The notes under the pieces are model-generated. The model was given only the letters and a program-made list of their open reading frames with translations. It was not told where the DNA came from and did no database searches. A program made the position numbers and the translations under genes. From positions 1 to 50,562 of IMG/VR virus record IMGVR_UViG_3300046804_002449: 50,562 nucleotides of DNA; one strand, given 5' to 3'. Shown one piece after another: positions 1 to 50,562 of the stretch. Every line of letters starts with the position of its first letter. Positions within the stretch are counted from its first letter, which is position 1. The stretch comes from a virus.

Positions 1-2828
1 ACATTGACCACGCCCATCTTGTTTGGCCTTGGGTTTGCGGTCACGTTTTTTTCTCCATACCTATCCCTCCATTCGGAGTAAGTAAGAAATGGTCCGGGGG
101 CGGTCGCTTTCACGACCTGTGCAGCAGAAGGTGCTGCCTGAACTGGTTCGCCAGTTGCCCCCGGTTGAAATACATAGAGGTCGCCTTGCTTGACGTAGCC
201 TTCGGGGAGATTGGTGTAGCCGTAAGCGTCAGCAGCAGCGGCATTTACCGGCTTGCGGGCGACAAGGGCATCGTGAACGACACCACGATGGGTTTCATTT
301 TTGTCATACCCGAGTTCCTTTGCGGCTTCATCGAACACCTTCGTCTGGATTGGGGGAATCAACGTGAAGAGTGTCTCGTCGATTTTCTTAATGTCCTTTT
401 GCAGCCCTTCGATAATCCGCTTCGACGCCGAATCCGTGTTTGGGTCAATCTCCTCGGTGCTACCGTTCAGGTTCAACCGGGAAATCCGTTTGAGTGCGGC
501 AGAGCGCTTTTTCTGGAGCTTGGTCCGCTCGGCTTCGTAGTCCTGACGCTGCTTCTTGAACATCTCATCTCGCAAAGCTGCCACCTTGTTGAGCGTGGCC
601 GTATTGCTTGCAGAATACTCCTCACGGGTCATCTGCTCCGGCTTCGTCGAATCCCGCTCGGTGCCCACGTCTCGCGACGTTGGCGTGCCTTCGGTAGCGA
701 GCGTCGGCGTCCCTTTCGGGGTGGTTGGTTTGTTTCCAACATGAGTTGGGGCATCCTCAATTTCACTTGATGGCAAAACTTTAAATCCGCCCTGATTTAG
801 GCGCACCTCAACATTGCCATCTGGCATTATGCGGGTGATTTGACCAACGATTTTATTAGTTTTACCACCAACAACTTCACCATTTTTATAGACAGGAACT
901 CGATACCCAACTTTAACAAATCGACCAACCTGAATAAAAGAGGGCGCTTGCTCTTTGGGCTTAGGCTGCTTTTCAAGCAAGTCTCCTCGACCATAAGATT
1001 GAGCTAAGGTGTTAAAGATGTTTTGAACATCTGATTTTTTAGGCGGATTTGATTCTGCAATCTCAGCCTCAACAATAGACCTTGAGCGTCCTTTGAAATC
1101 AGGATGAATCCAATCTCCAATAGAATTATCCCACTGCATTCCGGCTGCAATGCGCCATGCGCGAGATGCTAGGTTTTGAGGGAAATAATCGTTTTTGGCA
1201 TCAAGCTTGGGAGCACCTGTTTCAAGATTTGAAGCTACTTCTTCTTCGCCTGCCGCTGGACGGAGTAGGCTATCGCCAAGGATTGCTTCTTCGGCTTCCC
1301 GGCTTTCAATTCGGTCTTGAGGTTCTTCATAAACGCTTTCTTCGCTGGGGACTTGAGCAGGGGCATATAGTTCTGGTTCTGGTGTTAGTGTGGGTTCTTC
1401 CACAGCGGGTGCTGCGGCTTGCTCCATTGTTGGAGAAGGTGTTACTTCAGGTTCAGCCTCTTCAGCCGCTTGCTCAGGCTGAATTGTCGGCTCGGTTGGC
1501 GGACCAAGGATTTCTTGAATTGTGTCATTAAACTTTTCTTGTTCTTCGGCTGATTTTCCATCTCCTGCGAGTGCTAGTTTTTCTGCTGATGCCTTACCAA
1601 GATCATCAATCAGCGCCGGATTGAGCATGTATTTTGCTCCTTCAACAGCTTTAGTAGTTGCCGAAATTGGCAACGAGATAGCTGCATCACCCAGCATTTC
1701 CATGAATGCCTCCTTGGTGCTAATATCTTGTCCAGCAGCAGCTTGAGCAGCAAGTTCACCAGCTCCAGCAGCACCAGTTTCAATAGCAGCACCACCAGTC
1801 AAACGAGCAATGTTGCCAGCGGAGGAAAATTGATTCTTGGCTGTTTCAGCCGCAGCTTTTGTCGCAGCTCTCAAAGTTGGATTAAGCAAAGCCTTGTCCA
1901 CAGCTTCCTTTGAAGCGACATCCACACCAGCGGAGATTAGTTCTTTCTGAACAGCACGGGCAGCAGCACGCTCAGGCATGGTGAGCAGACGGCCAGCGCC
2001 TTTGACGCCAAGGGCCTCTACCGCGCCAATGACGGAACCGCGAATGGCGCCGGTCTTCAAACCTTCATCAATAATGTCTGGATTCTCTTGAAGGTAAGCA
2101 GCAATCTCATCCGCCGTCATGTTGGACGCAGCGCCTTGTGTGCGTTCATTCAAAACATCAAAGATAGAAGGGCCAGCCTCCATCAAAGTATTGGACAATG
2201 CGCCACCAGCGGTTGCTCCAGCAAGGCCAGTCAAAATGGCTCCGGGACCAGTTTCGATGCCAGCAGCACCGCCAAGAAGACCACCAAGGCCATAGCCAGC
2301 CAAGGATGTAGCACCACTAATCAAAGCATTTGGAGCAGATTGAATCGCAGTCTTAAATGCGGCTCCCGGCTCGGCAATAACGGCTGCTGGATATTGAGCA
2401 AGAGCACCAATAGTCTCAAGCGGACCCTTTGCTTCTTCATAGCCCTTTTCAGCTTCTTCAAGGCTACGCATAAACTGAATATCTTCAGGAGTTTGCGCTG
2501 CTTGTTGCTCACGTTGCAACTTAGCCATTTCAGCCATTTCAGTTGCCACATCTGCGGTGTCACCAGTCAAAGCGTTGAAAGTCGCTCCAACACCGGATTT
2601 CATCTGGCGGTATCCCAAACCTAAAGCAGAACCAAGCTGAGAAAGATAACCCGGAGTTTCTTTCTCTGGCGTAGCAGTTGGCTCGGTAGGCAATTCAGAA
2701 GTGGTCTGTCGCTGCTGAAGAATTTGCTGAATTGCTTCATCATAATCTTGCTGCGTTGGTTCATTCTCCGTGTTGAAGGTCACGGGGTATTCAAGACCGT
2801 CAACTGTAATGGGAACTTGCCAAGGCAT
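1..2828 (-). CDS. Very large virion protein, C-terminus cut by window edge
   Basis: The frame is open from an ATG at 2828 to the left edge, at least 942 residues; I checked most of it codon by codon for stops. The N-terminal part has the short motif PWQVPITVDG followed by Gln/Glu-rich helices. The middle (roughly residues 150-400) is rich in Ala and Gly, with segments such as YGLGGLLGGAAG. The rest is charged and Pro/Glu-rich. Size, composition and position at the end of the structural operon fit an internal virion or DNA-ejection protein of a podovirus-like phage. That role is inference and no catalytic motif is visible. It follows the gene ending at 2831 by two bases, so the two are co-transcribed and probably translationally coupled. 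Confidence 0.8.
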   Translation of the reverse strand, partial: MPWQVPITVDGLEYPVTFNTENEPTQQDYDEAIQQILQQRQTTSELPTEPTATPEKETPGYLSQLGSALGLGYRQMKSGVGATFNALTGDTADVATEMAEMAKLQREQQAAQTPEDIQFMRSLEEAEKGYEEAKGPLETIGALAQYPAAVIAEPGAAFKTAIQSAPNALISGATSLAGYGLGGLLGGAAGIETGPGAILTGLAGATAGGALSNTLMEAGPSIFDVLNERTQGAASNMTADEIAAYLQENPDIIDEGLKTGAIRGSVIGAVEALGVKGAGRLLTMPERAAARAVQKELISAGVDVASKEAVDKALLNPTLRAATKAAAETAKNQFSSAGNIARLTGGAAIETGAAGAGELAAQAAAGQDISTKEAFMEMLGDAAISLPISATTKAVEGAKYMLNPALIDDLGKASAEKLALAGDGKSAEEQEKFNDTIQEILGPPTEPTIQPEQAAEEAEPEVTPSPTMEQAAAPAVEEPTLTPEPELYAPAQVPSEESVYEEPQDRIESREAEEAILGDSLLRPAAGEEEVASNLETGAPKLDAKNDYFPQNLASRAWRIAAGMQWDNSIGDWIHPDFKGRSRSIVEAEIAESNPPKKSDVQNIFNTLAQSYGRGDLLEKQPKPKEQAPSFIQVGRFVKVGYRVPVYKNGEVVGGKTNKIVGQITRIMPDGNVEVRLNQGGFKVLPSSEIEDAPTHVGNKPTTPKGTPTLATEGTPTSRDVGTERDSTKPEQMTREEYSASNTATLNKVAALRDEMFKKQRQDYEAERTKLQKKRSAALKRISRLNLNGSTEEIDPNTDSASKRIIEGLQKDIKKIDETLFTLIPPIQTKVFDEAAKELGYDKNETHRGVVHDALVARKPVNAAAADAYGYTNLPEGYVKQGDLYVFQPGATGEPVQAAPSAAQVVKATAPGPFLTYSEWRDRYGEKNVTANPRPNKMGVVN

Positions 2829-2830
2829 GA

Positions 2831-3865
2831 CTAGCGTGGTGTTTGAATTGGTGTGCCAATTTGGATTTTTGGCATTCTCGCAATATTAGCATTTGCCGTT
2901 GGTGGAGCAACTTGCTTTTGAGGTTTCCCCATTAAACCACCCATTTCTTGTTGTAGAACAGAACCAAAATCACCTCCCATTGCAGCGGGAGAAGTAACCT
3001 CTTCAGCGGTTGCTGCGGATTTAGGCATAAATTTGCTCAACAATCTTTTATCGTAAAGTTGACTAACTGCATTTTTTCTTCTTTGCAGCTCAACCGCTTC
3101 AGGAGAAGGTATTTCTCTAGGTTGAGAAGGATCATCTTCAGAAAACAATGGATTAGGAACCATATCCCTTGCCGAATCATACAAAGCCTTTTCTTCGCTT
3201 TGAAGATAATTTAGATACTTCTCCATTGCTGCCAACTCAGGATCACTTTTCTTAACCGTGTGCTGGAAGATCAAGCCTTCTTCTTCTTCGGGAGAAAGAA
3301 GTTTGCGCTCACCAGTAAGCGGAATGCCCACTTTAGCCAATCTGCCACGTTGTTCATCAATTCCCATTTCTGTGTCAATAACCGTTTTGGCACCCAATGG
3401 ATCGTTGGCGTATTGCGGCGTATTGAGAAGTTCAAAATACTTATTTCGATATTGTCCGGGCAAATCTTTAGCCAAGCTGGGAGCCAATGTTTTAGAAGCC
3501 CTAGAAGGCTGCATAAACTGTGCGACTTTAGCAAATTGACCAAACTGAGGGCTGAAAGCTATGGCTGGATTTCGACGGAAGATATTTTCGATGTTTTCAC
3601 CTTGTTCAAGTTCCTCAAAAGCACGACCCATTGCTTCTTGGCCTTGAAGCTCCATTTCTTGTTTTCTTTGTTCATTAGCCAAAGCAGATTCTTGAATTGC
3701 CATTTGCTGTTCTTCAGCCATGTCCCTTCTAAGCCTTGGATCAAGGGACCATCTAGGCTCATCAACTTCAATGCCAAAAATAGTTCCGGGATTGGATACT
3801 TTACGACGAGGAAGCCCCATGCCAAAAACGCGGGATGCAGGTGTGGATTTGAAGGGTTCAGCCAT
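2831..3865 (-). CDS. Hypothetical virion-associated protein (344 aa)
   Basis: The ATG at 3865 sits in the context GATATG. The protein is Gln/Glu-rich with a predicted helical N-terminal half (EEQQMAIQES, ELEQGENIEN) and a Pro/Ala-rich tail ending IQIGTPIQTPR. No domain is recognised. It lies between a putative connector-like protein (3867-4823) and the giant virion protein with almost no spacing, so a structural or assembly role is likely by context only. Confidence 0.75.
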   Translation of the reverse strand: MAEPFKSTPASRVFGMGLPRRKVSNPGTIFGIEVDEPRWSLDPRLRRDMAEEQQMAIQESALANEQRKQEMELQGQEAMGRAFEELEQGENIENIFRRNPAIAFSPQFGQFAKVAQFMQPSRASKTLAPSLAKDLPGQYRNKYFELLNTPQYANDPLGAKTVIDTEMGIDEQRGRLAKVGIPLTGERKLLSPEEEEGLIFQHTVKKSDPELAAMEKYLNYLQSEEKALYDSARDMVPNPLFSEDDPSQPREIPSPEAVELQRRKNAVSQLYDKRLLSKFMPKSAATAEEVTSPAAMGGDFGSVLQQEMGGLMGKPQKQVAPPTANANIARMPKIQIGTPIQTPR

Positions 3866-3866
3866 A

Positions 3867-4823
3867 TCAAAGAGTTACGAGTCCGGGTTGATTCCAGCCA
3901 GTTCCAAAGCATCCACCCATGATGCCCCAATTGATGAATGAGGTGCTAGGGATGCCGCCACCACGGGCATATTTGGCTTCTTGATTCAAAAGATTGATAC
4001 AACGCGCCCAATTTTCCTCGGCCTTTTGGCTGTCAGAACCATCCTCAAACTTCCAAGCCCAGAAACCAGCACGAAGGGCAGGAATGTTGCCGGGGATCAC
4101 CCAATCGCTTTCATTCCGCATACGGATGAACCTGCGCTGGCAAATCAAACGAATAGCGTTCTCAGCCTGTCCAGTTTGATAACGGCGGTAAGAAGGACGG
4201 GATTCACCGGGATAATAGGAACCAATGAGGTTGTTTCCTGCGTCATACAAAGCCCATGCTTTTTGCATAACCGTGGAAGGATCAGGGGTAGCCTGAATGC
4301 CAGTCACAACAGAGAATTGATTCGTCGTGTTCACGAAGGGAGCAGCACAAGTAACCGACTCACCGAGTAGGCCATCAGCATCAAAAATGTCAGCGCCGTT
4401 TTGATCTTTGCCGAACAAACGGATTTGCTTGCCGTCATCAGCAACATTAGTCGCCACTTTCAAAACACCCACAGTCTGAATGTTGGCTTGAGTGGCAAAT
4501 CCATCCCCCATGTCAATCAGGACACCAGCCCAATTCAACGAGTCCAGAACTTCTCCGGGGCCGTTAATCATGTAGGTATGGAACTGCGTATAGGTCAACG
4601 CAGGAACACGGTTGTAAGTCATTGCCAGAACCGCCTCAAACTCGTATGGCAACGTGATAAACCCATCCGAACTAGGGAAGTCCACTTCAAGAATTGACCC
4701 TTTCCACTTGCCTGACTTCGTAACACGCTCGCAAACCTCATTGAGAATCTGGAGAAAACTCTGTTCTCCAAACTGAGGTTCAAGTTGCTGCCGAACATCG
4801 GCTACTGTGAGTTGGGTGTTCAT
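3867..4823 (-). CDS. Putative tail or head-tail connector protein (318 aa)
   Basis: The protein opens with a helical segment (MNTQLTVADVRQQL) and continues as a mostly beta-rich domain. It ends in an aromatic and Gly-rich tail (NWGIMGGCFGTGWNQPG). The layout of an N-terminal helix followed by many short strands (ILEVDFPSSDGFITLP, VLKVATNVADDGKQIRL) resembles tail-tube or adaptor proteins of short-tailed phages. I infer the function from order and composition and found no diagnostic motif. It stops one base before the next downstream gene. Confidence 0.65.
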   Translation of the reverse strand: MNTQLTVADVRQQLEPQFGEQSFLQILNEVCERVTKSGKWKGSILEVDFPSSDGFITLPYEFEAVLAMTYNRVPALTYTQFHTYMINGPGEVLDSLNWAGVLIDMGDGFATQANIQTVGVLKVATNVADDGKQIRLFGKDQNGADIFDADGLLGESVTCAAPFVNTTNQFSVVTGIQATPDPSTVMQKAWALYDAGNNLIGSYYPGESRPSYRRYQTGQAENAIRLICQRRFIRMRNESDWVIPGNIPALRAGFWAWKFEDGSDSQKAEENWARCINLLNQEAKYARGGGIPSTSFINWGIMGGCFGTGWNQPGLVTL

Positions 4824-4838
4824 TGCAAGTTTGATGAA

Positions 4839-6338
4839 TTAACGTGCATTTGCTCTGCTACTAAGCTCAAGCCATTCTTTTATTACGTCTTCTGGAATCT
4901 TCCGCTTGTTGCCAAGTTCTTGCGATTTTTTGTAGTTTTCTTTGATAGCTTCTTCCAGCTTTTCAAGCTGGCTGACTTTCTCAGCAATTTCCTGTGGGGA
5001 CAAAGTTTTTTGGTATTCGATTGGATTAACAGTTCCAGATGTGATTGTTGCTGTTTTCTTCTCAATCTCTTGAAGAAGTTTATTTCTTCCCACCATCATT
5101 GCTGACCGATCAGCATCGAGAGCTTTCATCTCATCGGAAGCAATTCCTTGTGCTCCATACTTTGCCTCTAGCATGGTTAGTTTGCGTTGCTCACTAGGAG
5201 TCAGTGGCTTTTGCGTAGAGGCAACTTGTTTGGCCACGCTTTTTGCAATAGGGGCTTCGGCGGCCTTGGCAGCGGGTGGTTTAGGCTGTTCTTTTGTGGG
5301 AGCTGCAATCGGAGTTGCTGCTTTGGGTTGCGCCGGTCTTGGCGGAATAACATTTGCTGCTGGAAGATTACCACCCAAAACAGATGAACCACCTGTCATG
5401 CCTTGTGACCGCTGAGTAACATCTTTTTCTTTAAGATAAGGTGACATTGGAACCATGCGGCCCAATTCATCTTGAACCATAGATTGCGGACGCCCCGGTG
5501 CCATGCTAGTAGTAATGCTTCCACGACCATAAGGAGAAGTGAAAGAAGTGGTTCTGCCACTGGTGGTATAGTCAACGCCACGCTTGAGATTGCTCATCAT
5601 TGTTTTTTCCGCAGCACGGTTTTTAGCTGCGATTTCTGGACTGCGTGTGATATTACCTTCCTCATCCATTACCATGCCAGTTGCTTCATTCTTCTTGTTG
5701 TAATTGGCACGCACTTTGTCGAATTGACCAGCAGCCTTGGCGTTAGCAATGTTTTGCTCACGGGTGCTAAGATAAGGATTGGGTGTAGTTGGTGATCTAC
5801 CAGATGAAGCAGCATTCAAAGCGGCTCCAGCAGCTTGCATTCCAGCACCAAACATAGGGTTAAAACCCGTCATAGACTTACCAAGTCCTTGCATTGCACC
5901 ACCAGTGGCTCCAACATTAGCACTAGCACCTTGCTTTTCAGCCGCCATACGCGCCCATTCTTGCTGCTGAGAACTCATAGAAGGCTGTTGGGGCTGCTGC
6001 GTTTGTGCTTGAGCTTGAGGCATTTCACCACGCCCATAACCCAAACCAGAACGATTATACATTGAGTCACGCTGATAGGTGCCACTGTAAGGATTATACA
6101 TCATCCCTTGACCACGGCGGATGTTAGCCTCGCGGTTAATCATAGACATCGGAAGGTCTTTGTAGCGTTGGGACATGTAGAACGCATCAAGTCCCCCACC
6201 CATTCCGGGATCAACTCGACGGGCCGTTCTGCCTGTTTCGGGTCCAGTGCCTTCTTCGTATTCAACATTACGAGGGCGTGCATCAATGCGACGACCTTGA
6301 TTTGGTCTAACAAATTGGGGGAAAGTTGACTCTGCCAT
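4839..6338 (-). CDS. Low-complexity virion protein (499 aa)
   Basis: The N-terminal third is rich in Gly, Arg, Met and Gln (QAQAQTQQPQQPSMSSQQQ). The middle is Ala/Pro-rich, and the C-terminal 130 residues are a charged likely coiled coil (QLEKLEEAIKENYKKSQELG). No enzymatic motif is visible. Low complexity and position inside the late minus-strand operon suggest an internal or tail-associated structural protein. The start at 6338 (context TATTATG) follows a small hairpin at 6343-6365. Confidence 0.75.
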   Translation of the reverse strand: MAESTFPQFVRPNQGRRIDARPRNVEYEEGTGPETGRTARRVDPGMGGGLDAFYMSQRYKDLPMSMINREANIRRGQGMMYNPYSGTYQRDSMYNRSGLGYGRGEMPQAQAQTQQPQQPSMSSQQQEWARMAAEKQGASANVGATGGAMQGLGKSMTGFNPMFGAGMQAAGAALNAASSGRSPTTPNPYLSTREQNIANAKAAGQFDKVRANYNKKNEATGMVMDEEGNITRSPEIAAKNRAAEKTMMSNLKRGVDYTTSGRTTSFTSPYGRGSITTSMAPGRPQSMVQDELGRMVPMSPYLKEKDVTQRSQGMTGGSSVLGGNLPAANVIPPRPAQPKAATPIAAPTKEQPKPPAAKAAEAPIAKSVAKQVASTQKPLTPSEQRKLTMLEAKYGAQGIASDEMKALDADRSAMMVGRNKLLQEIEKKTATITSGTVNPIEYQKTLSPQEIAEKVSQLEKLEEAIKENYKKSQELGNKRKIPEDVIKEWLELSSRANAR

Positions 6339-6342
6339 AATA

Positions 6343-6365
6343 CCTTTAGATTATTCCCCTAAAGG
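6343..6365 (-). promoter_or_regulatory. Hairpin just upstream of a start codon
   Basis: CCTTTAG (6343-6349) and CTAAAGG (6359-6365) form a 7-bp inverted repeat with a 9-nt loop. It ends five bases before the ATG at 6338. It could modulate initiation of the 499-aa gene, or be a weak processing or termination element; there is no T-run. Confidence 0.35.
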
Positions 6366-6385
6366 ACGGATTGGCAACGAGGATT

Positions 6386-6952
6386 TTAGCGGAACTTGGG
6401 ACCTATAAACCAAGTAACCAGAGAATACCGAACCCCTAGTTTTACGGGCGTTACCCGATGCCGATTAAACGAAGGAAAGAATATAACATCTCCTTGTTGA
6501 GAAAACTGACCATCTTTAAGTGGATCATTGGCAAACTCTAGCTTGCCACCCGTGTATTCGTCAGGTTTTGACAACTGGATGACCATGCTCATTTTACGAT
6601 CAAACGGGGTGGCCTTGAGCCAGTTCAAATCTTCGTGCCAGCCGTAACCACCTGAGTTATCAGCATTGTATTCCGTGAATTGAACTTCGTGGAATCCTGC
6701 TAGGTCAAATCCAAATGCGTTGGCGTTTGCTTGTAGGGCCATTTTTTCCACCCTAGCAAAAAAAGGTGCCAAAGCAGTATCGTAACGACTCAACCAACGA
6801 ACGGTTGATCGCCGTATATGGTCGTCAACAACGGATTTCCCGCCGTGTCCAACCGTGGCTTGAACGGCTTTGTGCTTTAAACCATGCTCAATGAGCCATT
6901 TGCATTCTTCTTCAGTAAAGGCTTTTGAGAAAAGTTGCCACCATGCGGTCAT
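6386..6952 (-). CDS. PKHD/prolyl-4-hydroxylase-type 2OG-Fe(II) dioxygenase
   Basis: This 188-residue single-domain oxygenase would hydroxylate a peptidyl residue, most likely proline, using Fe(II), 2-oxoglutarate and O2. The iron ligands are visible as H106 and D108 (GWHEDLNW) and H165, with 2-oxoglutarate-binding R175 in [11 protein letters not shown]. The C-terminal TWFIGP is also typical of the PKHD group. I chose the ATG at 6952 because it overlaps the stop of the collagen-like gene as ATGA; an upstream in-frame ATG at 7021 would need a 73-nt overlap. Tight coupling to a Gly-X-Pro repeat protein suggests that protein is the substrate. The fold is near certain, the substrate inferred. Confidence 0.9.
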
Positions 6953-7692
6953 ATAAAGGCTTGATTCCAGAATTGTTTTGCTGCGTTCATCTGTTCTTCC
7001 GTTTTGGAAGGCAGGTGCCAATCTGGATAATCTGCTTGAATGCCAAACACAAGATCAAATTTGCCGCATTTACTTTGAAACCGTGCGGTTTCTTCGCAAA
7101 TAGCTGCGGAGAATCGTTTTTCTAAACTTTGTCCAGCAGGAACAATGTCAATGAACCAAGGTCGAGTTCCTTCGGTTACAGCAAAAGCATAGATACCTTC
7201 TGAGGTCGAAACCACAGAATCTTTGGGTCCGGGAGGACCATCTGGTCCGATTGGACCCGGAGGGCCATCTGGTCCGATTGGTCCATTTGGACCCGTTGGA
7301 CCGATTGGCCCCGGAGGGCCGGGAGGTCCGGGAGGGCCATCAGGACCGATTGGCCCCGGAGGTCCGGGAGGCCCACCGCTGGGACCGGGAGGACCGTCTG
7401 GTCCCGGAGGTCCGGTTGGTCCAGTTGGCCCATCTGGACCAGTTGGCCCATCAGGGCCAGTTGGCCCCGTTGGTCCCGGTCCGCCGGGAATACCGGGATC
7501 ACCCGGATTTCCGGGATTTCCGGGAGAGCCATTAACACCCGGAGAACCCATAGCATCACTGGTGGATGCCACCTTGGGTGAATCTAGTTGTGAAATTGTT
7601 ACTCCGCTGGAGGTTGGAAACGTGGTAATAGAATCATTTCCCCACACCCAAGGGCGGTTTGCGATCTGAGAATTGCCTGTGTATTCGCTCAT
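6949..7692 (-). CDS. Collagen-like fibre protein (247 aa)
   Basis: An N-terminal globular segment of about 48 residues is followed by Gly-X-Y triplets from residue 49 to 157. There are 19 triplets, one extra Gly at residue 106 that breaks register, then 17 more. The C-terminal domain of about 90 residues has two cysteines and several tryptophans. Pro is frequent in both X and Y positions, so a triple helix is plausible. Such proteins form trimeric phage tail fibres or capsid fibres. The gene begins within the stop of the preceding gene (ATGA at 7689-7692) and ends in ATGA overlap with the hydroxylase, so the three are one translational unit. Confidence 0.9.
7222..7548 (-). repeat. Collagen Gly-X-Y coding repeat
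   Basis: This 9-bp-based tract encodes 36 Gly-X-Y triplets with the unit GGN-CCN-NNN. Codons vary from unit to unit (GGT, GGC, GGA), which lowers perfect DNA repetition. One single-Gly insertion shifts the triplet phase at residue 106, a typical flexible kink. Confidence 0.9.
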
Positions 7693-8483
7693 TGAATGAC
7701 GCGCTTTGGTGAAACTGGCGGGAATATCATAGTCTTACGCCGATAATACTGACCATTTACCAAGTTCACATCGTCTTCAATGACAAACGGCGCCCAATCA
7801 AGGAAATTGGTAGCAGGGAAGATTTGCTTGTTAGGATTCCACCCACCCGTTTCGTCCACCGTGCCTTGTCCAAACACTTTTTGAGCACCCGGAATGTTGT
7901 TTTCAAAAATCACCTTGGGATGAAGGCATCGAGGAAAGTTAATTTCTTTTCCAAGAAAGTCACCATTGATGTCAGTCGGAATGGGCTGAACATGAGTTAT
8001 CTCATTTTGCGAATAAGGCACATCGCTTAGGTATTCTTCAAGTCTAACCACCGAAGATACGTTTGGCGTTGGTTTATAAACATACTTGGCAAAGTAACGA
8101 GGAGCAGTTTCAGTGGTTGTCCCATTAAAAACAGCCTGCGGAAACACTGTGGTTTGGTAAATGTCTAACGAATAAAGCACTCCCGGCCAAGGATATTGAC
8201 GAGTGGCAAATGACGTGCGGAAAGGTGTTTGACGCTGCTTAGGAGTCTTTGGCTTGGCGTAGTAAAACCAAATGTCATCCCCTTCTTTGGATGAGTCGCA
8301 ATAACGATAGTCAGAAAAATCTTGCCGCCGCGGAAGGGTTGGAATGGCAGATTCTTTGTAAAGCTCACCAAGAGTCGGAGTCGCATCCAACTTCATTTGA
8401 TTCGCGTCTTGCCAGACCCGAACGGAAAACTCGTCAGGATTAGGTGTCGGGATGACTTCTAACTTGATTTCAGGCGAGGCCAT
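7689..8483 (-). CDS. Hypothetical virion protein (264 aa)
   Basis: The composition is soluble, aromatic and Pro-rich ([26 protein letters not shown]), without membrane segments or recognisable catalytic motifs. It overlaps the collagen-like gene by ATGA and follows a beta-rich protein, so it is probably a tail or fibre-attachment component. The assignment rests on context only. Confidence 0.7.
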
Positions 8484-9223
8484 TAGGGGATATTAGGCGG
8501 ACTGGTGGCGATAATATCGCCTTCTTGATATTCAGCAGGAAGGTAACGAGGCGTTGCGCTGGCTCCACGGTCAAATAGCCAAAATGTCTTGTTGAGTAGC
8601 GTTTGGCGCAGGGGAAAATGGTTGATTTCATCGGAAACATTGGCAACAAAAGAATCGGCCATAAGAGTCCATGTATATGCACTAATTGGAGTGCCTCCGG
8701 GAGAATTTACAACAGCTTGATAATTTTTTAATCCATTAGGCAATGCTGCAACTGGAGATGGTATATTTTGAGTTGATGCCCAAATTGATCCCGGACCACT
8801 TGTGGGAACTTCAGAAACGTCAGTTCCAATACCTGTGCTTGCTGTAAAAATGTCTCGATATTCCGCTGACCAAGTTTGCATCTGTTTATTCGACACAATC
8901 ACCGATCCTGCCGTGATATTGGTGGTGAAGTCAATCGCAGACCCGCCCTCGGTCAAAGATAGTTGGCAAGTCGCTCCACTGGCTGCAATGACATAATAAG
9001 CCGTTCCAGTATTAAGGCCAGAACCACCAGTCAAACTGGTAAAAGTAACCTGCATCCCATTCGCTAAGGTTGCGCCCGTAATGGTCACTATTTCTGTCGT
9101 AGCATTCCCCGTTACGGAAGAATAAGCTGTTTGGGAGCCAGAAAGGAAAACGTCAATGACGCCCTCCTGCTTGGCGAAGGTCAAATTGTTGGACCTAATA
9201 AGGTAAAGTGTAGTTCCGGCCAT
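8483..9223 (-). CDS. Beta-rich putative tail or fibre protein (246 aa)
   Basis: Thr/Ser/Gly-rich strands (VTITGATLANGMQVTF, TGTAYYVIAASGATCQLSL) look like the short DUF-type beta repeat common in phage fibre and head-decoration proteins. I prefer the ATG at 9223 (MAGTTLYLIRSN). The longer form from 9259 would begin inside the -10 element of an opposite-strand promoter and adds only 12 basic residues. It is the first gene of the leftward run that ends at the window edge. Confidence 0.7.
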   Translation of the reverse strand: MAGTTLYLIRSNNLTFAKQEGVIDVFLSGSQTAYSSVTGNATTEIVTITGATLANGMQVTFTSLTGGSGLNTGTAYYVIAASGATCQLSLTEGGSAIDFTTNITAGSVIVSNKQMQTWSAEYRDIFTASTGIGTDVSEVPTSGPGSIWASTQNIPSPVAALPNGLKNYQAVVNSPGGTPISAYTWTLMADSFVANVSDEINHFPLRQTLLNKTFWLFDRGASATPRYLPAEYQEGDIIATSPPNIP

Positions 9224-9242
9224 GATTTTGCATTTTAACCGC

Positions 9243-9271
9243 TTGACAGGGGAAGGCAAGCGGGATTAAAT
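9243..9271 (+). promoter_or_regulatory. Sigma70-like promoter, plus strand
   Basis: TTGACA (9243-9248), a 17-nt spacer, then TTAAAT (9266-9271). The -35 is a perfect consensus and the spacing is optimal. Expected transcription start is near 9278. Nothing upstream on this strand would otherwise be transcribed. Confidence 0.65.
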
Positions 9272-9277
9272 GAACCC

Positions 9278-9371
9278 ACAAATAGGTTTTGCTCTGTGCG
9301 AGGAGTGATCCGACCCATAGCAAACCGCTCTGAGGCCGACTTTTCGCACGAAGTCGGCCTCTTTGTTTTTT
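9278..9371 (+). ncRNA. Candidate ~94-nt small RNA or attenuated leader
   Basis: The segment is bounded by the promoter at 9243-9271 and the intrinsic terminator at 9332-9371. Inside, GGTTTTGCT and AGCAAACC can pair (with a bulge) to form a 5' stem, with an AGGAG-containing apical region between them. No ORF of meaningful size fits. It may be a free-standing phage sRNA, or an attenuator controlling read-through into the plus-strand genes at 9797-11020. Confidence 0.5.
9332..9371 (+). terminator. Intrinsic terminator, plus strand
   Basis: A perfect 11-bp stem (9332-9342 with 9351-9361, arm GAGGCCGACTT) and 8-nt loop are followed directly by TTTGTTTTTT. The T-run is on the plus strand only, so it cannot end the minus-strand genes. 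Confidence 0.85.
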
Positions 9372-9796
9372 GCCTATCGAAAAACTTAACATAGACTTGC
9401 CATCTTACATAGGCTTCACAAGAACCTTAACCCAACTTCCTGAACAAGGATTGGCTTGAGCGCCCCGCAGCAGACCTTGGGGGTATCACAACAAAAACGC
9501 GTTGACCTGTCCACCGCAGGTTGACGGGCGAAGCGCAAGACATGGTTTGGACGTAGCTAGTCGGCTACTAGAGTTCCCAGTTGTGAGTCAATAGCGACCA
9601 TCATATCACTATTTGATTGTCTGAAACGCGCATTGAGGCTCCCTGCAAGACTTTTGAAAAGCAAAGCCTACATGACTGGCTCCATATACCTAGGCTCCAT
9701 ACGAAATGATAAAATCATGGCATTCACTTCCTATTGCTAATCCAATAGGACGTGTTTTCCACAACCCACCATGCCCTTCACCACCGAAATGATAAT
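9372..9796. other. Non-coding gap with small hairpin
   Basis: No convincing gene or tRNA is visible here. A 7-bp inverted repeat (CCTATTG at 9730-9736, CAATAGG at 9743-9749) lies about 50 nt before the start of the plus-strand operon. It may be part of its leader or an operator. Confidence 0.4.
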
Positions 9797-10117
9797 ATGA
9801 CTAACGAATTACTAACCCTAAGCGACCACGTTCTTAACTGGATACTGAATGAAGAAGAAGTTACTCAAGGTTTCCGCGAGGCAATCGAAGCTGAATTACT
9901 TCGCCGCACGCTGGAGCGTGATACAGACGAAATGCTGACGCTTACCTCCAAAATGCTACACGATGCTTCCACCAAGGGATACCACGGTTTTAACGCTAAA
10001 CAGTTAAAGGTGATCGGCCTAAAATGGCCTCCGAAAAAAGGATGGCTAAAATCGCTGGTCGGAACTCAAATGTTTGCCTCTCAATACCGCAAATTTGTAG
10101 AAGCAGGAAAGAAATGA
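9797..10117 (+). CDS. Hypothetical early protein (106 aa)
   Basis: I chose the ATG at 9797 because it has the ATATG context shared by most genes here; an alternative ATG lies at 9752. The N-terminus is acidic and helical. The C-terminus (FNAKQLKVIGLKWPPKKGWL) is a recognisable motif of small phage proteins with no assigned function. It is the first gene of a plus-strand island within the minus-strand late region. Confidence 0.65.
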   Translation: MTNELLTLSDHVLNWILNEEEVTQGFREAIEAELLRRTLERDTDEMLTLTSKMLHDASTKGYHGFNAKQLKVIGLKWPPKKGWLKSLVGTQMFASQYRKFVEAGKK

Positions 10118-10157
10118 TTGCTATTTCAACAAACCCTAACGACCTTAGCTAACCGAT

Positions 10158-10328
10158 ATGACCAACGAAATCACCGAACTAAAACGCAAACTAGCCGAGC
10201 AAGACGAGATTATCCGAGAACTCAACGAGCGAGCTTCTAGCCATCTCATCACCATGCTGAACACCGTTCAGAAGTTGAAGCTGGAAAACGATATGATGAA
10301 CGCCAAACTGCGCCAGAAAAACCAATGA
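10158..10328 (+). CDS. Small coiled-coil protein (56 aa)
   Basis: This 56-codon ORF starts at an ATATG and reads MTNEITELKRKLAEQ with regular heptads throughout. Its TGA overlaps the next ATG (ATGA at 10325-10328), which supports coupled translation. Function is unknown; it may be a dimerisation partner of the downstream regulator. Confidence 0.6.
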   Translation: MTNEITELKRKLAEQDEIIRELNERASSHLITMLNTVQKLKLENDMMNAKLRQKNQ

Positions 10329-10585
10329 ATTTATACAGAAGAACCCAACAGCTCCAAGGGGCGGAACGGGCAATGAAAAAGGCTGAGAAGGCCATGCGCG
10401 AAATCTGCAAGGCTATTGGCAAAGAACTGCGTCAAATGCGGGAAGATCGCCACATCAAGCAGGTTACACTGGCAAAGCAGTTGGGCATAAGTCCCTCCCA
10501 TCTGTTTGAGATTGAAGATGGGTCTGTGATGCTGGATGAAAAAAGGTTGAAGCAAATTTATGGGCAGATCAAAGGTGATACATGA
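10325..10585 (+). CDS. XRE-family helix-turn-helix regulator (86 aa)
   Basis: Residues about 32-78 form a Cro/CI-type helix-turn-helix (LRQMREDRHIKQVTLAKQLG, then ISPSHLFEIEDG), preceded by a Lys/Ala-rich helix. There is no oligomerisation or protease domain, so it is a small DNA-binding regulator. It is embedded in an operon with ATGA overlaps on both sides. Confidence 0.8.
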   Translation: MNLYRRTQQLQGAERAMKKAEKAMREICKAIGKELRQMREDRHIKQVTLAKQLGISPSHLFEIEDGSVMLDEKRLKQIYGQIKGDT

Positions 10586-10812
10586 ACCTTTGCCCAAGAT
10601 GCTATGCCAATGGACGATCTTTGTGGCCTACTTCATGTCTGTGCGTAGATGGCGGTGCTCTCAAGCCTTCCGAGTTTCACGCATGGAACGCCACCCGTAG
10701 AATACCCTATAACTTCCCAAAGCAGGAAATCACCTTGATAAAGCCAGTTGCAAAACGAACCAAGTTGGTGTTCGGTCAAAGAACCAAAAATGACAGAAGA
10801 AACCGATATTGA
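10582..10812 (+). CDS. Hypothetical protein with CxxC motif (76 aa)
   Basis: It starts by ATGA overlap with the HTH gene. The N-terminus carries CPRC and a second close cysteine pair (CLC), a possible small zinc site. The C-terminus is strongly basic. It overlaps the following gene by 23 nt. No family is recognised. Confidence 0.55.
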   Translation: MNLCPRCYANGRSLWPTSCLCVDGGALKPSEFHAWNATRRIPYNFPKQEITLIKPVAKRTKLVFGQRTKNDRRNRY

Positions 10813-11020
10813 GTCTATTGAGGATGCCATCATCAACATCCACGAAACTTGCCTGAATCCAGAAATTGCGGCTCCGCTGATCCGCAAAAATCTGGCGCAA
10901 AACCTTGTCAACGAATACAGATTTCGGTTCTTCAAGAAAGACGGCAAAGCAGTTTGCGAATGCCAAGTCAATACCTCACCAAGGCCCAAGTATCTTGGCA
11001 GGTTTAAAGGACTGAATTAG
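10790..11020 (+). CDS. Hypothetical acidic-to-basic small protein (76 aa)
   Basis: I chose the ATG at 10790 (context AAAAATG) over the longer form from 10748. The N-terminal half is acidic (MTEETDIESIEDAIINI) and the C-terminal half basic with two cysteines. It ends in a 17-nt tail-to-tail overlap with the minus-strand gene at 11004. Function is unknown. Confidence 0.55.
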   Translation: MTEETDIESIEDAIINIHETCLNPEIAAPLIRKNLAQNLVNEYRFRFFKKDGKAVCECQVNTSPRPKYLGRFKGLN

Positions 11021-11219
11021 TGGTAAATAATTGGCTCCAATTTGCCAGCATGGGGCTAAGACGCTCGCCTGAGTCTTGATGCAGGCGGCATTTACAGTTG
11101 TTTTCTAGTGAGCACTCAATCCAGACAACTCCCGGTTCACAATGCAGTTTGGGATGCTGCTTGTGGCGGCAAACGGCCTTGGCTTCAAAAGCGTTTTTGA
11201 TTTTCTCGTAATCGGTCAT
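11004..11219 (-). CDS. Hypothetical Cys-rich protein (71 aa)
   Basis: Five cysteines and several histidines (CRHKQHPKLHC, CSLENNCKCRLH) suggest a zinc-binding mini-domain. It begins by ATGA overlap with the endolysin gene, so it is the last gene of the lysis operon. No family is recognised. Confidence 0.6.
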   Translation of the reverse strand: MTDYEKIKNAFEAKAVCRHKQHPKLHCEPGVVWIECSLENNCKCRLHQDSGERLSPMLANWSQLFTTNSVL

Positions 11220-11779
11220 CGTGTGGCTTGGAAGTGCATACTATCCCTTTGCCAGAAAGCACCAGCAGGCATCCAGCCTTCTTTGGCAAACTCTTCCATG
11301 ACTTCAAGGGGCATTGTAGCCCGTGTAGGCCAAGGCGTGTGATTGCCATTGCTTTCAGGGTCAAAATCAACCGCTGCTGCCCTTGCGTGCAAGCTAGGCA
11401 GTGAGCCTCCACGCATAAGGCGATTGTTGTAGCAACCAGCATACCTTTCCAAAACTTTGCGATGCGGTCCCTTGCTAAGAGCTGTCAGAATGCGCTTGAG
11501 GCTTTCAGCTACCTTAGCATGGCAACGGATGATTCGGACAGGTTTGCCCTCATATTGAATGCCAAGAGAAGCCACATTGATTGTGGTCAGCTTGGATTCA
11601 TCGCCAGCAGCCCCATAAAACTTAGTCAACGCAGCTTGATTTGTTTCGGGCCAAGGACTCGGATTAGGCATCAATTTACGCAAGTATTCTTGGCAGGCGG
11701 CAATGCTTTTTGGACCCCAAAACCCATCTGGAGTGGTGCCAATCTTGGCCTGCATATCTTGGATTTCCTTGTGTGTCAT
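11216..11779 (-). CDS. M15 peptidase-type endolysin
   Basis: The 187-aa protein has an N-terminal peptidoglycan-binding-like segment (MQAKIGTTPDGFWGPKS) and a VanY/M15-like metallopeptidase domain. Likely zinc ligands are H131 and D138 in SLHARAAAVDFDP and H182 in DSMHFQ. It would cleave peptide cross-links in murein from inside at the end of infection. There is no signal peptide, so export depends on a holin; several small membrane proteins lie directly upstream in the same operon. It overlaps its neighbours at both ends by ATGA. Confidence 0.88.
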   Translation of the reverse strand: MTHKEIQDMQAKIGTTPDGFWGPKSIAACQEYLRKLMPNPSPWPETNQAALTKFYGAAGDESKLTTINVASLGIQYEGKPVRIIRCHAKVAESLKRILTALSKGPHRKVLERYAGCYNNRLMRGGSLPSLHARAAAVDFDPESNGNHTPWPTRATMPLEVMEEFAKEGWMPAGAFWQRDSMHFQATR

Positions 11780-11877
11780 TTATTAGACGTGTAAATGATG
11801 ATGACGCCCCAAACGAATAGGGCAATCGCGGTAAAGGTTAAGCCGAAAAGCTGGGCGAATGAGAACTCTTGAATCAT
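11776..11877 (-). CDS. 33-aa single-span membrane protein
   Basis: The ORF MIQEFSFAQLFG continues into one hydrophobic helix (LTFTAIALFVWGVIIIY) and a short TSNK tail. ATGA overlaps occur with genes on both sides. Its position directly before the endolysin suggests a holin-like or lysis-accessory role. Confidence 0.7.
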   Translation of the reverse strand: MIQEFSFAQLFGLTFTAIALFVWGVIIIYTSNK

Positions 11878-12131
11878 GGGAGGCTGTCTGGCTCGATCAT
11901 ACGAGTATTGTTTTTGTGAAGGAACTTTGCCAGATCGGTGCTGAGTTTGTCCACAACATCTTCTGGCAAAGCCCATTCCCATTCATGCAGAAACTCATGG
12001 ATGAGGATACGCAGGTGCGGTTGGCCTTTAAGCCTAGCATCAATCTCAATCTCACCGTTGCCGTGGGCTAGGCCAAGGGCGCGGTATCGCCCTAGCTTTC
12101 GCCTAGTTACGGTGATTGAGGTCGCTTTCAC
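11874..12131 (-). CDS. Small HExxH protein, putative metallopeptidase (85 aa)
   Basis: It starts at GTG (12131) overlapping the previous stop. An HEFLH motif (H45, E46, H49) lies in a helix ILIHEFLHEWEWALPED, the hallmark of zincin metallopeptidases, followed by a C-terminal helix. The family is a short, SprT- or ImmA-like phage protein and the third zinc ligand is not obvious. Its place in the lysis cassette might mean an accessory murein or envelope protease, but intracellular roles are equally possible. Confidence 0.65.
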   Translation of the reverse strand: MKATSITVTRRKLGRYRALGLAHGNGEIEIDARLKGQPHLRILIHEFLHEWEWALPEDVVDKLSTDLAKFLHKNNTRMIEPDSLP

Positions 12132-12514
12132 AGCTTGGTTCGGACTTGCTTGACCATCAAAGTATTGGACCCACGCACGTTTTTGGCGATCTGGTAATCT
12201 GTGTAGCGAGGATGACGCTTGATGGCTTTTTTGATCTTGCTTTCAAGATCGTTGGCTTGAGGCTTTGCCAATGGTCCATCGGATTCTTGCCTTTGCCGGT
12301 AGCATTTGACTCGGATCGTCATGCGCCGTTTAGCATCCCAAACAGGAAACTCTTGGGCTTCAAAGACGCCTGATGCAAGTCCGCCACGCAAAAGATCGTG
12401 GACACGCTCTGGAGCGCATTGCAGTTCGATGGCTATTTTCTCTTTGGTGTCCCATCCAGCAGGGACGCGATATTTCTCAATGTTGATCTTATCAATGGCT
12501 TTTTGCCAGTTCAT
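12128..12514 (-). CDS. Winged-helix-like DNA-binding protein (128 aa)
   Basis: The N-terminal half resembles a winged helix (WDTKEKIAIELQCAPERVHD). The C-terminal half has a second possible HTH (KKAIKRHPRYTDYQIAKNVR). This paired arrangement is common in phage regulators and small terminase-like proteins. It may regulate the lysis operon. It is separated from the phosphoesterase gene by 20 nt. Confidence 0.55.
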   Translation of the reverse strand: MNWQKAIDKINIEKYRVPAGWDTKEKIAIELQCAPERVHDLLRGGLASGVFEAQEFPVWDAKRRMTIRVKCYRQRQESDGPLAKPQANDLESKIKKAIKRHPRYTDYQIAKNVRGSNTLMVKQVRTKL

Positions 12515-12534
12515 AGGTTTGTTTTGGCGGGTTA

Positions 12535-14502
12535 TCAGACGAAAATGGGGAACGTGACCGTCCTTCCATATCGTTTGTCAAAGATGAAGCCAGTCTGTGA
12601 AGGTGGCTCGTAGGGTGCTTTGATTGCTACGGAGTAAGCATTGAAACCGATAAGTGAACCATTGCATACCCACTTGGGATTTTGTTGCGACTGATGCCAA
12701 TGCCCAAAGATGTCGAGGTCTGCTGGAACCCCTTTGTTCCACGCAGCGATAGCTTTTTCGACTGGAATGGTCAGACCACCGACACCACCTTGGTATTGCA
12801 AACCGTCTCCGTGGTGGATGCGGAGTGTTTTGCCGTAAAGGTCAAGAAGCAGATGGTAACCGTCAGACACATGCCAAGAGGCTTTGTCCCTCAGATGCTT
12901 CGCCATCGTCTTGTAAAGCATCCATTCGTAGCTGTTTGCTGCACCTGTGGCATGTCGGGGTTTTTTGGTGCTATTACCACTAACAAGTGGTATTCCATTT
13001 CTGCGCGTAATAAGTGTTCCATTCGGAACGGTTCCGCACCAAATGGTTCCTTCATAATCAACCTCAAAAACTTGATTTTTAAAATCGTTAATATGACCCC
13101 TTTTACTTTTGGGAAGCGAAAGAATTGAATCGCCACGATTGTCTTTTCTTACTCTAGCGGCAATGCCATGTATTACAGCCAAAGATTGAAGTTGACTCAA
13201 AAAATGCTCTCTTCCATAAATTACGCACTCTTCGCCTCTGGTGTGCCCATCTCCATCTATTACAGATGAAAGAAAAATACCAAACTGCCTTGTGGACAAG
13301 TCCATAAACCACTCTGGAAATACATACTTATCTGGAAGTAGATCAGTTATCCATTTGGATGACTCAGAAGAAAGAGTAAAGGATCGCTCAGTTAATTTAC
13401 TTAAAAGTGGCCTCCCGCAAACATGTGCCGTATCTCGATCTCTTGCAAAATCGCCATAGCACAATCCTAGCCGGTTAAGAATGTCCTGAATTTTATCAAT
13501 ACCCTCTTGTTTGCTCTGGTGTATTCTTACAGAGATGCGTCCTCGTTGATGGCCATACGATCCATCCGTCATAATCCATCCTAAAAGTCGTAATACATCA
13601 TCGCATATAACCACAGGCTCTTCATCTTGGCCTAATGCACACTTGGGCCAAGTAAGTGATCCAAACGATCCTTTATCAACAATGGTCTGAATATCCTCAA
13701 ATTTATCATTTCCCGTGTGTGTTTTTACGACCATTCGATGATTTGGTGTCACCTTATAATCGGCGGTTGCCGTTTTAACATGAATCATCTTACCTGTATA
13801 AGCAGAAATGAAAATATCTGTTAGTTCTTGCCATTGGTTTTTACCTGTTTCCATGTTGTAGGTAGCAACGACATCGCCAATTTTAATCTCGTTGTATTTC
13901 CTCCATCCATGGCGCGTAAGCAATTCTGTTTCGTCATCATGGCATCTGCCATGATTTCCATACACACAGGGTATTGAAATTTCCCCAAAGTGCTTGGATA
14001 GCAGATCAACTCCGCTGGCAATTTGGTCCTGAAGCCACAGAACCGTTTGCGTTGGCGATAGAGCGTTGTTCTCCATCAATTCCTCATGGATGTAGCCCGT
14101 CATCAAGTCACCCCCTAAAATAAGCACTAAACGCTCAATTTTGGCCCCATGCCGCTGAATCTCAGCCATGCGGACGATAGACTGCCAAAAACGGTTAATG
14201 CGCTGCTCGGCAATGTCGAGGTTGAACTCGTTGAGGCCGTTGATCGTCTTGCCTTCCACCGTTTCCTCCACATGCCAGTCAGAGGCTACGGCAACAAAGG
14301 TGGCCTCGGCATCGGTTTCCTTGGCAACTTTGATCTTAGAAGCCACTGGCTTTTCACCGGAAATACCAAGGGCTACATTGAGTTGCTGATCTTTTTCGGC
14401 AATGACGGCAAAGAGCTTTTTGCGCTCTACTTCATGGTCCGCCACTGTTTTCTTGTGACGAATCTCTTGAGTTTCGTGGAGAGCGGCAGACCAGTTTTTC
14501 AT
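12535..14502 (-). CDS. Calcineurin-like metallophosphoesterase containing an intein
   Basis: The precursor is 655 aa. The extein is a metallophosphoesterase: DWH at residues 75-77, GGD at 130-132, GNHGR at 182-186, and HHGD and GHWHQ (563-566 and 600-604) for the remaining metal ligands. It most resembles phage Mre11/SbcD- or MPP-type phosphatases; the substrate is unknown. An intein (residues 187-510) sits immediately after GNHGR and before STKKPRH, in the catalytic motif itself. Without splicing the enzyme should be inactive. The mature protein would be about 331 aa. Confidence 0.9.
   Translation of the reverse strand: MKNWSAALHETQEIRHKKTVADHEVERKKLFAVIAEKDQQLNVALGISGEKPVASKIKVAKETDAEATFVAVASDWHVEETVEGKTINGLNEFNLDIAEQRINRFWQSIVRMAEIQRHGAKIERLVLILGGDLMTGYIHEELMENNALSPTQTVLWLQDQIASGVDLLSKHFGEISIPCVYGNHGRCHDDETELLTRHGWRKYNEIKIGDVVATYNMETGKNQWQELTDIFISAYTGKMIHVKTATADYKVTPNHRMVVKTHTGNDKFEDIQTIVDKGSFGSLTWPKCALGQDEEPVVICDDVLRLLGWIMTDGSYGHQRGRISVRIHQSKQEGIDKIQDILNRLGLCYGDFARDRDTAHVCGRPLLSKLTERSFTLSSESSKWITDLLPDKYVFPEWFMDLSTRQFGIFLSSVIDGDGHTRGEECVIYGREHFLSQLQSLAVIHGIAARVRKDNRGDSILSLPKSKRGHINDFKNQVFEVDYEGTIWCGTVPNGTLITRRNGIPLVSGNSTKKPRHATGAANSYEWMLYKTMAKHLRDKASWHVSDGYHLLLDLYGKTLRIHHGDGLQYQGGVGGLTIPVEKAIAAWNKGVPADLDIFGHWHQSQQNPKWVCNGSLIGFNAYSVAIKAPYEPPSQTGFIFDKRYGRTVTFPIFV
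12973..13944 (-). mobile_element. Intein with LAGLIDADG homing endonuclease (324 aa)
   Basis: Splicing blocks are visible. Block A starts at C187 (CHDDETELLTRHGW). Block B is TPNHR at 252-256. Block F is near VFEVDYEGTIWC. Block G ends PLVSGN at 510, with S511 as +1 nucleophile. Between them are two LAGLIDADG-type helices, LLGWIMTDGSYG (306-317) and FGIFLSSVIDGDGH (407-420). The penultimate residue is Gly instead of the usual His, a known but uncommon variant that may slow Asn cyclisation. Confidence 0.93.
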
Positions 14503-14506
14503 TTGA

Positions 14507-14731
14507 TTAAGGGTTTAGAGCTTCTTGGACACGTTTCATATAAAGGTCTGCTGAATACCAGCGTTCGTCAACTTGCGCCCTATAAATGCCCATCTTTGTC
14601 TGGATCACTGTCCCTGACTGGATTTCGAGCGTATCCGGCGAGTAAAGCTGCATGGAGCTTTCGACGGTAGGTGAGCGCTGAGCGCAGGCGGTCAGCAGTG
14701 GAACGGTCAGCAGGATTACCAGCTTTTTCAT
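14507..14731 (-). CDS. o-spanin-like lipoprotein (74 aa)
   Basis: From the ATG at 14731 (ATATG context) the protein begins MKKLVILLTVPLLTAC, a lipoprotein signal with lipobox LTAC and mature N-terminal Cys. The mature part is about 58 residues. It starts inside and out of frame with the upstream i-spanin-like gene, the classical Rz/Rz1 nesting. It would be anchored in the outer membrane and bridge to the i-spanin for outer-membrane disruption. Confidence 0.75.
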   Translation of the reverse strand: MKKLVILLTVPLLTACAQRSPTVESSMQLYSPDTLEIQSGTVIQTKMGIYRAQVDERWYSADLYMKRVQEALNP

Positions 14732-14858
14732 ATTGGATAATCCTTTCTGTAAGTTGTTCACAGTCTTTTGTCAACTTCCATGCCAACCATAACGGGAATG
14801 CCTTGGCAGTAGCGGAAAAGCCCTCCAAAGCAGCCGTTATAGCGGCAAGTAGTGTCAT
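14580..14858 (-). CDS. i-spanin-like inner-membrane protein (92 aa)
   Basis: The N-terminal hydrophobic segment (LLAAITAALEGFSATAKAFP) is followed by a charged likely coiled coil (LTKDCEQLTERIIQYEKAG, RLRSALTYRRKLHAALLAG). Topology and the out-of-frame overlap with a lipoprotein gene fit an i-spanin. ATGA overlap with the small membrane gene upstream. The family is widespread in phages as an unassigned protein, so the spanin role is inference. Confidence 0.65.
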   Translation of the reverse strand: MTLLAAITAALEGFSATAKAFPLWLAWKLTKDCEQLTERIIQYEKAGNPADRSTADRLRSALTYRRKLHAALLAGYARNPVRDSDPDKDGHL

Positions 14859-15031
14859 TTTTCAGTGACATTGAGGCCAACATGCTTGAGGAAAGCAATG
14901 ATCTTCTCAAGGATTGAGTCGTCCTTGGGGGTGGGGGTTAGCTTCACGATGATGCGAGCGGCACCCATAATGAGGCCAATAGCAGCACCGATTTCGACCC
15001 AATGATTCACAACGTAGTTCACAATGTTCAT
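14855..15031 (-). CDS. Holin-like small membrane protein (58 aa)
   Basis: The 59-codon ORF begins MNIVNYVVNHWVEIG. It has one membrane helix (GAAIGLIMGAARIIV) and then a short charged tail with TPTPKDDSILEKI, a pattern typical of small phage holin-like proteins. It ends by ATGA overlap with the i-spanin-like gene. Confidence 0.7.
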   Translation of the reverse strand: MNIVNYVVNHWVEIGAAIGLIMGAARIIVKLTPTPKDDSILEKIIAFLKHVGLNVTEK

Positions 15032-15063
15032 AGTTTTAGTTGGTTAGGTGGCTCAATCTGGCA

Positions 15064-15300
15064 TCATTTCTTAATTGTGCTAGTGGCAACTCGGCTGAGA
15101 GTTCCTTTGATTTCGGAAATATCCTTAGTGTGCTCATCAATCTTGCCCTCATGGAGATCAAGACGCTGCTGATGGACATTGATAATAGCTTCCGTTCTGC
15201 CCTTGATTTCACCAACGCTCATCACCTGAATGCCAATCGTTGTTAAAGCGGTAACAACGCCAAGGGTTATGAGAAGTTTGTTCTGTGCTTTTTCGCTCAT
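15064..15300 (-). CDS. Membrane-anchored coiled-coil protein, holin accessory candidate (78 aa)
   Basis: One N-terminal hydrophobic helix (LLITLGVVTALTTIGIQV) is followed by a long amphipathic coiled coil (HQQRLDLHEGKIDEHTKDIS). The layout recalls XhlA-type or antiholin-like proteins. Placed just before the holin and spanin genes. Confidence 0.65.
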   Translation of the reverse strand: MSEKAQNKLLITLGVVTALTTIGIQVMSVGEIKGRTEAIINVHQQRLDLHEGKIDEHTKDISEIKGTLSRVATSTIKK

Positions 15301-15321
15301 GGTTAGTTTGAAATGAAAAGA

Positions 15322-15393
15322 TTAACCATCTTGAGGTGTGGATTGTTTTTGGATGAGTTGGTCAATAAAGGAAAAGGCTTCTAGCAGTTTCAT
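15322..15393 (-). CDS. Tiny ORF (23 aa), doubtful
   Basis: MKLLEAFSFIDQLIQKQSTP fills most of the 98-nt gap between the fibre gene and the coiled-coil membrane gene. An amphipathic helix is possible. There is no independent support, and it may be only an untranslated spacer. Confidence 0.3.
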   Translation of the reverse strand: MKLLEAFSFIDQLIQKQSTPQDG

Positions 15394-15398
15394 AGTGG

Positions 15399-16985
15399 TT
15401 ATGCGTTTGCTATGGTGGTTACAGTGCCAGAACTGCCTCGATACTTGAGTGCTCCAGCCTCAACATAAAGAATGCCGCCCCCAGTAGGATTGGTGCTAGG
15501 AACAGGAGAGGCATTGCTAATAGCAAGCGCACCACTGCCATCGCCAAGTTTGGATGAACTAATACTGCCAGCAAGCATAGTATTAGTAATGCCGTTGGAT
15601 GGCACTGTAAGTGATCCTGAACTAAGGTTTAAACCAGAACCTACGGTAATTTCTTGTCCCAAAGCAAAGGTGCCTCCAGTGCCAAAAAGACGATTGGTAT
15701 TTGAACCTGTAATTTGGTTAGCTGCGACAGTATTTTGAATTGCTAGAAAACCAAGTCCAAGAGTAAATCGAGCAGTAGTAGCATCCGCATCGTCAATCAG
15801 AGTGCGACCAAAGCTCGACAAATCCGTAACTGCTGCTGTTCCTGCTCCTGTAAAATAAGGAAGTTTATTTGAAGCACTGGTAAGTCCAGCCAAAGCGTTC
15901 AAATTTGCATTGGCAGTTTGATATACCCAATTTACACGAATGAATAAAGTGCCGTTGCTAGGATGAGCATGAACCACTGCTGCCACTTGCACGATGCCGC
16001 CTGTGGTTGGCGCTACATTGGTCAAATTACCCGTAGTGCTGCCAGCGTAAAGAATGTTGCCATCCACCCAAGTCTGCGAGTAATTGCCGCCATTGGTTTG
16101 AATACCACGCAATTTGCCAAAAGCGATGACAAAACCTTCAGTTCCATTTGCCAAAGATTCTGCTGTCAAACCCATGAAGTAAGTAGATGGCCCAACTCCA
16201 TCCCAAGGTTTCACAAGCAACTTGCCACTGTTGCCAGTCGTTCCAGCAAACATAACAGGAACACCTTTTGCGATTGGACTTCCAGTTGAGTTTTTGACAT
16301 GGAAAACAACATGCTCGCCAACATGGAGGGCAAAGCCATTAAGCTGAATATCAACGGTTTCCTCATCCACATTCCACATAGCTTGGCCTTGTGTAGTCAA
16401 ACTTCCAGTTGGCGTAGTGTCAAAAGCAACGCTGTTAATTGCTGCAAGATCGCCAATATCAGACTCAGTGACTACGCCATTCTGGACCAATTTGCCTGTT
16501 GTTCCATCAAAACGAACTAAAGCATGATTTGTGGCCGAAGCTGGACCAGCTACATCACCGCTTCCAGTCGAATTGATGGTGATGCTGTCTGTGGAAGCAT
16601 TTGTTGTTATTGTTACATTTGTTCCCGCAACTAAAGTCAGCGTGTCATTCGTGGAATCAGCAACCACATTGCTTTGACCTGCAACTGCTATGGTGCCAAA
16701 AAGGTTCTGGTCGCCCGTATTTGTGCCAGAGAGCGTGCCGCTTGCTCCATCTGCAATCGTGATGCCGCTGTTTTGGATGATTTTGCCACTCGTTCCATCA
16801 AATCTTACGATCTGATTATCAAGCGATGTGCTAGAACTGGTTACATCACCCACTCCGCTAGATGGAGGTGCAACATTGACTAAAACTTCACCAGCAATCG
16901 TGGTATTAACTACAATCGCTCCATCCACCGTTACTTCAACCGTAGGCGCTGAATCTCCAGTAACAATGATGGTAGGTTCATTCAT
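15399..16985 (-). CDS. Tail fibre or receptor-binding protein (528 aa)
   Basis: Residues 1-250 consist of Thr/Ser/Gly/Asn-rich beta repeats with recurring IVRFDGTSGKIIQNS / LVRFDGTTGKLVQNG units about 100 residues apart, typical of fibre shafts. The centre (VGEHVVFHVKNSTGSP, GVGPSTYFMGLTAE) is globular. The C-terminus ends in a small repeat domain with GALKYRGSSGTVTTI, a motif often found at fibre tips. It begins by ATGA overlap with the preceding gene. Confidence 0.8.
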   Translation of the reverse strand: MNEPTIIVTGDSAPTVEVTVDGAIVVNTTIAGEVLVNVAPPSSGVGDVTSSSTSLDNQIVRFDGTSGKIIQNSGITIADGASGTLSGTNTGDQNLFGTIAVAGQSNVVADSTNDTLTLVAGTNVTITTNASTDSITINSTGSGDVAGPASATNHALVRFDGTTGKLVQNGVVTESDIGDLAAINSVAFDTTPTGSLTTQGQAMWNVDEETVDIQLNGFALHVGEHVVFHVKNSTGSPIAKGVPVMFAGTTGNSGKLLVKPWDGVGPSTYFMGLTAESLANGTEGFVIAFGKLRGIQTNGGNYSQTWVDGNILYAGSTTGNLTNVAPTTGGIVQVAAVVHAHPSNGTLFIRVNWVYQTANANLNALAGLTSASNKLPYFTGAGTAAVTDLSSFGRTLIDDADATTARFTLGLGFLAIQNTVAANQITGSNTNRLFGTGGTFALGQEITVGSGLNLSSGSLTVPSNGITNTMLAGSISSSKLGDGSGALAISNASPVPSTNPTGGGILYVEAGALKYRGSSGTVTTIANA

Positions 16986-17350
16986 GTAATCGAAGTGTAA
17001 TTAGGCAGAACTTCTGCGGTTCCCTCAAGCGGTGTAAAAACATAAGCAGGCGATGAATCATCTGATGTTTCAATCTGCCAAATGTATTTCCCAACCGGAA
17101 GGCTATATTTACCGGGATTAACCGTGAACGTCCAGTTTGCAGCACTTGTAATTGTGATGTCGCCGTTTGCACTGGTAAGCTCCAAAGCAGGAACGGTGTT
17201 TTGGGCAGCTACTTTGAAACCCATCTTGACTGAATCAAGATCACCGGGAGCCAATGGATTTTGAATGGTGATGGACGAAAGACCATTCCAAGTGTCACCA
17301 GACACCCAGACGACCATCGCGTTGACTTCTGGTGAGGTTGCAGGGCGCAT
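16982..17350 (-). CDS. Small beta-sandwich baseplate or fibre protein (122 aa)
   Basis: The predicted all-beta domain (MVVWVSGDTWNGLSSITI, SLPVGKYIWQIETSDDS) resembles the N-terminal BppU-like or Ig-like modules that tether fibres to phage baseplates. It couples to the downstream fibre gene by ATGA. The assignment is by composition. Confidence 0.6.
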   Translation of the reverse strand: MRPATSPEVNAMVVWVSGDTWNGLSSITIQNPLAPGDLDSVKMGFKVAAQNTVPALELTSANGDITITSAANWTFTVNPGKYSLPVGKYIWQIETSDDSSPAYVFTPLEGTAEVLPNYTSIT

Positions 17351-17356
17351 AATAAT

Positions 17357-19102
17357 TTACCAGACTGTTATTGCACCTCCAGATGGGAGAGTGACGTTTG
17401 CTCCAGCGGTGATTGTTGAGAGGTTGAAAACTGATACAGCACTAATTGAACCTGTGCCGCCACCAATGTTTCCCACAAGACCAACTGATCCATTGTTTGT
17501 GGTTACTGTTCCGTAATTAGTGGTAACAGTGCCACCAACACCATTGGTGGTGACAGTTCCGTCATTTGTAGTGACAGTTGAATTATTTGTAACAACAGTT
17601 CCAGAACTTGAATTGGTAGGCACAGTTCCATTGTTAGTGCTAATTGTGTCATTATTTGTGGCAACCGTTCCATCATTAGTGGTGACCGTTCCATCATTAA
17701 TGGTAACAGTGTCAGAATTGGTTGTAACAACGCCAGTGCTTTCGTTGCTAGTTACTGTTCCATTATTAGTAATGACTGTTCCAGCATTGGAATCAACACT
17801 TCCAGTATTTGAATTTGTATCAACACTTCCAGTTGAAGCATTGGTTGTTACAGTTCCATCATTTGTAGTGACAGTTCCATTGTTGGTGGTAACAGTATTG
17901 CTATTAGTCGCAACCGTTCCTGTGCTACTATTAGTGGTTACAAAACCATTGTTGGTGGTTACTGTTCCAGCATTTGTATTAATCAATGATCCATTAGTAG
18001 TAACTGTCCCATCATTAGTAGTAATGGTAGCACTATTTGTAGTTACAATTCCGCTGCTTCCATTTGTAGAAATAAGTCCACTATTAGTATCAACAGTTCC
18101 ATTATTGGTAGTAACAGTTCCAATGTTAGAATTGGTGGTAATTATTCCATCGTTGGTAGTAACAGTTAAATTATTGGTAGTAACTGTTCCTGTATTACTA
18201 TTTGTAGTTACAGTTCCGTTATTTGTATCAACAGTTCCGTTGTTGGTGCTAACAGTTGTGCTGTTAATACTTACGGTAGCATTGTTGCTAGTTACAGTTC
18301 CATTGTTAGTGGTTACAGTGCCATAGTTTGTTGTTACATTTCCAGAATTGTAATCAATGGTTCCATTGTTGTTGGTAACAGTTCCAGTTCCACTATTTGA
18401 AATAATAGTTCCGTTGTTATCAGTTACAGTTCCATTGTTTGTAACGGTATTATATCCACTTGAGGGAACTTCATCAACCGTATTACTTGCTACAATAGTG
18501 CAATCATTAGATGAAGTTGGAACAGCACCATTGGCAATCGTTCCGGTAGAATTTTGAAACCAGTTTGCTGAATCGGCCCACAATCCAGAACTTTGATCTA
18601 CATAATAGATATTAACAACGACTCCATTGTTGGTGGCGATTGTCCCATTGTTGTTAGTAACAGTTCCGTTATTGGTGGTGATCGTCCCGTTATTTGTGGT
18701 AACAAGATTGTCATTGGTAACAATTAAACCGTCATTTGTTACTACAGTTCCACTAATATCATTAGTAGTTACAGTGCCAGAACTGCTATTTGTGGTAATA
18801 GTTCCGTTGTTTGTAGTAACGACTCCATTATTAGTTGTTACGGTTCCATTGTTAGTGGTTATTGTTCCGCCAGCACCATTAGTAACATTAGAAGTTCCAT
18901 TATTGGTAGTAACTGTGCCGTAATTTATTACAGTGTTGTATCCACTTGAAGGAATCTCATCAACCGTGTTGCCAATGTTGATTTCACAATCATCGCTTCC
19001 AGTTGGAGTAGCACCATTTGGAATAGTGCCAGCTTGGTCTTGAAACCAGTTGGCAGAATCATTCCAAAGTCCAGAACCTTGATCTATGTAGTAAAGAGTC
19101 AT
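17357..19102 (-). CDS. Heptapeptide-repeat (TTNNGTV) fibre protein (581 aa)
   Basis: Two copies of an N-terminal module (YYIDQGSGLWNDSANWFQ and YYVDQSSGLWADSANWFQ, each followed by VDExPSSGYNTV) precede long runs of the heptad T-T-N-N-G-T-V and variants. The runs are only briefly interrupted and continue to about residue 560. This strongly suggests a regular beta-solenoid shaft. Codons are diversified so that the DNA is not a perfect repeat. It sits between other fibre genes with ATGA overlap upstream. Confidence 0.8.
   Translation of the reverse strand: MTLYYIDQGSGLWNDSANWFQDQAGTIPNGATPTGSDDCEINIGNTVDEIPSSGYNTVINYGTVTTNNGTSNVTNGAGGTITTNNGTVTTNNGVVTTNNGTITTNSSSGTVTTNDISGTVVTNDGLIVTNDNLVTTNNGTITTNNGTVTNNNGTIATNNGVVVNIYYVDQSSGLWADSANWFQNSTGTIANGAVPTSSNDCTIVASNTVDEVPSSGYNTVTNNGTVTDNNGTIISNSGTGTVTNNNGTIDYNSGNVTTNYGTVTTNNGTVTSNNATVSINSTTVSTNNGTVDTNNGTVTTNSNTGTVTTNNLTVTTNDGIITTNSNIGTVTTNNGTVDTNSGLISTNGSSGIVTTNSATITTNDGTVTTNGSLINTNAGTVTTNNGFVTTNSSTGTVATNSNTVTTNNGTVTTNDGTVTTNASTGSVDTNSNTGSVDSNAGTVITNNGTVTSNESTGVVTTNSDTVTINDGTVTTNDGTVATNNDTISTNNGTVPTNSSSGTVVTNNSTVTTNDGTVTTNGVGGTVTTNYGTVTTNNGSVGLVGNIGGGTGSISAVSVFNLSTITAGANVTLPSGGAITVW
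17440..18990 (-). repeat. Degenerate 21-bp tandem repeats coding TTNNGTV heptads
   Basis: The pattern ACxAATAATGGxACxGTxACx and variants recurs with a 21-bp period over about 1.5 kb, interrupted near 18460-18610 by the second copy of the WFQ module. Synonymous positions vary strongly, consistent with selection on the protein rather than recent slippage. Confidence 0.8.
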
Positions 19103-19566
19103 GCTGTAAATTCTTGGTTACGAACTACCCACCATTTTGAACCATTGTAAATCATCTGAAGAAGTCGAGTGCTTCCAGACGCAACCGCGCCACTAAACGT
19201 AGTGCCAGTCGGTGTAACAATATCTGTTCCTAGTGTGATGGTTCTGATAGCTCCAGAAGCAATCAAACGAACTTGCCAAGTGCTGCCATTTGAACCGCCA
19301 GTAGGACCATTAAGCGTCAAATCGCCAGTCATGGTAACTTGGCGATTGGGGCCATCAGCAAAATTAGGGGTTATTGTAGCAGCATAAGCAAGGTTAGTGG
19401 GCGCAGAATCGCCGCCACCACCACCTCCGCCAGTTACATTCCCCAAAGCAATAACAAGCTGTTGAAGAAGAGGAACAGTATCGTATGCAATAAATCCATT
19501 CGGAATACCAAGATTGGTTAAAGCCGTTTGGATTTTGGCCGAAGAAGCAACTGGAGAAGCAGTCAT
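19099..19566 (-). CDS. Fibre-associated protein with Gly linker (155 aa)
   Basis: The N-terminal helical domain (IQTALTNLGIPNGFIAYDTV, PLLQQLVIALGNV) is joined by a run of seven glycines to a C-terminal beta domain (VTMTGDLTLNGPTGG, WQVRLIASGAIRTITL) like those at phage fibre tips. The N-terminal part is duplicated as a separate 47-aa gene directly upstream. It overlaps the heptad-repeat gene by ATGA. Confidence 0.7.
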   Translation of the reverse strand: MTASPVASSAKIQTALTNLGIPNGFIAYDTVPLLQQLVIALGNVTGGGGGGGDSAPTNLAYAATITPNFADGPNRQVTMTGDLTLNGPTGGSNGSTWQVRLIASGAIRTITLGTDIVTPTGTTFSGAVASGSTRLLQMIYNGSKWWVVRNQEFTA

Positions 19567-19569
19567 TGA

Positions 19570-19713
19570 TTAGATTAGGTTAGCTGCGAGAACCACAGCC
19601 TGTTGAAGAAGGGGAATGACATCATAAGCAATGAAGCCATTCGGAGTTCCCAGAGCGGCAAGAGCGTTCTGGATTTGTGTGTCAGAACCGGGAGGTGAAA
19701 TAACAGGTGTCAT
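19570..19713 (-). CDS. 47-aa paralogue of the neighbouring N-terminal domain
   Basis: MTPVISPPGSDTQIQNALAA continues as LGTPNGFIAYDVIPLLQQ, closely matching the N-terminus of the 155-aa protein (IQTALTNLGIPNGFIAYDTV). It looks like a tandem duplication lacking the beta domain. ATGA overlap at 19710-19713 and a 3-nt gap downstream place it firmly in the operon. Confidence 0.7.
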   Translation of the reverse strand: MTPVISPPGSDTQIQNALAALGTPNGFIAYDVIPLLQQAVVLAANLI

Positions 19714-20114
19714 TTGGTCATCCTCATTTTGCCTTCACGAAACTTACGAATCGAGGCCATCAAGCCTTCGCCTTCGTCTTCTTCTTCACCGCCAGTTTCG
19801 CGGAAGGTTTCTTCGGCGGCTTCATCAGATGCCTCGTCAGCACCCTCAGTTTCTTCTTCTCCACTTTCTTCCTCAACGGTTTCCTCGGCCTGTTCAGGCT
19901 CTTCGGTTTCCATTTCGGGTTCGGGTTCGGAAGCAAATTCAAAGCCATCAGCAGACTTGAGCTGAAGCTGGTCACCCACCTTGTGAGCCTTGACCAAAAT
20001 TTCAAATTCTTCTCCATCTTTTTTATTTTCAGGGACTTTGAAGCCAGCGGGAATTGGGATGAGAACTCCCTTTTCGGAAGGTTCTTCAGCGATGATGAGG
20101 GAAGGGAGTTTCAT
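19710..20114 (-). CDS. Acidic virion-associated protein (134 aa)
   Basis: An N-terminal small domain (LIIAEEPSEKGVLIPIPAGF) is followed by about 60 residues that are mostly Glu and then a short basic end (IRKFREGKMRMTK). The very acidic middle could mimic DNA or act as a head-completion or decoration element. It lies directly downstream of the major capsid terminator, so it is transcribed by read-through or from its own promoter. Confidence 0.65.
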   Translation of the reverse strand: MKLPSLIIAEEPSEKGVLIPIPAGFKVPENKKDGEEFEILVKAHKVGDQLQLKSADGFEFASEPEPEMETEEPEQAEETVEEESGEEETEGADEASDEAAEETFRETGGEEEDEGEGLMASIRKFREGKMRMTK

Positions 20115-20129
20115 AGGGGAAAATGTATT

Positions 20130-20171
20130 AATGTGGAAAACCAGCCTCCGCCCGACTTGAGCGGAGGCTGG
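20130..20171 (-). terminator. Intrinsic terminator after the major capsid gene
   Basis: A perfect 11-bp stem (20141-20151 with 20161-20171, arm CCAGCCTCCGC) and 9-nt loop are followed on the minus strand by TTTTCC. It sits 13 nt after the capsid stop codon. The short T-run suggests partial termination. Confidence 0.75.
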
Positions 20172-20183
20172 GTTGAGGGTTTA

Positions 20184-21359
20184 TTAGTATGCAGGGCAGA
20201 CCGTTCCGGTCACAGCGGTGCAACGCTTCACCATGAGGGCGTAAGCATAGCGGCGCTTGACGGTGGGTTTCCAGCCAGCAACCATCCAAGCCCACCAGCG
20301 ACCATTGTTCTCAAGCGGGTTGAGAGTTTCGTTGGCGATGTTGCGCCAGACGATTTCACCGTTGTAGTTCGGAGCAAGGAACTTGGTGTCCTCACCGACC
20401 GTAGAACGGGAAGGCGGAGTCTGACGGATGACGGCTTCTGGATGCCACAGGTAGATCACTTCGTAGCCAGCGGTCAGGTAAGCCGGATTCACGATGCTTT
20501 GCGTGCCGATAGTGGCAGCAGCGGTCGTGTAGTAAGGAACCTGAACGTAAGCACCGTTCACGAAGTTGTAGCGAGGCATACGATAGTCAATGCAGTGCAT
20601 GAAACCGCCATAAGGACGGTCAACACCCCAAGACTGAAGGAGCTGAGCGCCTTCGTAGCCTTTGCCCATCTGAGCGAAGCGGAAGTCCTCACGGACCGAA
20701 GCCGAACCCTTGATGATCTGGCGGTGAGCTTCAGGCGACATGATCGCCGTGACAAGCGCAGCACCATTGGACATAGCGTAAGGCTCTTCGCCGCCACCGT
20801 CCTGCATGATACGGTCCCAAAGAGGATCAAGCTGATCCTGAGAGGCCATATATTCAGCGGGGGTGTTCGGGAACGTGCTGCCGCTACCTTCCGTTTGGGA
20901 GGTGTTGTTGATGATCTTGGTGCCAGCGTAATACTGGAACCAGTATTTAGAACGATCTTCCCAAGTATCAACGATGGTGTCGCTGAAGTTGGCGCGGATG
21001 TTCTTGACCTGCTCTTCAAACAGATAACCAAATTGGGCATCCGTAAGACAGATGGTGGCCGAGTTGGTCATGTTCTGCTCGATCTGGTAAGCCTCCGTGC
21101 TGAGAGCAGGAGACACACTCGATGGGTCAGGTGTGCAGTTGTTGTTGCTTCCATCAGGCTGAGTAACCTGAACCCATCCAGCACCACCAGTAGGGTTGGA
21201 GCGAAGGGTGTTGACGGTTACTGGGTTAAAGCCGATTCCAAGAGGAAAGGTTTCCTTCTGGAAAAGGGCTGCGACACGGCCTTTGGCACGCATCAGGCGA
21301 CGAACACGTCCTTCAAGACGTGAGGCATCATAAGCGAACTCTTGATTGAGGTTAGGCAT
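20184..21359 (-). CDS. Major capsid protein
   Basis: The 391-aa protein lies directly after portal and scaffold-like genes. It starts with a charged helical N-arm (LEGRVRRLMRAKGRVAAL), then alternating strands and helices compatible with the HK97 fold (TICLTDAQFGYLFEEQVKNI, GAALVTAIMSPEAHRQII). The C-terminal end has conserved-looking aromatic strands (WWAWMVAGWKPTVKRRYAYA). Its own terminator, a long structured leader and a position between terminators suggest high, separately controlled expression. The assignment is by gene order and architecture; a capsid with this primary sequence is not otherwise recognised. Confidence 0.85.
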   Translation of the reverse strand: MPNLNQEFAYDASRLEGRVRRLMRAKGRVAALFQKETFPLGIGFNPVTVNTLRSNPTGGAGWVQVTQPDGSNNNCTPDPSSVSPALSTEAYQIEQNMTNSATICLTDAQFGYLFEEQVKNIRANFSDTIVDTWEDRSKYWFQYYAGTKIINNTSQTEGSGSTFPNTPAEYMASQDQLDPLWDRIMQDGGGEEPYAMSNGAALVTAIMSPEAHRQIIKGSASVREDFRFAQMGKGYEGAQLLQSWGVDRPYGGFMHCIDYRMPRYNFVNGAYVQVPYYTTAAATIGTQSIVNPAYLTAGYEVIYLWHPEAVIRQTPPSRSTVGEDTKFLAPNYNGEIVWRNIANETLNPLENNGRWWAWMVAGWKPTVKRRYAYALMVKRCTAVTGTVCPAY

Positions 21360-21620
21360 AATATTTAGTGTGGTTTAGGTGTTTTTTACGAGGAGTTGGT
21401 TTTGGTGACCACCACACGACACAGTTCGACGGCAAAGAAATTGCAGTCGCCGGACGTGCGGCGAATTTCTTTAACCGGCGAGCTACCGATTCACCCTTGC
21501 GGGTGCTTTATGCTCTACTCCTCTTTAGTGTTGAGCACACACTCCTGAGGACAGGTTTTTATGCTCTTTGCGTAATTACTATTCCAATAGCTATTTCTTG
21601 CAAGAAGAAATTACAAAAAC
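21360..21620 (-). promoter_or_regulatory. Promoter region and structured 5' leader of the capsid gene
   Basis: On the minus strand a possible promoter TTGCAA, 16 nt, TAGTAA lies near the distal end. The leader then contains several nested hairpins: ACCC/GGGT (tetraloop TTGC), and an outer 9-bp stem AAAGAAATT/AATTTCTTT (21434-21442 with 21464-21472) enclosing CGCCG/CGGCG (21448-21452 with 21459-21463). About 220 nt of leader precede the ATATTATG start. It may stabilise the mRNA or bind a regulator. Confidence 0.55.
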
Positions 21621-21651
21621 AATAAAGCCGCACAGGTTTCCCCATGCGGCT
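21609..21651 (-). terminator. Intrinsic terminator after the scaffold-like gene
   Basis: AGCCGCA (21626-21632) pairs with TGCGGCT (21645-21651) around a 12-nt loop. On the minus strand the stem is followed by TTATTGTTTTT. It separates portal and scaffold transcription from the capsid gene. Confidence 0.8.
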
Positions 21652-21670
21652 CTGTGTCATTTAGCCTTAA

Positions 21671-22885
21671 TTACCGCCCATATTGACCTCGGATGGCTTG
21701 GAACAAAGCATCGTCATCTTCATCTGCGGCTGGCTTTTTAGCCTCAGATTGGCGACCATTTGAGCTAGGCGTAGCGGCAGATAGGGCTTTATTGGCTTTA
21801 CGGAGGTCTGAAAGCTCTTTCCTCATGCCATTAAGCTGCTCAATCAACACAGCGGCCAAATGAGGTGCTTGAGCCTGCAAAGCGCGATCTTCTGGCGTAT
21901 CTGCGATCTTAGCTTCTTTGAGTGCGCTAAGAAGTTCGGCACGCTGCTCTTGGGGAAGCTGTTTGAGAAGCGGTCCCATTTGCGTCTCAATCATCTTGGT
22001 GGACGATTCAACGGCAGTTTGCCAAGCCTTTTGTTCCTCAAGTGTCTGCTTGGTAACAGTTTGCTTCTTTTCGTGTTCGTAAGCAGCACGGTTTTTGGCG
22101 GCATTTTCCTCCAAATCGGCTTCCTTTTTCCAGATTTTGTGAAGCTCATTAGCTTTGTCCAAAATGGTTTTGGCAATGGCAGTTGGAACTTCGTCGTCAG
22201 CTTCCTTCAACACCTTCTCAATGGCAAGGTTGCGCTTCCATTCAGAGATTTCAGTGAAGGCTTTGGCTAGGCCATCCTTATCAATGTGGAACTCCGACAC
22301 CATTTCGCTGATGTCTGTGTCAATTTCGCTGATGGGCTTCGCAATTTCATTTTGATATGTTTCCGACAGCTTGAAGTCGGTCATGTCTCGGAATCGGCGC
22401 AAATCTTCAAGTTCCTTAGTTACTTCGTCATCGAAAACGGGTTTCTTTTTGAACTCTTCATACTCAGCTTTGAGCTTTTCAAACTCAGGCTTCATCTTCT
22501 CGTATTCCTCTTTGACTTGCTTCAAGCCTTTCCAAGTGGCTTTTTCCTTCTCGGTGGCGACTCGGTTCTTGTAGGTCGGAATGTCGTCCTCGCCTTCTTC
22601 TTGGGTTTCAGACGCTTCTTCTTCAGCGGCTTCCTCTTCTACCTTCAGCTTTTCCTTGAGAGACTTAGGCTTGTTTTCCGCAGGGTTTTCCGCTTTTTCC
22701 TCTTGTTGTTTTTGAGGTTTTTCAGCGGTCTTTTCCTGTTTCATCACAGGATCGGTCTGCTGTTCGGTTTTGGCTTCGGGTGCTTGACGAATAGCGTCCC
22801 GAAGTGAGCTAAAGTCGTCCTCCATTTGAATTTGGGGAGCGGCTTCTGTTTGTGGTGCGGTAGGTGCGGCTTGTGCGGTGTCCAT
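21671..22885 (-). CDS. Putative scaffolding protein (404 aa)
   Basis: The protein is highly charged and helical, rich in Glu, Lys, Ala and Gln, with long coiled-coil stretches (LKQVKEEYEKMKPEFEKLKA, LIEQLNGMRKELSDLRKANK). It ends DEDDDALFQAIRGQYGR. Such composition between portal and capsid genes is typical of scaffold proteins that guide procapsid assembly. No protease domain is visible. It starts with an AATATG context. Confidence 0.8.
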   Translation of the reverse strand: MDTAQAAPTAPQTEAAPQIQMEDDFSSLRDAIRQAPEAKTEQQTDPVMKQEKTAEKPQKQQEEKAENPAENKPKSLKEKLKVEEEAAEEEASETQEEGEDDIPTYKNRVATEKEKATWKGLKQVKEEYEKMKPEFEKLKAEYEEFKKKPVFDDEVTKELEDLRRFRDMTDFKLSETYQNEIAKPISEIDTDISEMVSEFHIDKDGLAKAFTEISEWKRNLAIEKVLKEADDEVPTAIAKTILDKANELHKIWKKEADLEENAAKNRAAYEHEKKQTVTKQTLEEQKAWQTAVESSTKMIETQMGPLLKQLPQEQRAELLSALKEAKIADTPEDRALQAQAPHLAAVLIEQLNGMRKELSDLRKANKALSAATPSSNGRQSEAKKPAADEDDDALFQAIRGQYGR

Positions 22886-22891
22886 ATTGGG

Positions 22892-23245
22892 TTATTTCAA
22901 ATGTTTGCGGAGCTTTTCAGGAAGGTTCTCCAGTCGAAGATCAGGCGGCAACGTGTGTTCAAATGGCGTTTCCGTCTTTTCGTCTTCTGGAGCTTCATTC
23001 AGCGGGAACGTCATGCTAATCAAAGCAGACAGAACCTCGTTGATGCCCACCTTGCGATGGTAGTCATGGGCAATAATGGTATCGGGATGCACGCCAGCAT
23101 AGATTTCTGGCATGGACTTTGGCACCCCAGCATCACGAATGGCGTCAAGCGCACTTCTTAACACCGGATGCTGAAGGAGTTCGTTAAGTTGCGCTCGGTT
23201 ACTATCAATTTTCCGAAACGCGATGGTTTTTGAATTTTGGATCAT
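22892..23245 (-). CDS. Hypothetical head-region protein (117 aa)
   Basis: Located between portal (ATGA overlap at 23242-23245) and scaffold. Helical N-terminus (LNELLQHPVLRSALDAIRDA) and a Pro/Leu-rich C-terminus. Homologues are often found next to phage portals; the function is not established. Confidence 0.7.
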   Translation of the reverse strand: MIQNSKTIAFRKIDSNRAQLNELLQHPVLRSALDAIRDAGVPKSMPEIYAGVHPDTIIAHDYHRKVGINEVLSALISMTFPLNEAPEDEKTETPFEHTLPPDLRLENLPEKLRKHLK

Positions 23246-25533
23246 GCAATTCTGTTATTGGCCTGTTTTTGGGCCATCATTCTCATTTTGAGAGCATTTT
23301 GGGCTGTCTGTTGAGCAAACTTAGCGTCATTCTGAGCAAGTTCCTGAGCACTTTTTTTGGCTGCGAAGTCAAGTTCAAGGGCTTTCTTCTGCGCGTCCAG
23401 CATGGCAATCCGAGCGGCTGCATCAACCGCTTGGCGGTCAGTGGACAACATAGCGGATTCTTGTGCTGGAACTTCTTCGCCAGCTTGTTGCGCTTGTTCT
23501 GCGGCTTTACGCTGCTGCGCTTCGAGATGCTTCGCACCGTTGATAACCACTTCGCCAAGCTGTTGCAGTTCTTCTTTGTAAATCTTGAACAGCGGATTGC
23601 GCTGCGAGATAAACTGCATGTGTTCTCCGGCGTGCTGCCAGATCATCTGCATTTGAGGGATGGCTTGCTCCATTTCGATCTGAAGCTGACTCAAAGCGGT
23701 ATTCACTTCGTCTAGCTTCTGGAGATGCGTTCCAACGTGGATGACGTGGTTTTGGTTTGGCTCGATAACAGCAGGTTGGCCCAGACCCATAAGGGCGTTT
23801 TCCATGTTGGCAATCTGGAGGTCCATCGGAGGACGCTGCCCCGGTTGCTTTGGAACCAGCATGTTTGCGTAGGCAACATCTGTGTGAGAAGCAAGATAGG
23901 TGCGAAGGGCAATCTGTTGACCATCTGCATCCAAGCGGTCCATGACGTTCATCACCGCTCCTGCGGCTGTGCGGCGTTCAAGCACAGAACCTTTGCCAAG
24001 ACCTTGATTGATTTCAATGCCATCCACATCCACGGCGTAAATGGCTTCAATCGGCACCCCACGCTTGATACAGCGTTTGCGGAACTCCAAGACTTCCTTC
24101 CAGCCACCATGACCAGCAGGGTAATCTTTGTTACATGCACGGCGCACGATTTCTTTGAAGTCGTTCTTCCAGCTATCGAAGAAAAGGTCAATGCCACCTG
24201 TGGCGAGACGACCTTGAACAGCGTTTGCGCTTTGGATTTCTTCGGCAGTCTTGGGAGTTTTGCCGTCCTGACTCATACCAACACGGAACGAACTTGTCCG
24301 CATGTTGAAGATGTTAGTCAGAGAACCAATCGCAGGAATCAAACTGTCCTTAAACGGAACGTGAGGAACTTCTGGGAAGGAAGTGCCTTGCAGAACCACA
24401 TTGTATGGACCGCGAGGCTGAATCATCTGATCAATGACTGCATCTTCGGAAGAAGCCTGAATTGCGGGTGTTGCCGCAAAGATGGCTTGATCCATGAACT
24501 TGCAGGTCATCAAGTTCAGCATCACCGAACCGTTGTGGCCGTTCCAACCATTGCCACGGAGAGCGTAGAAATCACCGTTGCTGCCCACGCCATAGGTGTA
24601 GGCCGTGATTAGCTGGCTCATGTGGTTATACACACCTTCGCACTTGTAGAGCCAATCGCCTTGACCGTCATAACGACCAATGACATGCGTGATGGTGCCA
24701 TCTACTTCGGCAATCCATCCGTGGATGAGTTGAACCGTGGTGGCAGAAAGACCGCTAAAGTAGTCTTGATCTTTGTAGGTTTGTTGAGTTTCCTGCGGAT
24801 TAGAAGTATCTGGCGAACGCTGTTGAGCAGTCTTAATTGCTTTTAGAACCTCATCGGGATTCCAACCAGCTTTGATGGCAGCATCACGATTCTCAATTTT
24901 GCGATGCAGTTCTGATGGCAGCATCTCAACTTTGCAAACTACCAAGTCAACATCGTTGATGGTAGCACGAGTGCGGCGTGGCAGCTTCAAATACTGAAGA
25001 TCATACACCTTCCAACGCCAGTCATACTTGTCCTCACGGAAAGTGAAGGACACGCCAAACATGGTAAATTGATGAACGCAAAGCTGGACGTTAAAATTGA
25101 AATCGCTCCAGTTCTTCACCATCCGACTGATTTCTTCGGAGATGATTTGGCTCCAAGTAAGTTTCTGCTGCTCATCGCCAAATTCAGTTGGGACCATGCC
25201 AAACTGGTCAATCGCATGGAAAAGTTGAATATAAGGTTCTTCAACTTCTCGTTGGCTTTGAGACAAGTAACCAAAGTTGACATTGGTTCGTCCTGCCATC
25301 CCATGAATCCGGTCACGGCCTTCGGAAAAAGGAGGATTGCCGTCCACTTCCGATTGAACCAATGCCCTTGCACGCATGGCTTGGAAGTCCGCAATGAACA
25401 GACCATTCCAAACGCTTTGTAGTGCTGATGGGTCTTTTACCCGATTCCGCAAGATGATTTCGCCATCCTCGGCATCCACAATGGGGGGCAAAGTCGAAGG
25501 ATTGTTAGGGACGTTTGAAAGCTGCAAGGACAT
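23242..25533 (-). CDS. Portal protein (763 aa)
   Basis: The large size, the N-terminal clip/stem-like region (residues 1-400) and the long Gln/Ala-rich coiled-coil C-terminus (AAEQAQQAGEEVP, FAQQTAQNALKMRMMAQKQA) fit podovirus-type portals with a barrel. Residues about 415-445 (SLTNIFNMRTSSFRVGMSQD, KTAEEIQSANAVQ) match the conserved crown segment of T7-like portals. It would form the dodecameric DNA channel and terminase docking site. It is the first gene of the leftward head operon and starts 85 nt from a divergent plus-strand gene. Confidence 0.85.
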   Translation of the reverse strand: MSLQLSNVPNNPSTLPPIVDAEDGEIILRNRVKDPSALQSVWNGLFIADFQAMRARALVQSEVDGNPPFSEGRDRIHGMAGRTNVNFGYLSQSQREVEEPYIQLFHAIDQFGMVPTEFGDEQQKLTWSQIISEEISRMVKNWSDFNFNVQLCVHQFTMFGVSFTFREDKYDWRWKVYDLQYLKLPRRTRATINDVDLVVCKVEMLPSELHRKIENRDAAIKAGWNPDEVLKAIKTAQQRSPDTSNPQETQQTYKDQDYFSGLSATTVQLIHGWIAEVDGTITHVIGRYDGQGDWLYKCEGVYNHMSQLITAYTYGVGSNGDFYALRGNGWNGHNGSVMLNLMTCKFMDQAIFAATPAIQASSEDAVIDQMIQPRGPYNVVLQGTSFPEVPHVPFKDSLIPAIGSLTNIFNMRTSSFRVGMSQDGKTPKTAEEIQSANAVQGRLATGGIDLFFDSWKNDFKEIVRRACNKDYPAGHGGWKEVLEFRKRCIKRGVPIEAIYAVDVDGIEINQGLGKGSVLERRTAAGAVMNVMDRLDADGQQIALRTYLASHTDVAYANMLVPKQPGQRPPMDLQIANMENALMGLGQPAVIEPNQNHVIHVGTHLQKLDEVNTALSQLQIEMEQAIPQMQMIWQHAGEHMQFISQRNPLFKIYKEELQQLGEVVINGAKHLEAQQRKAAEQAQQAGEEVPAQESAMLSTDRQAVDAAARIAMLDAQKKALELDFAAKKSAQELAQNDAKFAQQTAQNALKMRMMAQKQANNRIA

Positions 25534-25577
25534 TTAACAAAGTATGCTCAAAGTGAGGCATAACAAGCCGATTGTTT

Positions 25578-25602
25578 GCTTGACTACTCCAATGCGTCAA
25601 GC
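25578..25602. promoter_or_regulatory. Dyad between divergent genes
   Basis: GCTTGAC (25578-25584) and GTCAAGC (25596-25602) form a 7-bp inverted repeat with an 11-nt centre, so TTGAC-like -35 sequences face outwards on both strands. It could be an operator or overlapping divergent promoters for portal and the gene at 25618. Confidence 0.4.
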
Positions 25603-25617
25603 ACTCTTTTCACGAAA

Positions 25618-25905
25618 ATGACGGGAAAACCAGCAAGTAGGCAAAGAAAGTGGCAGCTCAAACAAAGTGAGGCTGGTCTTTGTTCTCTTTGCAGCGAGCC
25701 TTTGTTGAAATGGGGGCTATGCCAACAGCATGTGGAATTGGCTACCATTCGCAGGCGGAAAGCCAAAAAAGTAAAGCGTCACTACTTGCCCAAAGGGGCG
25801 TGGGCAAAAGTAGATTGGTCAATACCACAAAAACAAATTGCCTCCAACATGGGGGTGTCGGAGGCAACTGTTCGGTATCACCGGAAGAAGATTACTTTCT
25901 CTTAG
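25618..25905 (+). CDS. Zinc-finger plus helix-turn-helix protein (95 aa)
   Basis: From the ATG at 25618 a basic N-terminus precedes a likely zinc site C22-x2-C25 ... C35-x2-H38 (GLCSLCSEPLLKWGLCQQH). A C-terminal HTH follows (IPQKQIASNMGVSEATVRYH). The layout resembles small phage regulators that bind DNA with zinc-stabilised modules. It is a single plus-strand gene in a minus-strand block, so it may be expressed early. It overlaps 25892-26236 tail to tail by 14 nt. Confidence 0.65.
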   Translation: MTGKPASRQRKWQLKQSEAGLCSLCSEPLLKWGLCQQHVELATIRRRKAKKVKRHYLPKGAWAKVDWSIPQKQIASNMGVSEATVRYHRKKITFS

Positions 25906-26236
25906 CAGGACTCACACGCGCCCCCATCCCGACACGGGACTTCTCGCGCATCTTAGCCCTCATTTTAGCCGGACCCATTTCAGAGGCCGTCTTGGGAGTC
26001 TTGGAAGAAACACGCTTGGTAGGTCGGCAATACTCGTTATCGCCGCCAGCACCACAGGGTTTGCCTGTTCGCTGGTCCTTCCACTTCTCCTTTTCCCATC
26101 GCTTGAGATTAGAACCAGCTTCGCCCTTTCGGACATTGCCTTTAGCTTTACGGCACTTGGCAATAGCTTGAGAAGCGCGAGCCGATGGAAACACGGCATA
26201 GCTGGCTTTGACTTTGTTGTAGCAAGAGTCCTTCAT
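25892..26236 (-). CDS. DUF5872-like basic Cys protein (114 aa)
   Basis: The pattern KDSCYNKVKASYAVFPSARA followed by KCRKA matches the DUF5872-type domain seen in many phages and giant viruses. The second half has KWKDQRTGKPCGAGGDNEYC. It is strongly basic. Usually a small virion or DNA-associated protein; role inferred. Recalled family name, not verified. Confidence 0.65.
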   Translation of the reverse strand: MKDSCYNKVKASYAVFPSARASQAIAKCRKAKGNVRKGEAGSNLKRWEKEKWKDQRTGKPCGAGGDNEYCRPTKRVSSKTPKTASEMGPAKMRAKMREKSRVGMGARVSPAKRK

Positions 26237-26237
26237 G

Positions 26238-26471
26238 TTATTTCTTCTTCACGCTTTTGCTTCCGACACAACCCCATTTTTTCCGCGACAGGCTGTTGGG
26301 CGAGTTGCGATCTGAACGCCAGTCACCAGCGATCTTATTGCTACGAGCACAGTAAGCATCTGCACGCTTGCTGCCGATAGGTCCAATCTTACTACCCTTC
26401 TGTCCGTATTTGACAGTTTTAGTGCGCCCCGTCGAAGGATTCTTGACGGTCTTTGAGAACTTCTTTTCCAT
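26238..26471 (-). CDS. DUF6321-like basic small protein (77 aa)
   Basis: The sequence KNPSTGRTKTVKYGQKG, then DAYCARSNKIAGDW and LSRKKWGCVGSKSVKKK follows a conserved phage family (DUF6321-like, from memory). Net charge is strongly positive. It often accompanies the DUF5872-type gene, as here with a one-base gap, and probably binds nucleic acid or is packaged. The start has the AATATG context. Confidence 0.65.
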   Translation of the reverse strand: MEKKFSKTVKNPSTGRTKTVKYGQKGSKIGPIGSKRADAYCARSNKIAGDWRSDRNSPNSLSRKKWGCVGSKSVKKK

Positions 26472-26488
26472 ATTGTGTTAGTGTTTGG

Positions 26489-26899
26489 TTAAGACAGCGA
26501 GAGACGCTGTTTGATTTGGTATTGCCTCTTCTCAGAATTATCACAAATCCCTTGAAGAAGATTCTGCGTGCCTTGTGTGGCTTTCGGTGCGGCTTTCTCA
26601 ATCAGAGCGCACAAGTCCTTTTCCCCTTTGAGGATGATGCGAAAGAAAGCATCTGCTTTGGTTTCATCAGGAGAAACGCTGGACATCTCGGCAGCAGTCT
26701 TGTTGATTTTGCTGATACTGATAGTCTCGGTTCCATGTCCAATGGTGCGCTCAATGATGTCATCGTAAGCAGCTTCATAGTCAGGGTAAAGTTTGCCAAG
26801 GAACTTGTGGTCTTCAAAGAAGGTTGGTCCTTTGATGACGTTGTGAGCACGATGGGCAAGAAACTGGAGGGCGCGAAGGAGGGTGGCGATAGAACTCAT
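26489..26899 (-). CDS. Dps/miniferritin-like protein (136 aa)
   Basis: The N-terminal helices carry AHNVIKGPTFFEDHKFLGKL then YPDYEAAYDDIIERTIGHG. This spacing (H/N...KGP.F...H...L...Y....D.I.ER....G) is that of Dps-family ferritin-like proteins, where His, Asp and Glu make the ferroxidase site. The C-terminal helices are shorter and the sequence diverges from bacterial Dps. It may protect DNA from iron-driven damage or be a structural four-helix bundle reused by the phage. Confidence 0.65.
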   Translation of the reverse strand: MSSIATLLRALQFLAHRAHNVIKGPTFFEDHKFLGKLYPDYEAAYDDIIERTIGHGTETISISKINKTAAEMSSVSPDETKADAFFRIILKGEKDLCALIEKAAPKATQGTQNLLQGICDNSEKRQYQIKQRLSLS

Positions 26900-26908
26900 G
26901 GCAAAAGA

Positions 26909-27088
26909 CTATTCTGATTTAGAATTTACGCAAAGCAAGTTTCTAGCTTGAGTAAAACCAGCCGAGTAGGACTTGGCTTTCTCAATGAGAATCTGGCGGG
27001 TATGCTGATAGTTCAGCCAAAGAACAAACCAAACCCACGGGATGCTGATAGCGATTGCGCCAATGGCGTAGGGTTTAAGTTCAATCAT
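26909..27088 (-). CDS. Single-span membrane protein (59 aa)
   Basis: The ORF begins MIELKPYAIGAIAI with one hydrophobic helix (IGAIAISIPWVWFVLWL) and a cytoplasmic-type charged tail. AAATATG start context. Function unknown. Confidence 0.6.
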   Translation of the reverse strand: MIELKPYAIGAIAISIPWVWFVLWLNYQHTRQILIEKAKSYSAGFTQARNLLCVNSKSE

Positions 27089-27124
27089 ATTTGTGAGATT
27101 AAGGTAGAAGTTATTCTAGTGGTG

Positions 27125-27355
27125 TCAATCAAGTTGGTGGAATTTCAAGTCAAACAAGTCTTTCATTTTACGCATCCAAGCCTTCCATTCAATGCGGTCA
27201 CGTTCCCATTCAGATTCGGCAATGTCTTGGATAATTCGACGGAACCTTTCATCATCAAAGTAACCACCAGCCTTTGCATCCAGAATCCGTTTAGCGGCAA
27301 CCTTTTTGGCTTCTGGCCTAAAGTAGTCCGGTATCTCATACTGCATAAAACCCAT
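27125..27355 (-). CDS. Hypothetical charged helical protein (76 aa)
   Basis: Starting at the ATG at 27355 (MGFMQYEIPDYFRPEAKK), it overlaps the upstream gene by 20 nt. The rest is Trp-, Arg- and Asp-rich and helical (ESEWERDRIEWKAWMRKM). It may be a partner of the upstream replication-initiator-like protein, for example a helicase loader. Confidence 0.55.
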   Translation of the reverse strand: MGFMQYEIPDYFRPEAKKVAAKRILDAKAGGYFDDERFRRIIQDIAESEWERDRIEWKAWMRKMKDLFDLKFHQLD

Positions 27356-28016
27356 TGAAGTTTGGATTCCTGTAACCTGCAATCGCGGCATTCTGTAATC
27401 GTTGCGCCACTTTTTTAGGGTCGCCATAGACCAAAGCAATCTTGGTTTCTTCAAACAAAGCCTGAACCATTGCGCTAGTCAGTCTGACTCGATCTTGTTT
27501 TCTGGCTGGCTCCGTAGCTAAATTGTGGCGCATGGCTAAAAAGTTGATGAGGCCATCTTCAACTTCGGGGCAAAATGTAGAAGGGATGGGTAAGGCTAGT
27601 GCATTGTCAGCTTCTTGCTTGTAAACATCTTGCCAAGTTAACTTCTTCCCGCCTGTTTTCTTTTCCCGATACTTCTTCATGTAGTCGCGCATGTAGTCCG
27701 CCCTCTCTTTAGGGTTCTTGATATTTCGATATTTGAAATAGTTCAAGAGTCGGAATCCTCCCGGCACTTTCTCAATTCTGCGGCCTTCGTTTTCTGGATC
27801 ACGGGAATGCGGGTCTGGAGACATCAAAATTGCCATAGACTCTTTTGCCTCATCTGGTTTCACATTAGCAATTCTAGGGACAGCCGCTTCCGAAATACGA
27901 GCAATGCCATCAAGATCACAAATCGCCATGAGTGACAACCAGACTAATCTCACATGGTAAGGTTCCTCCCAAGCTGACGATTCAATGATGTTAGAATTGA
28001 GCTTGATCCACTTCAT
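27336..28016 (-). CDS. Phage replication initiator-like winged-helix protein (226 aa)
   Basis: MKWIKLNSNIIESSAW and LVWLSLMAICDLDGIARISE give the N-terminal winged helix of the phage replisome-organiser type. It is followed by SPDPHSRDPENEGRRIEKV and a YFKYRNIKN hinge. The C-terminal domain is helical. It shares this core with the plus-strand protein at 43941-44867 (SPDPESRSPEMDGRR, NYGKYREIKN), so the phage has two paralogues. I use the ATG at 28016 rather than a TTG six bases upstream. Confidence 0.75.
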   Translation of the reverse strand: MKWIKLNSNIIESSAWEEPYHVRLVWLSLMAICDLDGIARISEAAVPRIANVKPDEAKESMAILMSPDPHSRDPENEGRRIEKVPGGFRLLNYFKYRNIKNPKERADYMRDYMKKYREKKTGGKKLTWQDVYKQEADNALALPIPSTFCPEVEDGLINFLAMRHNLATEPARKQDRVRLTSAMVQALFEETKIALVYGDPKKVAQRLQNAAIAGYRNPNFNGFYAV

Positions 28017-28022
28017 GCACAA

Positions 28023-28104
28023 ACCTTAGCGTTAACAAAATTAACAGTCAACATGCTTTATGCAAAGTGTGTAAACTAACACTCTCTTCGTGTTAACATT
28101 TTGT
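28023..28104 (-). promoter_or_regulatory. GTTAAC-rich control region
   Basis: Within 82 nt there are GTTAACA (near 28031), TTAACAG (28041), GTAAAC (28071) and GTTAACA (28092), plus TTGACTG on the minus strand. Repeated near-palindromic GTTAAC boxes before a replication-initiator-like gene suggest an operator or initiator-binding sites. Confidence 0.4.
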
Positions 28105-28221
28105 TTACAAGATTTCGTGGTCGAATCTCCTTTTGGCTTTCAACGTAGCATTCCACTCACGGGCTGCTTTGTGGACAAACTTAGCTATCTCAGGTGGGCA
28201 GGCGTAAGTCAGGGTTGTCAT
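28105..28221 (-). CDS. 38-aa small protein
   Basis: MTTLTYACPPEIAKFVHKAA continues REWNATLKAKRRFDHEIL. It starts in ATGA overlap with the preceding gene at 28218-28221 and is preceded by GGAGAG, one of the few SD-like sites. Basic, helical, function unknown. Confidence 0.5.
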   Translation of the reverse strand: MTTLTYACPPEIAKFVHKAAREWNATLKAKRRFDHEIL

Positions 28222-28814
28222 TGCGGCTCTCCAATTCGGCATTCAGCGGTGTAAAGATATTCCAGCGACTCAAAACGAGGCAGGTTCTCGCAAGGCTTCT
28301 CAAACGCCGTATCCACGCTCAGAACTCGGTTGTTCGGCACAGCAGCAAACCACCCCTCATTAACTTGCAGTAAGTGTAATTGTTTGTGCTGCTGGAAATC
28401 ATCAGCCAAAGCATTCCCCGTGAAGTCAATCGTGCAAAGGTAACGCGCAGGCAAGCGGTCTGGATATGGCTTAATCCCACGCACATTCAGCAATTCAGCA
28501 TTCCCACGCTTCCAAATGCCAAACTCATGGACGCAGAACTGCGACGAGAACGTGTCCCAAGGCTGGATCAACTCAACATCTGGCATCTCGCACGGCTTCC
28601 AGCAAATCGCCTGTATCGGCAGACAATACATCGCCCCCGCTATCTCAGGCTCATCAAAGCGAACCTGAAACTGGAGGCTCGCTGCTTCCTGACACCTTAC
28701 CCCCAAAATGTGAGCCTTTAGGTATTTGCCGAACCCGCTTTGGTGGTTCTGGGTGAACTCTTTGCGGACGAGGCAATGGACGATGGATGGTAGGTCGGAG
28801 AGAATGTAGGCCAT
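28218..28814 (-). CDS. Hypothetical phage protein (198 aa)
   Basis: From ATG 28814 it reads MAYILSDLPSIVHCLVRKEF, a start seen in a family of unassigned phage proteins. Multiple cysteines and aromatic residues are scattered through a mixed alpha/beta sequence. No catalytic motif is obvious. Encoded in an operon of small accessory genes. Confidence 0.65.
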   Translation of the reverse strand: MAYILSDLPSIVHCLVRKEFTQNHQSGFGKYLKAHILGVRCQEAASLQFQVRFDEPEIAGAMYCLPIQAICWKPCEMPDVELIQPWDTFSSQFCVHEFGIWKRGNAELLNVRGIKPYPDRLPARYLCTIDFTGNALADDFQQHKQLHLLQVNEGWFAAVPNNRVLSVDTAFEKPCENLPRFESLEYLYTAECRIGEPQ

Positions 28815-28844
28815 AAAATTGTGATACAGAAGAAATGGCACTCA

Positions 28845-29090
28845 TCAGCCATGAGGTTGCAGAGATTCAGCCAAAGGTCGCAAATCCTCGACAGCAATCT
28901 TGATGGCTTCACCAAGACTTGTCGCAAGCTGATCCCACGTCTGGTTGCCCCCTCGGTTCTCAATGGCATCACAAGCCAACGACTGAACCAAGATGAATAA
29001 CCGACAGGCAGGATCATCCGTTACCTCATCAAGCGCACCAAGCACCTGCGTAAGACCTTCAGAGAGTATATGTTTGGGTGGTTCGTTCAT
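28845..29090 (-). CDS. Hypothetical helical protein (81 aa)
   Basis: All-helical, acidic (LTQVLGALDEVTDDPACRLF, LATSLGEAIKIAVEDLRPL). No known domain. It follows the 178-aa gene by four bases. Confidence 0.55.
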   Translation of the reverse strand: MNEPPKHILSEGLTQVLGALDEVTDDPACRLFILVQSLACDAIENRGGNQTWDQLATSLGEAIKIAVEDLRPLAESLQPHG

Positions 29091-29094
29091 AAAA

Positions 29095-29631
29095 TTAGTC
29101 TAAGATGCGGTAAGCCATGATGTCACCAAGTGAGCCATCGTGCGACCAGCGAAGAAAGTTTGTATTCCAGATATTCCTTGCGCCACTTCTGCATTCAACT
29201 TCATATCTTGTTTGCTCCCCGACGATTGGAGACTTGTCGCCACCATACCACGGAATCCATGCGGGGACAACGGGTTGCTTGTCGAGAATCCATGCGGGTT
29301 CGGTGGGTGTCAGTTCTTGAATGGCTTTTTCAGTTTGCTCTGGAGTAGAATATGATGGTTTGTTGATTGCTCGCCTCAACTCCTCGCGGCCTGCTTTCCA
29401 TGCTTTGAAGGCGTCATCCGAGTTGCAGAAAGTTTGAAGATCGCTAGTCACCCACCATTTAGCAAACGCCTCCCGCTCCTCGTCCTTGGTAAGTTGGTAA
29501 TCAATGGCATCAAGGATATGCTTCAAAGCCAACTCTCTTGCCCCTTCTATGCTTTGACCATTGCTAAGTGCCTCTCTGCGAACAGAAGCAAACATATCCG
29601 CCAGTTCCTTGAGTGTGTAGTTTTTGTTCAT
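29095..29631 (-). CDS. Hypothetical phage protein (178 aa)
   Basis: The N-terminal half is helical (LKELADMFASVRREALSNGQ; AFAKWWVTSDLQTF). The C-terminal half is Trp/Pro-rich and ends in VECRSGARNIWNTNFLRWSH, a beta segment recurring at the C-termini of unrelated phage proteins. ATGA overlap with the upstream gene. Confidence 0.6.
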   Translation of the reverse strand: MNKNYTLKELADMFASVRREALSNGQSIEGARELALKHILDAIDYQLTKDEEREAFAKWWVTSDLQTFCNSDDAFKAWKAGREELRRAINKPSYSTPEQTEKAIQELTPTEPAWILDKQPVVPAWIPWYGGDKSPIVGEQTRYEVECRSGARNIWNTNFLRWSHDGSLGDIMAYRILD

Positions 29632-29924
29632 GGTTTCAAAATCAGTTCAATCTGCTTAATCACGTTCGCAAGATACTTGGTCTGCTCCTCCGTCAAATTA
29701 TCCCCATGAAATCCCAAAAGGGTGCTCAACTGAAGATACACATTCCGCATAATCAACAAAGCCTCCTCCAACTTCTTCTCAGCCTTACCCTCCCGCCCCA
29801 GCTTCTCGCAAGCATCGTCTAGCCAAATGCCAATGTCCTTCGGCTCAAGCTGGTCGTCGTGCTCACCCCTCCGCCATTTGTTGAAGTATCTTAGATTATC
29901 AATGAGTTCAGTTGTCATGTTCAT
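29628..29924 (-). CDS. Hypothetical charged helical protein (98 aa)
   Basis: I chose ATG 29924 for its GATATG context (a second ATG lies 6 nt downstream). The protein contains RYFNKWRRGEHDDQLEPKDI and LDDACEKLGREGKAEKKLEE. The first resembles the short RRG motif found in phage proteins with DUF551-like neighbours. Function unknown. Confidence 0.6.
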   Translation of the reverse strand: MNMTTELIDNLRYFNKWRRGEHDDQLEPKDIGIWLDDACEKLGREGKAEKKLEEALLIMRNVYLQLSTLLGFHGDNLTEEQTKYLANVIKQIELILKP

Positions 29925-29973
29925 ATCGTAGGACCAGCCCTTTCTCACATCCCCCTCCATCACGCAAGTATAA

Positions 29974-29989
29974 AGTAGAAGATATTATT
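29974..29989 (-). repeat. Homing-cassette boundary repeat, copy C (13/16)
   Basis: AGTAGAAGATATTATT on the plus strand matches the 16-mer GGTAGAAGATATATTT found at 30341 and 31063. It spans the stop codon of the small HNH-associated gene. Confidence 0.6.
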
Positions 29990-30209
29990 CAGAGGGTGGC
30001 TCAAGCAATCCAGCAGACCTACCCCTCGGCATACACCCACAAGACTTCGTCTTCCCCCGCTTCAAGTTCTGATACATCGCCTCCATCCGACACCCACAAT
30101 CACACTCGCATAACCACTTCGATAACCCATGCAAATTCCGAGAGATAAACGATAAAACAACCAACGACCCAAATCGCTGACCCTTCAATGACTGTGGCTT
30201 GCGTCCCAT
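29985..30209 (-). CDS. Zinc-finger fragment of an HNH/AP2-type homing protein (74 aa)
   Basis: GQRFGSLVVLSFI and WLCECDCGCRMEA then GKTKSCGC form the N-terminal zinc-binding module found before HNH or AP2 domains in phage homing endonucleases (compare WRCRCVCGVEK and SRSCGC in the next gene). No HNH domain follows, so it is either a remnant or a stand-alone binder. ATG 30209 is preferred over a TTG at 30245. Confidence 0.65.
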   Translation of the reverse strand: MGRKPQSLKGQRFGSLVVLSFISRNLHGLSKWLCECDCGCRMEAMYQNLKRGKTKSCGCMPRGRSAGLLEPPSE

Positions 30210-30334
30210 AAATTCAAACTTTTTAAAGGTAGAGCTAAAATCCAAACAACACCCCCACCCTCACGGAAATCAATCCCTCCCAAAACAAAGGGGGTGGTGG
30301 TCAATTCAAAACCCTGACAGAACTCCATTCAATG

Positions 30335-31021
30335 TCAAATGGTAGAAGATATATTTGGGGAACGACCTGCCCTCTCCCTAAACGGCTTCGTAATATTACC
30401 AACAGCCTTCTCAATGGGCACCCCCTTCACATGCGCCCCATACAACTGAAAATAATCCACATTCTCTAACCTCGCCACCTCCGTCAAACAAAGCTCGCTA
30501 CCCTTCCAATTCACTCGAATCACCTTGCGCGTGTTCTTCGCCTGCTCAAAACGATTCGCCCACCTACAGTTCTCAGGACTATACCCCCCTTCATTGTTAA
30601 TGCGATCCACAGACGCACCCTCCGGCCTGTCTCCCATGTCCTCCACAAACGCATCAAAACTACCCCTCCACCGATCACACATCCCAATTCCCCTCGCCCC
30701 GTAATTCGCATAGTTCGGGTTCTTCTTATTGTAACACCTCGTCTTAATCGACTGGTAAATCCTCCACAACGGATTGCTCTTACTACGCTCACACCCCTCC
30801 CTGCGCACAGGATGACGACTCCGATGAATCTCCCTCCTCAAACAACCACACGAACGCGATGTTCCTCCCGTCAAACCCTTGTATCGAACCACCTTCTCTA
30901 CACCACATACACAACGACACCTCCAAAGAGATTCCTTGTTGGCCTTGCCCTCATAAGAAAGCACCTCCCAACGATTAAATACCAAACCCGTCAAATTATA
31001 GTAGCGAATTGCTTTGTTCAT
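30335..31021 (-). CDS. HNH (AP2-associated) homing endonuclease-like protein (228 aa)
   Basis: The N-terminal zinc module (WRCRCVCGVEKVVRYKG, TSRSCGCLRRE) is followed by the HNH-type core RCYNKKNPNYANYGARGIG and SVDRINNEGGYSPENCRWA, characteristic of phage HNH endonucleases with an AP2-like C-terminal DNA-binding half. A strong promoter lies just upstream. The C-terminus (SPNISSTI) is encoded within a repeated boundary element, so the gene looks like a mobile cassette. Confidence 0.85.
   Translation of the reverse strand: MNKAIRYYNLTGLVFNRWEVLSYEGKANKESLWRCRCVCGVEKVVRYKGLTGGTSRSCGCLRREIHRSRHPVRREGCERSKSNPLWRIYQSIKTRCYNKKNPNYANYGARGIGMCDRWRGSFDAFVEDMGDRPEGASVDRINNEGGYSPENCRWANRFEQAKNTRKVIRVNWKGSELCLTEVARLENVDYFQLYGAHVKGVPIEKAVGNITKPFRERAGRSPNISSTI
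30341..30356 (-). repeat. Homing-cassette boundary repeat, copy B
   Basis: GGTAGAAGATATATTT, identical in 16/16 to copy A at 31063. It encodes the end of the HNH protein and lies next to TGTCAA (TTGACA on the minus strand), as in copy A. Confidence 0.7.
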
Positions 31022-31031
31022 AACTAAGCGA

Positions 31032-31059
31032 AATATACCAAAATGGCAATTAGTGTCAA
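31032..31059 (-). promoter_or_regulatory. Sigma70 promoter for the HNH gene
   Basis: On the minus strand TTGACA (31054-31059), 16-nt spacer, TATATT (31032-31037), ten nucleotides before the ATG of the HNH gene. The very short or absent leader is notable. Confidence 0.65.
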
Positions 31060-31062
31060 CAA

Positions 31063-31078
31063 GGTAGAAGATATATTT
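31063..31078 (-). repeat. Homing-cassette boundary repeat, copy A
   Basis: GGTAGAAGATATATTT upstream of the HNH promoter; identical to the 16-mer at 30341 and similar to 29974. Confidence 0.7.
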
Positions 31079-31079
31079 T

Positions 31080-31299
31080 GAGGAGAATTTATGGAGAGGG
31101 GCTACGCATACCAGCCGCGCGTGGTTTTGCCCTCCGCCGGGGCCGGGCGTGGTGTGCTCCGCTGCTGCTGGCTACCTGCTGCCTCGACCGCTACCCTGCT
31201 ACGCTGTCAGGTTGTGCGCTTAACTTGTGGAGACTCTAAACATTACTAAACCCTATCTCCCATCAAGATCACTAAAGCGGATAAGTCGGCCTGAACCCC
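31080..31299. other. Gene-free gap with a GC-rich block
   Basis: No ORF is supported. The part at about 31105-31215 is strikingly GC-rich (CCGCGCG, GGGGCCGGGCG, repeated GCTGCTG and CTACCTGCTGC) compared with its surroundings. It may be a structured RNA or a foreign segment; nothing more can be said. Confidence 0.4.
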
Positions 31300-31866
31300 C
31301 TACAAATTGAAGGAATCCCCGTAATTTCCGCCATCTTCCACAATTTCTGTTTCGCATTCGATGACATTTGAGTCCTCTTGACCTCCGCCAAATGCGAAAG
31401 CTTGATTTACGTTAACGATTGGCTGGCTCCATTTACCGGCCAAAGCGGCCATTTTGAAAATTCTCTCCACATCGGCGATGTTTTCGATGGGCAATGCCTC
31501 AATTTCGCCACTGGCCCGCTTTAGCCCTTTTTGGGCGATTTGAGAGGCGAGGAGCAGATTCGAAGCTGAAAGTCCCTCGGCACTCTCTGAAACTTTTTGG
31601 GCTACTTTTTGCGCCAAAGAAGCCGTTTCAGCCCTATCTGTTACAATCTGTGACGCTTCCGCTTTTCGCTCCTCATTATGCAGCATCGAAACAGGGCTGA
31701 CAGCTGCCGCCCATACTTTGTCTCTGTGCCGTCTTTGCCTTATCGCTTCCCTTGTGACTCCAAACTGATCGGCCAATTCGGTGTCTGGCACTCCTCGGAT
31801 GTTTGCGATTTTTACGGCCTCCCAAACTTCGGGGCTGATTGTCGTTTTTGTTTCGCTTTCTGCCAT
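31300..31866 (-). CDS. terS: Putative terminase small subunit (188 aa)
   Basis: From ATG 31866 (CATATG context) the protein has an N-terminal HTH (VWEAVKIANIRGVPDTELAD then QFGVTREAIRQRRHRDKVW). A central coiled coil follows (LAQKVAQKVSESAEGL; LASQIAQKGLKRASGEIEAL), and the end is acidic. This HTH + oligomerisation helix layout fits small terminases that bind packaging sites. It opens the leftward transcription unit, about 15 kb away from the large subunit and on the other strand. An early HTH regulator is the alternative. Confidence 0.65.
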   Translation of the reverse strand: MAESETKTTISPEVWEAVKIANIRGVPDTELADQFGVTREAIRQRRHRDKVWAAAVSPVSMLHNEERKAEASQIVTDRAETASLAQKVAQKVSESAEGLSASNLLLASQIAQKGLKRASGEIEALPIENIADVERIFKMAALAGKWSQPIVNVNQAFAFGGGQEDSNVIECETEIVEDGGNYGDSFNL

Positions 31867-31908
31867 ATGCTTCCACACTCCCTTTTTCCTTCTACCTTTC
31901 AAGCACTT

Positions 31909-31924
31909 TGTTCCATGTGGAACA
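31909..31924. promoter_or_regulatory. parS-like palindrome
   Basis: TGTTCCATGTGGAACA has 7-nt perfect arms (TGTTCCA/TGGAACA). It differs by one central base from TGTTCCACGTGGAACA, a common bacterial parS. It sits 43 nt upstream of the minus-strand start at 31866. No ParA or ParB is encoded in the window, so it could be bound by the host's ParB or by a phage repressor. Confidence 0.5.
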
Positions 31925-31962
31925 TTATGGAAATTATATTCAGAAAAGATGGGGTGGGGGCA

Positions 31963-31991
31963 TTGACATATCTCACAAAGGAGAATATATC
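31963..31991 (+). promoter_or_regulatory. Early rightward sigma70-like promoter
   Basis: TTGACA (31963-31968), 17-nt spacer, TATATC (31986-31991). It is the only strong promoter before the run of plus-strand early genes beginning at 32083. Confidence 0.65.
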
Positions 31992-32082
31992 AGCACGCTC
32001 AAATGAGCCTATCTGATATGAACCCTACACGCGGGACACACAACACACCACATTAAACACCACGCCACAAATGCCTAACCAT

Positions 32083-32205
32083 ATGACACGCTCCCAAAAA
32101 CACGCCTTCCGCGCATCCCTAATCGAGCTTGCCCGCCTCATCGCCGGGACGCTCCTCATCGCTGCCGCTGTCGTCTCTCTCCCTTTCCTTTTCGCCATTC
32201 TCTAA
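32083..32205 (+). CDS. Single-span membrane protein (40 aa)
   Basis: MTRSQKHAFRASLIELARL is followed by one hydrophobic helix (AGTLLIAAAVVSLPFLFAIL). The start at 32083 has the ATATG context; an in-frame ATG at 32071 is possible. First early gene after the rightward promoter; function unknown. Confidence 0.55.
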   Translation: MTRSQKHAFRASLIELARLIAGTLLIAAAVVSLPFLFAIL

Positions 32206-32216
32206 CCTCCGCCAAT

Positions 32217-32540
32217 ATGAAATCCGCCCCGAAATACCTTCAAGAGCTTTACGGCCCTATCAGCCCCGAAACATGGGCCGAATGGCTCGCCCTTGTCCAG
32301 CAAGCTAAAGCCGTTCTTTCCTCGCCATCATGCGACTGGAGCGCCGCCCGCGCCTTCTTTGACTCATGCGGACCGGTTCAAGGCGGCCTTTCTAGCGCCA
32401 GTTCTAGCCTCAAAACAAAGCGCCCCTTTCCTTGGTGCGGCGTTCACATGCATTTCCAGACCTGCACGCGCTCAATCTCGCTAGACGTTGAAACGCACGA
32501 TTCTGACATCCGCACCCTCGCCGAGTTTATCGAAGATTAA
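32217..32540 (+). CDS. Hypothetical early protein (107 aa)
   Basis: Helical N-terminal half with YLQELYGPISPETWAEWLAL and a more beta C-terminal half ending TLAEFIED. AATATG start context, no SD. No domain recognised. Confidence 0.6.
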   Translation: MKSAPKYLQELYGPISPETWAEWLALVQQAKAVLSSPSCDWSAARAFFDSCGPVQGGLSSASSSLKTKRPFPWCGVHMHFQTCTRSISLDVETHDSDIRTLAEFIED

Positions 32541-32557
32541 CCTCAACCCGCCAAAAT

Positions 32558-32833
32558 ATGACCAAGCCAAAACCCGTCTTTATTTCTGAAAACTCTGCCC
32601 GAAAACTCTCGCGCGTGCTCATGTCTAAATTAGGACAACCGGAAGGTGGCAGCGCGTGCTGTGACTTTTGGGGCACCGAGTGGCAATCAACTTGGCGCTA
32701 TCGTCACGACGACGGCACAACGTGGGCACGCATGGGATACGGCCCTACTCGTAAAATGGTAACGCTATCGGAGCGCACCGACAAAACCGGCAAAAAAACA
32801 TTTCGCTTTTGGGTTCATATCTGCACGCCATGA
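32558..32833 (+). CDS. Hypothetical early protein (91 aa)
   Basis: Trp/Arg-rich, with FWGTEWQSTWRYRHDDGTTW then TFRFWVHICTP; mostly beta. AAATATG start. It couples to the following membrane peptide through ATGA. Confidence 0.55.
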   Translation: MTKPKPVFISENSARKLSRVLMSKLGQPEGGSACCDFWGTEWQSTWRYRHDDGTTWARMGYGPTRKMVTLSERTDKTGKKTFRFWVHICTP

Positions 32834-32940
32834 CGCCCGCACAAGAGCAAGCCCGCCTAGAAACCGCCCTCGATCGCATCGGCGGCATTTTGCTCGCCGG
32901 TTTGACCGTTGCGCTGGCTTTCCTTTTCTCTGTTAAGTAA
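32830..32940 (+). CDS. Single-span membrane peptide (36 aa)
   Basis: MTPAQEQARLETALDRIGG then one helix (ILLAGLTVALAFLFSV). ATGA overlap with the preceding gene supports translation. Confidence 0.55.
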   Translation: MTPAQEQARLETALDRIGGILLAGLTVALAFLFSVK

Positions 32941-32964
32941 CCCAAACAAAACAACGAACCATAT

Positions 32965-33174
32965 ATGAACGAAATAAGAGCTACTTATTCTGTGAAAGCG
33001 AGAGGCTATTCGCCTACGCTTGAGTTTCCAAACGGCGGCAGGCAAGTTTCGCGCTCGCTCTACTCATCGGCTGACGAAGCGCAACGCGAGGCAAACCGCT
33101 GTTTAAAAATGCGCTTGGAACGTCCTGAATGCTGCATTCCTGATCCCGCCCCTCACACATACATGGAAATGTAA
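32965..33174 (+). CDS. Hypothetical early protein (69 aa)
   Basis: Basic small protein, MNEIRATYSVKARGYSPTLE, with two adjacent cysteines near the end. Start in CCATATATG. Unknown function. Confidence 0.5.
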   Translation: MNEIRATYSVKARGYSPTLEFPNGGRQVSRSLYSSADEAQREANRCLKMRLERPECCIPDPAPHTYMEM

Positions 33175-33212
33175 TCCCCCCCCAAACACAAACCAGACAC
33201 CCAAACCACGAT

Positions 33213-33686
33213 ATGAATGAACGCTATTACATCCGCACAAAAGATGGCCGCATCTATACCACCTCGGACCCCTCAACGTGGCGCGATGTGAAGACAATGA
33301 GCCGCAAAGCAGGCCAAGAGGCCTACCGAGCACAAGCTAAGGCCGACTTGTTGAGCTTTATCAAGCCCGGCGAAACGGTCTATTGCATTTTACGCCATGT
33401 ATCCACCTCTGGCATGTCCCGCCGCATCTCGCTTTTTGTCATACAGGATGGCAAGCCGCGAAACATCACAGGAACAGCGGCGGTTGCGATGGATAAAAAA
33501 CTGAACCGCGATGATTTTTCGATCGTCGTTGGCGGTTGCGGCATGGACATGGGATTTCACCTTGTTTATTCACTCGGTCATTGCCTTTGGCCTAACGGCA
33601 CGCCGGAAGCTCATAGCACGCGCAATGGCCAACCGGATCATAAGGGCGGATATGCTCTCAAACAAGAATGGTTAAAATCCCTATAA
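33213..33686 (+). CDS. Conserved phage protein (157 aa) with LRHVSTSGMSRR motif
   Basis: The stretch LRHVSTSGMSRRISLFV and GGCGMDMGFHLVYSLGHCL recurs in a phage family without assigned function. The invariant Gly, Cys, Met, Asp and His residues look like an active or metal-binding site. GATATG start context. Confidence 0.7.
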   Translation: MNERYYIRTKDGRIYTTSDPSTWRDVKTMSRKAGQEAYRAQAKADLLSFIKPGETVYCILRHVSTSGMSRRISLFVIQDGKPRNITGTAAVAMDKKLNRDDFSIVVGGCGMDMGFHLVYSLGHCLWPNGTPEAHSTRNGQPDHKGGYALKQEWLKSL

Positions 33687-33695
33687 CCTCACAAT

Positions 33696-33839
33696 ATGAC
33701 TCAAGATCACAATTCCCTCCGCGCCCATTATCGCGCCACGTCTCAAAAGCTCGCCAGAAGTCGCCAAATTCGCGAGGGCATCACATGGCTCTCTCTCTGG
33801 TTAAGTGCTGGTCTTGCCGCCGCGCTTGCTATTCTCTGA
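33696..33839 (+). CDS. Single-span membrane protein (47 aa)
   Basis: A 48-codon ORF reading MTQDHNSLRAHYRATSQ with a C-terminal hydrophobic helix (ITWLSLWLSAGLAAALAIL). Start context CAATATG. Function unknown. Confidence 0.5.
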   Translation: MTQDHNSLRAHYRATSQKLARSRQIREGITWLSLWLSAGLAAALAIL

Positions 33840-33921
33840 CGTTCATCCCGCGCCTCTTAACGGGGGCGCGGCATTGAGCGCCAAAAGCGCCAGCAAACAA
33901 ACAACAAACCAAGAACACAAT

Positions 33922-34227
33922 ATGAAACCAAATACGACAATTATTCACGGCACCATGCGACCGCAAGATTTGATCCCCGCCTTTCTTGATGCCTTGGAAG
34001 AGGTGGATCATGCAGCGCATTCTCAATTCATGCTTCTGCCTTTCGGCCCGATTCCGGCCTATGTGACGGATGAGGGCGATAAATCGGAATGGTGGAGCGG
34101 AGATGATGCCGCTTTTCTACTTGAAAGCCTATTCGATGCCCTCAATGACGCCGCTCTTGAAAATTGTTATTTTGGGGCGCATCCCGGCGACGGCTCTGAT
34201 TTTGGTTTCTGGCAGATTGAAGATTGA
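33922..34227 (+). CDS. Hypothetical acidic early protein (101 aa)
   Basis: ATG 33922 has the CAATATG context; earlier in-frame codons belong to the spacer. Acidic, with FLDALEEVDHAAHSQF and YFGAHPGDGSDFGFWQIED, suggesting a compact DNA-mimic-like domain. Role unknown. Confidence 0.55.
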   Translation: MKPNTTIIHGTMRPQDLIPAFLDALEEVDHAAHSQFMLLPFGPIPAYVTDEGDKSEWWSGDDAAFLLESLFDALNDAALENCYFGAHPGDGSDFGFWQIED

Positions 34228-34237
34228 AAGCCACGCC

Positions 34238-34414
34238 ATGAATCCCGAACTTGAAGCCAAACTTTCCCGCCTTTTCGCCGCGATGGAAGCTCGCAAGGCC
34301 GCCATCAGGCGAGAACGCGAAGACCAAAAACTTTCCCGCCGCCGCTACTGGTGGCAAGAGCAGCAAACTGAACAAAACAATAATAACAACGATGAAAATT
34401 ACAATTACCATTGA
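34238..34414 (+). CDS. Short basic coiled-coil protein (58 aa)
   Basis: MNPELEAKLSRLFAAMEARK followed by an Arg/Glu-rich helix and an Asn-rich tail (QQTEQNNNNNDENYNYH). It overlaps the next gene by 23 nt. Confidence 0.4.
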   Translation: MNPELEAKLSRLFAAMEARKAAIRREREDQKLSRRRYWWQEQQTEQNNNNNDENYNYH

Positions 34415-34703
34415 ACTGAACGAAGATGAAAAAGGTTGGATTAGCTGCCCCGAAATGCGCTCGTCCTTCCCCACCAAAAACGCCACGAAAGACGTTGCCG
34501 CCCTCATAGCAGAAGCTATTGACCTTGCTGAAGAAGCTCAAACATTACCTGCTGCCGTGCAATATCCAGCTATGCCTTGCTTGCGTCAGCATTCCTCTCA
34601 TTGGGCGAAGGATCGAAAGGCAGGACTGCTAGCTATGGTCAACGATCCAACCGCTAGTCCCCAAGAGCGTTTTCTTGCTGCTGCTATTTTAAAACAACCA
34701 TGA
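34392..34703 (+). CDS. HicB-like small protein (103 aa)
   Basis: The N-terminus MKITITIELNEDEKGWISC then RSSFPTKNATKDVAALIAEA follows the beta-beta-alpha pattern of HicB-type antitoxin folds. No HicA toxin is adjacent, so a stand-alone regulator or unrelated ferredoxin-like fold is possible. Confidence 0.45.
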   Translation: MKITITIELNEDEKGWISCPEMRSSFPTKNATKDVAALIAEAIDLAEEAQTLPAAVQYPAMPCLRQHSSHWAKDRKAGLLAMVNDPTASPQERFLAAAILKQP

Positions 34704-34867
34704 AACCACGCCTTGCCCGTTTCCTCATCTCCTACCGAATAGCCGCAAAAACCTATTCGATCACGCTCCCCGGCCTCTCCGCCAGCCACGTTTGGCGATC
34801 ATGGGACCGCCCCGGTTCTACGCTGCTGGACGTGGTTGAATGCGATCACCACGGACTGCCAGTGTAA
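34700..34867 (+). CDS. Small basic protein (55 aa)
   Basis: MKPRLARFLISYRIAAKTYS then LPGLSASHVWRSWD. ATGA overlap with the upstream gene. Basic with an amphipathic helix. Function unknown. Confidence 0.45.
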   Translation: MKPRLARFLISYRIAAKTYSITLPGLSASHVWRSWDRPGSTLLDVVECDHHGLPV

Positions 34868-34940
34868 GAGCCGCGAAAAAATAATTACGATTTTATTTGC
34901 ACAAATGCGAATCAAATGATTAAACTTAAATCTCAACAAT
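34868..34940 (+). promoter_or_regulatory. Intergenic control region with 13-nt element
   Basis: A/T-rich spacer containing GCACAAATGCGAA (34899-34911), the exact inverse of TTCGCATTTGTGC at 42403-42415 upstream of the Tas gene. ATAATT and TTGCAC-like boxes precede it. Candidate shared operator or promoter. Confidence 0.4.
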
Positions 34941-35231
34941 ATGAACAAAAGTATTTCTTCATCAGAACTAAAATCGCTTACAGGAGCAAAAAAACTTAAC
35001 CAAGCCATCAGCATTATTGCCTCTAGGCTTGAAAAAAGAAATTGGATGATTGGCGAATATCGCGTTCAATTTTCAGGGATTAACTGGATCAAAGATACAG
35101 TTTTGTTTTTCTGGTGTCAAAACGCTGGAGAAAATTTAGCATCTTATCGCTATTGGACAATTTCTATTGAAGACGCAATAGATTGTATCAACGGGAAGAT
35201 TGCTCTGGAAATCACAGAAAGGAGAGCATGA
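34941..35231 (+). CDS. Hypothetical early protein (96 aa)
   Basis: MNKSISSSELKSLTGAKKLN with mixed alpha/beta (RNWMIGEYRVQFSGINWIKD). CAATATG start. More A/T-rich than neighbours. Function unknown. Confidence 0.55.
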   Translation: MNKSISSSELKSLTGAKKLNQAISIIASRLEKRNWMIGEYRVQFSGINWIKDTVLFFWCQNAGENLASYRYWTISIEDAIDCINGKIALEITERRA

Positions 35232-35479
35232 TTATGATGATCGAAATTGCTCAATCAAAAGATGATGTGATTGTATTTGAAAGTTTATCAAAAAGCAATG
35301 CTCAGTGGAAACCATTTAGCGCCACAATCAGAATGCCCGATGGTAATAATTTGTCCATTCACGAAAAAGCCGTTGTTGGCAATGCTTTGGTAAGAGCAGC
35401 GCATCAGATTTGCGAAATGAGGGGACTGAAGCCGGGAGAACCTTTTTGGATTGGCCCCGACAACAACGATAAATCTTAA
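35228..35479 (+). CDS. Hypothetical early protein (83 aa) with a true SD
   Basis: The ATG at 35228 overlaps the previous stop and is preceded by AGAAAGGAGAGC, one of the rare strong SD sites. MIMMIEIAQSKDDVIVFESL then IRMPDGNNLSIHEKAVVG. Downstream ATGs at 35234 and 35237 are alternatives. Function unknown. Confidence 0.5.
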   Translation: MIMMIEIAQSKDDVIVFESLSKSNAQWKPFSATIRMPDGNNLSIHEKAVVGNALVRAAHQICEMRGLKPGEPFWIGPDNNDKS

Positions 35480-35567
35480 TGAAAGCCGCGAATTAACAAG
35501 AGCCGCAAAAATAAATTCAAAAACCATTTGCCTACCTGAGAAAGAGCCGTAAATCGGCCTCAATAAT

Positions 35568-36101
35568 ATGACACAAGATATGACCATCGAACAGTTTTGC
35601 GCCAAGCACAAAGCCTGCGAAGAAGGCAAAAAATGGGCTTTAGCCTCCTGCGCCTCAATGAAAGAAGTGTGGGAAAAAGCCAAACCAGCTTGGCTGCTTT
35701 GGGTTGCCACGCGACCTTCGGTATTGACGGATAAAAAACTGCGTTTGTTCGCGGTGTTCTGTGCTCGTCAAGTTCAACATTTAATGACCGATCCTCGAAG
35801 CATTGAAGCAATTGATGTTGCCGAAAAATATGCTCAAGACAAAGCAAGTGATGACGAGCTTGCAGCAGCACGGTCAGCAGCATCATACGCATCAGCATCA
35901 TACGCATCAGCAGCATACGCAGCATACGAAGCAGCAGCATACGCAGCAGACGCAGCAAACGCAGCATCATGGGCAGCAAGAACAGTAGCAAGGGCAGTAA
36001 ATACAGCAGCATACGCAGCAGCATGGGCAGCAAGCAACACGGCCATAAAAGAATCTCAAGCCGCATGGCTTCGGGAAAACACCACACCTAATTTTCTATG
36101 A
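35568..36101 (+). CDS. Ala-rich repeat protein (177 aa)
   Basis: Residues 1-100 are a globular helical domain (MTIEQFCAKHKACEEG, WLLWVATRPSVLTDKKLR). They are followed by Ala/Tyr/Ser repeats (YASAAYAAYEAAAYAADAA) encoded by GCA-rich repetitive DNA. This combination is common in phages infecting diverse bacteria and is unassigned. The repeat could be an extended amphipathic helix. Confidence 0.65.
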   Translation: MTQDMTIEQFCAKHKACEEGKKWALASCASMKEVWEKAKPAWLLWVATRPSVLTDKKLRLFAVFCARQVQHLMTDPRSIEAIDVAEKYAQDKASDDELAAARSAASYASASYASAAYAAYEAAAYAADAANAASWAARTVARAVNTAAYAAAWAASNTAIKESQAAWLRENTTPNFL

Positions 36102-36319
36102 CAACACCAAACTCAATAGTCGAACTCCTCCGCAAGCATCACAACGAATCGCCTTCGCCTATGGCCTTCATCCGAGCTATACGCGAGAAGTGCGGAGTCC
36201 ACACATCCAGCGTTTATCGTTGGGTAAACGGAGAGAAATTTCCGAATGGGCAACACACACTGTCCATCCTTGATTACCTTAACGAGCAAGAGCCGCAAAG
36301 CCATGAAACTACTCGCTGA
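36098..36319 (+). CDS. HTH protein (73 aa)
   Basis: KHHNESPSPMAFIRAIREKC then HTSSVYRWVNGEKFPNGQHT form a helix-turn-helix with a recognition helix like those of XRE or YdaS-type regulators. ATGA overlap with the Ala-rich gene. Probable DNA-binding regulator of early genes. Confidence 0.65.
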   Translation: MTTPNSIVELLRKHHNESPSPMAFIRAIREKCGVHTSSVYRWVNGEKFPNGQHTLSILDYLNEQEPQSHETTR

Positions 36320-36389
36320 TATTTTAATCGTTGCGTGGATCACCACCACGATCATCGCCGCCATTCACTTACTTTTCAAAATCTTATGA
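36303..36389 (+). CDS. 28-aa membrane peptide
   Basis: The ORF is a single hydrophobic helix (ADILIVAWITTTIIAAIHLL). It overlaps the previous gene by 17 nt and the next by ATGA. Candidate toxic or membrane-acting peptide, unverified. Confidence 0.4.
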   Translation: MKLLADILIVAWITTTIIAAIHLLFKIL

Positions 36390-36556
36390 GCCGCCACGGA
36401 AACTCGATGATCCCAAGTGATCGTCAATACGATGAATACTACGCCATACGTTGCGATGATTGCAACGTGAAACTCAACACCGAAGAAATCAAGCGAGGCG
36501 ACCCATACCTCTGCGAGATTTGTTTTGAACGCGAACAAGAAACCGAAGAAGAATAA
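36386..36556 (+). CDS. Zinc-ribbon protein (56 aa)
   Basis: CDDC and CEIC, 21 residues apart, form a four-cysteine zinc ribbon (IRCDDCNVKLNTEEI; YLCEICFER). The C-terminus is acidic. ATGA overlap with the membrane peptide. Likely a small nucleic-acid or protein-binding factor. Confidence 0.55.
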   Translation: MSRHGNSMIPSDRQYDEYYAIRCDDCNVKLNTEEIKRGDPYLCEICFEREQETEEE

Positions 36557-36571
36557 ACACAAATAACCACC

Positions 36572-36838
36572 ATGAGCACACCACGACCCACACCTGAGAC
36601 GGATTCGGAATACAAAGAAGCTCAAGACTTTCCACGTTCCGCTTTTGTCGTGCCATTGGCGCAATTCTTGGAGGTGGAGCGCGAGCGCGACGAGGCGCGG
36701 GACCAGGTCCAAGCCATGCGCGAAGCCATCAGGGAAGTGTCTTTGCAACTGACCTTTGCCGAAAAAGTGTCCGGTGCCAGCGTCCTTCACATTTATGTTT
36801 ATGACGCCCTCATCAAACTCCAACCCTTCCTGCCATGA
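36572..36838 (+). CDS. Coiled-coil early protein (88 aa)
   Basis: MSTPRPTPETDSEYKEA, then LEVERERDEARDQVQAMREA, a clear coiled coil typical of numerous phage early proteins. ATGA overlap downstream. Confidence 0.55.
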   Translation: MSTPRPTPETDSEYKEAQDFPRSAFVVPLAQFLEVERERDEARDQVQAMREAIREVSLQLTFAEKVSGASVLHIYVYDALIKLQPFLP

Positions 36839-37152
36839 CCGACGAACAAATGAGAATCGCGATTGCGGAAAGCGTTGGCTACAAAGAGCTATTTATGGAC
36901 AACGGAAAGTCCATGATCCCGCAAAGATGGGAATCTCCGTATGATGAGTTTTGCTATGTCGCAGAAAGACTCCCCGACTACCTCAACGACCGCAACGCCT
37001 GCGCGGAGTTTGAGAAGACGCTGACGGACGCAGAACACGACGCGTATCGCGCACACATCTGGGAGATGACATTTATGCCTAGAGATTGTTTTTCCGCCAC
37101 CGCTCGCCAACGCAGCATCGCATTCCTCAAAACGAAAGGAATCCTGCCATGA
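36835..37152 (+). CDS. Phage ABA-sandwich-like protein (105 aa)
   Basis: The N-terminus (MTDEQMRIAIAESVGYKELF), the motif LPDYLNDRNACAEFE and the closing FSATARQRSIAFLKTKG match a common phage family with an alpha-beta-alpha sandwich. No biochemical role is established. Confidence 0.6.
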   Translation: MTDEQMRIAIAESVGYKELFMDNGKSMIPQRWESPYDEFCYVAERLPDYLNDRNACAEFEKTLTDAEHDAYRAHIWEMTFMPRDCFSATARQRSIAFLKTKGILP

Positions 37153-37334
37153 AAACTAAACAATGGATGGTAATTCATTCGTCCGGCAACCTTTACGCCG
37201 CTAGCAATGCCGGAACTCAAAAAGAGGCCAAGAAACGTCATTGTTCAGACACAGGCAATCCGTGGCCTGTTGCACACAAAAACGGGGATCGCCTCGTAAA
37301 GGTAGCAATCTCAATTATCAAAGAACAGCTATGA
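37149..37334 (+). CDS. Hypothetical early protein (61 aa)
   Basis: ATGA overlap with the upstream gene. MKTKQWMVIHSSGNLYAASN; basic alpha/beta. Unknown function. Confidence 0.45.
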   Translation: MKTKQWMVIHSSGNLYAASNAGTQKEAKKRHCSDTGNPWPVAHKNGDRLVKVAISIIKEQL

Positions 37335-37744
37335 CCCCCACCCAACTCGACCACCTCAAACTCATTGACGCACATCTTGAACGTCTCATCGGCATCGCCT
37401 CAAAGCGGACGCCGGGGGAGTGGGAATTAACTTACGAGGGGGGCAACGGTGGCGCGTCATTCCCCCGCATCATAGACCCCGGAGACTGCGCTGCGTCAGC
37501 CGCCGAAGTATCTATTGAGGACGCCTTCTTCATCGCTGCCTGCGCTGGCAACGCCGAGGCTGGATGGAGAGCAACACGGGTGGCAATTAACGACTGGCTC
37601 TGTCTCTACAATGCGACAGAAGGTTATGCCGATGGCGCTCCCGACGCTTCGACACATGACAAGCTTTGCAACGAAATCGCGAGCATCTGCCGGATCAGCC
37701 TACAACACATCCTCGCTGCCTTCCCCCTCGAAACCCTTAAATAA
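37331..37744 (+). CDS. Hypothetical phage protein (137 aa)
   Basis: MTPTQLDHLKLIDAHLERLI then KRTPGEWELTYEG and FFIAACAGNAEAGWRATRVA; this pattern recurs in unassigned phage proteins with an Ead/Ea22-like fold. ATGA overlap at 37331. Confidence 0.6.
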   Translation: MTPTQLDHLKLIDAHLERLIGIASKRTPGEWELTYEGGNGGASFPRIIDPGDCAASAAEVSIEDAFFIAACAGNAEAGWRATRVAINDWLCLYNATEGYADGAPDASTHDKLCNEIASICRISLQHILAAFPLETLK

Positions 37745-37750
37745 ATCAAT

Positions 37751-37921
37751 ATGACCATTGAAATCAACCGCACTCCTGGCATCCTTGCCGCTCTCGATTA
37801 CCTAAACATGACCGTGCCGAAAACGCCTGTCATTGGTAGGATCAGACAATTTTCCAAAGCCCCTCTGCTTTGGACGCCGAAGACCTCGGTGGAATTGAGG
37901 AACACTAAAACACAAGACTAA
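37751..37921 (+). CDS. Hypothetical small protein (56 aa)
   Basis: CAATATG start. MTIEINRTPGILAALDYLNM then a basic C-terminus. Unknown. Confidence 0.45.
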   Translation: MTIEINRTPGILAALDYLNMTVPKTPVIGRIRQFSKAPLLWTPKTSVELRNTKTQD

Positions 37922-37928
37922 TAAGTAT

Positions 37929-38297
37929 ATGAACATTGATAACATGACCATTGGTGAAGCAAAAGCTATTGCAGCATTGTTTTCCAACCAACCACAACCA
38001 CAACCGGAGGGCGCTCATCCCATGATTGGTAGGCGTTGCGTAATCCGCACTTACTCTGCTGGAGTCCACATTGGCGATGTGGTGAGTGTCACAAACGGAA
38101 TGGAGGTTCTTCTCAATAACGCATTAAGGCTTTGGAAATGGGAAGGTGGCGGTCTGAGTTTGTCCGCAGTAGCTAACAACGGAATTAAAGGAGGTCGCCT
38201 CAATCGAACTGGTGAGATTTATTTAACCAATGTTATTGAGTTTATCCCAATCACCGAACGTGCCAATAAAACCTATGAGCAATTCATTGAAGATTAA
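37929..38297 (+). CDS. Conserved phage protein (122 aa)
   Basis: MTIGEAKAIAALF, then HPMIGRRCVIRTYSAGVHIG and EIYLTNVIEFIPITE match a conserved, functionally unassigned phage family (DUF6948-like by recall). The beta-rich core suggests a small barrel. GTATATG start. Confidence 0.65.
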   Translation: MNIDNMTIGEAKAIAALFSNQPQPQPEGAHPMIGRRCVIRTYSAGVHIGDVVSVTNGMEVLLNNALRLWKWEGGGLSLSAVANNGIKGGRLNRTGEIYLTNVIEFIPITERANKTYEQFIED

Positions 38298-38526
38298 ACA
38301 CCACGGAGAAGGGCCGTGTAACACTGTGAGCGGCGATGGCGATGGCGATGGCAGTGGCAGTGGTAGTGGCAGTGGCGGTGGCGGTGGTGGTTATGGCAGT
38401 GGCTATGGCGATGGTTATGGTAGTGGTAGTGGCGATGGCAGTGGCAGTGGCGGTGGCGGTGGTGGTTATGGCAGTGGCTATGGCGATGGCGGTGGCAGTG
38501 GCAGTGGCAGTGGCAGTGGCAATTAA
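38275..38526 (+). CDS. Gly-rich repeat protein (83 aa)
   Basis: From ATG 38275, overlapping the previous gene in a different frame, MSNSLKIKHHGEGPCNTVSG is followed by about 60 residues of Gly with Ser, Asp and Tyr (GYGSGYGDGYGSGSGD). The DNA is built from GGC-AGT and GGC-GAT hexamers. Equivalent Gly-rich ORFs are frequent in phages next to this DUF-type gene. It may be disordered. Confidence 0.6.
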   Translation: MSNSLKIKHHGEGPCNTVSGDGDGDGSGSGSGSGGGGGGYGSGYGDGYGSGSGDGSGSGGGGGGYGSGYGDGGGSGSGSGSGN

Positions 38527-38555
38527 AAATCAACTCAGACCCAAATACAAAACAC

Positions 38556-39308
38556 ATGAGCACAGAAAATACAGAAACAGCAGCACCAACCCGTCAGCTT
38601 GCGAAGCAGCAAGCGACACTCAAAGACCTGATTAGCGGAGATAAGTTCCGCGAACAAGTTTCCCTCGCGCTTCCAGCGCATCTTACGCCTGAGCGTTTCA
38701 GCCGTATCGCTTTGAATGCCCTTCAGCGCACACCGAAGCTGCAAGACTGCACGCAAGCCAGCTTGTTTAAATGCTTGCTTGATATGGCAGCTATGGGCAT
38801 TGAGCCTGATGGTCGTCGGGCGCATCTCATCCCGTATGGCAACGAAGTCACGCTGATCCTTGACTACAAAGGTCTGCTAGAACTCGTTCGTCGTTCGGGC
38901 GATGTGGTCAGCATTCGTTCCGAGCTTGTCTGCGAAAATGATGAGTTCTCATGGGAAAACGGTAAGGTCACGCACAAGATTGACTGGCGCAAACCCCGTG
39001 GCGAAATGCAAGCTGTGTATGCCGAGGCCGTTCTCAAGTCCGGCGAAACGCAAACTGCAACCATGACCAAGGATGAAGTGGATGCCATTCGCAAACGCAG
39101 TCGCAGTGGTAACAATGGACCTTGGGCAACTGATTTTGGGGAAATGGCGAAGAAAACAACCCTCCGCCGTTTGTGTAAACTGCTTCCGCTCTCACCTGAG
39201 ATTGCCGAGCACGTTGACAAAGATCAAGACATCCGCACGGAAATTGACATCACGCCAAAACCCGTTGTTTCTCTCAACCTTCCAAGCCAGCAGGAGGTCG
39301 CGCCATGA
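38556..39308 (+). CDS. recT: RecT single-strand annealing protein
   Basis: The 250-aa protein carries RecT features: LFKCLLDMAAMGIEPDGRRAHLIPYG (residues about 69-95), LILDYKGLLELVRRSGDV and TDFGEMAKKTTLRRLCKLLP. It anneals complementary single strands and promotes recombination of phage DNA with the neighbouring exonuclease. ATGA overlap with the exonuclease gene. Confidence 0.93.
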   Translation: MSTENTETAAPTRQLAKQQATLKDLISGDKFREQVSLALPAHLTPERFSRIALNALQRTPKLQDCTQASLFKCLLDMAAMGIEPDGRRAHLIPYGNEVTLILDYKGLLELVRRSGDVVSIRSELVCENDEFSWENGKVTHKIDWRKPRGEMQAVYAEAVLKSGETQTATMTKDEVDAIRKRSRSGNNGPWATDFGEMAKKTTLRRLCKLLPLSPEIAEHVDKDQDIRTEIDITPKPVVSLNLPSQQEVAP

Positions 39309-40099
39309 TTATCCACGACGAAGCCACCTACCGAGCGCATCCCGCTCTCAATTATTCTTCAGCTAAATCACTGCTGAAATCGCCCAAGCACTTCCAAGCC
39401 GCTCTCAATCGCAAGTTTGAGCCTTCACGGGAAATGATTATTGGTAGCGCAGTTCACAGCATTGTTTTGGAGGGCAAGCAACCTTCCTACATCGTTCGTC
39501 CTGCTGATCTCGACCTTCGCACCAAAGAAGGTAAGGCGTGGCGCGATAAACACGCTGGCAAAGAAATCGTGACGCAGGAAGATAATGAAATTGTAGTGAG
39601 GGCAGCAACCGCTGTGCAAGCTAGTCTTGACGCGCAATATCTTCTTAAACTTTGTCCGCACCGAGAAGTCGGTATTGTGCAGCACTACGAAAATGTGCCG
39701 TTAAAGGGCAGGTTGGATGCGTATGGGTATGACGAAGCTGGTAAGCCGATCATTCTGGACTTCAAGACAACGGGAGATGCCGACCCTGAAACGTGGGGGA
39801 AGAAAGCCTTTGGCCTTCGTTACCCTATGCAAACAGCATGGTATGAATCTTTGTTGGCTCTTGAGCTTGGCCTTGAAGAACCACCTGCTTATTTTTGGCT
39901 CGTGGTTGAGACGCAAGACCCGTTCGATGTTGTGATCTATCAGCCACCCGAAGAAGCTCTTGAGATTGGTCGTGCTCAAATGAAGCACTGCATTGAAAGC
40001 TACAAAACGTGCGTTGCCACAAATAAATGGCCGGGATACACAAAAGGAATCATCCAGCTTGAAGTTCCTGCATGGGAGAAAAGGAGGTGGATCAAATGA
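39305..40099 (+). CDS. RecE-like PD-(D/E)XK exonuclease
   Basis: The 264-aa protein shows GSAVH (47-51), GRLDAYG (135-141) with D138, and the D152-x-K154 catalytic pair (ILDFKTTGDA), followed by YPMQTAWY. This is the exonuclease VIII or PDDEXK_1-type fold that generates 3' single strands for RecT. It is coupled to recT and to the DpdA-like gene by 4-nt overlaps. Confidence 0.9.
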   Translation: MIIHDEATYRAHPALNYSSAKSLLKSPKHFQAALNRKFEPSREMIIGSAVHSIVLEGKQPSYIVRPADLDLRTKEGKAWRDKHAGKEIVTQEDNEIVVRAATAVQASLDAQYLLKLCPHREVGIVQHYENVPLKGRLDAYGYDEAGKPIILDFKTTGDADPETWGKKAFGLRYPMQTAWYESLLALELGLEEPPAYFWLVVETQDPFDVVIYQPPEEALEIGRAQMKHCIESYKTCVATNKWPGYTKGIIQLEVPAWEKRRWIK

Positions 40100-40719
40100 T
40101 TGTCATGCCATCAAATAATACTGGATTTGAATGTGGTTATTTATTTGGTCGTCATCCTAAAAGATTAGGTCACTTACATTCTGTTGATTCTCTTAGGGAG
40201 CCTAGACAAAATGTTCCTTGGGCATTAGACAATGGAGTATTTGGAGCTTTTACACAAAATAGAATATGGAATGAGGAACCTCTTTATACTTTTTTAGAAA
40301 CTTATGCAGCATGGAAGCCCATGTGGGTAGTGGTTCCAGATTCTGTTGGGAATAGAGATGAAACACTGCGACTATGGGAACATCATTATCCTGCTCTTTC
40401 AGCTTTTGGTGTTCCTTTGGCTTTTGCTGCTCAAGATGGCATGACTCCATCTGATGTTCCAAAAGAAGCATCTGTTGTATTCATTGGAGGTTCAACATCA
40501 TGGAAATGGCGTAATTTAATGACATGGACAAAATCATTTAGTCGGGTCCATGTAGGACGAGTCAACACATACCGTTTATTATGGATGGCTCATAATGCGG
40601 GTGCTGAATCTTGTGATGGAACAGGTTGGTTTCGTGGAGATGCTAAACAACTTGCTGGATTAAAATTATATTTAGAAGAATCAGATAATGGAAAACAACC
40701 ACAACTAGAATTACTATGA
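40096..40719 (+). CDS. dpdA: DpdA-like 7-deazaguanine DNA transglycosylase
   Basis: From ATG 40096 (ATGA overlap, strong SD AAGGAGG upstream) the 207-aa protein contains PWALDNGVFGAF, WVVVPDSVGN, AFAAQDGMTPSDVP, VFIGGSTSWKW, VHVGRVNTYR and ESCDGTGWFRGD. These are the hallmarks of phage DpdA proteins, TGT-related enzymes that replace guanine by preQ0-type bases in DNA. Likely catalytic residues are D45, D82 and the QDG at 113-115. Together with QueD downstream it should protect phage DNA from restriction. Base composition is clearly more A/T-rich than the neighbours, suggesting recent transfer. Confidence 0.85.
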   Translation: MIVMPSNNTGFECGYLFGRHPKRLGHLHSVDSLREPRQNVPWALDNGVFGAFTQNRIWNEEPLYTFLETYAAWKPMWVVVPDSVGNRDETLRLWEHHYPALSAFGVPLAFAAQDGMTPSDVPKEASVVFIGGSTSWKWRNLMTWTKSFSRVHVGRVNTYRLLWMAHNAGAESCDGTGWFRGDAKQLAGLKLYLEESDNGKQPQLELL

Positions 40720-41099
40720 ACAAAGAAAGATTAAATCAAACATTCAAACTTTGGAAAGATTTTTCGTTTGAAGCTGCTCATCAACTTACAAAAGTTCCTG
40801 TTGGTCATCAATGTGGCAGATTACATGGTCATTCATATAAAGTTAGAGTGCATTGCGAAGGAATACTTGATCCAAATAAAGAATGGGTAGTTGATTATGC
40901 TGATATTGCAAAAGCAGTTAGACCTATTACTGAAAGTTTAGATCATTCTTTTTTAAATGATCGTTTTGATTTTGAAACCACGGCAGAGAATATTGCTTGG
41001 TGGATTGGACAACAACTTGTAGATAAACTGCCATCCGCAGTTGCAGTTGAGTTGTTTGAAACACCAACAACATCAGTTCAATGCCACATTATCAAGTAA
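40716..41099 (+). CDS. queD: QueD, 6-carboxytetrahydropterin synthase
   Basis: This 127-aa T-fold enzyme converts dihydroneopterin triphosphate to 6-carboxytetrahydropterin, a step to preQ0. Zinc ligands are H22 (FEAAH) and H37/H39 (LHGHS), catalytic C33 (HQCGRLHGH), LDHSFLND at 75-82 and the substrate-binding E115 (ELFETPTT). It overlaps dpdA by ATGA and shares its A/T-rich codon use. FolE, QueE and QueC are not in this window and must come from elsewhere in the phage or from the host. Confidence 0.93.
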   Translation: MNKERLNQTFKLWKDFSFEAAHQLTKVPVGHQCGRLHGHSYKVRVHCEGILDPNKEWVVDYADIAKAVRPITESLDHSFLNDRFDFETTAENIAWWIGQQLVDKLPSAVAVELFETPTTSVQCHIIK

Positions 41100-41123
41100 G
41101 ACAAACACCAAAGACAAAGACAC

Positions 41124-41516
41124 ATGCCTAACAACACTATCAACGTATCCTTCGACCTGCTTAAACTGCAAGGCGCGAAGAAAATCACAGCTAAAGACGG
41201 AAAGCCCTACATCGCTATCTGCATTCCTGAAAGCCGCATCAAGGTTTTCAATCGCAAAGATGGCAGCGAAAGCCTGTTCCTTGAACTCGACATCAAATCC
41301 AACCGTGATGGCGAGGACAAGTTTGGCAAGACTCACTTTTGCTCGGAAGCCACCACCAAGGAGGAACGGGCTAACAAAGTAAAAATGCCCATCATCGGCA
41401 ACGGAAAGGAGTTCATCTTCAATTCAGGTGGAGGTGGTTCTAAGCCTACTCCACGTCCAGCGAAGCAAGAGTCGTTTGTGGATGACTCAAACTCCGATGA
41501 TGAAATTCCTTGGTGA
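41124..41516 (+). CDS. Single-stranded DNA-binding protein-like (130 aa)
   Basis: A beta-rich domain (YIAICIPESRIKVFNRKDG, LFLELDIKSNRDGEDK) is followed by a Gly/Pro linker and an acidic tip SNSDDEIPW. The tip resembles the C-terminal peptide of SSB proteins that recruits partners. No OB-fold assignment can be confirmed by eye. Position after recombination genes fits a phage SSB. Confidence 0.7.
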   Translation: MPNNTINVSFDLLKLQGAKKITAKDGKPYIAICIPESRIKVFNRKDGSESLFLELDIKSNRDGEDKFGKTHFCSEATTKEERANKVKMPIIGNGKEFIFNSGGGGSKPTPRPAKQESFVDDSNSDDEIPW

Positions 41517-41540
41517 TCTGTAAGCAACCTTAACACCCCG

Positions 41541-41570
41541 TTGGCCGAGGGGAATATCGGCCAATTTTAT
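41541..41570 (+). terminator. Intrinsic terminator after the SSB-like gene
   Basis: TTGGCCGA (41541-41548) pairs with TCGGCCAA (41557-41564) around an 8-nt loop, followed by TTTTAT. The next gene's ATG lies within it (41569). Confidence 0.75.
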
Positions 41571-41916
41571 GACATTAGGCCATCATGGAATCCTCCGACT
41601 GTTCCCCAACGCAAGCCCTGATCTTCTATCTCGAAATACCAGTAAAGCTGCCATCGTGGAACGAAATCTTGGGGATGAACCATTGGCGAAGAAAGAAGTT
41701 CAAAGACGCACTGGCGAAAGGGTTCTTGTCCGCGTTACGAGCGTCCGCAAACGATTGCTCGATGAAGACAACCTGTGCGAAAAATACCATGTTGACCTAT
41801 GCCGATACGCTGGAGTTATATCTGGCGACGAAGCAGGCAAAACAAAAATTGAAACAGCGCAGCGCAAAGCTGAAAAAGACGAAGAAGAAAAAGTAATCAT
41901 CGAGGTTTTCCAATAA
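41569..41916 (+). CDS. RusA-like resolvase, C-terminal frame (115 aa ORF)
   Basis: The C-terminal half (RVLVRVTSVRKRLLDEDNL, then RYAGVISGDEAGKTKIETAQ) matches RusA-type Holliday junction resolvases, with the DEDN-like acidic cluster and GD pair. The N-terminal part in this frame has no family resemblance. The matching N-terminal half of such proteins is in the frame of 41585-41896. Either a frameshift splits one gene, or both overlapping ORFs are used. Confidence 0.6.
   Translation: MTLGHHGILRLFPNASPDLLSRNTSKAAIVERNLGDEPLAKKEVQRRTGERVLVRVTSVRKRLLDEDNLCEKYHVDLCRYAGVISGDEAGKTKIETAQRKAEKDEEEKVIIEVFQ
41585..41896 (+). CDS. RusA-like resolvase, N-terminal frame (103 aa ORF)
   Basis: The start (LIFYLEIPVKLPSWNEILGM, NHWRRKKFKDA) is the usual RusA-like N-terminal motif, but later the frame becomes Lys-rich and unlike RusA (KLKQRSAKLKKTKKKK). 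The family reading would need a -1 shift between about 41700 and 41730. No canonical X-XXY-YYZ slippery heptamer was found there. It is intact as an ORF to 41896. Confidence 0.55.
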   Translation: MESSDCSPTQALIFYLEIPVKLPSWNEILGMNHWRRKKFKDALAKGFLSALRASANDCSMKTTCAKNTMLTYADTLELYLATKQAKQKLKQRSAKLKKTKKKK

Positions 41917-42161
41917 TGCCCAACGCCAAACAGCCATCCCCCGCACGCAGGCTCCACGAACAGATGGCACGCTTGCTTAACGGGACAAAAGCTCACCATG
42001 ATGAAGTCACGCAAATTCTCATTGCGTTTCTAGCGATCCAAGTTGCCAGCTACAATCCGTTTGAGCGCATAGACGTTTGGGATGCAGTAATTGATACCCT
42101 TGACGATATGATCGAAGAAATCAGCGAAATGAAAAACGAAGAAATCACAATACAAAACTGA
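41916..42161 (+). CDS. Hypothetical helical protein (81 aa)
   Basis: ATG overlaps the preceding stop (TAATG). MPNAKQPSPARRLHEQMARL with HHDEVTQILIAFLAIQVASY; helical, Glu-rich C-terminus. Unknown function. Confidence 0.5.
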   Translation: MPNAKQPSPARRLHEQMARLLNGTKAHHDEVTQILIAFLAIQVASYNPFERIDVWDAVIDTLDDMIEEISEMKNEEITIQN

Positions 42162-42162
42162 T

Positions 42163-42363
42163 ATGACATCCGAATCCAATGTTTTCACTTTATCGCAATC
42201 GGCACTTGAAGCGGTTTGCAAAGAACGCGACGAGGCTCAAACAAAACTCAAAGAAGCCAAAGAGCTAATGAACGATGCCATGTGGCAGCTTATGATTTTC
42301 CTGAAACCCGCAGACACAAAAACTCAAGGCATCATCAAAAAACTTCAGGAAGCTCTTGTCTAA
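42163..42363 (+). CDS. Coiled-coil protein (66 aa)
   Basis: MTSESNVFTLSQSALEAVCK then RDEAQTKLKEAKELMNDAMW; coiled coil, ATATG start. Frequently seen type of phage early protein. Confidence 0.5.
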   Translation: MTSESNVFTLSQSALEAVCKERDEAQTKLKEAKELMNDAMWQLMIFLKPADTKTQGIIKKLQEALV

Positions 42364-42447
42364 AATAATTCAAAAAACATTCAGAATCCCGATTTACTCT
42401 CGTTCGCATTTGTGCGAGCAAACCTATGTCGCAAGACAACCCACAAT
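42364..42447 (+). promoter_or_regulatory. Upstream region of the Tas gene
   Basis: It contains AAAATAATTCAAAAAACATT, similar to AAAATAAATTCAAAAACCATT near 35509, and TTCGCATTTGTGC (42403-42415), the inverse of a 13-mer at 34899-34911. The shared boxes before three separate genes suggest a phage promoter or operator class. Confidence 0.45.
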
Positions 42448-43347
42448 ATGAAAACAAATAATAACATCATCACCAACACTGAAACCATCCGCCCACTTGT
42501 TCGCGGATTCTACGATCTGCAAAAGCTACGCATCCACACGGGCAACCGTTTGTGTGCTCAGTTCCGCGCCAAGCTAGGGCTGCAATCTTCCGAGAAGGAA
42601 GAAGAAGATGAGAAGGCCGAAGAAGTCCTCGACATCATTCGTGCAAGCTACAAGAAGCTCACCGATGGCGTGAAGAAGGAACTGCCAAACATGAAGTCCT
42701 TCGTGGGCGATGAGGTAATCTCCGACTACACCGAGCTTTGCCTTGTCTCGCAATACATTGACCTTGAATCCCGCGAGAGCACTCACCTTCGCCGCATTGA
42801 AAACATCGTGCAGGAACACCCATTGTGGGATGCGTTCTTTGCAAACGTGCGTGGTTGCGGTCCTACAATGGCAGGTGTTATCTTGTGCGAGATTGACATT
42901 ACTCGCGCTACCTATCCAAGCTCTCTCTGGCAATACTCAGGTTTTGGCGTTGAAGCAGACGGACGTGGAACCAGTCGCCGCAAAGAGCACATGCACCGTA
43001 TCAGCTACACGGACAAGGAAGGCAAACCTGCCGAGCGTGATGGCATCCGCTACAACCCTTGGCTCAAAACCAAGTTGTATGTCCTTGGCACTTGCTTCGT
43101 CAAGGCTGGTGGCTTTTACCGCTCATACTACGACAACTACAAGAACCGCTTGGAGAACAGCCCAAAATGGGTGGAAGCAAGCAAAGGACACCGCCACAAC
43201 GCTGCCATGCGTTACATGATTAAGCGGTTCCTCGTTGATCTTTACAAGGCTTGGAGGCCGTTGGAAAACCTGGCTGTTGCACCTGAGTATAGTGTTGGCA
43301 AACTTGGGATGATCCACGGTGAAGTGAAGTTTCCTGTTGCTGCTTGA
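42448..43347 (+). CDS. tasA: TasA-like protein of a TIGR-Tas system (IS110/Nop-domain)
   Basis: From ATG 42448 (CAATATG context) the 299-aa protein has a helical, Glu-rich N-terminal half. The C-terminal part carries NVRGCGPTMAGVILCEIDI (133-151), SLWQYSGFGVEADG (159-172), YNPWLKTKLYVLGTCFVKAG and HNAAMRYMIKRFLVDLYKAWR. This is the helix-hairpin-helix/Nop fold otherwise annotated as IS110 Transposase_20. No DEDD catalytic domain of an IS110 transposase, RuvC or HNH is evident, so it fits the nuclease-less TasA class. Immediately downstream lies a 36-bp-period array. Known family: Tas proteins bind tigRNAs with paired spacers and recognise DNA. Which targets this one binds is unknown. Confidence 0.85.
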   Translation: MKTNNNIITNTETIRPLVRGFYDLQKLRIHTGNRLCAQFRAKLGLQSSEKEEEDEKAEEVLDIIRASYKKLTDGVKKELPNMKSFVGDEVISDYTELCLVSQYIDLESRESTHLRRIENIVQEHPLWDAFFANVRGCGPTMAGVILCEIDITRATYPSSLWQYSGFGVEADGRGTSRRKEHMHRISYTDKEGKPAERDGIRYNPWLKTKLYVLGTCFVKAGGFYRSYYDNYKNRLENSPKWVEASKGHRHNAAMRYMIKRFLVDLYKAWRPLENLAVAPEYSVGKLGMIHGEVKFPVAA

Positions 43348-43372
43348 ATTACAGCAAAAGTTAATTGAGTAA

Positions 43373-43876
43373 GCGAGTCATGATCGCCAAGTCACCCACG
43401 AACTCGAAGCGAGTCAAATTTCGCAAGTCACCCAGAAAACGAGAGCGAGTCAAGTTCCGCAAGTCACCCAAAATACTAAAGCGAGTCATTCTCACAAAAT
43501 CACCCAGCGAGAATTAGCGAGTCAAGCGCAGCAAGTCACCCACGCGGAGAAAGCGAGTCAGGCTTTTGAAATCACCTATTAAAAGGAAGCGAGTCAGCGC
43601 AGCGAAGTCACCCATCGAGCGCAAGCGAGTCACACATATAAAGTCACCCGTGGGAAGAAAGCGAGCCATTCGCGTTGAGCCAACCAAAACCTCGAAGCGA
43701 GTCAATTCCTCAGAGCCACCCATTGCCCCGTAGCGAGTCATTGATCTAAAGCCACCCAAGTAGTGAAAGCGAGTCAGTATGCTAAAGCCAACCAAAGCCC
43801 ATTTGCGAGTCAAGTGACTAGAGACACCCAACATCTTGTAGCGAGTCAATGAATTCAAGTTTCACCCGTCAATCAC
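43373..43876 (+). repeat. TIGR array: 14 units of exactly 36 bp
   Basis: GCGAGTCA starts at 43373 and then every 36 bp (43409, 43445, 43481, 43517, 43553, 43589, 43625, 43661, 43697, 43733, 43769, 43805, 43841) without one slip. Each unit is GCGAGTCA, about 8 variable nt, AAGTCACCCA-like, about 10 variable nt. First-spacer cores: tgatcgcc, aatttcgc, agttccgc, ttctcaca, agcgcagc, ggcttttg, gcgcagcg, cacatata, ttcgcgtt, attcctca, ttgatcta, gtatgcta, agtgacta, atgaattc. Two alternating repeats with two short spacers per 36-nt unit is the layout of TIGR arrays, processed to 36-nt guide RNAs. It starts 25 nt after the tas stop, same strand. Confidence 0.9.
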
Positions 43877-43940
43877 AAGCGTTTATCTTTAACCGTAATA
43901 TTATAGTAATATCTCTTGATTACTTACCATTTATACCTAT
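43877..43940 (+). promoter_or_regulatory. AT-rich leader of the replication initiator gene
   Basis: Very A/T-rich with a direct repeat GTAATAT (43895-43901 and 43906-43912) and TATACC just before the ATG at 43941. It may be a promoter, an initiator-binding site or an origin element. Confidence 0.4.
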
Positions 43941-44867
43941 ATGGCCTTCATGTATTGCAAACTTTTTGCCTCCCTCTACCAAGGAACCCTTCGTGGCAAA
44001 TCTCACGAAATCCTTGTCTTCACCAACATGCTTGCACATGCCGATGCCGAGGGATGTGTGGACAAGCATTTCAGAGCCATCGCTGACGAGGTTGGTCTTA
44101 CCGTTGATGAGGTAAAGGCTGCTGTCGAGAACCTTGAAAGTCCTGATCCAGAAAGCCGATCACCCGAAATGGATGGGAGAAGATTGTTGAGAATCAACGA
44201 TCATCGCGCTTGGGGATGGAAGATTGTGAACTACGGCAAGTATCGAGAAATCAAAAACGATGAGGACCGCCGCAAAGCCAATCGTGAAGCTCAAGCACGT
44301 TGGAGGGAGAGGCAAAAGAACAAGTCATCCGTAAGCATTACAATAACGGAAAGTAATCAATCCGTAATCAGCAGTAATGCGCTGTCATCAGCGTCAGCCC
44401 AAGAAGAAGTAAGAGAAGAAGAAGATGTAAAAGAAGAAGAAAAAGTAACTCGTAAAACTCGTTCCAAGAAATCTCGAACTGATAGTCCATTTTTTGAGGA
44501 ATCAGACTCAACGGAGTTCCGTGAAGCAATGACGGAATGGTTTGAATACAAATTGGAACGCAAAGAAGGTTACATTATTAGCGGTTGGAGACGAACACTT
44601 GACCAGCAACGCCGATACCCTTTGCATTACGTCAAGGCATCTATTGACGCTTCAATTCGTAACGGATGGAAAGGATTGTTTACCGATAAGATCACAAGGG
44701 AAGAAGCGGAGTTGTTTATTGAGCAAAAGCCGCAACCTGAACCCACTGAAGAATCTGAACTCGAAAACCCAATAAATCGTTTTTTAAAAAACATTCATGC
44801 TTTAGCGGAAAATAAACTTGAATCTGAACCAGTCATTGAACCAATCGAAACGGACGAACTGTTCTGA
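43941..44867 (+). CDS. Replication initiator / helicase-loader-like protein (308 aa)
   Basis: The N-terminal winged helix (FASLYQGTLRGKSHEILVFT; EGCVDKHFRAIADEVGLTVD) is followed by SPDPESRSPEMDGRR and NYGKYREIKN. A charged linker and a C-terminal domain (EAMTEWFEYKLERKEGYIIS) complete it. This is the phage replisome-organiser layout, and it precedes the primase-helicase with overlap TGATG. It is a paralogue of the minus-strand gene at 27336-28016. Confidence 0.75.
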   Translation: MAFMYCKLFASLYQGTLRGKSHEILVFTNMLAHADAEGCVDKHFRAIADEVGLTVDEVKAAVENLESPDPESRSPEMDGRRLLRINDHRAWGWKIVNYGKYREIKNDEDRRKANREAQARWRERQKNKSSVSITITESNQSVISSNALSSASAQEEVREEEDVKEEEKVTRKTRSKKSRTDSPFFEESDSTEFREAMTEWFEYKLERKEGYIISGWRRTLDQQRRYPLHYVKASIDASIRNGWKGLFTDKITREEAELFIEQKPQPEPTEESELENPINRFLKNIHALAENKLESEPVIEPIETDELF

Positions 44868-46621
44868 TGCAAACTTTATCCGACATCTCGGCTCGTTTGG
44901 CTGGTCAAGCTCTCAAGGTGGCTCAAATGCTTCTTCCCGCTGGAAAGTTGGAAAGTGGCAGGGATTGGGTGTGCGGCGATGTAACTGGCAAACCGGGAGA
45001 TAGCCTCAAAGTTACCATCACAGGGGCTTATGCAGGGCAATGGCGCGATTGGTCAACCGACTCCGATAAAGGAGATTTGATTGATCTTTGGCGTTTGTCC
45101 AAAAACATCACAGCAGGGGAAGCTGTTCGCCAAGTTAAGGAGTTTCTTGGCATTGTTGATCCTGTCAAAATGGAGCGGAAAAATTACCGCCGACCTCCAG
45201 AAATCAAAAGTAGCAATCTTCATCCAGAAGGTCAGGCCATGAACTTTCTCAAAAATGAGAGAAAACTGACCGAAAACGCCATTTCTGCGTATTTGGTGCT
45301 AGGATGCCCTGAGAAGCGTTGCATAGTGTTTCCAAGCTACTCACCTTCAAAGGAGCTTCTAAACCGTTCTTACCGCACTCTAGGGGCAAATAAACGGGTT
45401 TGGCAAGATGCTGAGTGCGCTCCATCTCTTTTTGGGTGGCAAGCCATTCCAGAACAGTCTTATCGAGACAGAAAGATCATCATTTCGGAAGGGCAGATTG
45501 ACGCAATGACTTGGTATCAATGGGGATTCCCAGCGTTAAGCATACCAAACGGTGCTGGAATGTCATGGATTGAGCACGAATGGGAGAACCTAGAGGCTTT
45601 TGATACAATTTACATCGCTTTTGACGCCGATGGTCCCGGTGCAAAATTCACTGAAACCGTGGTAAATCGCCTTGGTAAGCATCGTTGTCTGATTATTACG
45701 ACACCGAAAAAAGACGCAAATGATTGCCTTAAAGCAGGTTATACGAAGGATGATGCCGCTGAATGGGTAAAGAACGCCAAGACTCCAAGTCTGAAAAAAT
45801 TAATCTTAGCCAAAGATTTACAGTCACGGATTGAACAAGAGATGCTTCCTAAACCGGAGCCGTTCACGTTGCCTTTCCTGAAGGTGACAACGTGGGAAAC
45901 GAATCAGGAAGGATTTTGGTATCGTCCCGGTGAGGTTACAATTATCGCCGGATACAGCAGCGCAGGGAAAACAACCTTTTTGAACTTCCTTATGTGCAAT
46001 TTGTTGGCCGATATGAACAAGATGTTTGTTGCCAGCCTTGAAATGCCATGTGCTCAGTTGCTTCTCAACCTCATCAAAATGTTCGATGGGAACTGTTCAC
46101 CACAAACAGTTGAACATTTTTTGAAGCACGCTGGCGATAATATTGCTTATGTAGATCACATTGGTTCGATGGGGGAGAAAGACTTGCTTGAGATGATGTG
46201 GTTCGCCCATCGTCGTTATGGTTGTGAGCATTTTATTATTGATTCACTTATGCGAATTGAATCGCTTGAAGAAGATTATCCAGCGCAAGGTAAGTTCGTT
46301 CAGGTTTTACAAGATTTTGCAAAACAAACTGGATGCCATGTTCACTTAGTTGCTCATCTTGGTAAGCCTCCACAAGTCACGCCAAAAGGATTTAGGCCAT
46401 CTATGTATGCTGTTAAGGGTAGCAGTTTACTTGTAAATGGGGCTGACAACATCCTTTTACTCCAAAGAAACATGGAGAAAACTAAAGGAGAATACACCGA
46501 TGAACAGAAAGCATCCATGCACGATGTTGAGATAATTGTAGAAAAGCAACGTGCTACTGGATGGACAAACGCTATCAAGTTGAAGTATCACCCAGCCAAA
46601 CGCACGTTTAGCAAAATGTAA
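44867..46621 (+). CDS. Bifunctional primase-helicase (584 aa)
   Basis: An N-terminal region with WRDWSTDSDKGDLIDLW precedes a TOPRIM primase domain: SEGQIDAMTW (E208), then FDADGPG (252-258) and KDANDCL (282-288). A linker leads to a RecA/DnaB-like helicase core with Walker A AGYSSAGKTT (361-370) and FIIDSLMRI as the Walker B strand. There is no obvious Cys4 zinc finger at the N-terminus. It resembles T7 gp4-type replicases and would unwind DNA and prime lagging-strand synthesis. Confidence 0.92.
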   Translation: MQTLSDISARLAGQALKVAQMLLPAGKLESGRDWVCGDVTGKPGDSLKVTITGAYAGQWRDWSTDSDKGDLIDLWRLSKNITAGEAVRQVKEFLGIVDPVKMERKNYRRPPEIKSSNLHPEGQAMNFLKNERKLTENAISAYLVLGCPEKRCIVFPSYSPSKELLNRSYRTLGANKRVWQDAECAPSLFGWQAIPEQSYRDRKIIISEGQIDAMTWYQWGFPALSIPNGAGMSWIEHEWENLEAFDTIYIAFDADGPGAKFTETVVNRLGKHRCLIITTPKKDANDCLKAGYTKDDAAEWVKNAKTPSLKKLILAKDLQSRIEQEMLPKPEPFTLPFLKVTTWETNQEGFWYRPGEVTIIAGYSSAGKTTFLNFLMCNLLADMNKMFVASLEMPCAQLLLNLIKMFDGNCSPQTVEHFLKHAGDNIAYVDHIGSMGEKDLLEMMWFAHRRYGCEHFIIDSLMRIESLEEDYPAQGKFVQVLQDFAKQTGCHVHLVAHLGKPPQVTPKGFRPSMYAVKGSSLLVNGADNILLLQRNMEKTKGEYTDEQKASMHDVEIIVEKQRATGWTNAIKLKYHPAKRTFSKM

Positions 46622-46661
46622 CCTCTTGCAAAACTCACCTTGACGCATAACCTTCTGTCAA

Positions 46662-48545
46662 ATGGCAGTCGCCACAAAACCAGTCAAAGATAATCGCGCC
46701 ATCAAATATGGGCGTGTTTGGCCCAACAAACCTTGGGGTCCAAAGGGCAAGATTATCCCTTGTCCTGAGTGGTATATGGAGCTTTGCATTTTGCGTGGCT
46801 ATGACCGAATGAAAGCCATTCCGGGCAACAAGTTGGTGAGTTGGCCGCAGCATTTTGTGAACTTCACCAAAATCGTGTTTGGTGATCCAAGGGGGATTTA
46901 TTACTTTGAGTGGAATCCAAACGCGATGCGGATTCTAGGCAACTTCTACAAACACAACATACTTTCGATTGCGGGTCACAAATCTTCGTCTAAAACAAAC
47001 ACACTAGCAATGATTGGGGCGATGTGGTTTTTTATCTTCCCCCAAGACACAAAGGTAATTGTCACGTCAACCACAGTTGCAGCAGCCAAAGACAAAATCT
47101 GGGGGCAAATCAAACTCATCTGGATTCATCTGGAGAAGTATTTTGGCTCCAACTTCATGCCGGGGAAGTTGGTGGATTCGCAGAACCGCATTCGGTTTGA
47201 GCATAATGGAGTCAAAAGTGAAACGCGAGGCATCATTCTTCTTGCCGCAGAAAGCTCTTCTGAAAAAGACTCCGCTGACAAACTGCAAGGCACAAAGGCC
47301 GAGCAAATGATCGTAATGGGTGATGAGTTTGCCACCCTAAAGCACTCGCTGGTAAACACAGCCCTTAACAACCTTACGGCCAACAAAAAATTCAAGTTGG
47401 CAGGGGCATTCAACCCGAACTCGTTCTATGATCCCGGTGGCATCATTTCGCGTCCCAAAGGAGGATGGGCGACCATCACCGAGGACGATGACGAATGGGA
47501 AACCGAGATTGAGCCTTTTGGCCTCAAGGGGTATTGTATCCGATTTGACGGTGAGAAATCGCCAAACGTGGTTCTTGGTGAGGAACGCTGGAAGGGGCTT
47601 CTTACCCTTGAAAAGCTGCAACAGATTGGCCCGATTGGAACCAAGACGAAGGGCTACTACGAGCAGATTCGCGGTTTTTGGAGTCCTGCTGGCGACCTTG
47701 ATTCGATCTACACCGAGACGGAAATCGTCAAATATGGGGCTGATCGTCCTTGCGCCACATGGGTTGAGCCTCCTGTCATTGTTGCTGCGCTTGACCCCGG
47801 CTTCGTGCATGGAGGTGACCGTGCTGCTTTGGCTATTGGAAAGTCAGGCATCGCTGTCAATGTGGACACTCAGACGAAACAAAAAGTGTTCGAGCTTACC
47901 CATCTTTATGTGCTGGATGAAGACATCACGAACAAGAGTATTTCCAAAGTTGAATGGGTGGTTCAACTTACCAAAGAAAAACTGCGAGAGCATAAAGTAG
48001 ATGTGCGAAACTTTGCCATTGACGCAACAGGTGGTGGTGAACCTTTTGGAGCCTTGATTGCACGCGAGATTGGCCTTGGCTTCATTAACATCAAGTTCTC
48101 CGGCAGAGGCTCTGATATGCCAGTTTCTCGAAACGATAACCGCAAAGGGTGTGACCGCTTCTTCAACATGGCTTCTGAACTTTGGTATGTGGGCCGAGAA
48201 CTTGTTCGCACAGGGCAACTTAAAGGGTTGAAACCAGACGTGGTGGCCGAATTGGTTTCACGAACGTATCAGGAAAAAGCTGGCGTGGTTCAAATCGAGT
48301 CCAAAAAGGACATGAGATTGCGAACCAAGAAATCCCCGGACTTGGCAGACGCAGCCCTTATGTGCCTACACGTTGCGCGTGTTCGACACAACCTTTCATC
48401 AAACGAAAAAGCCGCAGTCGTGCTTCGACAACGCCCCGGCAACAACGAATTTAGCTTGAGCTTTTTGACTCAAAAACCTACTCAATCCACCTTACCTCAA
48501 AGCCGACTCATCACATTTGGTGGTGGATGGGCGAATCAAATATGA
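46662..48545 (+). CDS. terL: Terminase large subunit (627 aa)
   Basis: The packaging ATPase shows Walker A GHKSSSKT (105-112) and Walker B IVMGDE (217-222). The nuclease domain has D377 (ALDPGF), D453 (AIDATGGGE) and D559/D562 (SPDLADAAL). It pumps DNA into procapsids through the portal and cuts concatemers. The gene is on the early strand, far from the small subunit. ATGA overlap with the glycosyltransferase gene. Confidence 0.93.
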   Translation: MAVATKPVKDNRAIKYGRVWPNKPWGPKGKIIPCPEWYMELCILRGYDRMKAIPGNKLVSWPQHFVNFTKIVFGDPRGIYYFEWNPNAMRILGNFYKHNILSIAGHKSSSKTNTLAMIGAMWFFIFPQDTKVIVTSTTVAAAKDKIWGQIKLIWIHLEKYFGSNFMPGKLVDSQNRIRFEHNGVKSETRGIILLAAESSSEKDSADKLQGTKAEQMIVMGDEFATLKHSLVNTALNNLTANKKFKLAGAFNPNSFYDPGGIISRPKGGWATITEDDDEWETEIEPFGLKGYCIRFDGEKSPNVVLGEERWKGLLTLEKLQQIGPIGTKTKGYYEQIRGFWSPAGDLDSIYTETEIVKYGADRPCATWVEPPVIVAALDPGFVHGGDRAALAIGKSGIAVNVDTQTKQKVFELTHLYVLDEDITNKSISKVEWVVQLTKEKLREHKVDVRNFAIDATGGGEPFGALIAREIGLGFINIKFSGRGSDMPVSRNDNRKGCDRFFNMASELWYVGRELVRTGQLKGLKPDVVAELVSRTYQEKAGVVQIESKKDMRLRTKKSPDLADAALMCLHVARVRHNLSSNEKAAVVLRQRPGNNEFSLSFLTQKPTQSTLPQSRLITFGGGWANQI

Positions 48546-50562
48546 AAATCAGTCTCCTGCACGCCACTCGTCGTCCTGAAGCCGCTAAGAAATGTCAACA
48601 GCTATGGCTCGGACGTGCGGACAACTCAGCCAACATTGAAATCATCACCTGCGTTGACCATGATGACGAGGCTGGCAAAGCTGCGTTTCCTGATGCGGTG
48701 ATCTCCAATGAGAACACCGTTGTAGCGGCATGGAACAAAGCTGCTGAAGAAGCGACTGGCGATGTGCTAGTTGCCTTAGATGATGACTGGCATCCCGCTC
48801 ATGCTTGGGATCAGATCATTGAGTCCTACATGAGCAATGGGGCAGACATCCTGCACGTTGGCGACAAGCATCGAAAAGATGAACTGATTTGCCATCCCAT
48901 CGTGTCTAAGCGTTTCTACGAAGCAATGGGCTACTTGTGGCACCCGTCCTTCAAGTCGGTCTATTGCGACAACTGGTTCACCGAAGTTGCAAAACGCTGG
49001 GGCTATGTGGACGCCACAAAAAGAGGTAAGATTGACCTTGGTTTTCTTCACGCTAACCCCTCACAAGGTTATGGCGAGGAAGATGATGTGGCTCGCAAGT
49101 CCAACTCCAAGGAACGCTATGAGCATGGGGCTACGACCTTGGGACGCTTGCAAAGCCAGACCATTCTGGCCTTCACCTGCGCTGATCGTCCGCAGTATCT
49201 CAAGCCTACGCTGGATAGCTGGCTCAAGACCAACCTATCGCTTTTGTCCTCAGTTCACTTCTTCATTGAGCCTACGGACAAGAGGCATGAATGCGTAGCT
49301 GTCATTGACGAGTTTGCAGCCAAGTCTCCGGTTCCTGTCATCAAGCATTTCAACAAGGAAAAGCTAGGTGTCCTACGCAATCCTTGGCACTTGTTTGACC
49401 ACTGTTTCCGCATTGAGGGCGCACTCTTCACCATTCTTGGCGAGGACGACTTTCTTGTTTCGCCAGACATTCTTGACTTCCTTTGGGGAACAAGCCGTTG
49501 GAATCTGCATGGCGACGAGAAAACAATGGCGATCTGTGCTAAATGGGTGGGCGATAAGGCCAACAAGAATCCCGCGACATGGCATCGAGTCACCGAGTTC
49601 ACAGGCAACATCTGGGGAACATGGCCCCATGTGTGGAACAAATACCTCAAAGACACTTGGGATTTTGATTATTCCAGTGGGAAAGAGGATGAATCTCCCG
49701 CAGGCTGGGACTGGAATCTCCAGCTTCGGGTTATGCCAAAGAACGATCTGCATTGCATCGTTCCAACAGCCTCAAGGTCTAAGCACATTGGCATTGAAGG
49801 AATCCATTGCACCGAGGAAGTCTTTGAGGATACCGTGGCGTGGAACTTTGTGGAACATAAGTATGATGGCAATTACCTGTCCGTTGAGGATGCAGTAAAA
49901 CCAATCAAAGTGAACATTGATTTGCCCTCCGTGGTGGTATCCAGCAGCGGCGATTTAGGTGACTGCGTTGTGTCTTTAGCGCCCCTTGTTTATCGAGGAA
50001 ATCCTACCATTTACCATCTTTGGGACGATGGGATGACCAAAGGCATTGTGGCCCGTGAGAAGTTCATCCGTCCGTTCCTTGAAAGCCAGCCTATCATCAA
50101 AGCTGTCCGCATCGGAAGGCCAAACGAATGTGATTGGCGTTCAGAGGATTTCCGCCACCGTAGTTTGCATGACGGATTCTCCAACTTGGCCGAAGTCCAT
50201 GCCCGACACGCCAAAATGTTTGGATTCTTGGCAGACGTTCCGAGGTTTGATCGTCCTTGGTTGACGCTTTTTGACGTAAAACCCCACGGCAGAATCGTGG
50301 TCAATCGCAGCCCCCGTTACCATAATGACAAGTTCCCTTGGGCTAAAATCGTCAAACATTACGGCAAACGTCTTGTTTTTGTGGGACTGGATGAGGAATA
50401 CGAGGCATTCAGCCACTTTGGAGATATTGAGCGTGTCAGGGTCAAAGACATGCTAGAATTGGCCCATCTGATTGCTGGCAGCAGCTTGTTCATTGGTAAC
50501 CAGTCTGTGTCCATGACGATTGCGGAAGGTTTGAAACACCCTCGAATCCAAGAGGCTTGCCT
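48542..50562 (+). CDS. Multi-domain glycosyltransferase, truncated by the window end
   Basis: At least 673 residues are open to the right edge (all codons from 48542 checked). Domain 1 (about 1-205) is GT-A-like with LLHATRRP and LVALDDDWHP (DDD). Domain 2 (about 205-455) is also GT-A-like, with LAFTCADRPQYLKPTLDSW and ILGEDDFLVS. Domain 3 (from about 465) resembles GT-B heptosyltransferases (VVVSSSGDLGDCVVSLAPL; FIGNQSVSMTIAEGL). It may glycosylate virion or host-derived components, or DNA bases. Confidence 0.8.
   Translation, partial: MKISLLHATRRPEAAKKCQQLWLGRADNSANIEIITCVDHDDEAGKAAFPDAVISNENTVVAAWNKAAEEATGDVLVALDDDWHPAHAWDQIIESYMSNGADILHVGDKHRKDELICHPIVSKRFYEAMGYLWHPSFKSVYCDNWFTEVAKRWGYVDATKRGKIDLGFLHANPSQGYGEEDDVARKSNSKERYEHGATTLGRLQSQTILAFTCADRPQYLKPTLDSWLKTNLSLLSSVHFFIEPTDKRHECVAVIDEFAAKSPVPVIKHFNKEKLGVLRNPWHLFDHCFRIEGALFTILGEDDFLVSPDILDFLWGTSRWNLHGDEKTMAICAKWVGDKANKNPATWHRVTEFTGNIWGTWPHVWNKYLKDTWDFDYSSGKEDESPAGWDWNLQLRVMPKNDLHCIVPTASRSKHIGIEGIHCTEEVFEDTVAWNFVEHKYDGNYLSVEDAVKPIKVNIDLPSVVVSSSGDLGDCVVSLAPLVYRGNPTIYHLWDDGMTKGIVAREKFIRPFLESQPIIKAVRIGRPNECDWRSEDFRHRSLHDGFSNLAEVHARHAKMFGFLADVPRFDRPWLTLFDVKPHGRIVVNRSPRYHNDKFPWAKIVKHYGKRLVFVGLDEEYEAFSHFGDIERVRVKDMLELAHLIAGSSLFIGNQSVSMTIAEGLKHPRIQEAC

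What the first reader, a model, noticed from the sequence alone, without database searches (positions are those of the whole stretch)
6386..7692. Collagen-like fibre co-encoded with its probable prolyl hydroxylase
A Gly-X-Y protein with 36 triplets is translationally coupled to a PKHD-type dioxygenase with all metal and 2-oxoglutarate residues. A phage-made triple helix stabilised by hydroxyproline is suggested. Collagen-like phage fibres are known, but a dedicated hydroxylase with ATGA coupling is uncommon.
Basis: partly seen in the sequence, partly recalled or inferred. Interest (0 to 1): 0.7.

Follow-up and report, generated by a model that had tools for sequence, protein, structure and literature searches.

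The report
Phage collagen fibre with its hydroxylase
This bacterial virus carries a two-gene unit, a collagen-like fibre protein followed at once by an enzyme of the prolyl-hydroxylase fold, and enzymes of the same clade sit beside collagen-like fibre genes in many other phages, so phages probably hydroxylate their own collagens much as animals do, although nobody has yet detected the chemical modification.

Summary
Observation confirmed. Minus strand 7692-6949 encodes a 247-aa collagen-like protein: 36 Gly-X-Y triplets, one single-Gly break, and a conserved 90-aa C-terminal domain. Its stop overlaps (ATGA) the start of a 188-aa 2OG-Fe(II) oxygenase (6952-6386). H106, D108, H165 and R175 are invariant, and the model (pLDDT 94) matches solved prolyl hydroxylases best.

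The pair is not a local curiosity. In three unrelated genomic settings DNA similarity is confined to these two genes or scarcely beyond them. Of 235 viral loci fetched by oxygenase sequence alone, 143 have a same-strand collagen gene ending within 2 kb upstream, against 2 of 110 random points. In related operons a PLOD-like lysyl hydroxylase/glycosyltransferase accompanies Lys at the Y position of the neighbouring collagen (15-44% with it, 0-5% without, X-Lys zero), a sign that these enzymes act on the neighbouring collagen.

So "the enzyme modifies its co-encoded collagen" is well supported. "It makes hydroxyproline" is likely but unproven: X-Pro/Y-Thr, not Y-Pro, accompanies the enzyme class-wide, and there is a counterexample. 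"Uncommon" is wrong: about one in five collagen-bearing viral records carry such an oxygenase. I found no description of this linkage in the papers searched. Verdict: new variant of a known kind.

The parts
6949..7692 (-). collagen-like fibre protein, 247 aa, ATG start, TGA stop
   Evidence: PF01391 1.5e-16; PHROG tail fibre families
7549..7692 (-). N-terminal 48 aa, specific to this phage lineage (replaced by MTFNPFTGTLELGGGG in L002-L005); probable attachment to the virion (inferred)
7222..7548 (-). Gly-X-Y region, 19 + 17 triplets with one inserted Gly; X=Pro 27/36, Y=Pro 16/36
6952..7221 (-). conserved 90-aa C-terminal domain (83-99% identical in L001-L004); likely trimerisation or receptor-facing domain (inferred; fold not predictable, pLDDT 52)
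6949..6952 (-). ATGA stop/start overlap between collagen and oxygenase
6386..6952 (-). 2OG-Fe(II) oxygenase, 188 aa, prolyl-hydroxylase fold; H106/D108/H165 iron ligands, R175 2-oxoglutarate
7689..8483 (-). upstream gene, 264 aa, unknown, also overlapping the collagen start (7689-7692); not part of the mobile pair

Best explanation
A two-gene phage cassette makes a trimeric collagen-like virion fibre and a single-domain P4H/PHD-type 2OG oxygenase that hydroxylates that fibre's own chains, most likely on prolines. The order of translation (collagen first, enzyme by ATGA coupling) lets the enzyme meet nascent, unfolded chains. Each reaction would use Fe(II), O2 and 2-oxoglutarate from the host cytoplasm. 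Hydroxylation then stabilises or tunes the triple helix, or creates a handle for sugars. Shown here: gene pair, intact active site, prolyl-hydroxylase fold, transfer as a unit, clade-wide linkage to collagen genes. Inferred: collagen as substrate, proline as residue, stabilisation as purpose, place in the virion.
For: Cassette: DNA similarity to L002-L005 is confined to window about 7476-6385, and L002 against L003 to about 1.55 kb, with unrelated flanks. Tree: a 17-member clade (95/96) with 16 members within 2 kb of a same-strand collagen gene; 3 label changes against a shuffled mean of 11, 0 of 500 as low. Loci chosen by oxygenase alone: 143 of 179 assessable (235 minus 56 with under 3 kb of upstream sequence) have collagen within 2 kb upstream; random points 2 of 110; at 70% dereplication 28 of 44. 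Collagen records 20/100 against random 4/100, p 0.0004. Enzyme-residue covariation: PLOD-like protein (GT25 + GT_PLOD + 2OG) with Y=Lys 15-44% against 0-5% (36 and 84 loci), seen separately in two subclades, and in a named phage outside the sample, Roseobacter phage CRP-6 (Y=Lys 27%, X=Lys 0). Fold: P. putida P4H Z 20.6, algal P4H with (Ser-Pro)5 19.9, PBCV-1 vCPH 18.5, against PiuC 16.6.
Against: No modification has been measured. The PLOD covariation concerns a companion enzyme absent from the window family. For the core oxygenase the residue signal is weak: X=Pro does not differ between linked and unlinked collagens; among PLOD loci it is higher with the core enzyme (0.31 against 0.16, p 0.01) but not after dereplication (p 0.10), and L543 has the enzyme with X=Pro 0.02. 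21 loci have no collagen nearby, as does L006. The subclade queries came from collagen-linked members. The bacterial protein with the best fold match (P. putida P4H) is known for EF-Tu, not collagen.
Confidence: 0.68

Rival explanations
1. The oxygenase acts on the co-encoded collagen, but not mainly to make Y-position hydroxyproline: it hydroxylates X-position Pro in Gly-Pro-Thr triplets, or Thr/Asp at Y, as stabiliser or as attachment site for sugars.
For: Oxygenase-linked collagens are rich in GPT (median 0.38 against 0.10, p 0.002) and Y=Thr (0.52 against 0.25, p 0.003), not in Y=Pro. Some loci have glycosyltransferases or further 2OG oxygenases next to the core enzyme. A literature review states that B. 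anthracis P4H hydroxylates both X and Y prolines (PMC8968730). From memory: Gly-Hyp-Thr peptides form stable triple helices.
Against: The window's collagen is among the richest in Y=Pro (98th percentile of 103) and lower in GPT. The unlinked comparison set was drawn with a Gly-Pro DNA pattern. The fold is that of proline hydroxylases, which speaks against Thr or Asp.
Confidence: 0.2
2. The oxygenase modifies a host or other phage target (for example EF-Tu, as P. putida P4H does) or is a metabolic accessory gene; its place next to the collagen only reflects a site where accessory genes accumulate in tail modules.
For: Best fold match is the P. putida P4H-EF-Tu complex. Phage 2OG oxygenases are usually filed as auxiliary metabolic genes (PHROG_61; PMC12542629). 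Some relatives lie away from any collagen.
Against: Pairwise transfer with exact borders, clade-wide adjacency and residue covariation of the companion enzymes. Oxygenases of collagen phages that lie far from the collagen gene fall outside the clade.
Confidence: 0.1
3. The oxygenase serves as a folding chaperone or assembly factor for the fibre, without essential catalysis.
For: Short genes downstream of tail fibres are often assembly chaperones (established phage knowledge), and the position fits.
Against: All iron and 2-oxoglutarate residues are invariant in 29 homologues under strong purifying selection.
Confidence: 0.04

Closest known systems
Mimivirus L230 bifunctional collagen lysyl hydroxylase/glucosyltransferase (Luther et al. 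2011, cited in PMC4691112 and PMC12220804)
   Same: a virus encodes both collagen-like proteins and the enzyme that hydroxylates and glycosylates them; the cyanophage companion gene has the same kinds of domains (GT + 2OG)
   Different: giant virus of amoebae; acts on Lys; the window enzyme is a single 188-aa P4H-fold domain, in a tailed phage, gene-coupled to a collagen without Lys (bar GPK at its end)
PBCV-1 viral collagen prolyl hydroxylase vCPH (5c5t)
   Same: viral, single-domain P4H fold, Z 18.5
   Different: algal virus; 21% identity; no linkage to a collagen gene tested here
Bacillus anthracis P4H with BclA-type collagens (Schnicker and Dey 2016, in PMC8968730)
   Same: prokaryotic hydroxylase acting on Pro-Pro-Gly peptides in vitro
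   Different: cellular, spore protein, not in a phage cassette
P. putida prolyl-4-hydroxylase (4iw3) and PKHD hydroxylases (3dkq; PiuC 9ghl)
   Same: closest solved structures and sequences
   Different: target EF-Tu or unknown/iron uptake; PKHD equivalog cut-offs not reached
Collagen-like prophage fibres of E. coli (EPclA; PMC3368898)
   Same: phage Gly-X-Y trimeric fibre segment
   Different: no hydroxylase; the authors state that bacteria and viruses lack the prolyl hydroxylases needed, which this finding contradicts for phages if confirmed

Membership tests
Collagen-like (Gly-X-Y) proteins | long run of Gly-X-Y triplets over the Pfam cut-off | tested here: met
   36 triplets, 60.3 bits against 27.2
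Collagen-like (Gly-X-Y) proteins | forms a triple helix | not testable with these tools
   needs circular dichroism or a structure
2OG-Fe(II) oxygenases (PF13640) | profile match over cut-off and HxD...H plus basic 2-oxoglutarate residue | tested here: met
   54.4 bits against 27; H106, D108, H165, R175 invariant
Prolyl 4-hydroxylases (P4H/PHD) | P4H/PHD fold | tested here: met
   Z 20.6 with 4iw3, 19.9 with 3gze, rmsd 2.8-3.0 over 172-178 residues
Prolyl 4-hydroxylases (P4H/PHD) | hydroxylates peptidyl proline | not testable with these tools
   needs enzyme assay or mass spectrometry; residue statistics are inconclusive
PKHD-type hydroxylase PiuC/YbiX (NCBIfam equivalogs) | score over the equivalog cut-offs | tested here: not met
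   26.6-51.2 bits against 143-399
PLOD-type collagen lysyl hydroxylase/glycosyltransferase | GT_PLOD domain and Lys at Y of the collagen | tested here: not met
   no PF25342 in relatives L001-L005; no PLOD-like gene beside the window pair; one Lys in 36 Y positions
Collagen-linked phage oxygenase clade defined here | falls inside the supported clade and has a same-strand collagen gene within 2 kb | tested here: met
   tree 95/96; overlap ATGA

The most novel reading that the evidence does not exclude
Tailed phages have their own collagen-modification system: mobile cassettes and operons of a Gly-X-Y fibre, a P4H-fold hydroxylase and, in some, a PLOD/GT25-type lysyl hydroxylase-glycosyltransferase. 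The set of enzymes and the residues of the fibre evolve together, so animal-type collagen processing exists in bacterial viruses, and many phage 2OG 'auxiliary metabolic genes' are really virion-maturation enzymes.
Probability: 0.65. Interest if true: 0.88.

Novelty: new variant of a known kind. Interest (0 to 1): 0.76.

Why it matters
It has been stated in print that bacteria and viruses lack collagen prolyl hydroxylases (PMC3368898). If the linkage means what it appears to mean, hydroxylated and glycosylated collagen is made inside bacteria by phage enzymes, a clade of phage oxygenases filed as metabolic genes has to be renamed, and compact enzyme-substrate pairs become available for making hydroxylated collagen in bacteria. 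Named phage isolates with the larger operon or its PLOD-like gene exist (S-PRM1, S-CAM9, S-8S53/55/56, CRP-6), so the question is directly testable.

Tried and rejected
Considered the Gly-X-Y frame as an artefact of the palindromic GGNCC repeat (an antisense frame 7223-7669 + is also open): rejected because the minus-strand frame has the ATG, the conserved C-terminal domain and purifying selection. Considered ATGA overlap as proof of pairing: too weak, upstream genes overlap too. A single deep alignment (A1) could not be used for scanning, so three subclades were used. Genome contigs gave no close relative, so no host could be named. The C-terminal domain of the fibre has no phage match and no confident model. 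Y=Lys is not exclusive to PLOD operons: 5 of 109 collagens have 10% or more Y=Lys without belonging to the known PLOD loci (one of them, L029, was checked and its record has no GT_PLOD). Proximity within records alone is modest (combined p 5e-5; several records far apart; positions entered by hand). The near search for the first 12 kb of the window in cultured phages found nothing. Literature searches on phage collagen hydroxylation found no prior description; only open-access papers were searched.

Full report
OBSERVATION. The window is a whole virus record of 50562 bases with phage genes (RecT, primase/DnaB, tail-fibre-like proteins, M15 peptidase). On the minus strand, 7692-6949 encodes a 247-aa collagen-like protein and 6952-6386 a 188-aa 2OG-Fe(II) oxygenase; stop and start overlap as ATGA. 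Pfam: Collagen 60.3 bits, 2OG-FeII_Oxy_3 54.4 bits. The repeat is 19 + 17 triplets with one extra Gly between; X=Pro in 27, Y=Pro in 16 of 36. The last 90 residues form a non-repetitive domain without match in the phage records searched.

INTEGRITY. H106, D108, H165 and R175 are invariant in 12 and 29 homologues. Synonymous change is saturated against L002-L004 while dN is 0.11; against the nearest relative dS is 0.42 and dN 0.011. AlphaFold2 gives pLDDT 94.2. Best solved folds are prolyl hydroxylases: P. putida P4H 4iw3 Z 20.6, algal P4H with (Ser-Pro)5 3gze 19.9, HIF hydroxylases 18-19, PBCV-1 vCPH 5c5t 18.5; PiuC 16.6 and PKHD 3dkq 16.2 come lower. By sequence PKHD 3dkq is nearest. Calling it PKHD is therefore only a superfamily-level label; curated PKHD cut-offs are missed.

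A CASSETTE. Five viral contigs carry close relatives of both genes. L001 is a related phage. In L002 and in L003-L005 the flanking genes are different and the fibre has another N-terminus, yet the repeats, the C-terminal domain and the oxygenase are kept (83-86% identity) with the same ATGA. DNA similarity to the window starts in the repeats and ends at the oxygenase stop; between L002 and L003 it is limited to about 1.55 kb. Fibre tip and enzyme thus move as one unit.

A CLADE. In cyanophages S-8S56 and S-PRM1 the relatives lie in an overlapping operon: collagen-like tail fibre with S74 chaperone, a 125-aa protein, 2OG oxygenase A, the window homologue, then a 615-621-aa protein with Glyco_transf_25 and GT_PLOD domains and a C-terminal 2OG-like domain. 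A DNA pattern for Gly-Pro repeats brought 120 viral loci, 109 with real collagens. PF13640 is over cut-off in 20 of 100 such records and in 4 of 100 random records (Fisher p 0.0004); of those 4, two also encode collagen. A tree of 32 oxygenases has a supported clade of 17 (95/96) with 16 beside a collagen gene; L006 is the exception. Searching IMG/VR by oxygenase sequence alone gave 235 loci: collagen gene on the same strand within 2 kb upstream in 143, downstream in 9, 2-5 kb away in 6, contig too short in 56, none in 21; random points 2 of 110. At 70% dereplication 28 of 44 assessable keep the upstream neighbour. Bias: the queries came from collagen-linked members.

SUBSTRATE SIGNAL. Among loci with a collagen upstream, those with the PLOD-like gene have 15-44% Lys at Y, those without 0-5% (36 against 84 loci, p 5e-21; 5 against 19 after dereplication, p 4e-4); median X=Lys is zero in both. 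The separation is complete within subclade A2 (29 against 30) and within A3 (7 against 26). Selecting by PLOD instead, 48 of 58 assessable loci have a collagen within 4 kb and X=Lys is zero in all; Y=Lys is high in nearly all. A named phage outside the sample, CRP-6, fits: 98 triplets, Y=Lys 27%, X=Lys 0, X=Pro 6%, and no core oxygenase in its genome. This is the Gly-X-Lys preference of animal lysyl hydroxylases (established knowledge). It indicates that enzymes in these operons are matched to the fibre.

For the core oxygenase the residue is less clear. Linked collagens are rich in Gly-Pro-Thr (0.38 against 0.10, p 0.002), not in Y=Pro. Among PLOD loci X=Pro is higher with the core enzyme (p 0.01; dereplicated p 0.10), with one clear counterexample, L543. 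The window fibre offers both sites: 27 X-Pro and 16 Y-Pro. Fold and position favour proline; X against Y is open.

MECHANISM. Most likely the enzyme hydroxylates nascent fibre chains, mainly prolines, with O2, Fe(II) and 2-oxoglutarate of the host, before trimers form; the effect would be a more stable or differently hydrated triple helix. Substrate identity is inferred from linkage; residue and effect are inferred from fold and composition.

KNOWN OR NEW. Mimivirus L230, PBCV-1 vCPH and B. anthracis P4H are known collagen or peptide hydroxylases outside tailed phages. One paper states that bacteria and viruses lack the needed prolyl hydroxylases (PMC3368898), and phage 2OG oxygenases are treated as metabolic genes (PMC12542629). 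No paper found describes the phage linkage. The window itself is a small member; the class is the interesting part.

VERDICT.

Noticed in passing
L013:2964-4829, L014:5555-7399, L066:3674-5434, L099:4372-6165, L516:7971-9740: Phage-encoded GT25 + GT_PLOD + 2OG proteins beside collagen-like fibres with Lys at Y; look like phage collagen lysyl hydroxylase/glycosyltransferases.
   Followed up: yes
window 12535-14502 (-): Exonuclease/phosphoesterase (PHROG_284) interrupted by an intein-like insert with a LAGLIDADG domain (PF14528).
   Followed up: partly
window 40072-41099 (+): QueD-like PTPS gene (PF01242) next to a 215-aa protein that reads like a TGT/DpdA-type enzyme: possible 7-deazaguanine DNA modification.
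   Followed up: no
window 42412-43347 (+): Match to PHROG_4285 (transposase), E 1e-41.
   Followed up: no
L281:1339-4110 and 7520-13599: 923-aa GT_PLOD protein upstream of two 250-triplet collagen genes in one phage record, without the core oxygenase next to them.
   Followed up: partly
L276:4526-6859: 777-aa protein that begins like a glycosyltransferase, with a weak 2OG match at its C-terminus, between a collagen gene (Y=Lys 12%) and a core oxygenase.
   Followed up: no
L383:1481-3217, L432:5542-6732: Glycosyltransferase group 1 (in L383 with a methyltransferase domain) just downstream of collagen + oxygenase: possible sugar decoration of the fibre.
   Followed up: no

What the first reader, a model, noticed from the sequence alone, without database searches (positions are those of the whole stretch)
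42448..43876. Phage-encoded TIGR-Tas system: TasA-like protein plus 14-unit array
A Nop/IS110-type protein with no visible nuclease domain is followed 25 nt later by an array with an exact 36-bp period, in which two conserved blocks alternate with two short variable segments. This is the architecture of TIGR-Tas (tandem interspaced guide RNA) systems, described in 2025 in phages and parasitic bacteria. Generic annotation would call it an IS110 transposase with flanking repeats. It is a compact RNA-guided DNA recogniser that may target competing phages, plasmids or host genes.
Basis: partly seen in the sequence, partly recalled or inferred. Interest (0 to 1): 0.95.

Follow-up and report, generated by a model that had tools for sequence, protein, structure and literature searches.

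The report
Phage TIGR-TasA RNA-guided DNA-binding system
This uncultivated phage carries a real TIGR-TasA system, a recently described kind of RNA-guided DNA-binding machine without a DNA-cutting domain, and comparison with near-identical phages shows that its guide array changes quickly near the protein gene while its far end stays fixed.

Summary
The protein at 42448-43347 is a Tas protein: it passes NCBI's TIGR-Tas model (4e-42, score 144.5, cut-off 100). Its best sequence and fold matches among solved structures are TasR and TasH, ahead of the IS110-family recombinases IS621 and ISCro4. It starts directly in the Nop domain, with no RuvC, HNH or DEDD domain, so it is of the TasA type. The array has 14 edge repeats spaced exactly 36 bp apart and 14 loop repeats, with two 9-nt spacers per unit (the last unit is degenerate). 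New here: five loci with 92-96% identical tasA DNA carry different arrays. Units 11-13 (3' end) are kept, the TasA-side units turn over, and one relative has lost tasA but keeps a fossil of the 3' units. Spacers diverge about five times faster than repeats between homologous units. No target was found in this phage, in related phages or, above chance, in IMG/VR. The system is a new member of a known kind. Its effect (probably blocking a competing element by binding without cutting) remains inferred. The array variation makes two open questions testable: where TIGR spacers come from and what they target.

The parts
42448..43347 (+). tasA: Nop-domain (solo) Tas protein, 299 aa
   Evidence: NF052498 TIGR_Tas_endo 4.3e-42; phmmer TasR 9mty 1.9e-11, TasH 21kl 2.8e-6; Foldseek of the AF2 model (pLDDT 86) to TasH and TasR first; conserved HRHN...R motif region
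43372..43881 (+). TIGR dual-repeat array: 14 units of 36 nt (edge AGCGAGTCA, spacer A, loop AGTCACCCA, spacer B), ending in a truncated edge AGCG
   Evidence: coordinates read
43372..43660 (+). variable TasA-proximal part (units 1-8); units 1-6 have no counterpart in the four other arrays, units 7-8 share only half-units
43661..43732 (+). units 9-10: homologous in relatives but with diverged spacers
43733..43840 (+). conserved distal units 11-13 (97-98% identical in L003, L004, L005; units 12-13 also in L006; fossil in L032/L033, which lack tasA)
43840..43881 (+). degenerate unit 14 (11-nt loop) and truncated terminal edge AGCG, shared with L004 only
42413..42443 (+). possible relic unit in the tasA leader: edge-like TGCGAGCAA (42413-42421) and loop-like AGACAACCCA (42434-42443); tentative
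   Evidence: the leader is conserved in L003 and L006, and the 60%-identical relative L126 has a full upstream array with AGACAACCA loops

Best explanation
A phage-borne TIGR-TasA system. Shown here: a solo-Nop Tas protein gene followed on the same strand by a 14-unit dual-repeat guide array, in a lineage whose arrays vary rapidly. Inferred from the characterised TasA, TasR and TasH systems: the array is transcribed with or after tasA and cut inside each edge repeat into 36-nt tigRNAs by a host RNase with TasA's help. A TasA dimer holds one tigRNA through the AG...CA (box D/box C-like) ends of the edge and loop repeats. Spacer A pairs with one DNA strand and spacer B with the other, over about 18 bp, bending and unwinding the site. 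With no nuclease domain, the most likely effect is a roadblock: blocking transcription or replication of a competing mobile element. Likelihoods: TIGR-TasA identity about 0.95; binding without cutting, given that, about 0.85; aimed mainly at competing phages or plasmids about 0.5; host genes about 0.25; other about 0.25.
For: Protein: NF052498 over its cut-off; PDB sequence hits only to TasR and TasH, 8e-27 and 6e-19 with a 40-member profile. Fold: all 11 best matches are TasH or TasR, then the IS110-family IS621 and ISCro4, and distantly the box C/D Nop5. No Pfam nuclease or DEDD domain in any of 40 relatives; 30 of 40 hit only the IS110 C-terminal Transposase_20 domain. The TasR motif RIRTGNRL, at residue 121 after its RuvC domain, aligns at residue 21 here, leaving no room for a nuclease. 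Array. Edge positions 3 and 6 show a C-G, U-A or U-G relation across 68 arrays (60 C-G, 5 U-A, 2 U-G, 1 C-A), matching the extra edge pair described in PMC12045711. Nearly all 80 TasA loci fetched have 36-nt-periodic arrays beside the gene. Spacers change in 7.1% and repeats in 1.3% of positions between homologous units (152 and 28 of 2142), as expected if the repeats bind protein and the spacers specify variable targets. No target lies in the phage's own or close relatives' genomes, which fits non-self targeting.
Against: No expression, processing or binding data. No spacer pair has a convincing target. No clear rho-independent terminator follows the array, and the first edge is complete rather than 5'-truncated (the relatives L003-L006 do begin with a truncated edge, TTTTGTCA). 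Units 9-14 carry decayed loops, so part of the array may be inactive. L032/L033 have lost the gene, so the system is dispensable. The fast-spacer, slow-repeat pattern could also arise from purifying selection on the repeats alone.
Confidence: 0.88

Rival explanations
1. An ordinary IS110-family RNA-guided transposase with flanking repeats.
For: Shared Nop/Transposase_20 domain; PHROG label 'transposase'; IS621 and ISCro4 are the next fold matches after the Tas proteins.
Against: transpos_IS110 model E = 0.11, far below its cut-off. No DEDD domain in any of 40 relatives. The N-terminus starts in the Nop helices. The locus sits at the same genomic place in relatives, and L033 keeps a fossil of the array where tasA is missing, which looks like a deletion and not an empty insertion site.
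Confidence: 0.02
2. The repeats are protein-coding: 36 nt is 12 codons, and a 114-aa minus-strand frame is open.
For: Open frame 43514-43858 on the minus strand; open runs of 115-125 codons also in L003 and L004.
Against: The frame shrinks to 69 codons in L005 and 31 in L006; relatives have 37- and 38-nt intervals. Substitutions show no triplet phasing. A 36-nt period keeps any frame open by arithmetic.
Confidence: 0.01
3. The array regulates or represses host genes (host takeover, superinfection exclusion through the host) rather than competing mobile elements.
For: No match in own, related or other held phages above shuffled-pair controls. Distal units stay constant among relatives that presumably share a host.
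Against: The host is unknown and no host genome could be scanned. Units 12-13 also persist as a fossil without tasA, so their conservation does not need selection.
Confidence: 0.25
4. A decaying, largely non-functional remnant.
For: Loops in units 9-14 are degenerate; unit 14 is malformed; L032/L033 have lost the gene.
Against: tasA is intact and 95-100% identical at the protein level in five phages. Units 1-8 have near-perfect repeats with new spacers, meaning recent renewal.
Confidence: 0.08

Closest known systems
TIGR-TasA (Faure et al. 2025, Science, PMC12045711; FpTIGR of Flavonifractor plautii)
   Same: Solo Nop protein; dual-repeat array with about 9-nt spacers and a 36-nt unit; phage context; 14 units, within the usual 5-15.
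   Different: Different repeat sequences (box D-like AG, box C-like YCA, instead of the UG/CCA of TasR); complete first edge; no clear terminator; no parB-like gene beside it in this window (a weakly ParB-like one lies next to the array in L003).
TasR (PDB 9mty) and TasH (PDB 21kl, 9w02-9w04, 9vzx, 9w26)
   Same: Nop core, sequence and fold.
   Different: They carry an N-terminal RuvC or HNH nuclease; this protein has none.
IS110 family (IS621, ISCro4; PF02371 Transposase_20)
   Same: RNA-binding Nop-like domain.
   Different: No DEDD catalytic domain; guide array instead of a single bridge RNA.
CRISPR-Cas type IV and V-M (nuclease-free interference)
   Same: Proposed logic of binding without cutting, encoded by mobile elements (comparison made in PMC12045711).
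   Different: Unrelated protein, split 9+9-nt guide, and no cas gene detected among the window proteins examined.

Membership tests
TIGR-Tas | Nop-domain Tas protein | tested here: met
   NF052498 144.5 bits against cut-off 100; TasR/TasH sequence and fold matches
TIGR-Tas | Adjacent array of two alternating 8-12-nt repeats with ~9-nt spacers, 36-nt unit | tested here: met
TIGR-Tas | Edge and loop repeats share box D/box C-like ends; edge has an additional covarying pair | tested here: met
   Both repeats begin AG and end YCA here; edge positions 3/6 C-G, U-A or U-G in 67 of 68 arrays; AACGAGTCA-type edges have A2, so a G2-C8 pair is not universal
TIGR-Tas (TasA subtype) | No nuclease domain | tested here: met
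   Nop helices begin at residue 6 in the model; no nuclease hit in Pfam; alignment with TasR leaves no room
TIGR-Tas | Array starts with a 5'-truncated and ends with a 3'-truncated edge, followed by a rho-independent terminator | tested here: inconclusive
   3'-truncated edge AGCG present; first edge complete in the window, truncated in L003-L006; no terminator found
TIGR-Tas | Processing to Tas-bound 36-nt tigRNAs | not testable with these tools
   needs RNA
TIGR-Tas | Two-strand, tandem-spacer DNA targeting | tested here: inconclusive
   No spacer pair of this phage has a match above shuffled controls; IMG/VR exact scans at chance level
IS110 transposon | DEDD RuvC-like catalytic domain plus element ends | tested here: not met
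   for the missing domain; element ends not searched for systematically

The most novel reading that the evidence does not exclude
TIGR arrays in this phage lineage act as a renewable memory: guide units are added or exchanged at the 5', TasA-proximal end, old units persist and decay at the 3' end, and spacer pairs are copied from elements met in shared hosts. This would be an adaptation-like process for TIGR systems, which lack any known acquisition machinery.
Probability: 0.15. Interest if true: 0.9.

Novelty: new member of a known kind. Interest (0 to 1): 0.58.

Why it matters
The system itself is a clean new phage example of a kind published in 2025, whose targets and array growth the discoverers call unsolved. 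The five near-identical loci with different arrays, the tasA-less fossil and the mosaic arrays in related clusters give natural material to test how TIGR arrays change and what TasA is aimed at. In the library searched here (open-licence PMC papers) I found no study comparing array content between near-identical loci.

Tried and rejected
(1) Self or relative-phage targets: composite target A+rc(B), gap 0-2, in about 0.3 Mb of >90% relatives, 0.2 Mb of 57-88% relatives and other phages: no match of this lineage's units with 0-1 mismatch; 2-3-mismatch counts close to shuffled spacer pairs. (2) All 743 distinct units against 1.9 Mb of held viral DNA: 0/8/216 matches at 0/1/2 mismatches against 0.07/7.4/203 for shuffled pairs. 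(3) Exact IMG/VR scans for units 10, 11, 12, 13: 1, 4, 7, 9 hits, 0.5-4 per non-degenerate pattern, several in homologous contigs, none in related phages: chance. (4) A unit shared by a related cluster (TAGAGGTCA|AGCGAACTA, L139-L148) has an exact gap-0 site in the primase-helicase gene of L201 and L204, at the motif KGLRGHSSL; L201's metagenome also holds two TasA fragments, and two of three spacer variants would be synonymous there. But four hits are no more than other patterns gave, and two of them (L202/L203) lie in another gene. Kept as a lead only. (5) Codon-phased spacer evolution: 28 of 101 substitution pairs a multiple of three apart, near the uniform 25%. (6) Universal 5' growth: holds for this lineage and L137/L144; arrays in the L134-L148 and L151/L152 clusters are mosaics instead. 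(7) Rfam, tRNA, promoter and terminator scans: nothing useful. (8) Host: terL and the protein at 20184-21359 have no match in 50,697 phage records; the primase-helicase matches are too broad to name a host.

Full report
Observation. The window is a 50,562-bp virus record. At 42448-43347 lies a gene for a 299-residue protein. After 24 nt follow 14 edge repeats AGCGAGTCA (first at 43372, last at 43840), all exactly 36 nt apart, alternating with loop repeats AGTCACCCA or AGCCAACCA/AGCCACCCA; each unit carries two 9-nt variable segments. In 2000 simulations that keep dinucleotide content, no run longer than 1 occurred.

Identity of the protein. Pfam gives nothing significant and PHROGs says 'transposase' (phrog_4285), but NCBIfam's TIGR_Tas_endo model matches far above its cut-off while the IS110 model fails. 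By sequence the only related solved proteins are TasR (9mty) and TasH (21kl). An AlphaFold2 model built on 40 relatives (mean pLDDT 86) matches TasH and TasR first, then the IS110-family IS621 and ISCro4, and Nop5 only distantly. TasR's post-RuvC motif RIRTGNRL aligns at residue 21 here and no nuclease domain is found in 40 relatives. It is a TasA. NCBI's model name ('endonuclease') would mislabel it.

Identity of the array. Unit length, 9-nt spacers, two repeat types and the number of units match the definition in PMC12045711. Both repeats start AG and end YCA; edge positions 3 and 6 vary as C-G, U-A or U-G in 67 of 68 array consensuses, as expected for the extra edge pair reported for TasR. 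Of 80 TasA loci found in IMG/VR, nearly all of those tested show the 36-nt period beside the gene.

Array dynamics (new here). L002 carries the same array as the window. L003, L004, L005 and L006 have tasA 92-96% identical to the window at the DNA level. Units 11-13 are 97-98% identical in L003, L004 and L005, and units 12-13 are kept in L006 as well. Window units 1-6 have no counterpart in the others, and units 7-8 share only half-units, with junctions in loop repeats. L005 shows an edge-loop fusion through the shared AGTCA, a likely internal deletion. L032/L033 (terL protein 97% identical) lack tasA and all proximal units but keep part of unit 11 and units 12-13 at the same place. So in this lineage the 3' end is old and the TasA side is new. 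The pair L137/L144 behaves alike; other clusters are mosaics, so a general rule of polarity is not established. Across clusters, homologous units differ in 7.1% of spacer but 1.3% of repeat positions, and arrays contain more pairs of similar units than expected (38 against 5.4). I cannot separate acquisition of new spacers from recombination between co-infecting phages. The phage encodes RecT and an exonuclease VIII-like protein, and the replication genes between the array and terL are swapped among its relatives, so recombination is plausible.

Targets. I derived the composite target as spacer A followed by the reverse complement of spacer B from the 8-nt 3' overhang and the C-5 rule in PMC12045711. 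No target was found in the phage itself, its relatives or other held phages above shuffled-pair controls, nor above chance in IMG/VR for units 10-13. A related cluster's shared unit matches a primase-helicase gene exactly in two contigs (L201, L204); the hit count is not above chance and I keep it as a lead.

Mechanism. Shown: the gene, the array and its variation. Inferred by homology: processing to 36-nt tigRNAs, dimeric TasA binding, two-strand 9+9 pairing, DNA bending. Inferred without direct support: that the effect is a roadblock on competing mobile elements.

Verdict. A genuine TIGR-TasA system, a new member of a known kind. Its value lies in the comparative set of arrays, which bears on the open questions of array change and natural targets.

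Noticed in passing
window 44867-46621; L003 11428-14812; L005 3353-4548: The replication genes between the TIGR array and terL differ among close relatives: DnaB-like primase-helicase in the window and, 99% identical, in L005/L033; a weakly ParB-like protein (phrog_2159, 8e-5), a ResIII/DEAD helicase and a Toprim protein in L003. The array sits at the swap junction.
   Followed up: partly
L003 11428-12345: Protein with a ParB-like N-terminal part directly downstream of the array, possibly the 'TasParB' of PMC12045711; Pfam did not confirm it.
   Followed up: partly
window 40716-41099 and 40072-40719: PTPS/QueD-type enzyme (PF01242, 2e-30) next to a protein of unknown function (phrog_15826); possibly 7-deazaguanine DNA modification.
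   Followed up: no
window 12535-14502 (-): Exonuclease-like protein (phrog_284) that appears to be interrupted by an intein with a LAGLIDADG domain (PF14528).
   Followed up: no
window 42413-42443: Possible degenerate TIGR unit in the tasA leader (edge-like and loop-like motifs 21 nt apart), conserved in relatives; could be a relic of an upstream array or an autoregulatory site.
   Followed up: partly
L142 3831-4009; L126 3831-4009: In these relatives the upstream TIGR array runs right into the tasA start codon (the last edge repeat contains or abuts the ATG).
   Followed up: no
L201 1590-1607 and L204 5985-6002: Exact 18-bp composite match for a guide unit shared by arrays L139-L148, inside a primase-helicase gene at a conserved motif; L201's metagenome also contains TasA fragments (L199, L200). 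Not above chance by hit count.
   Followed up: partly
window 7232-7525 and 17357-19102: Collagen-like GPx repeats and a long 'TTNNGTVT' repeat protein, probably structural phage proteins.
   Followed up: no
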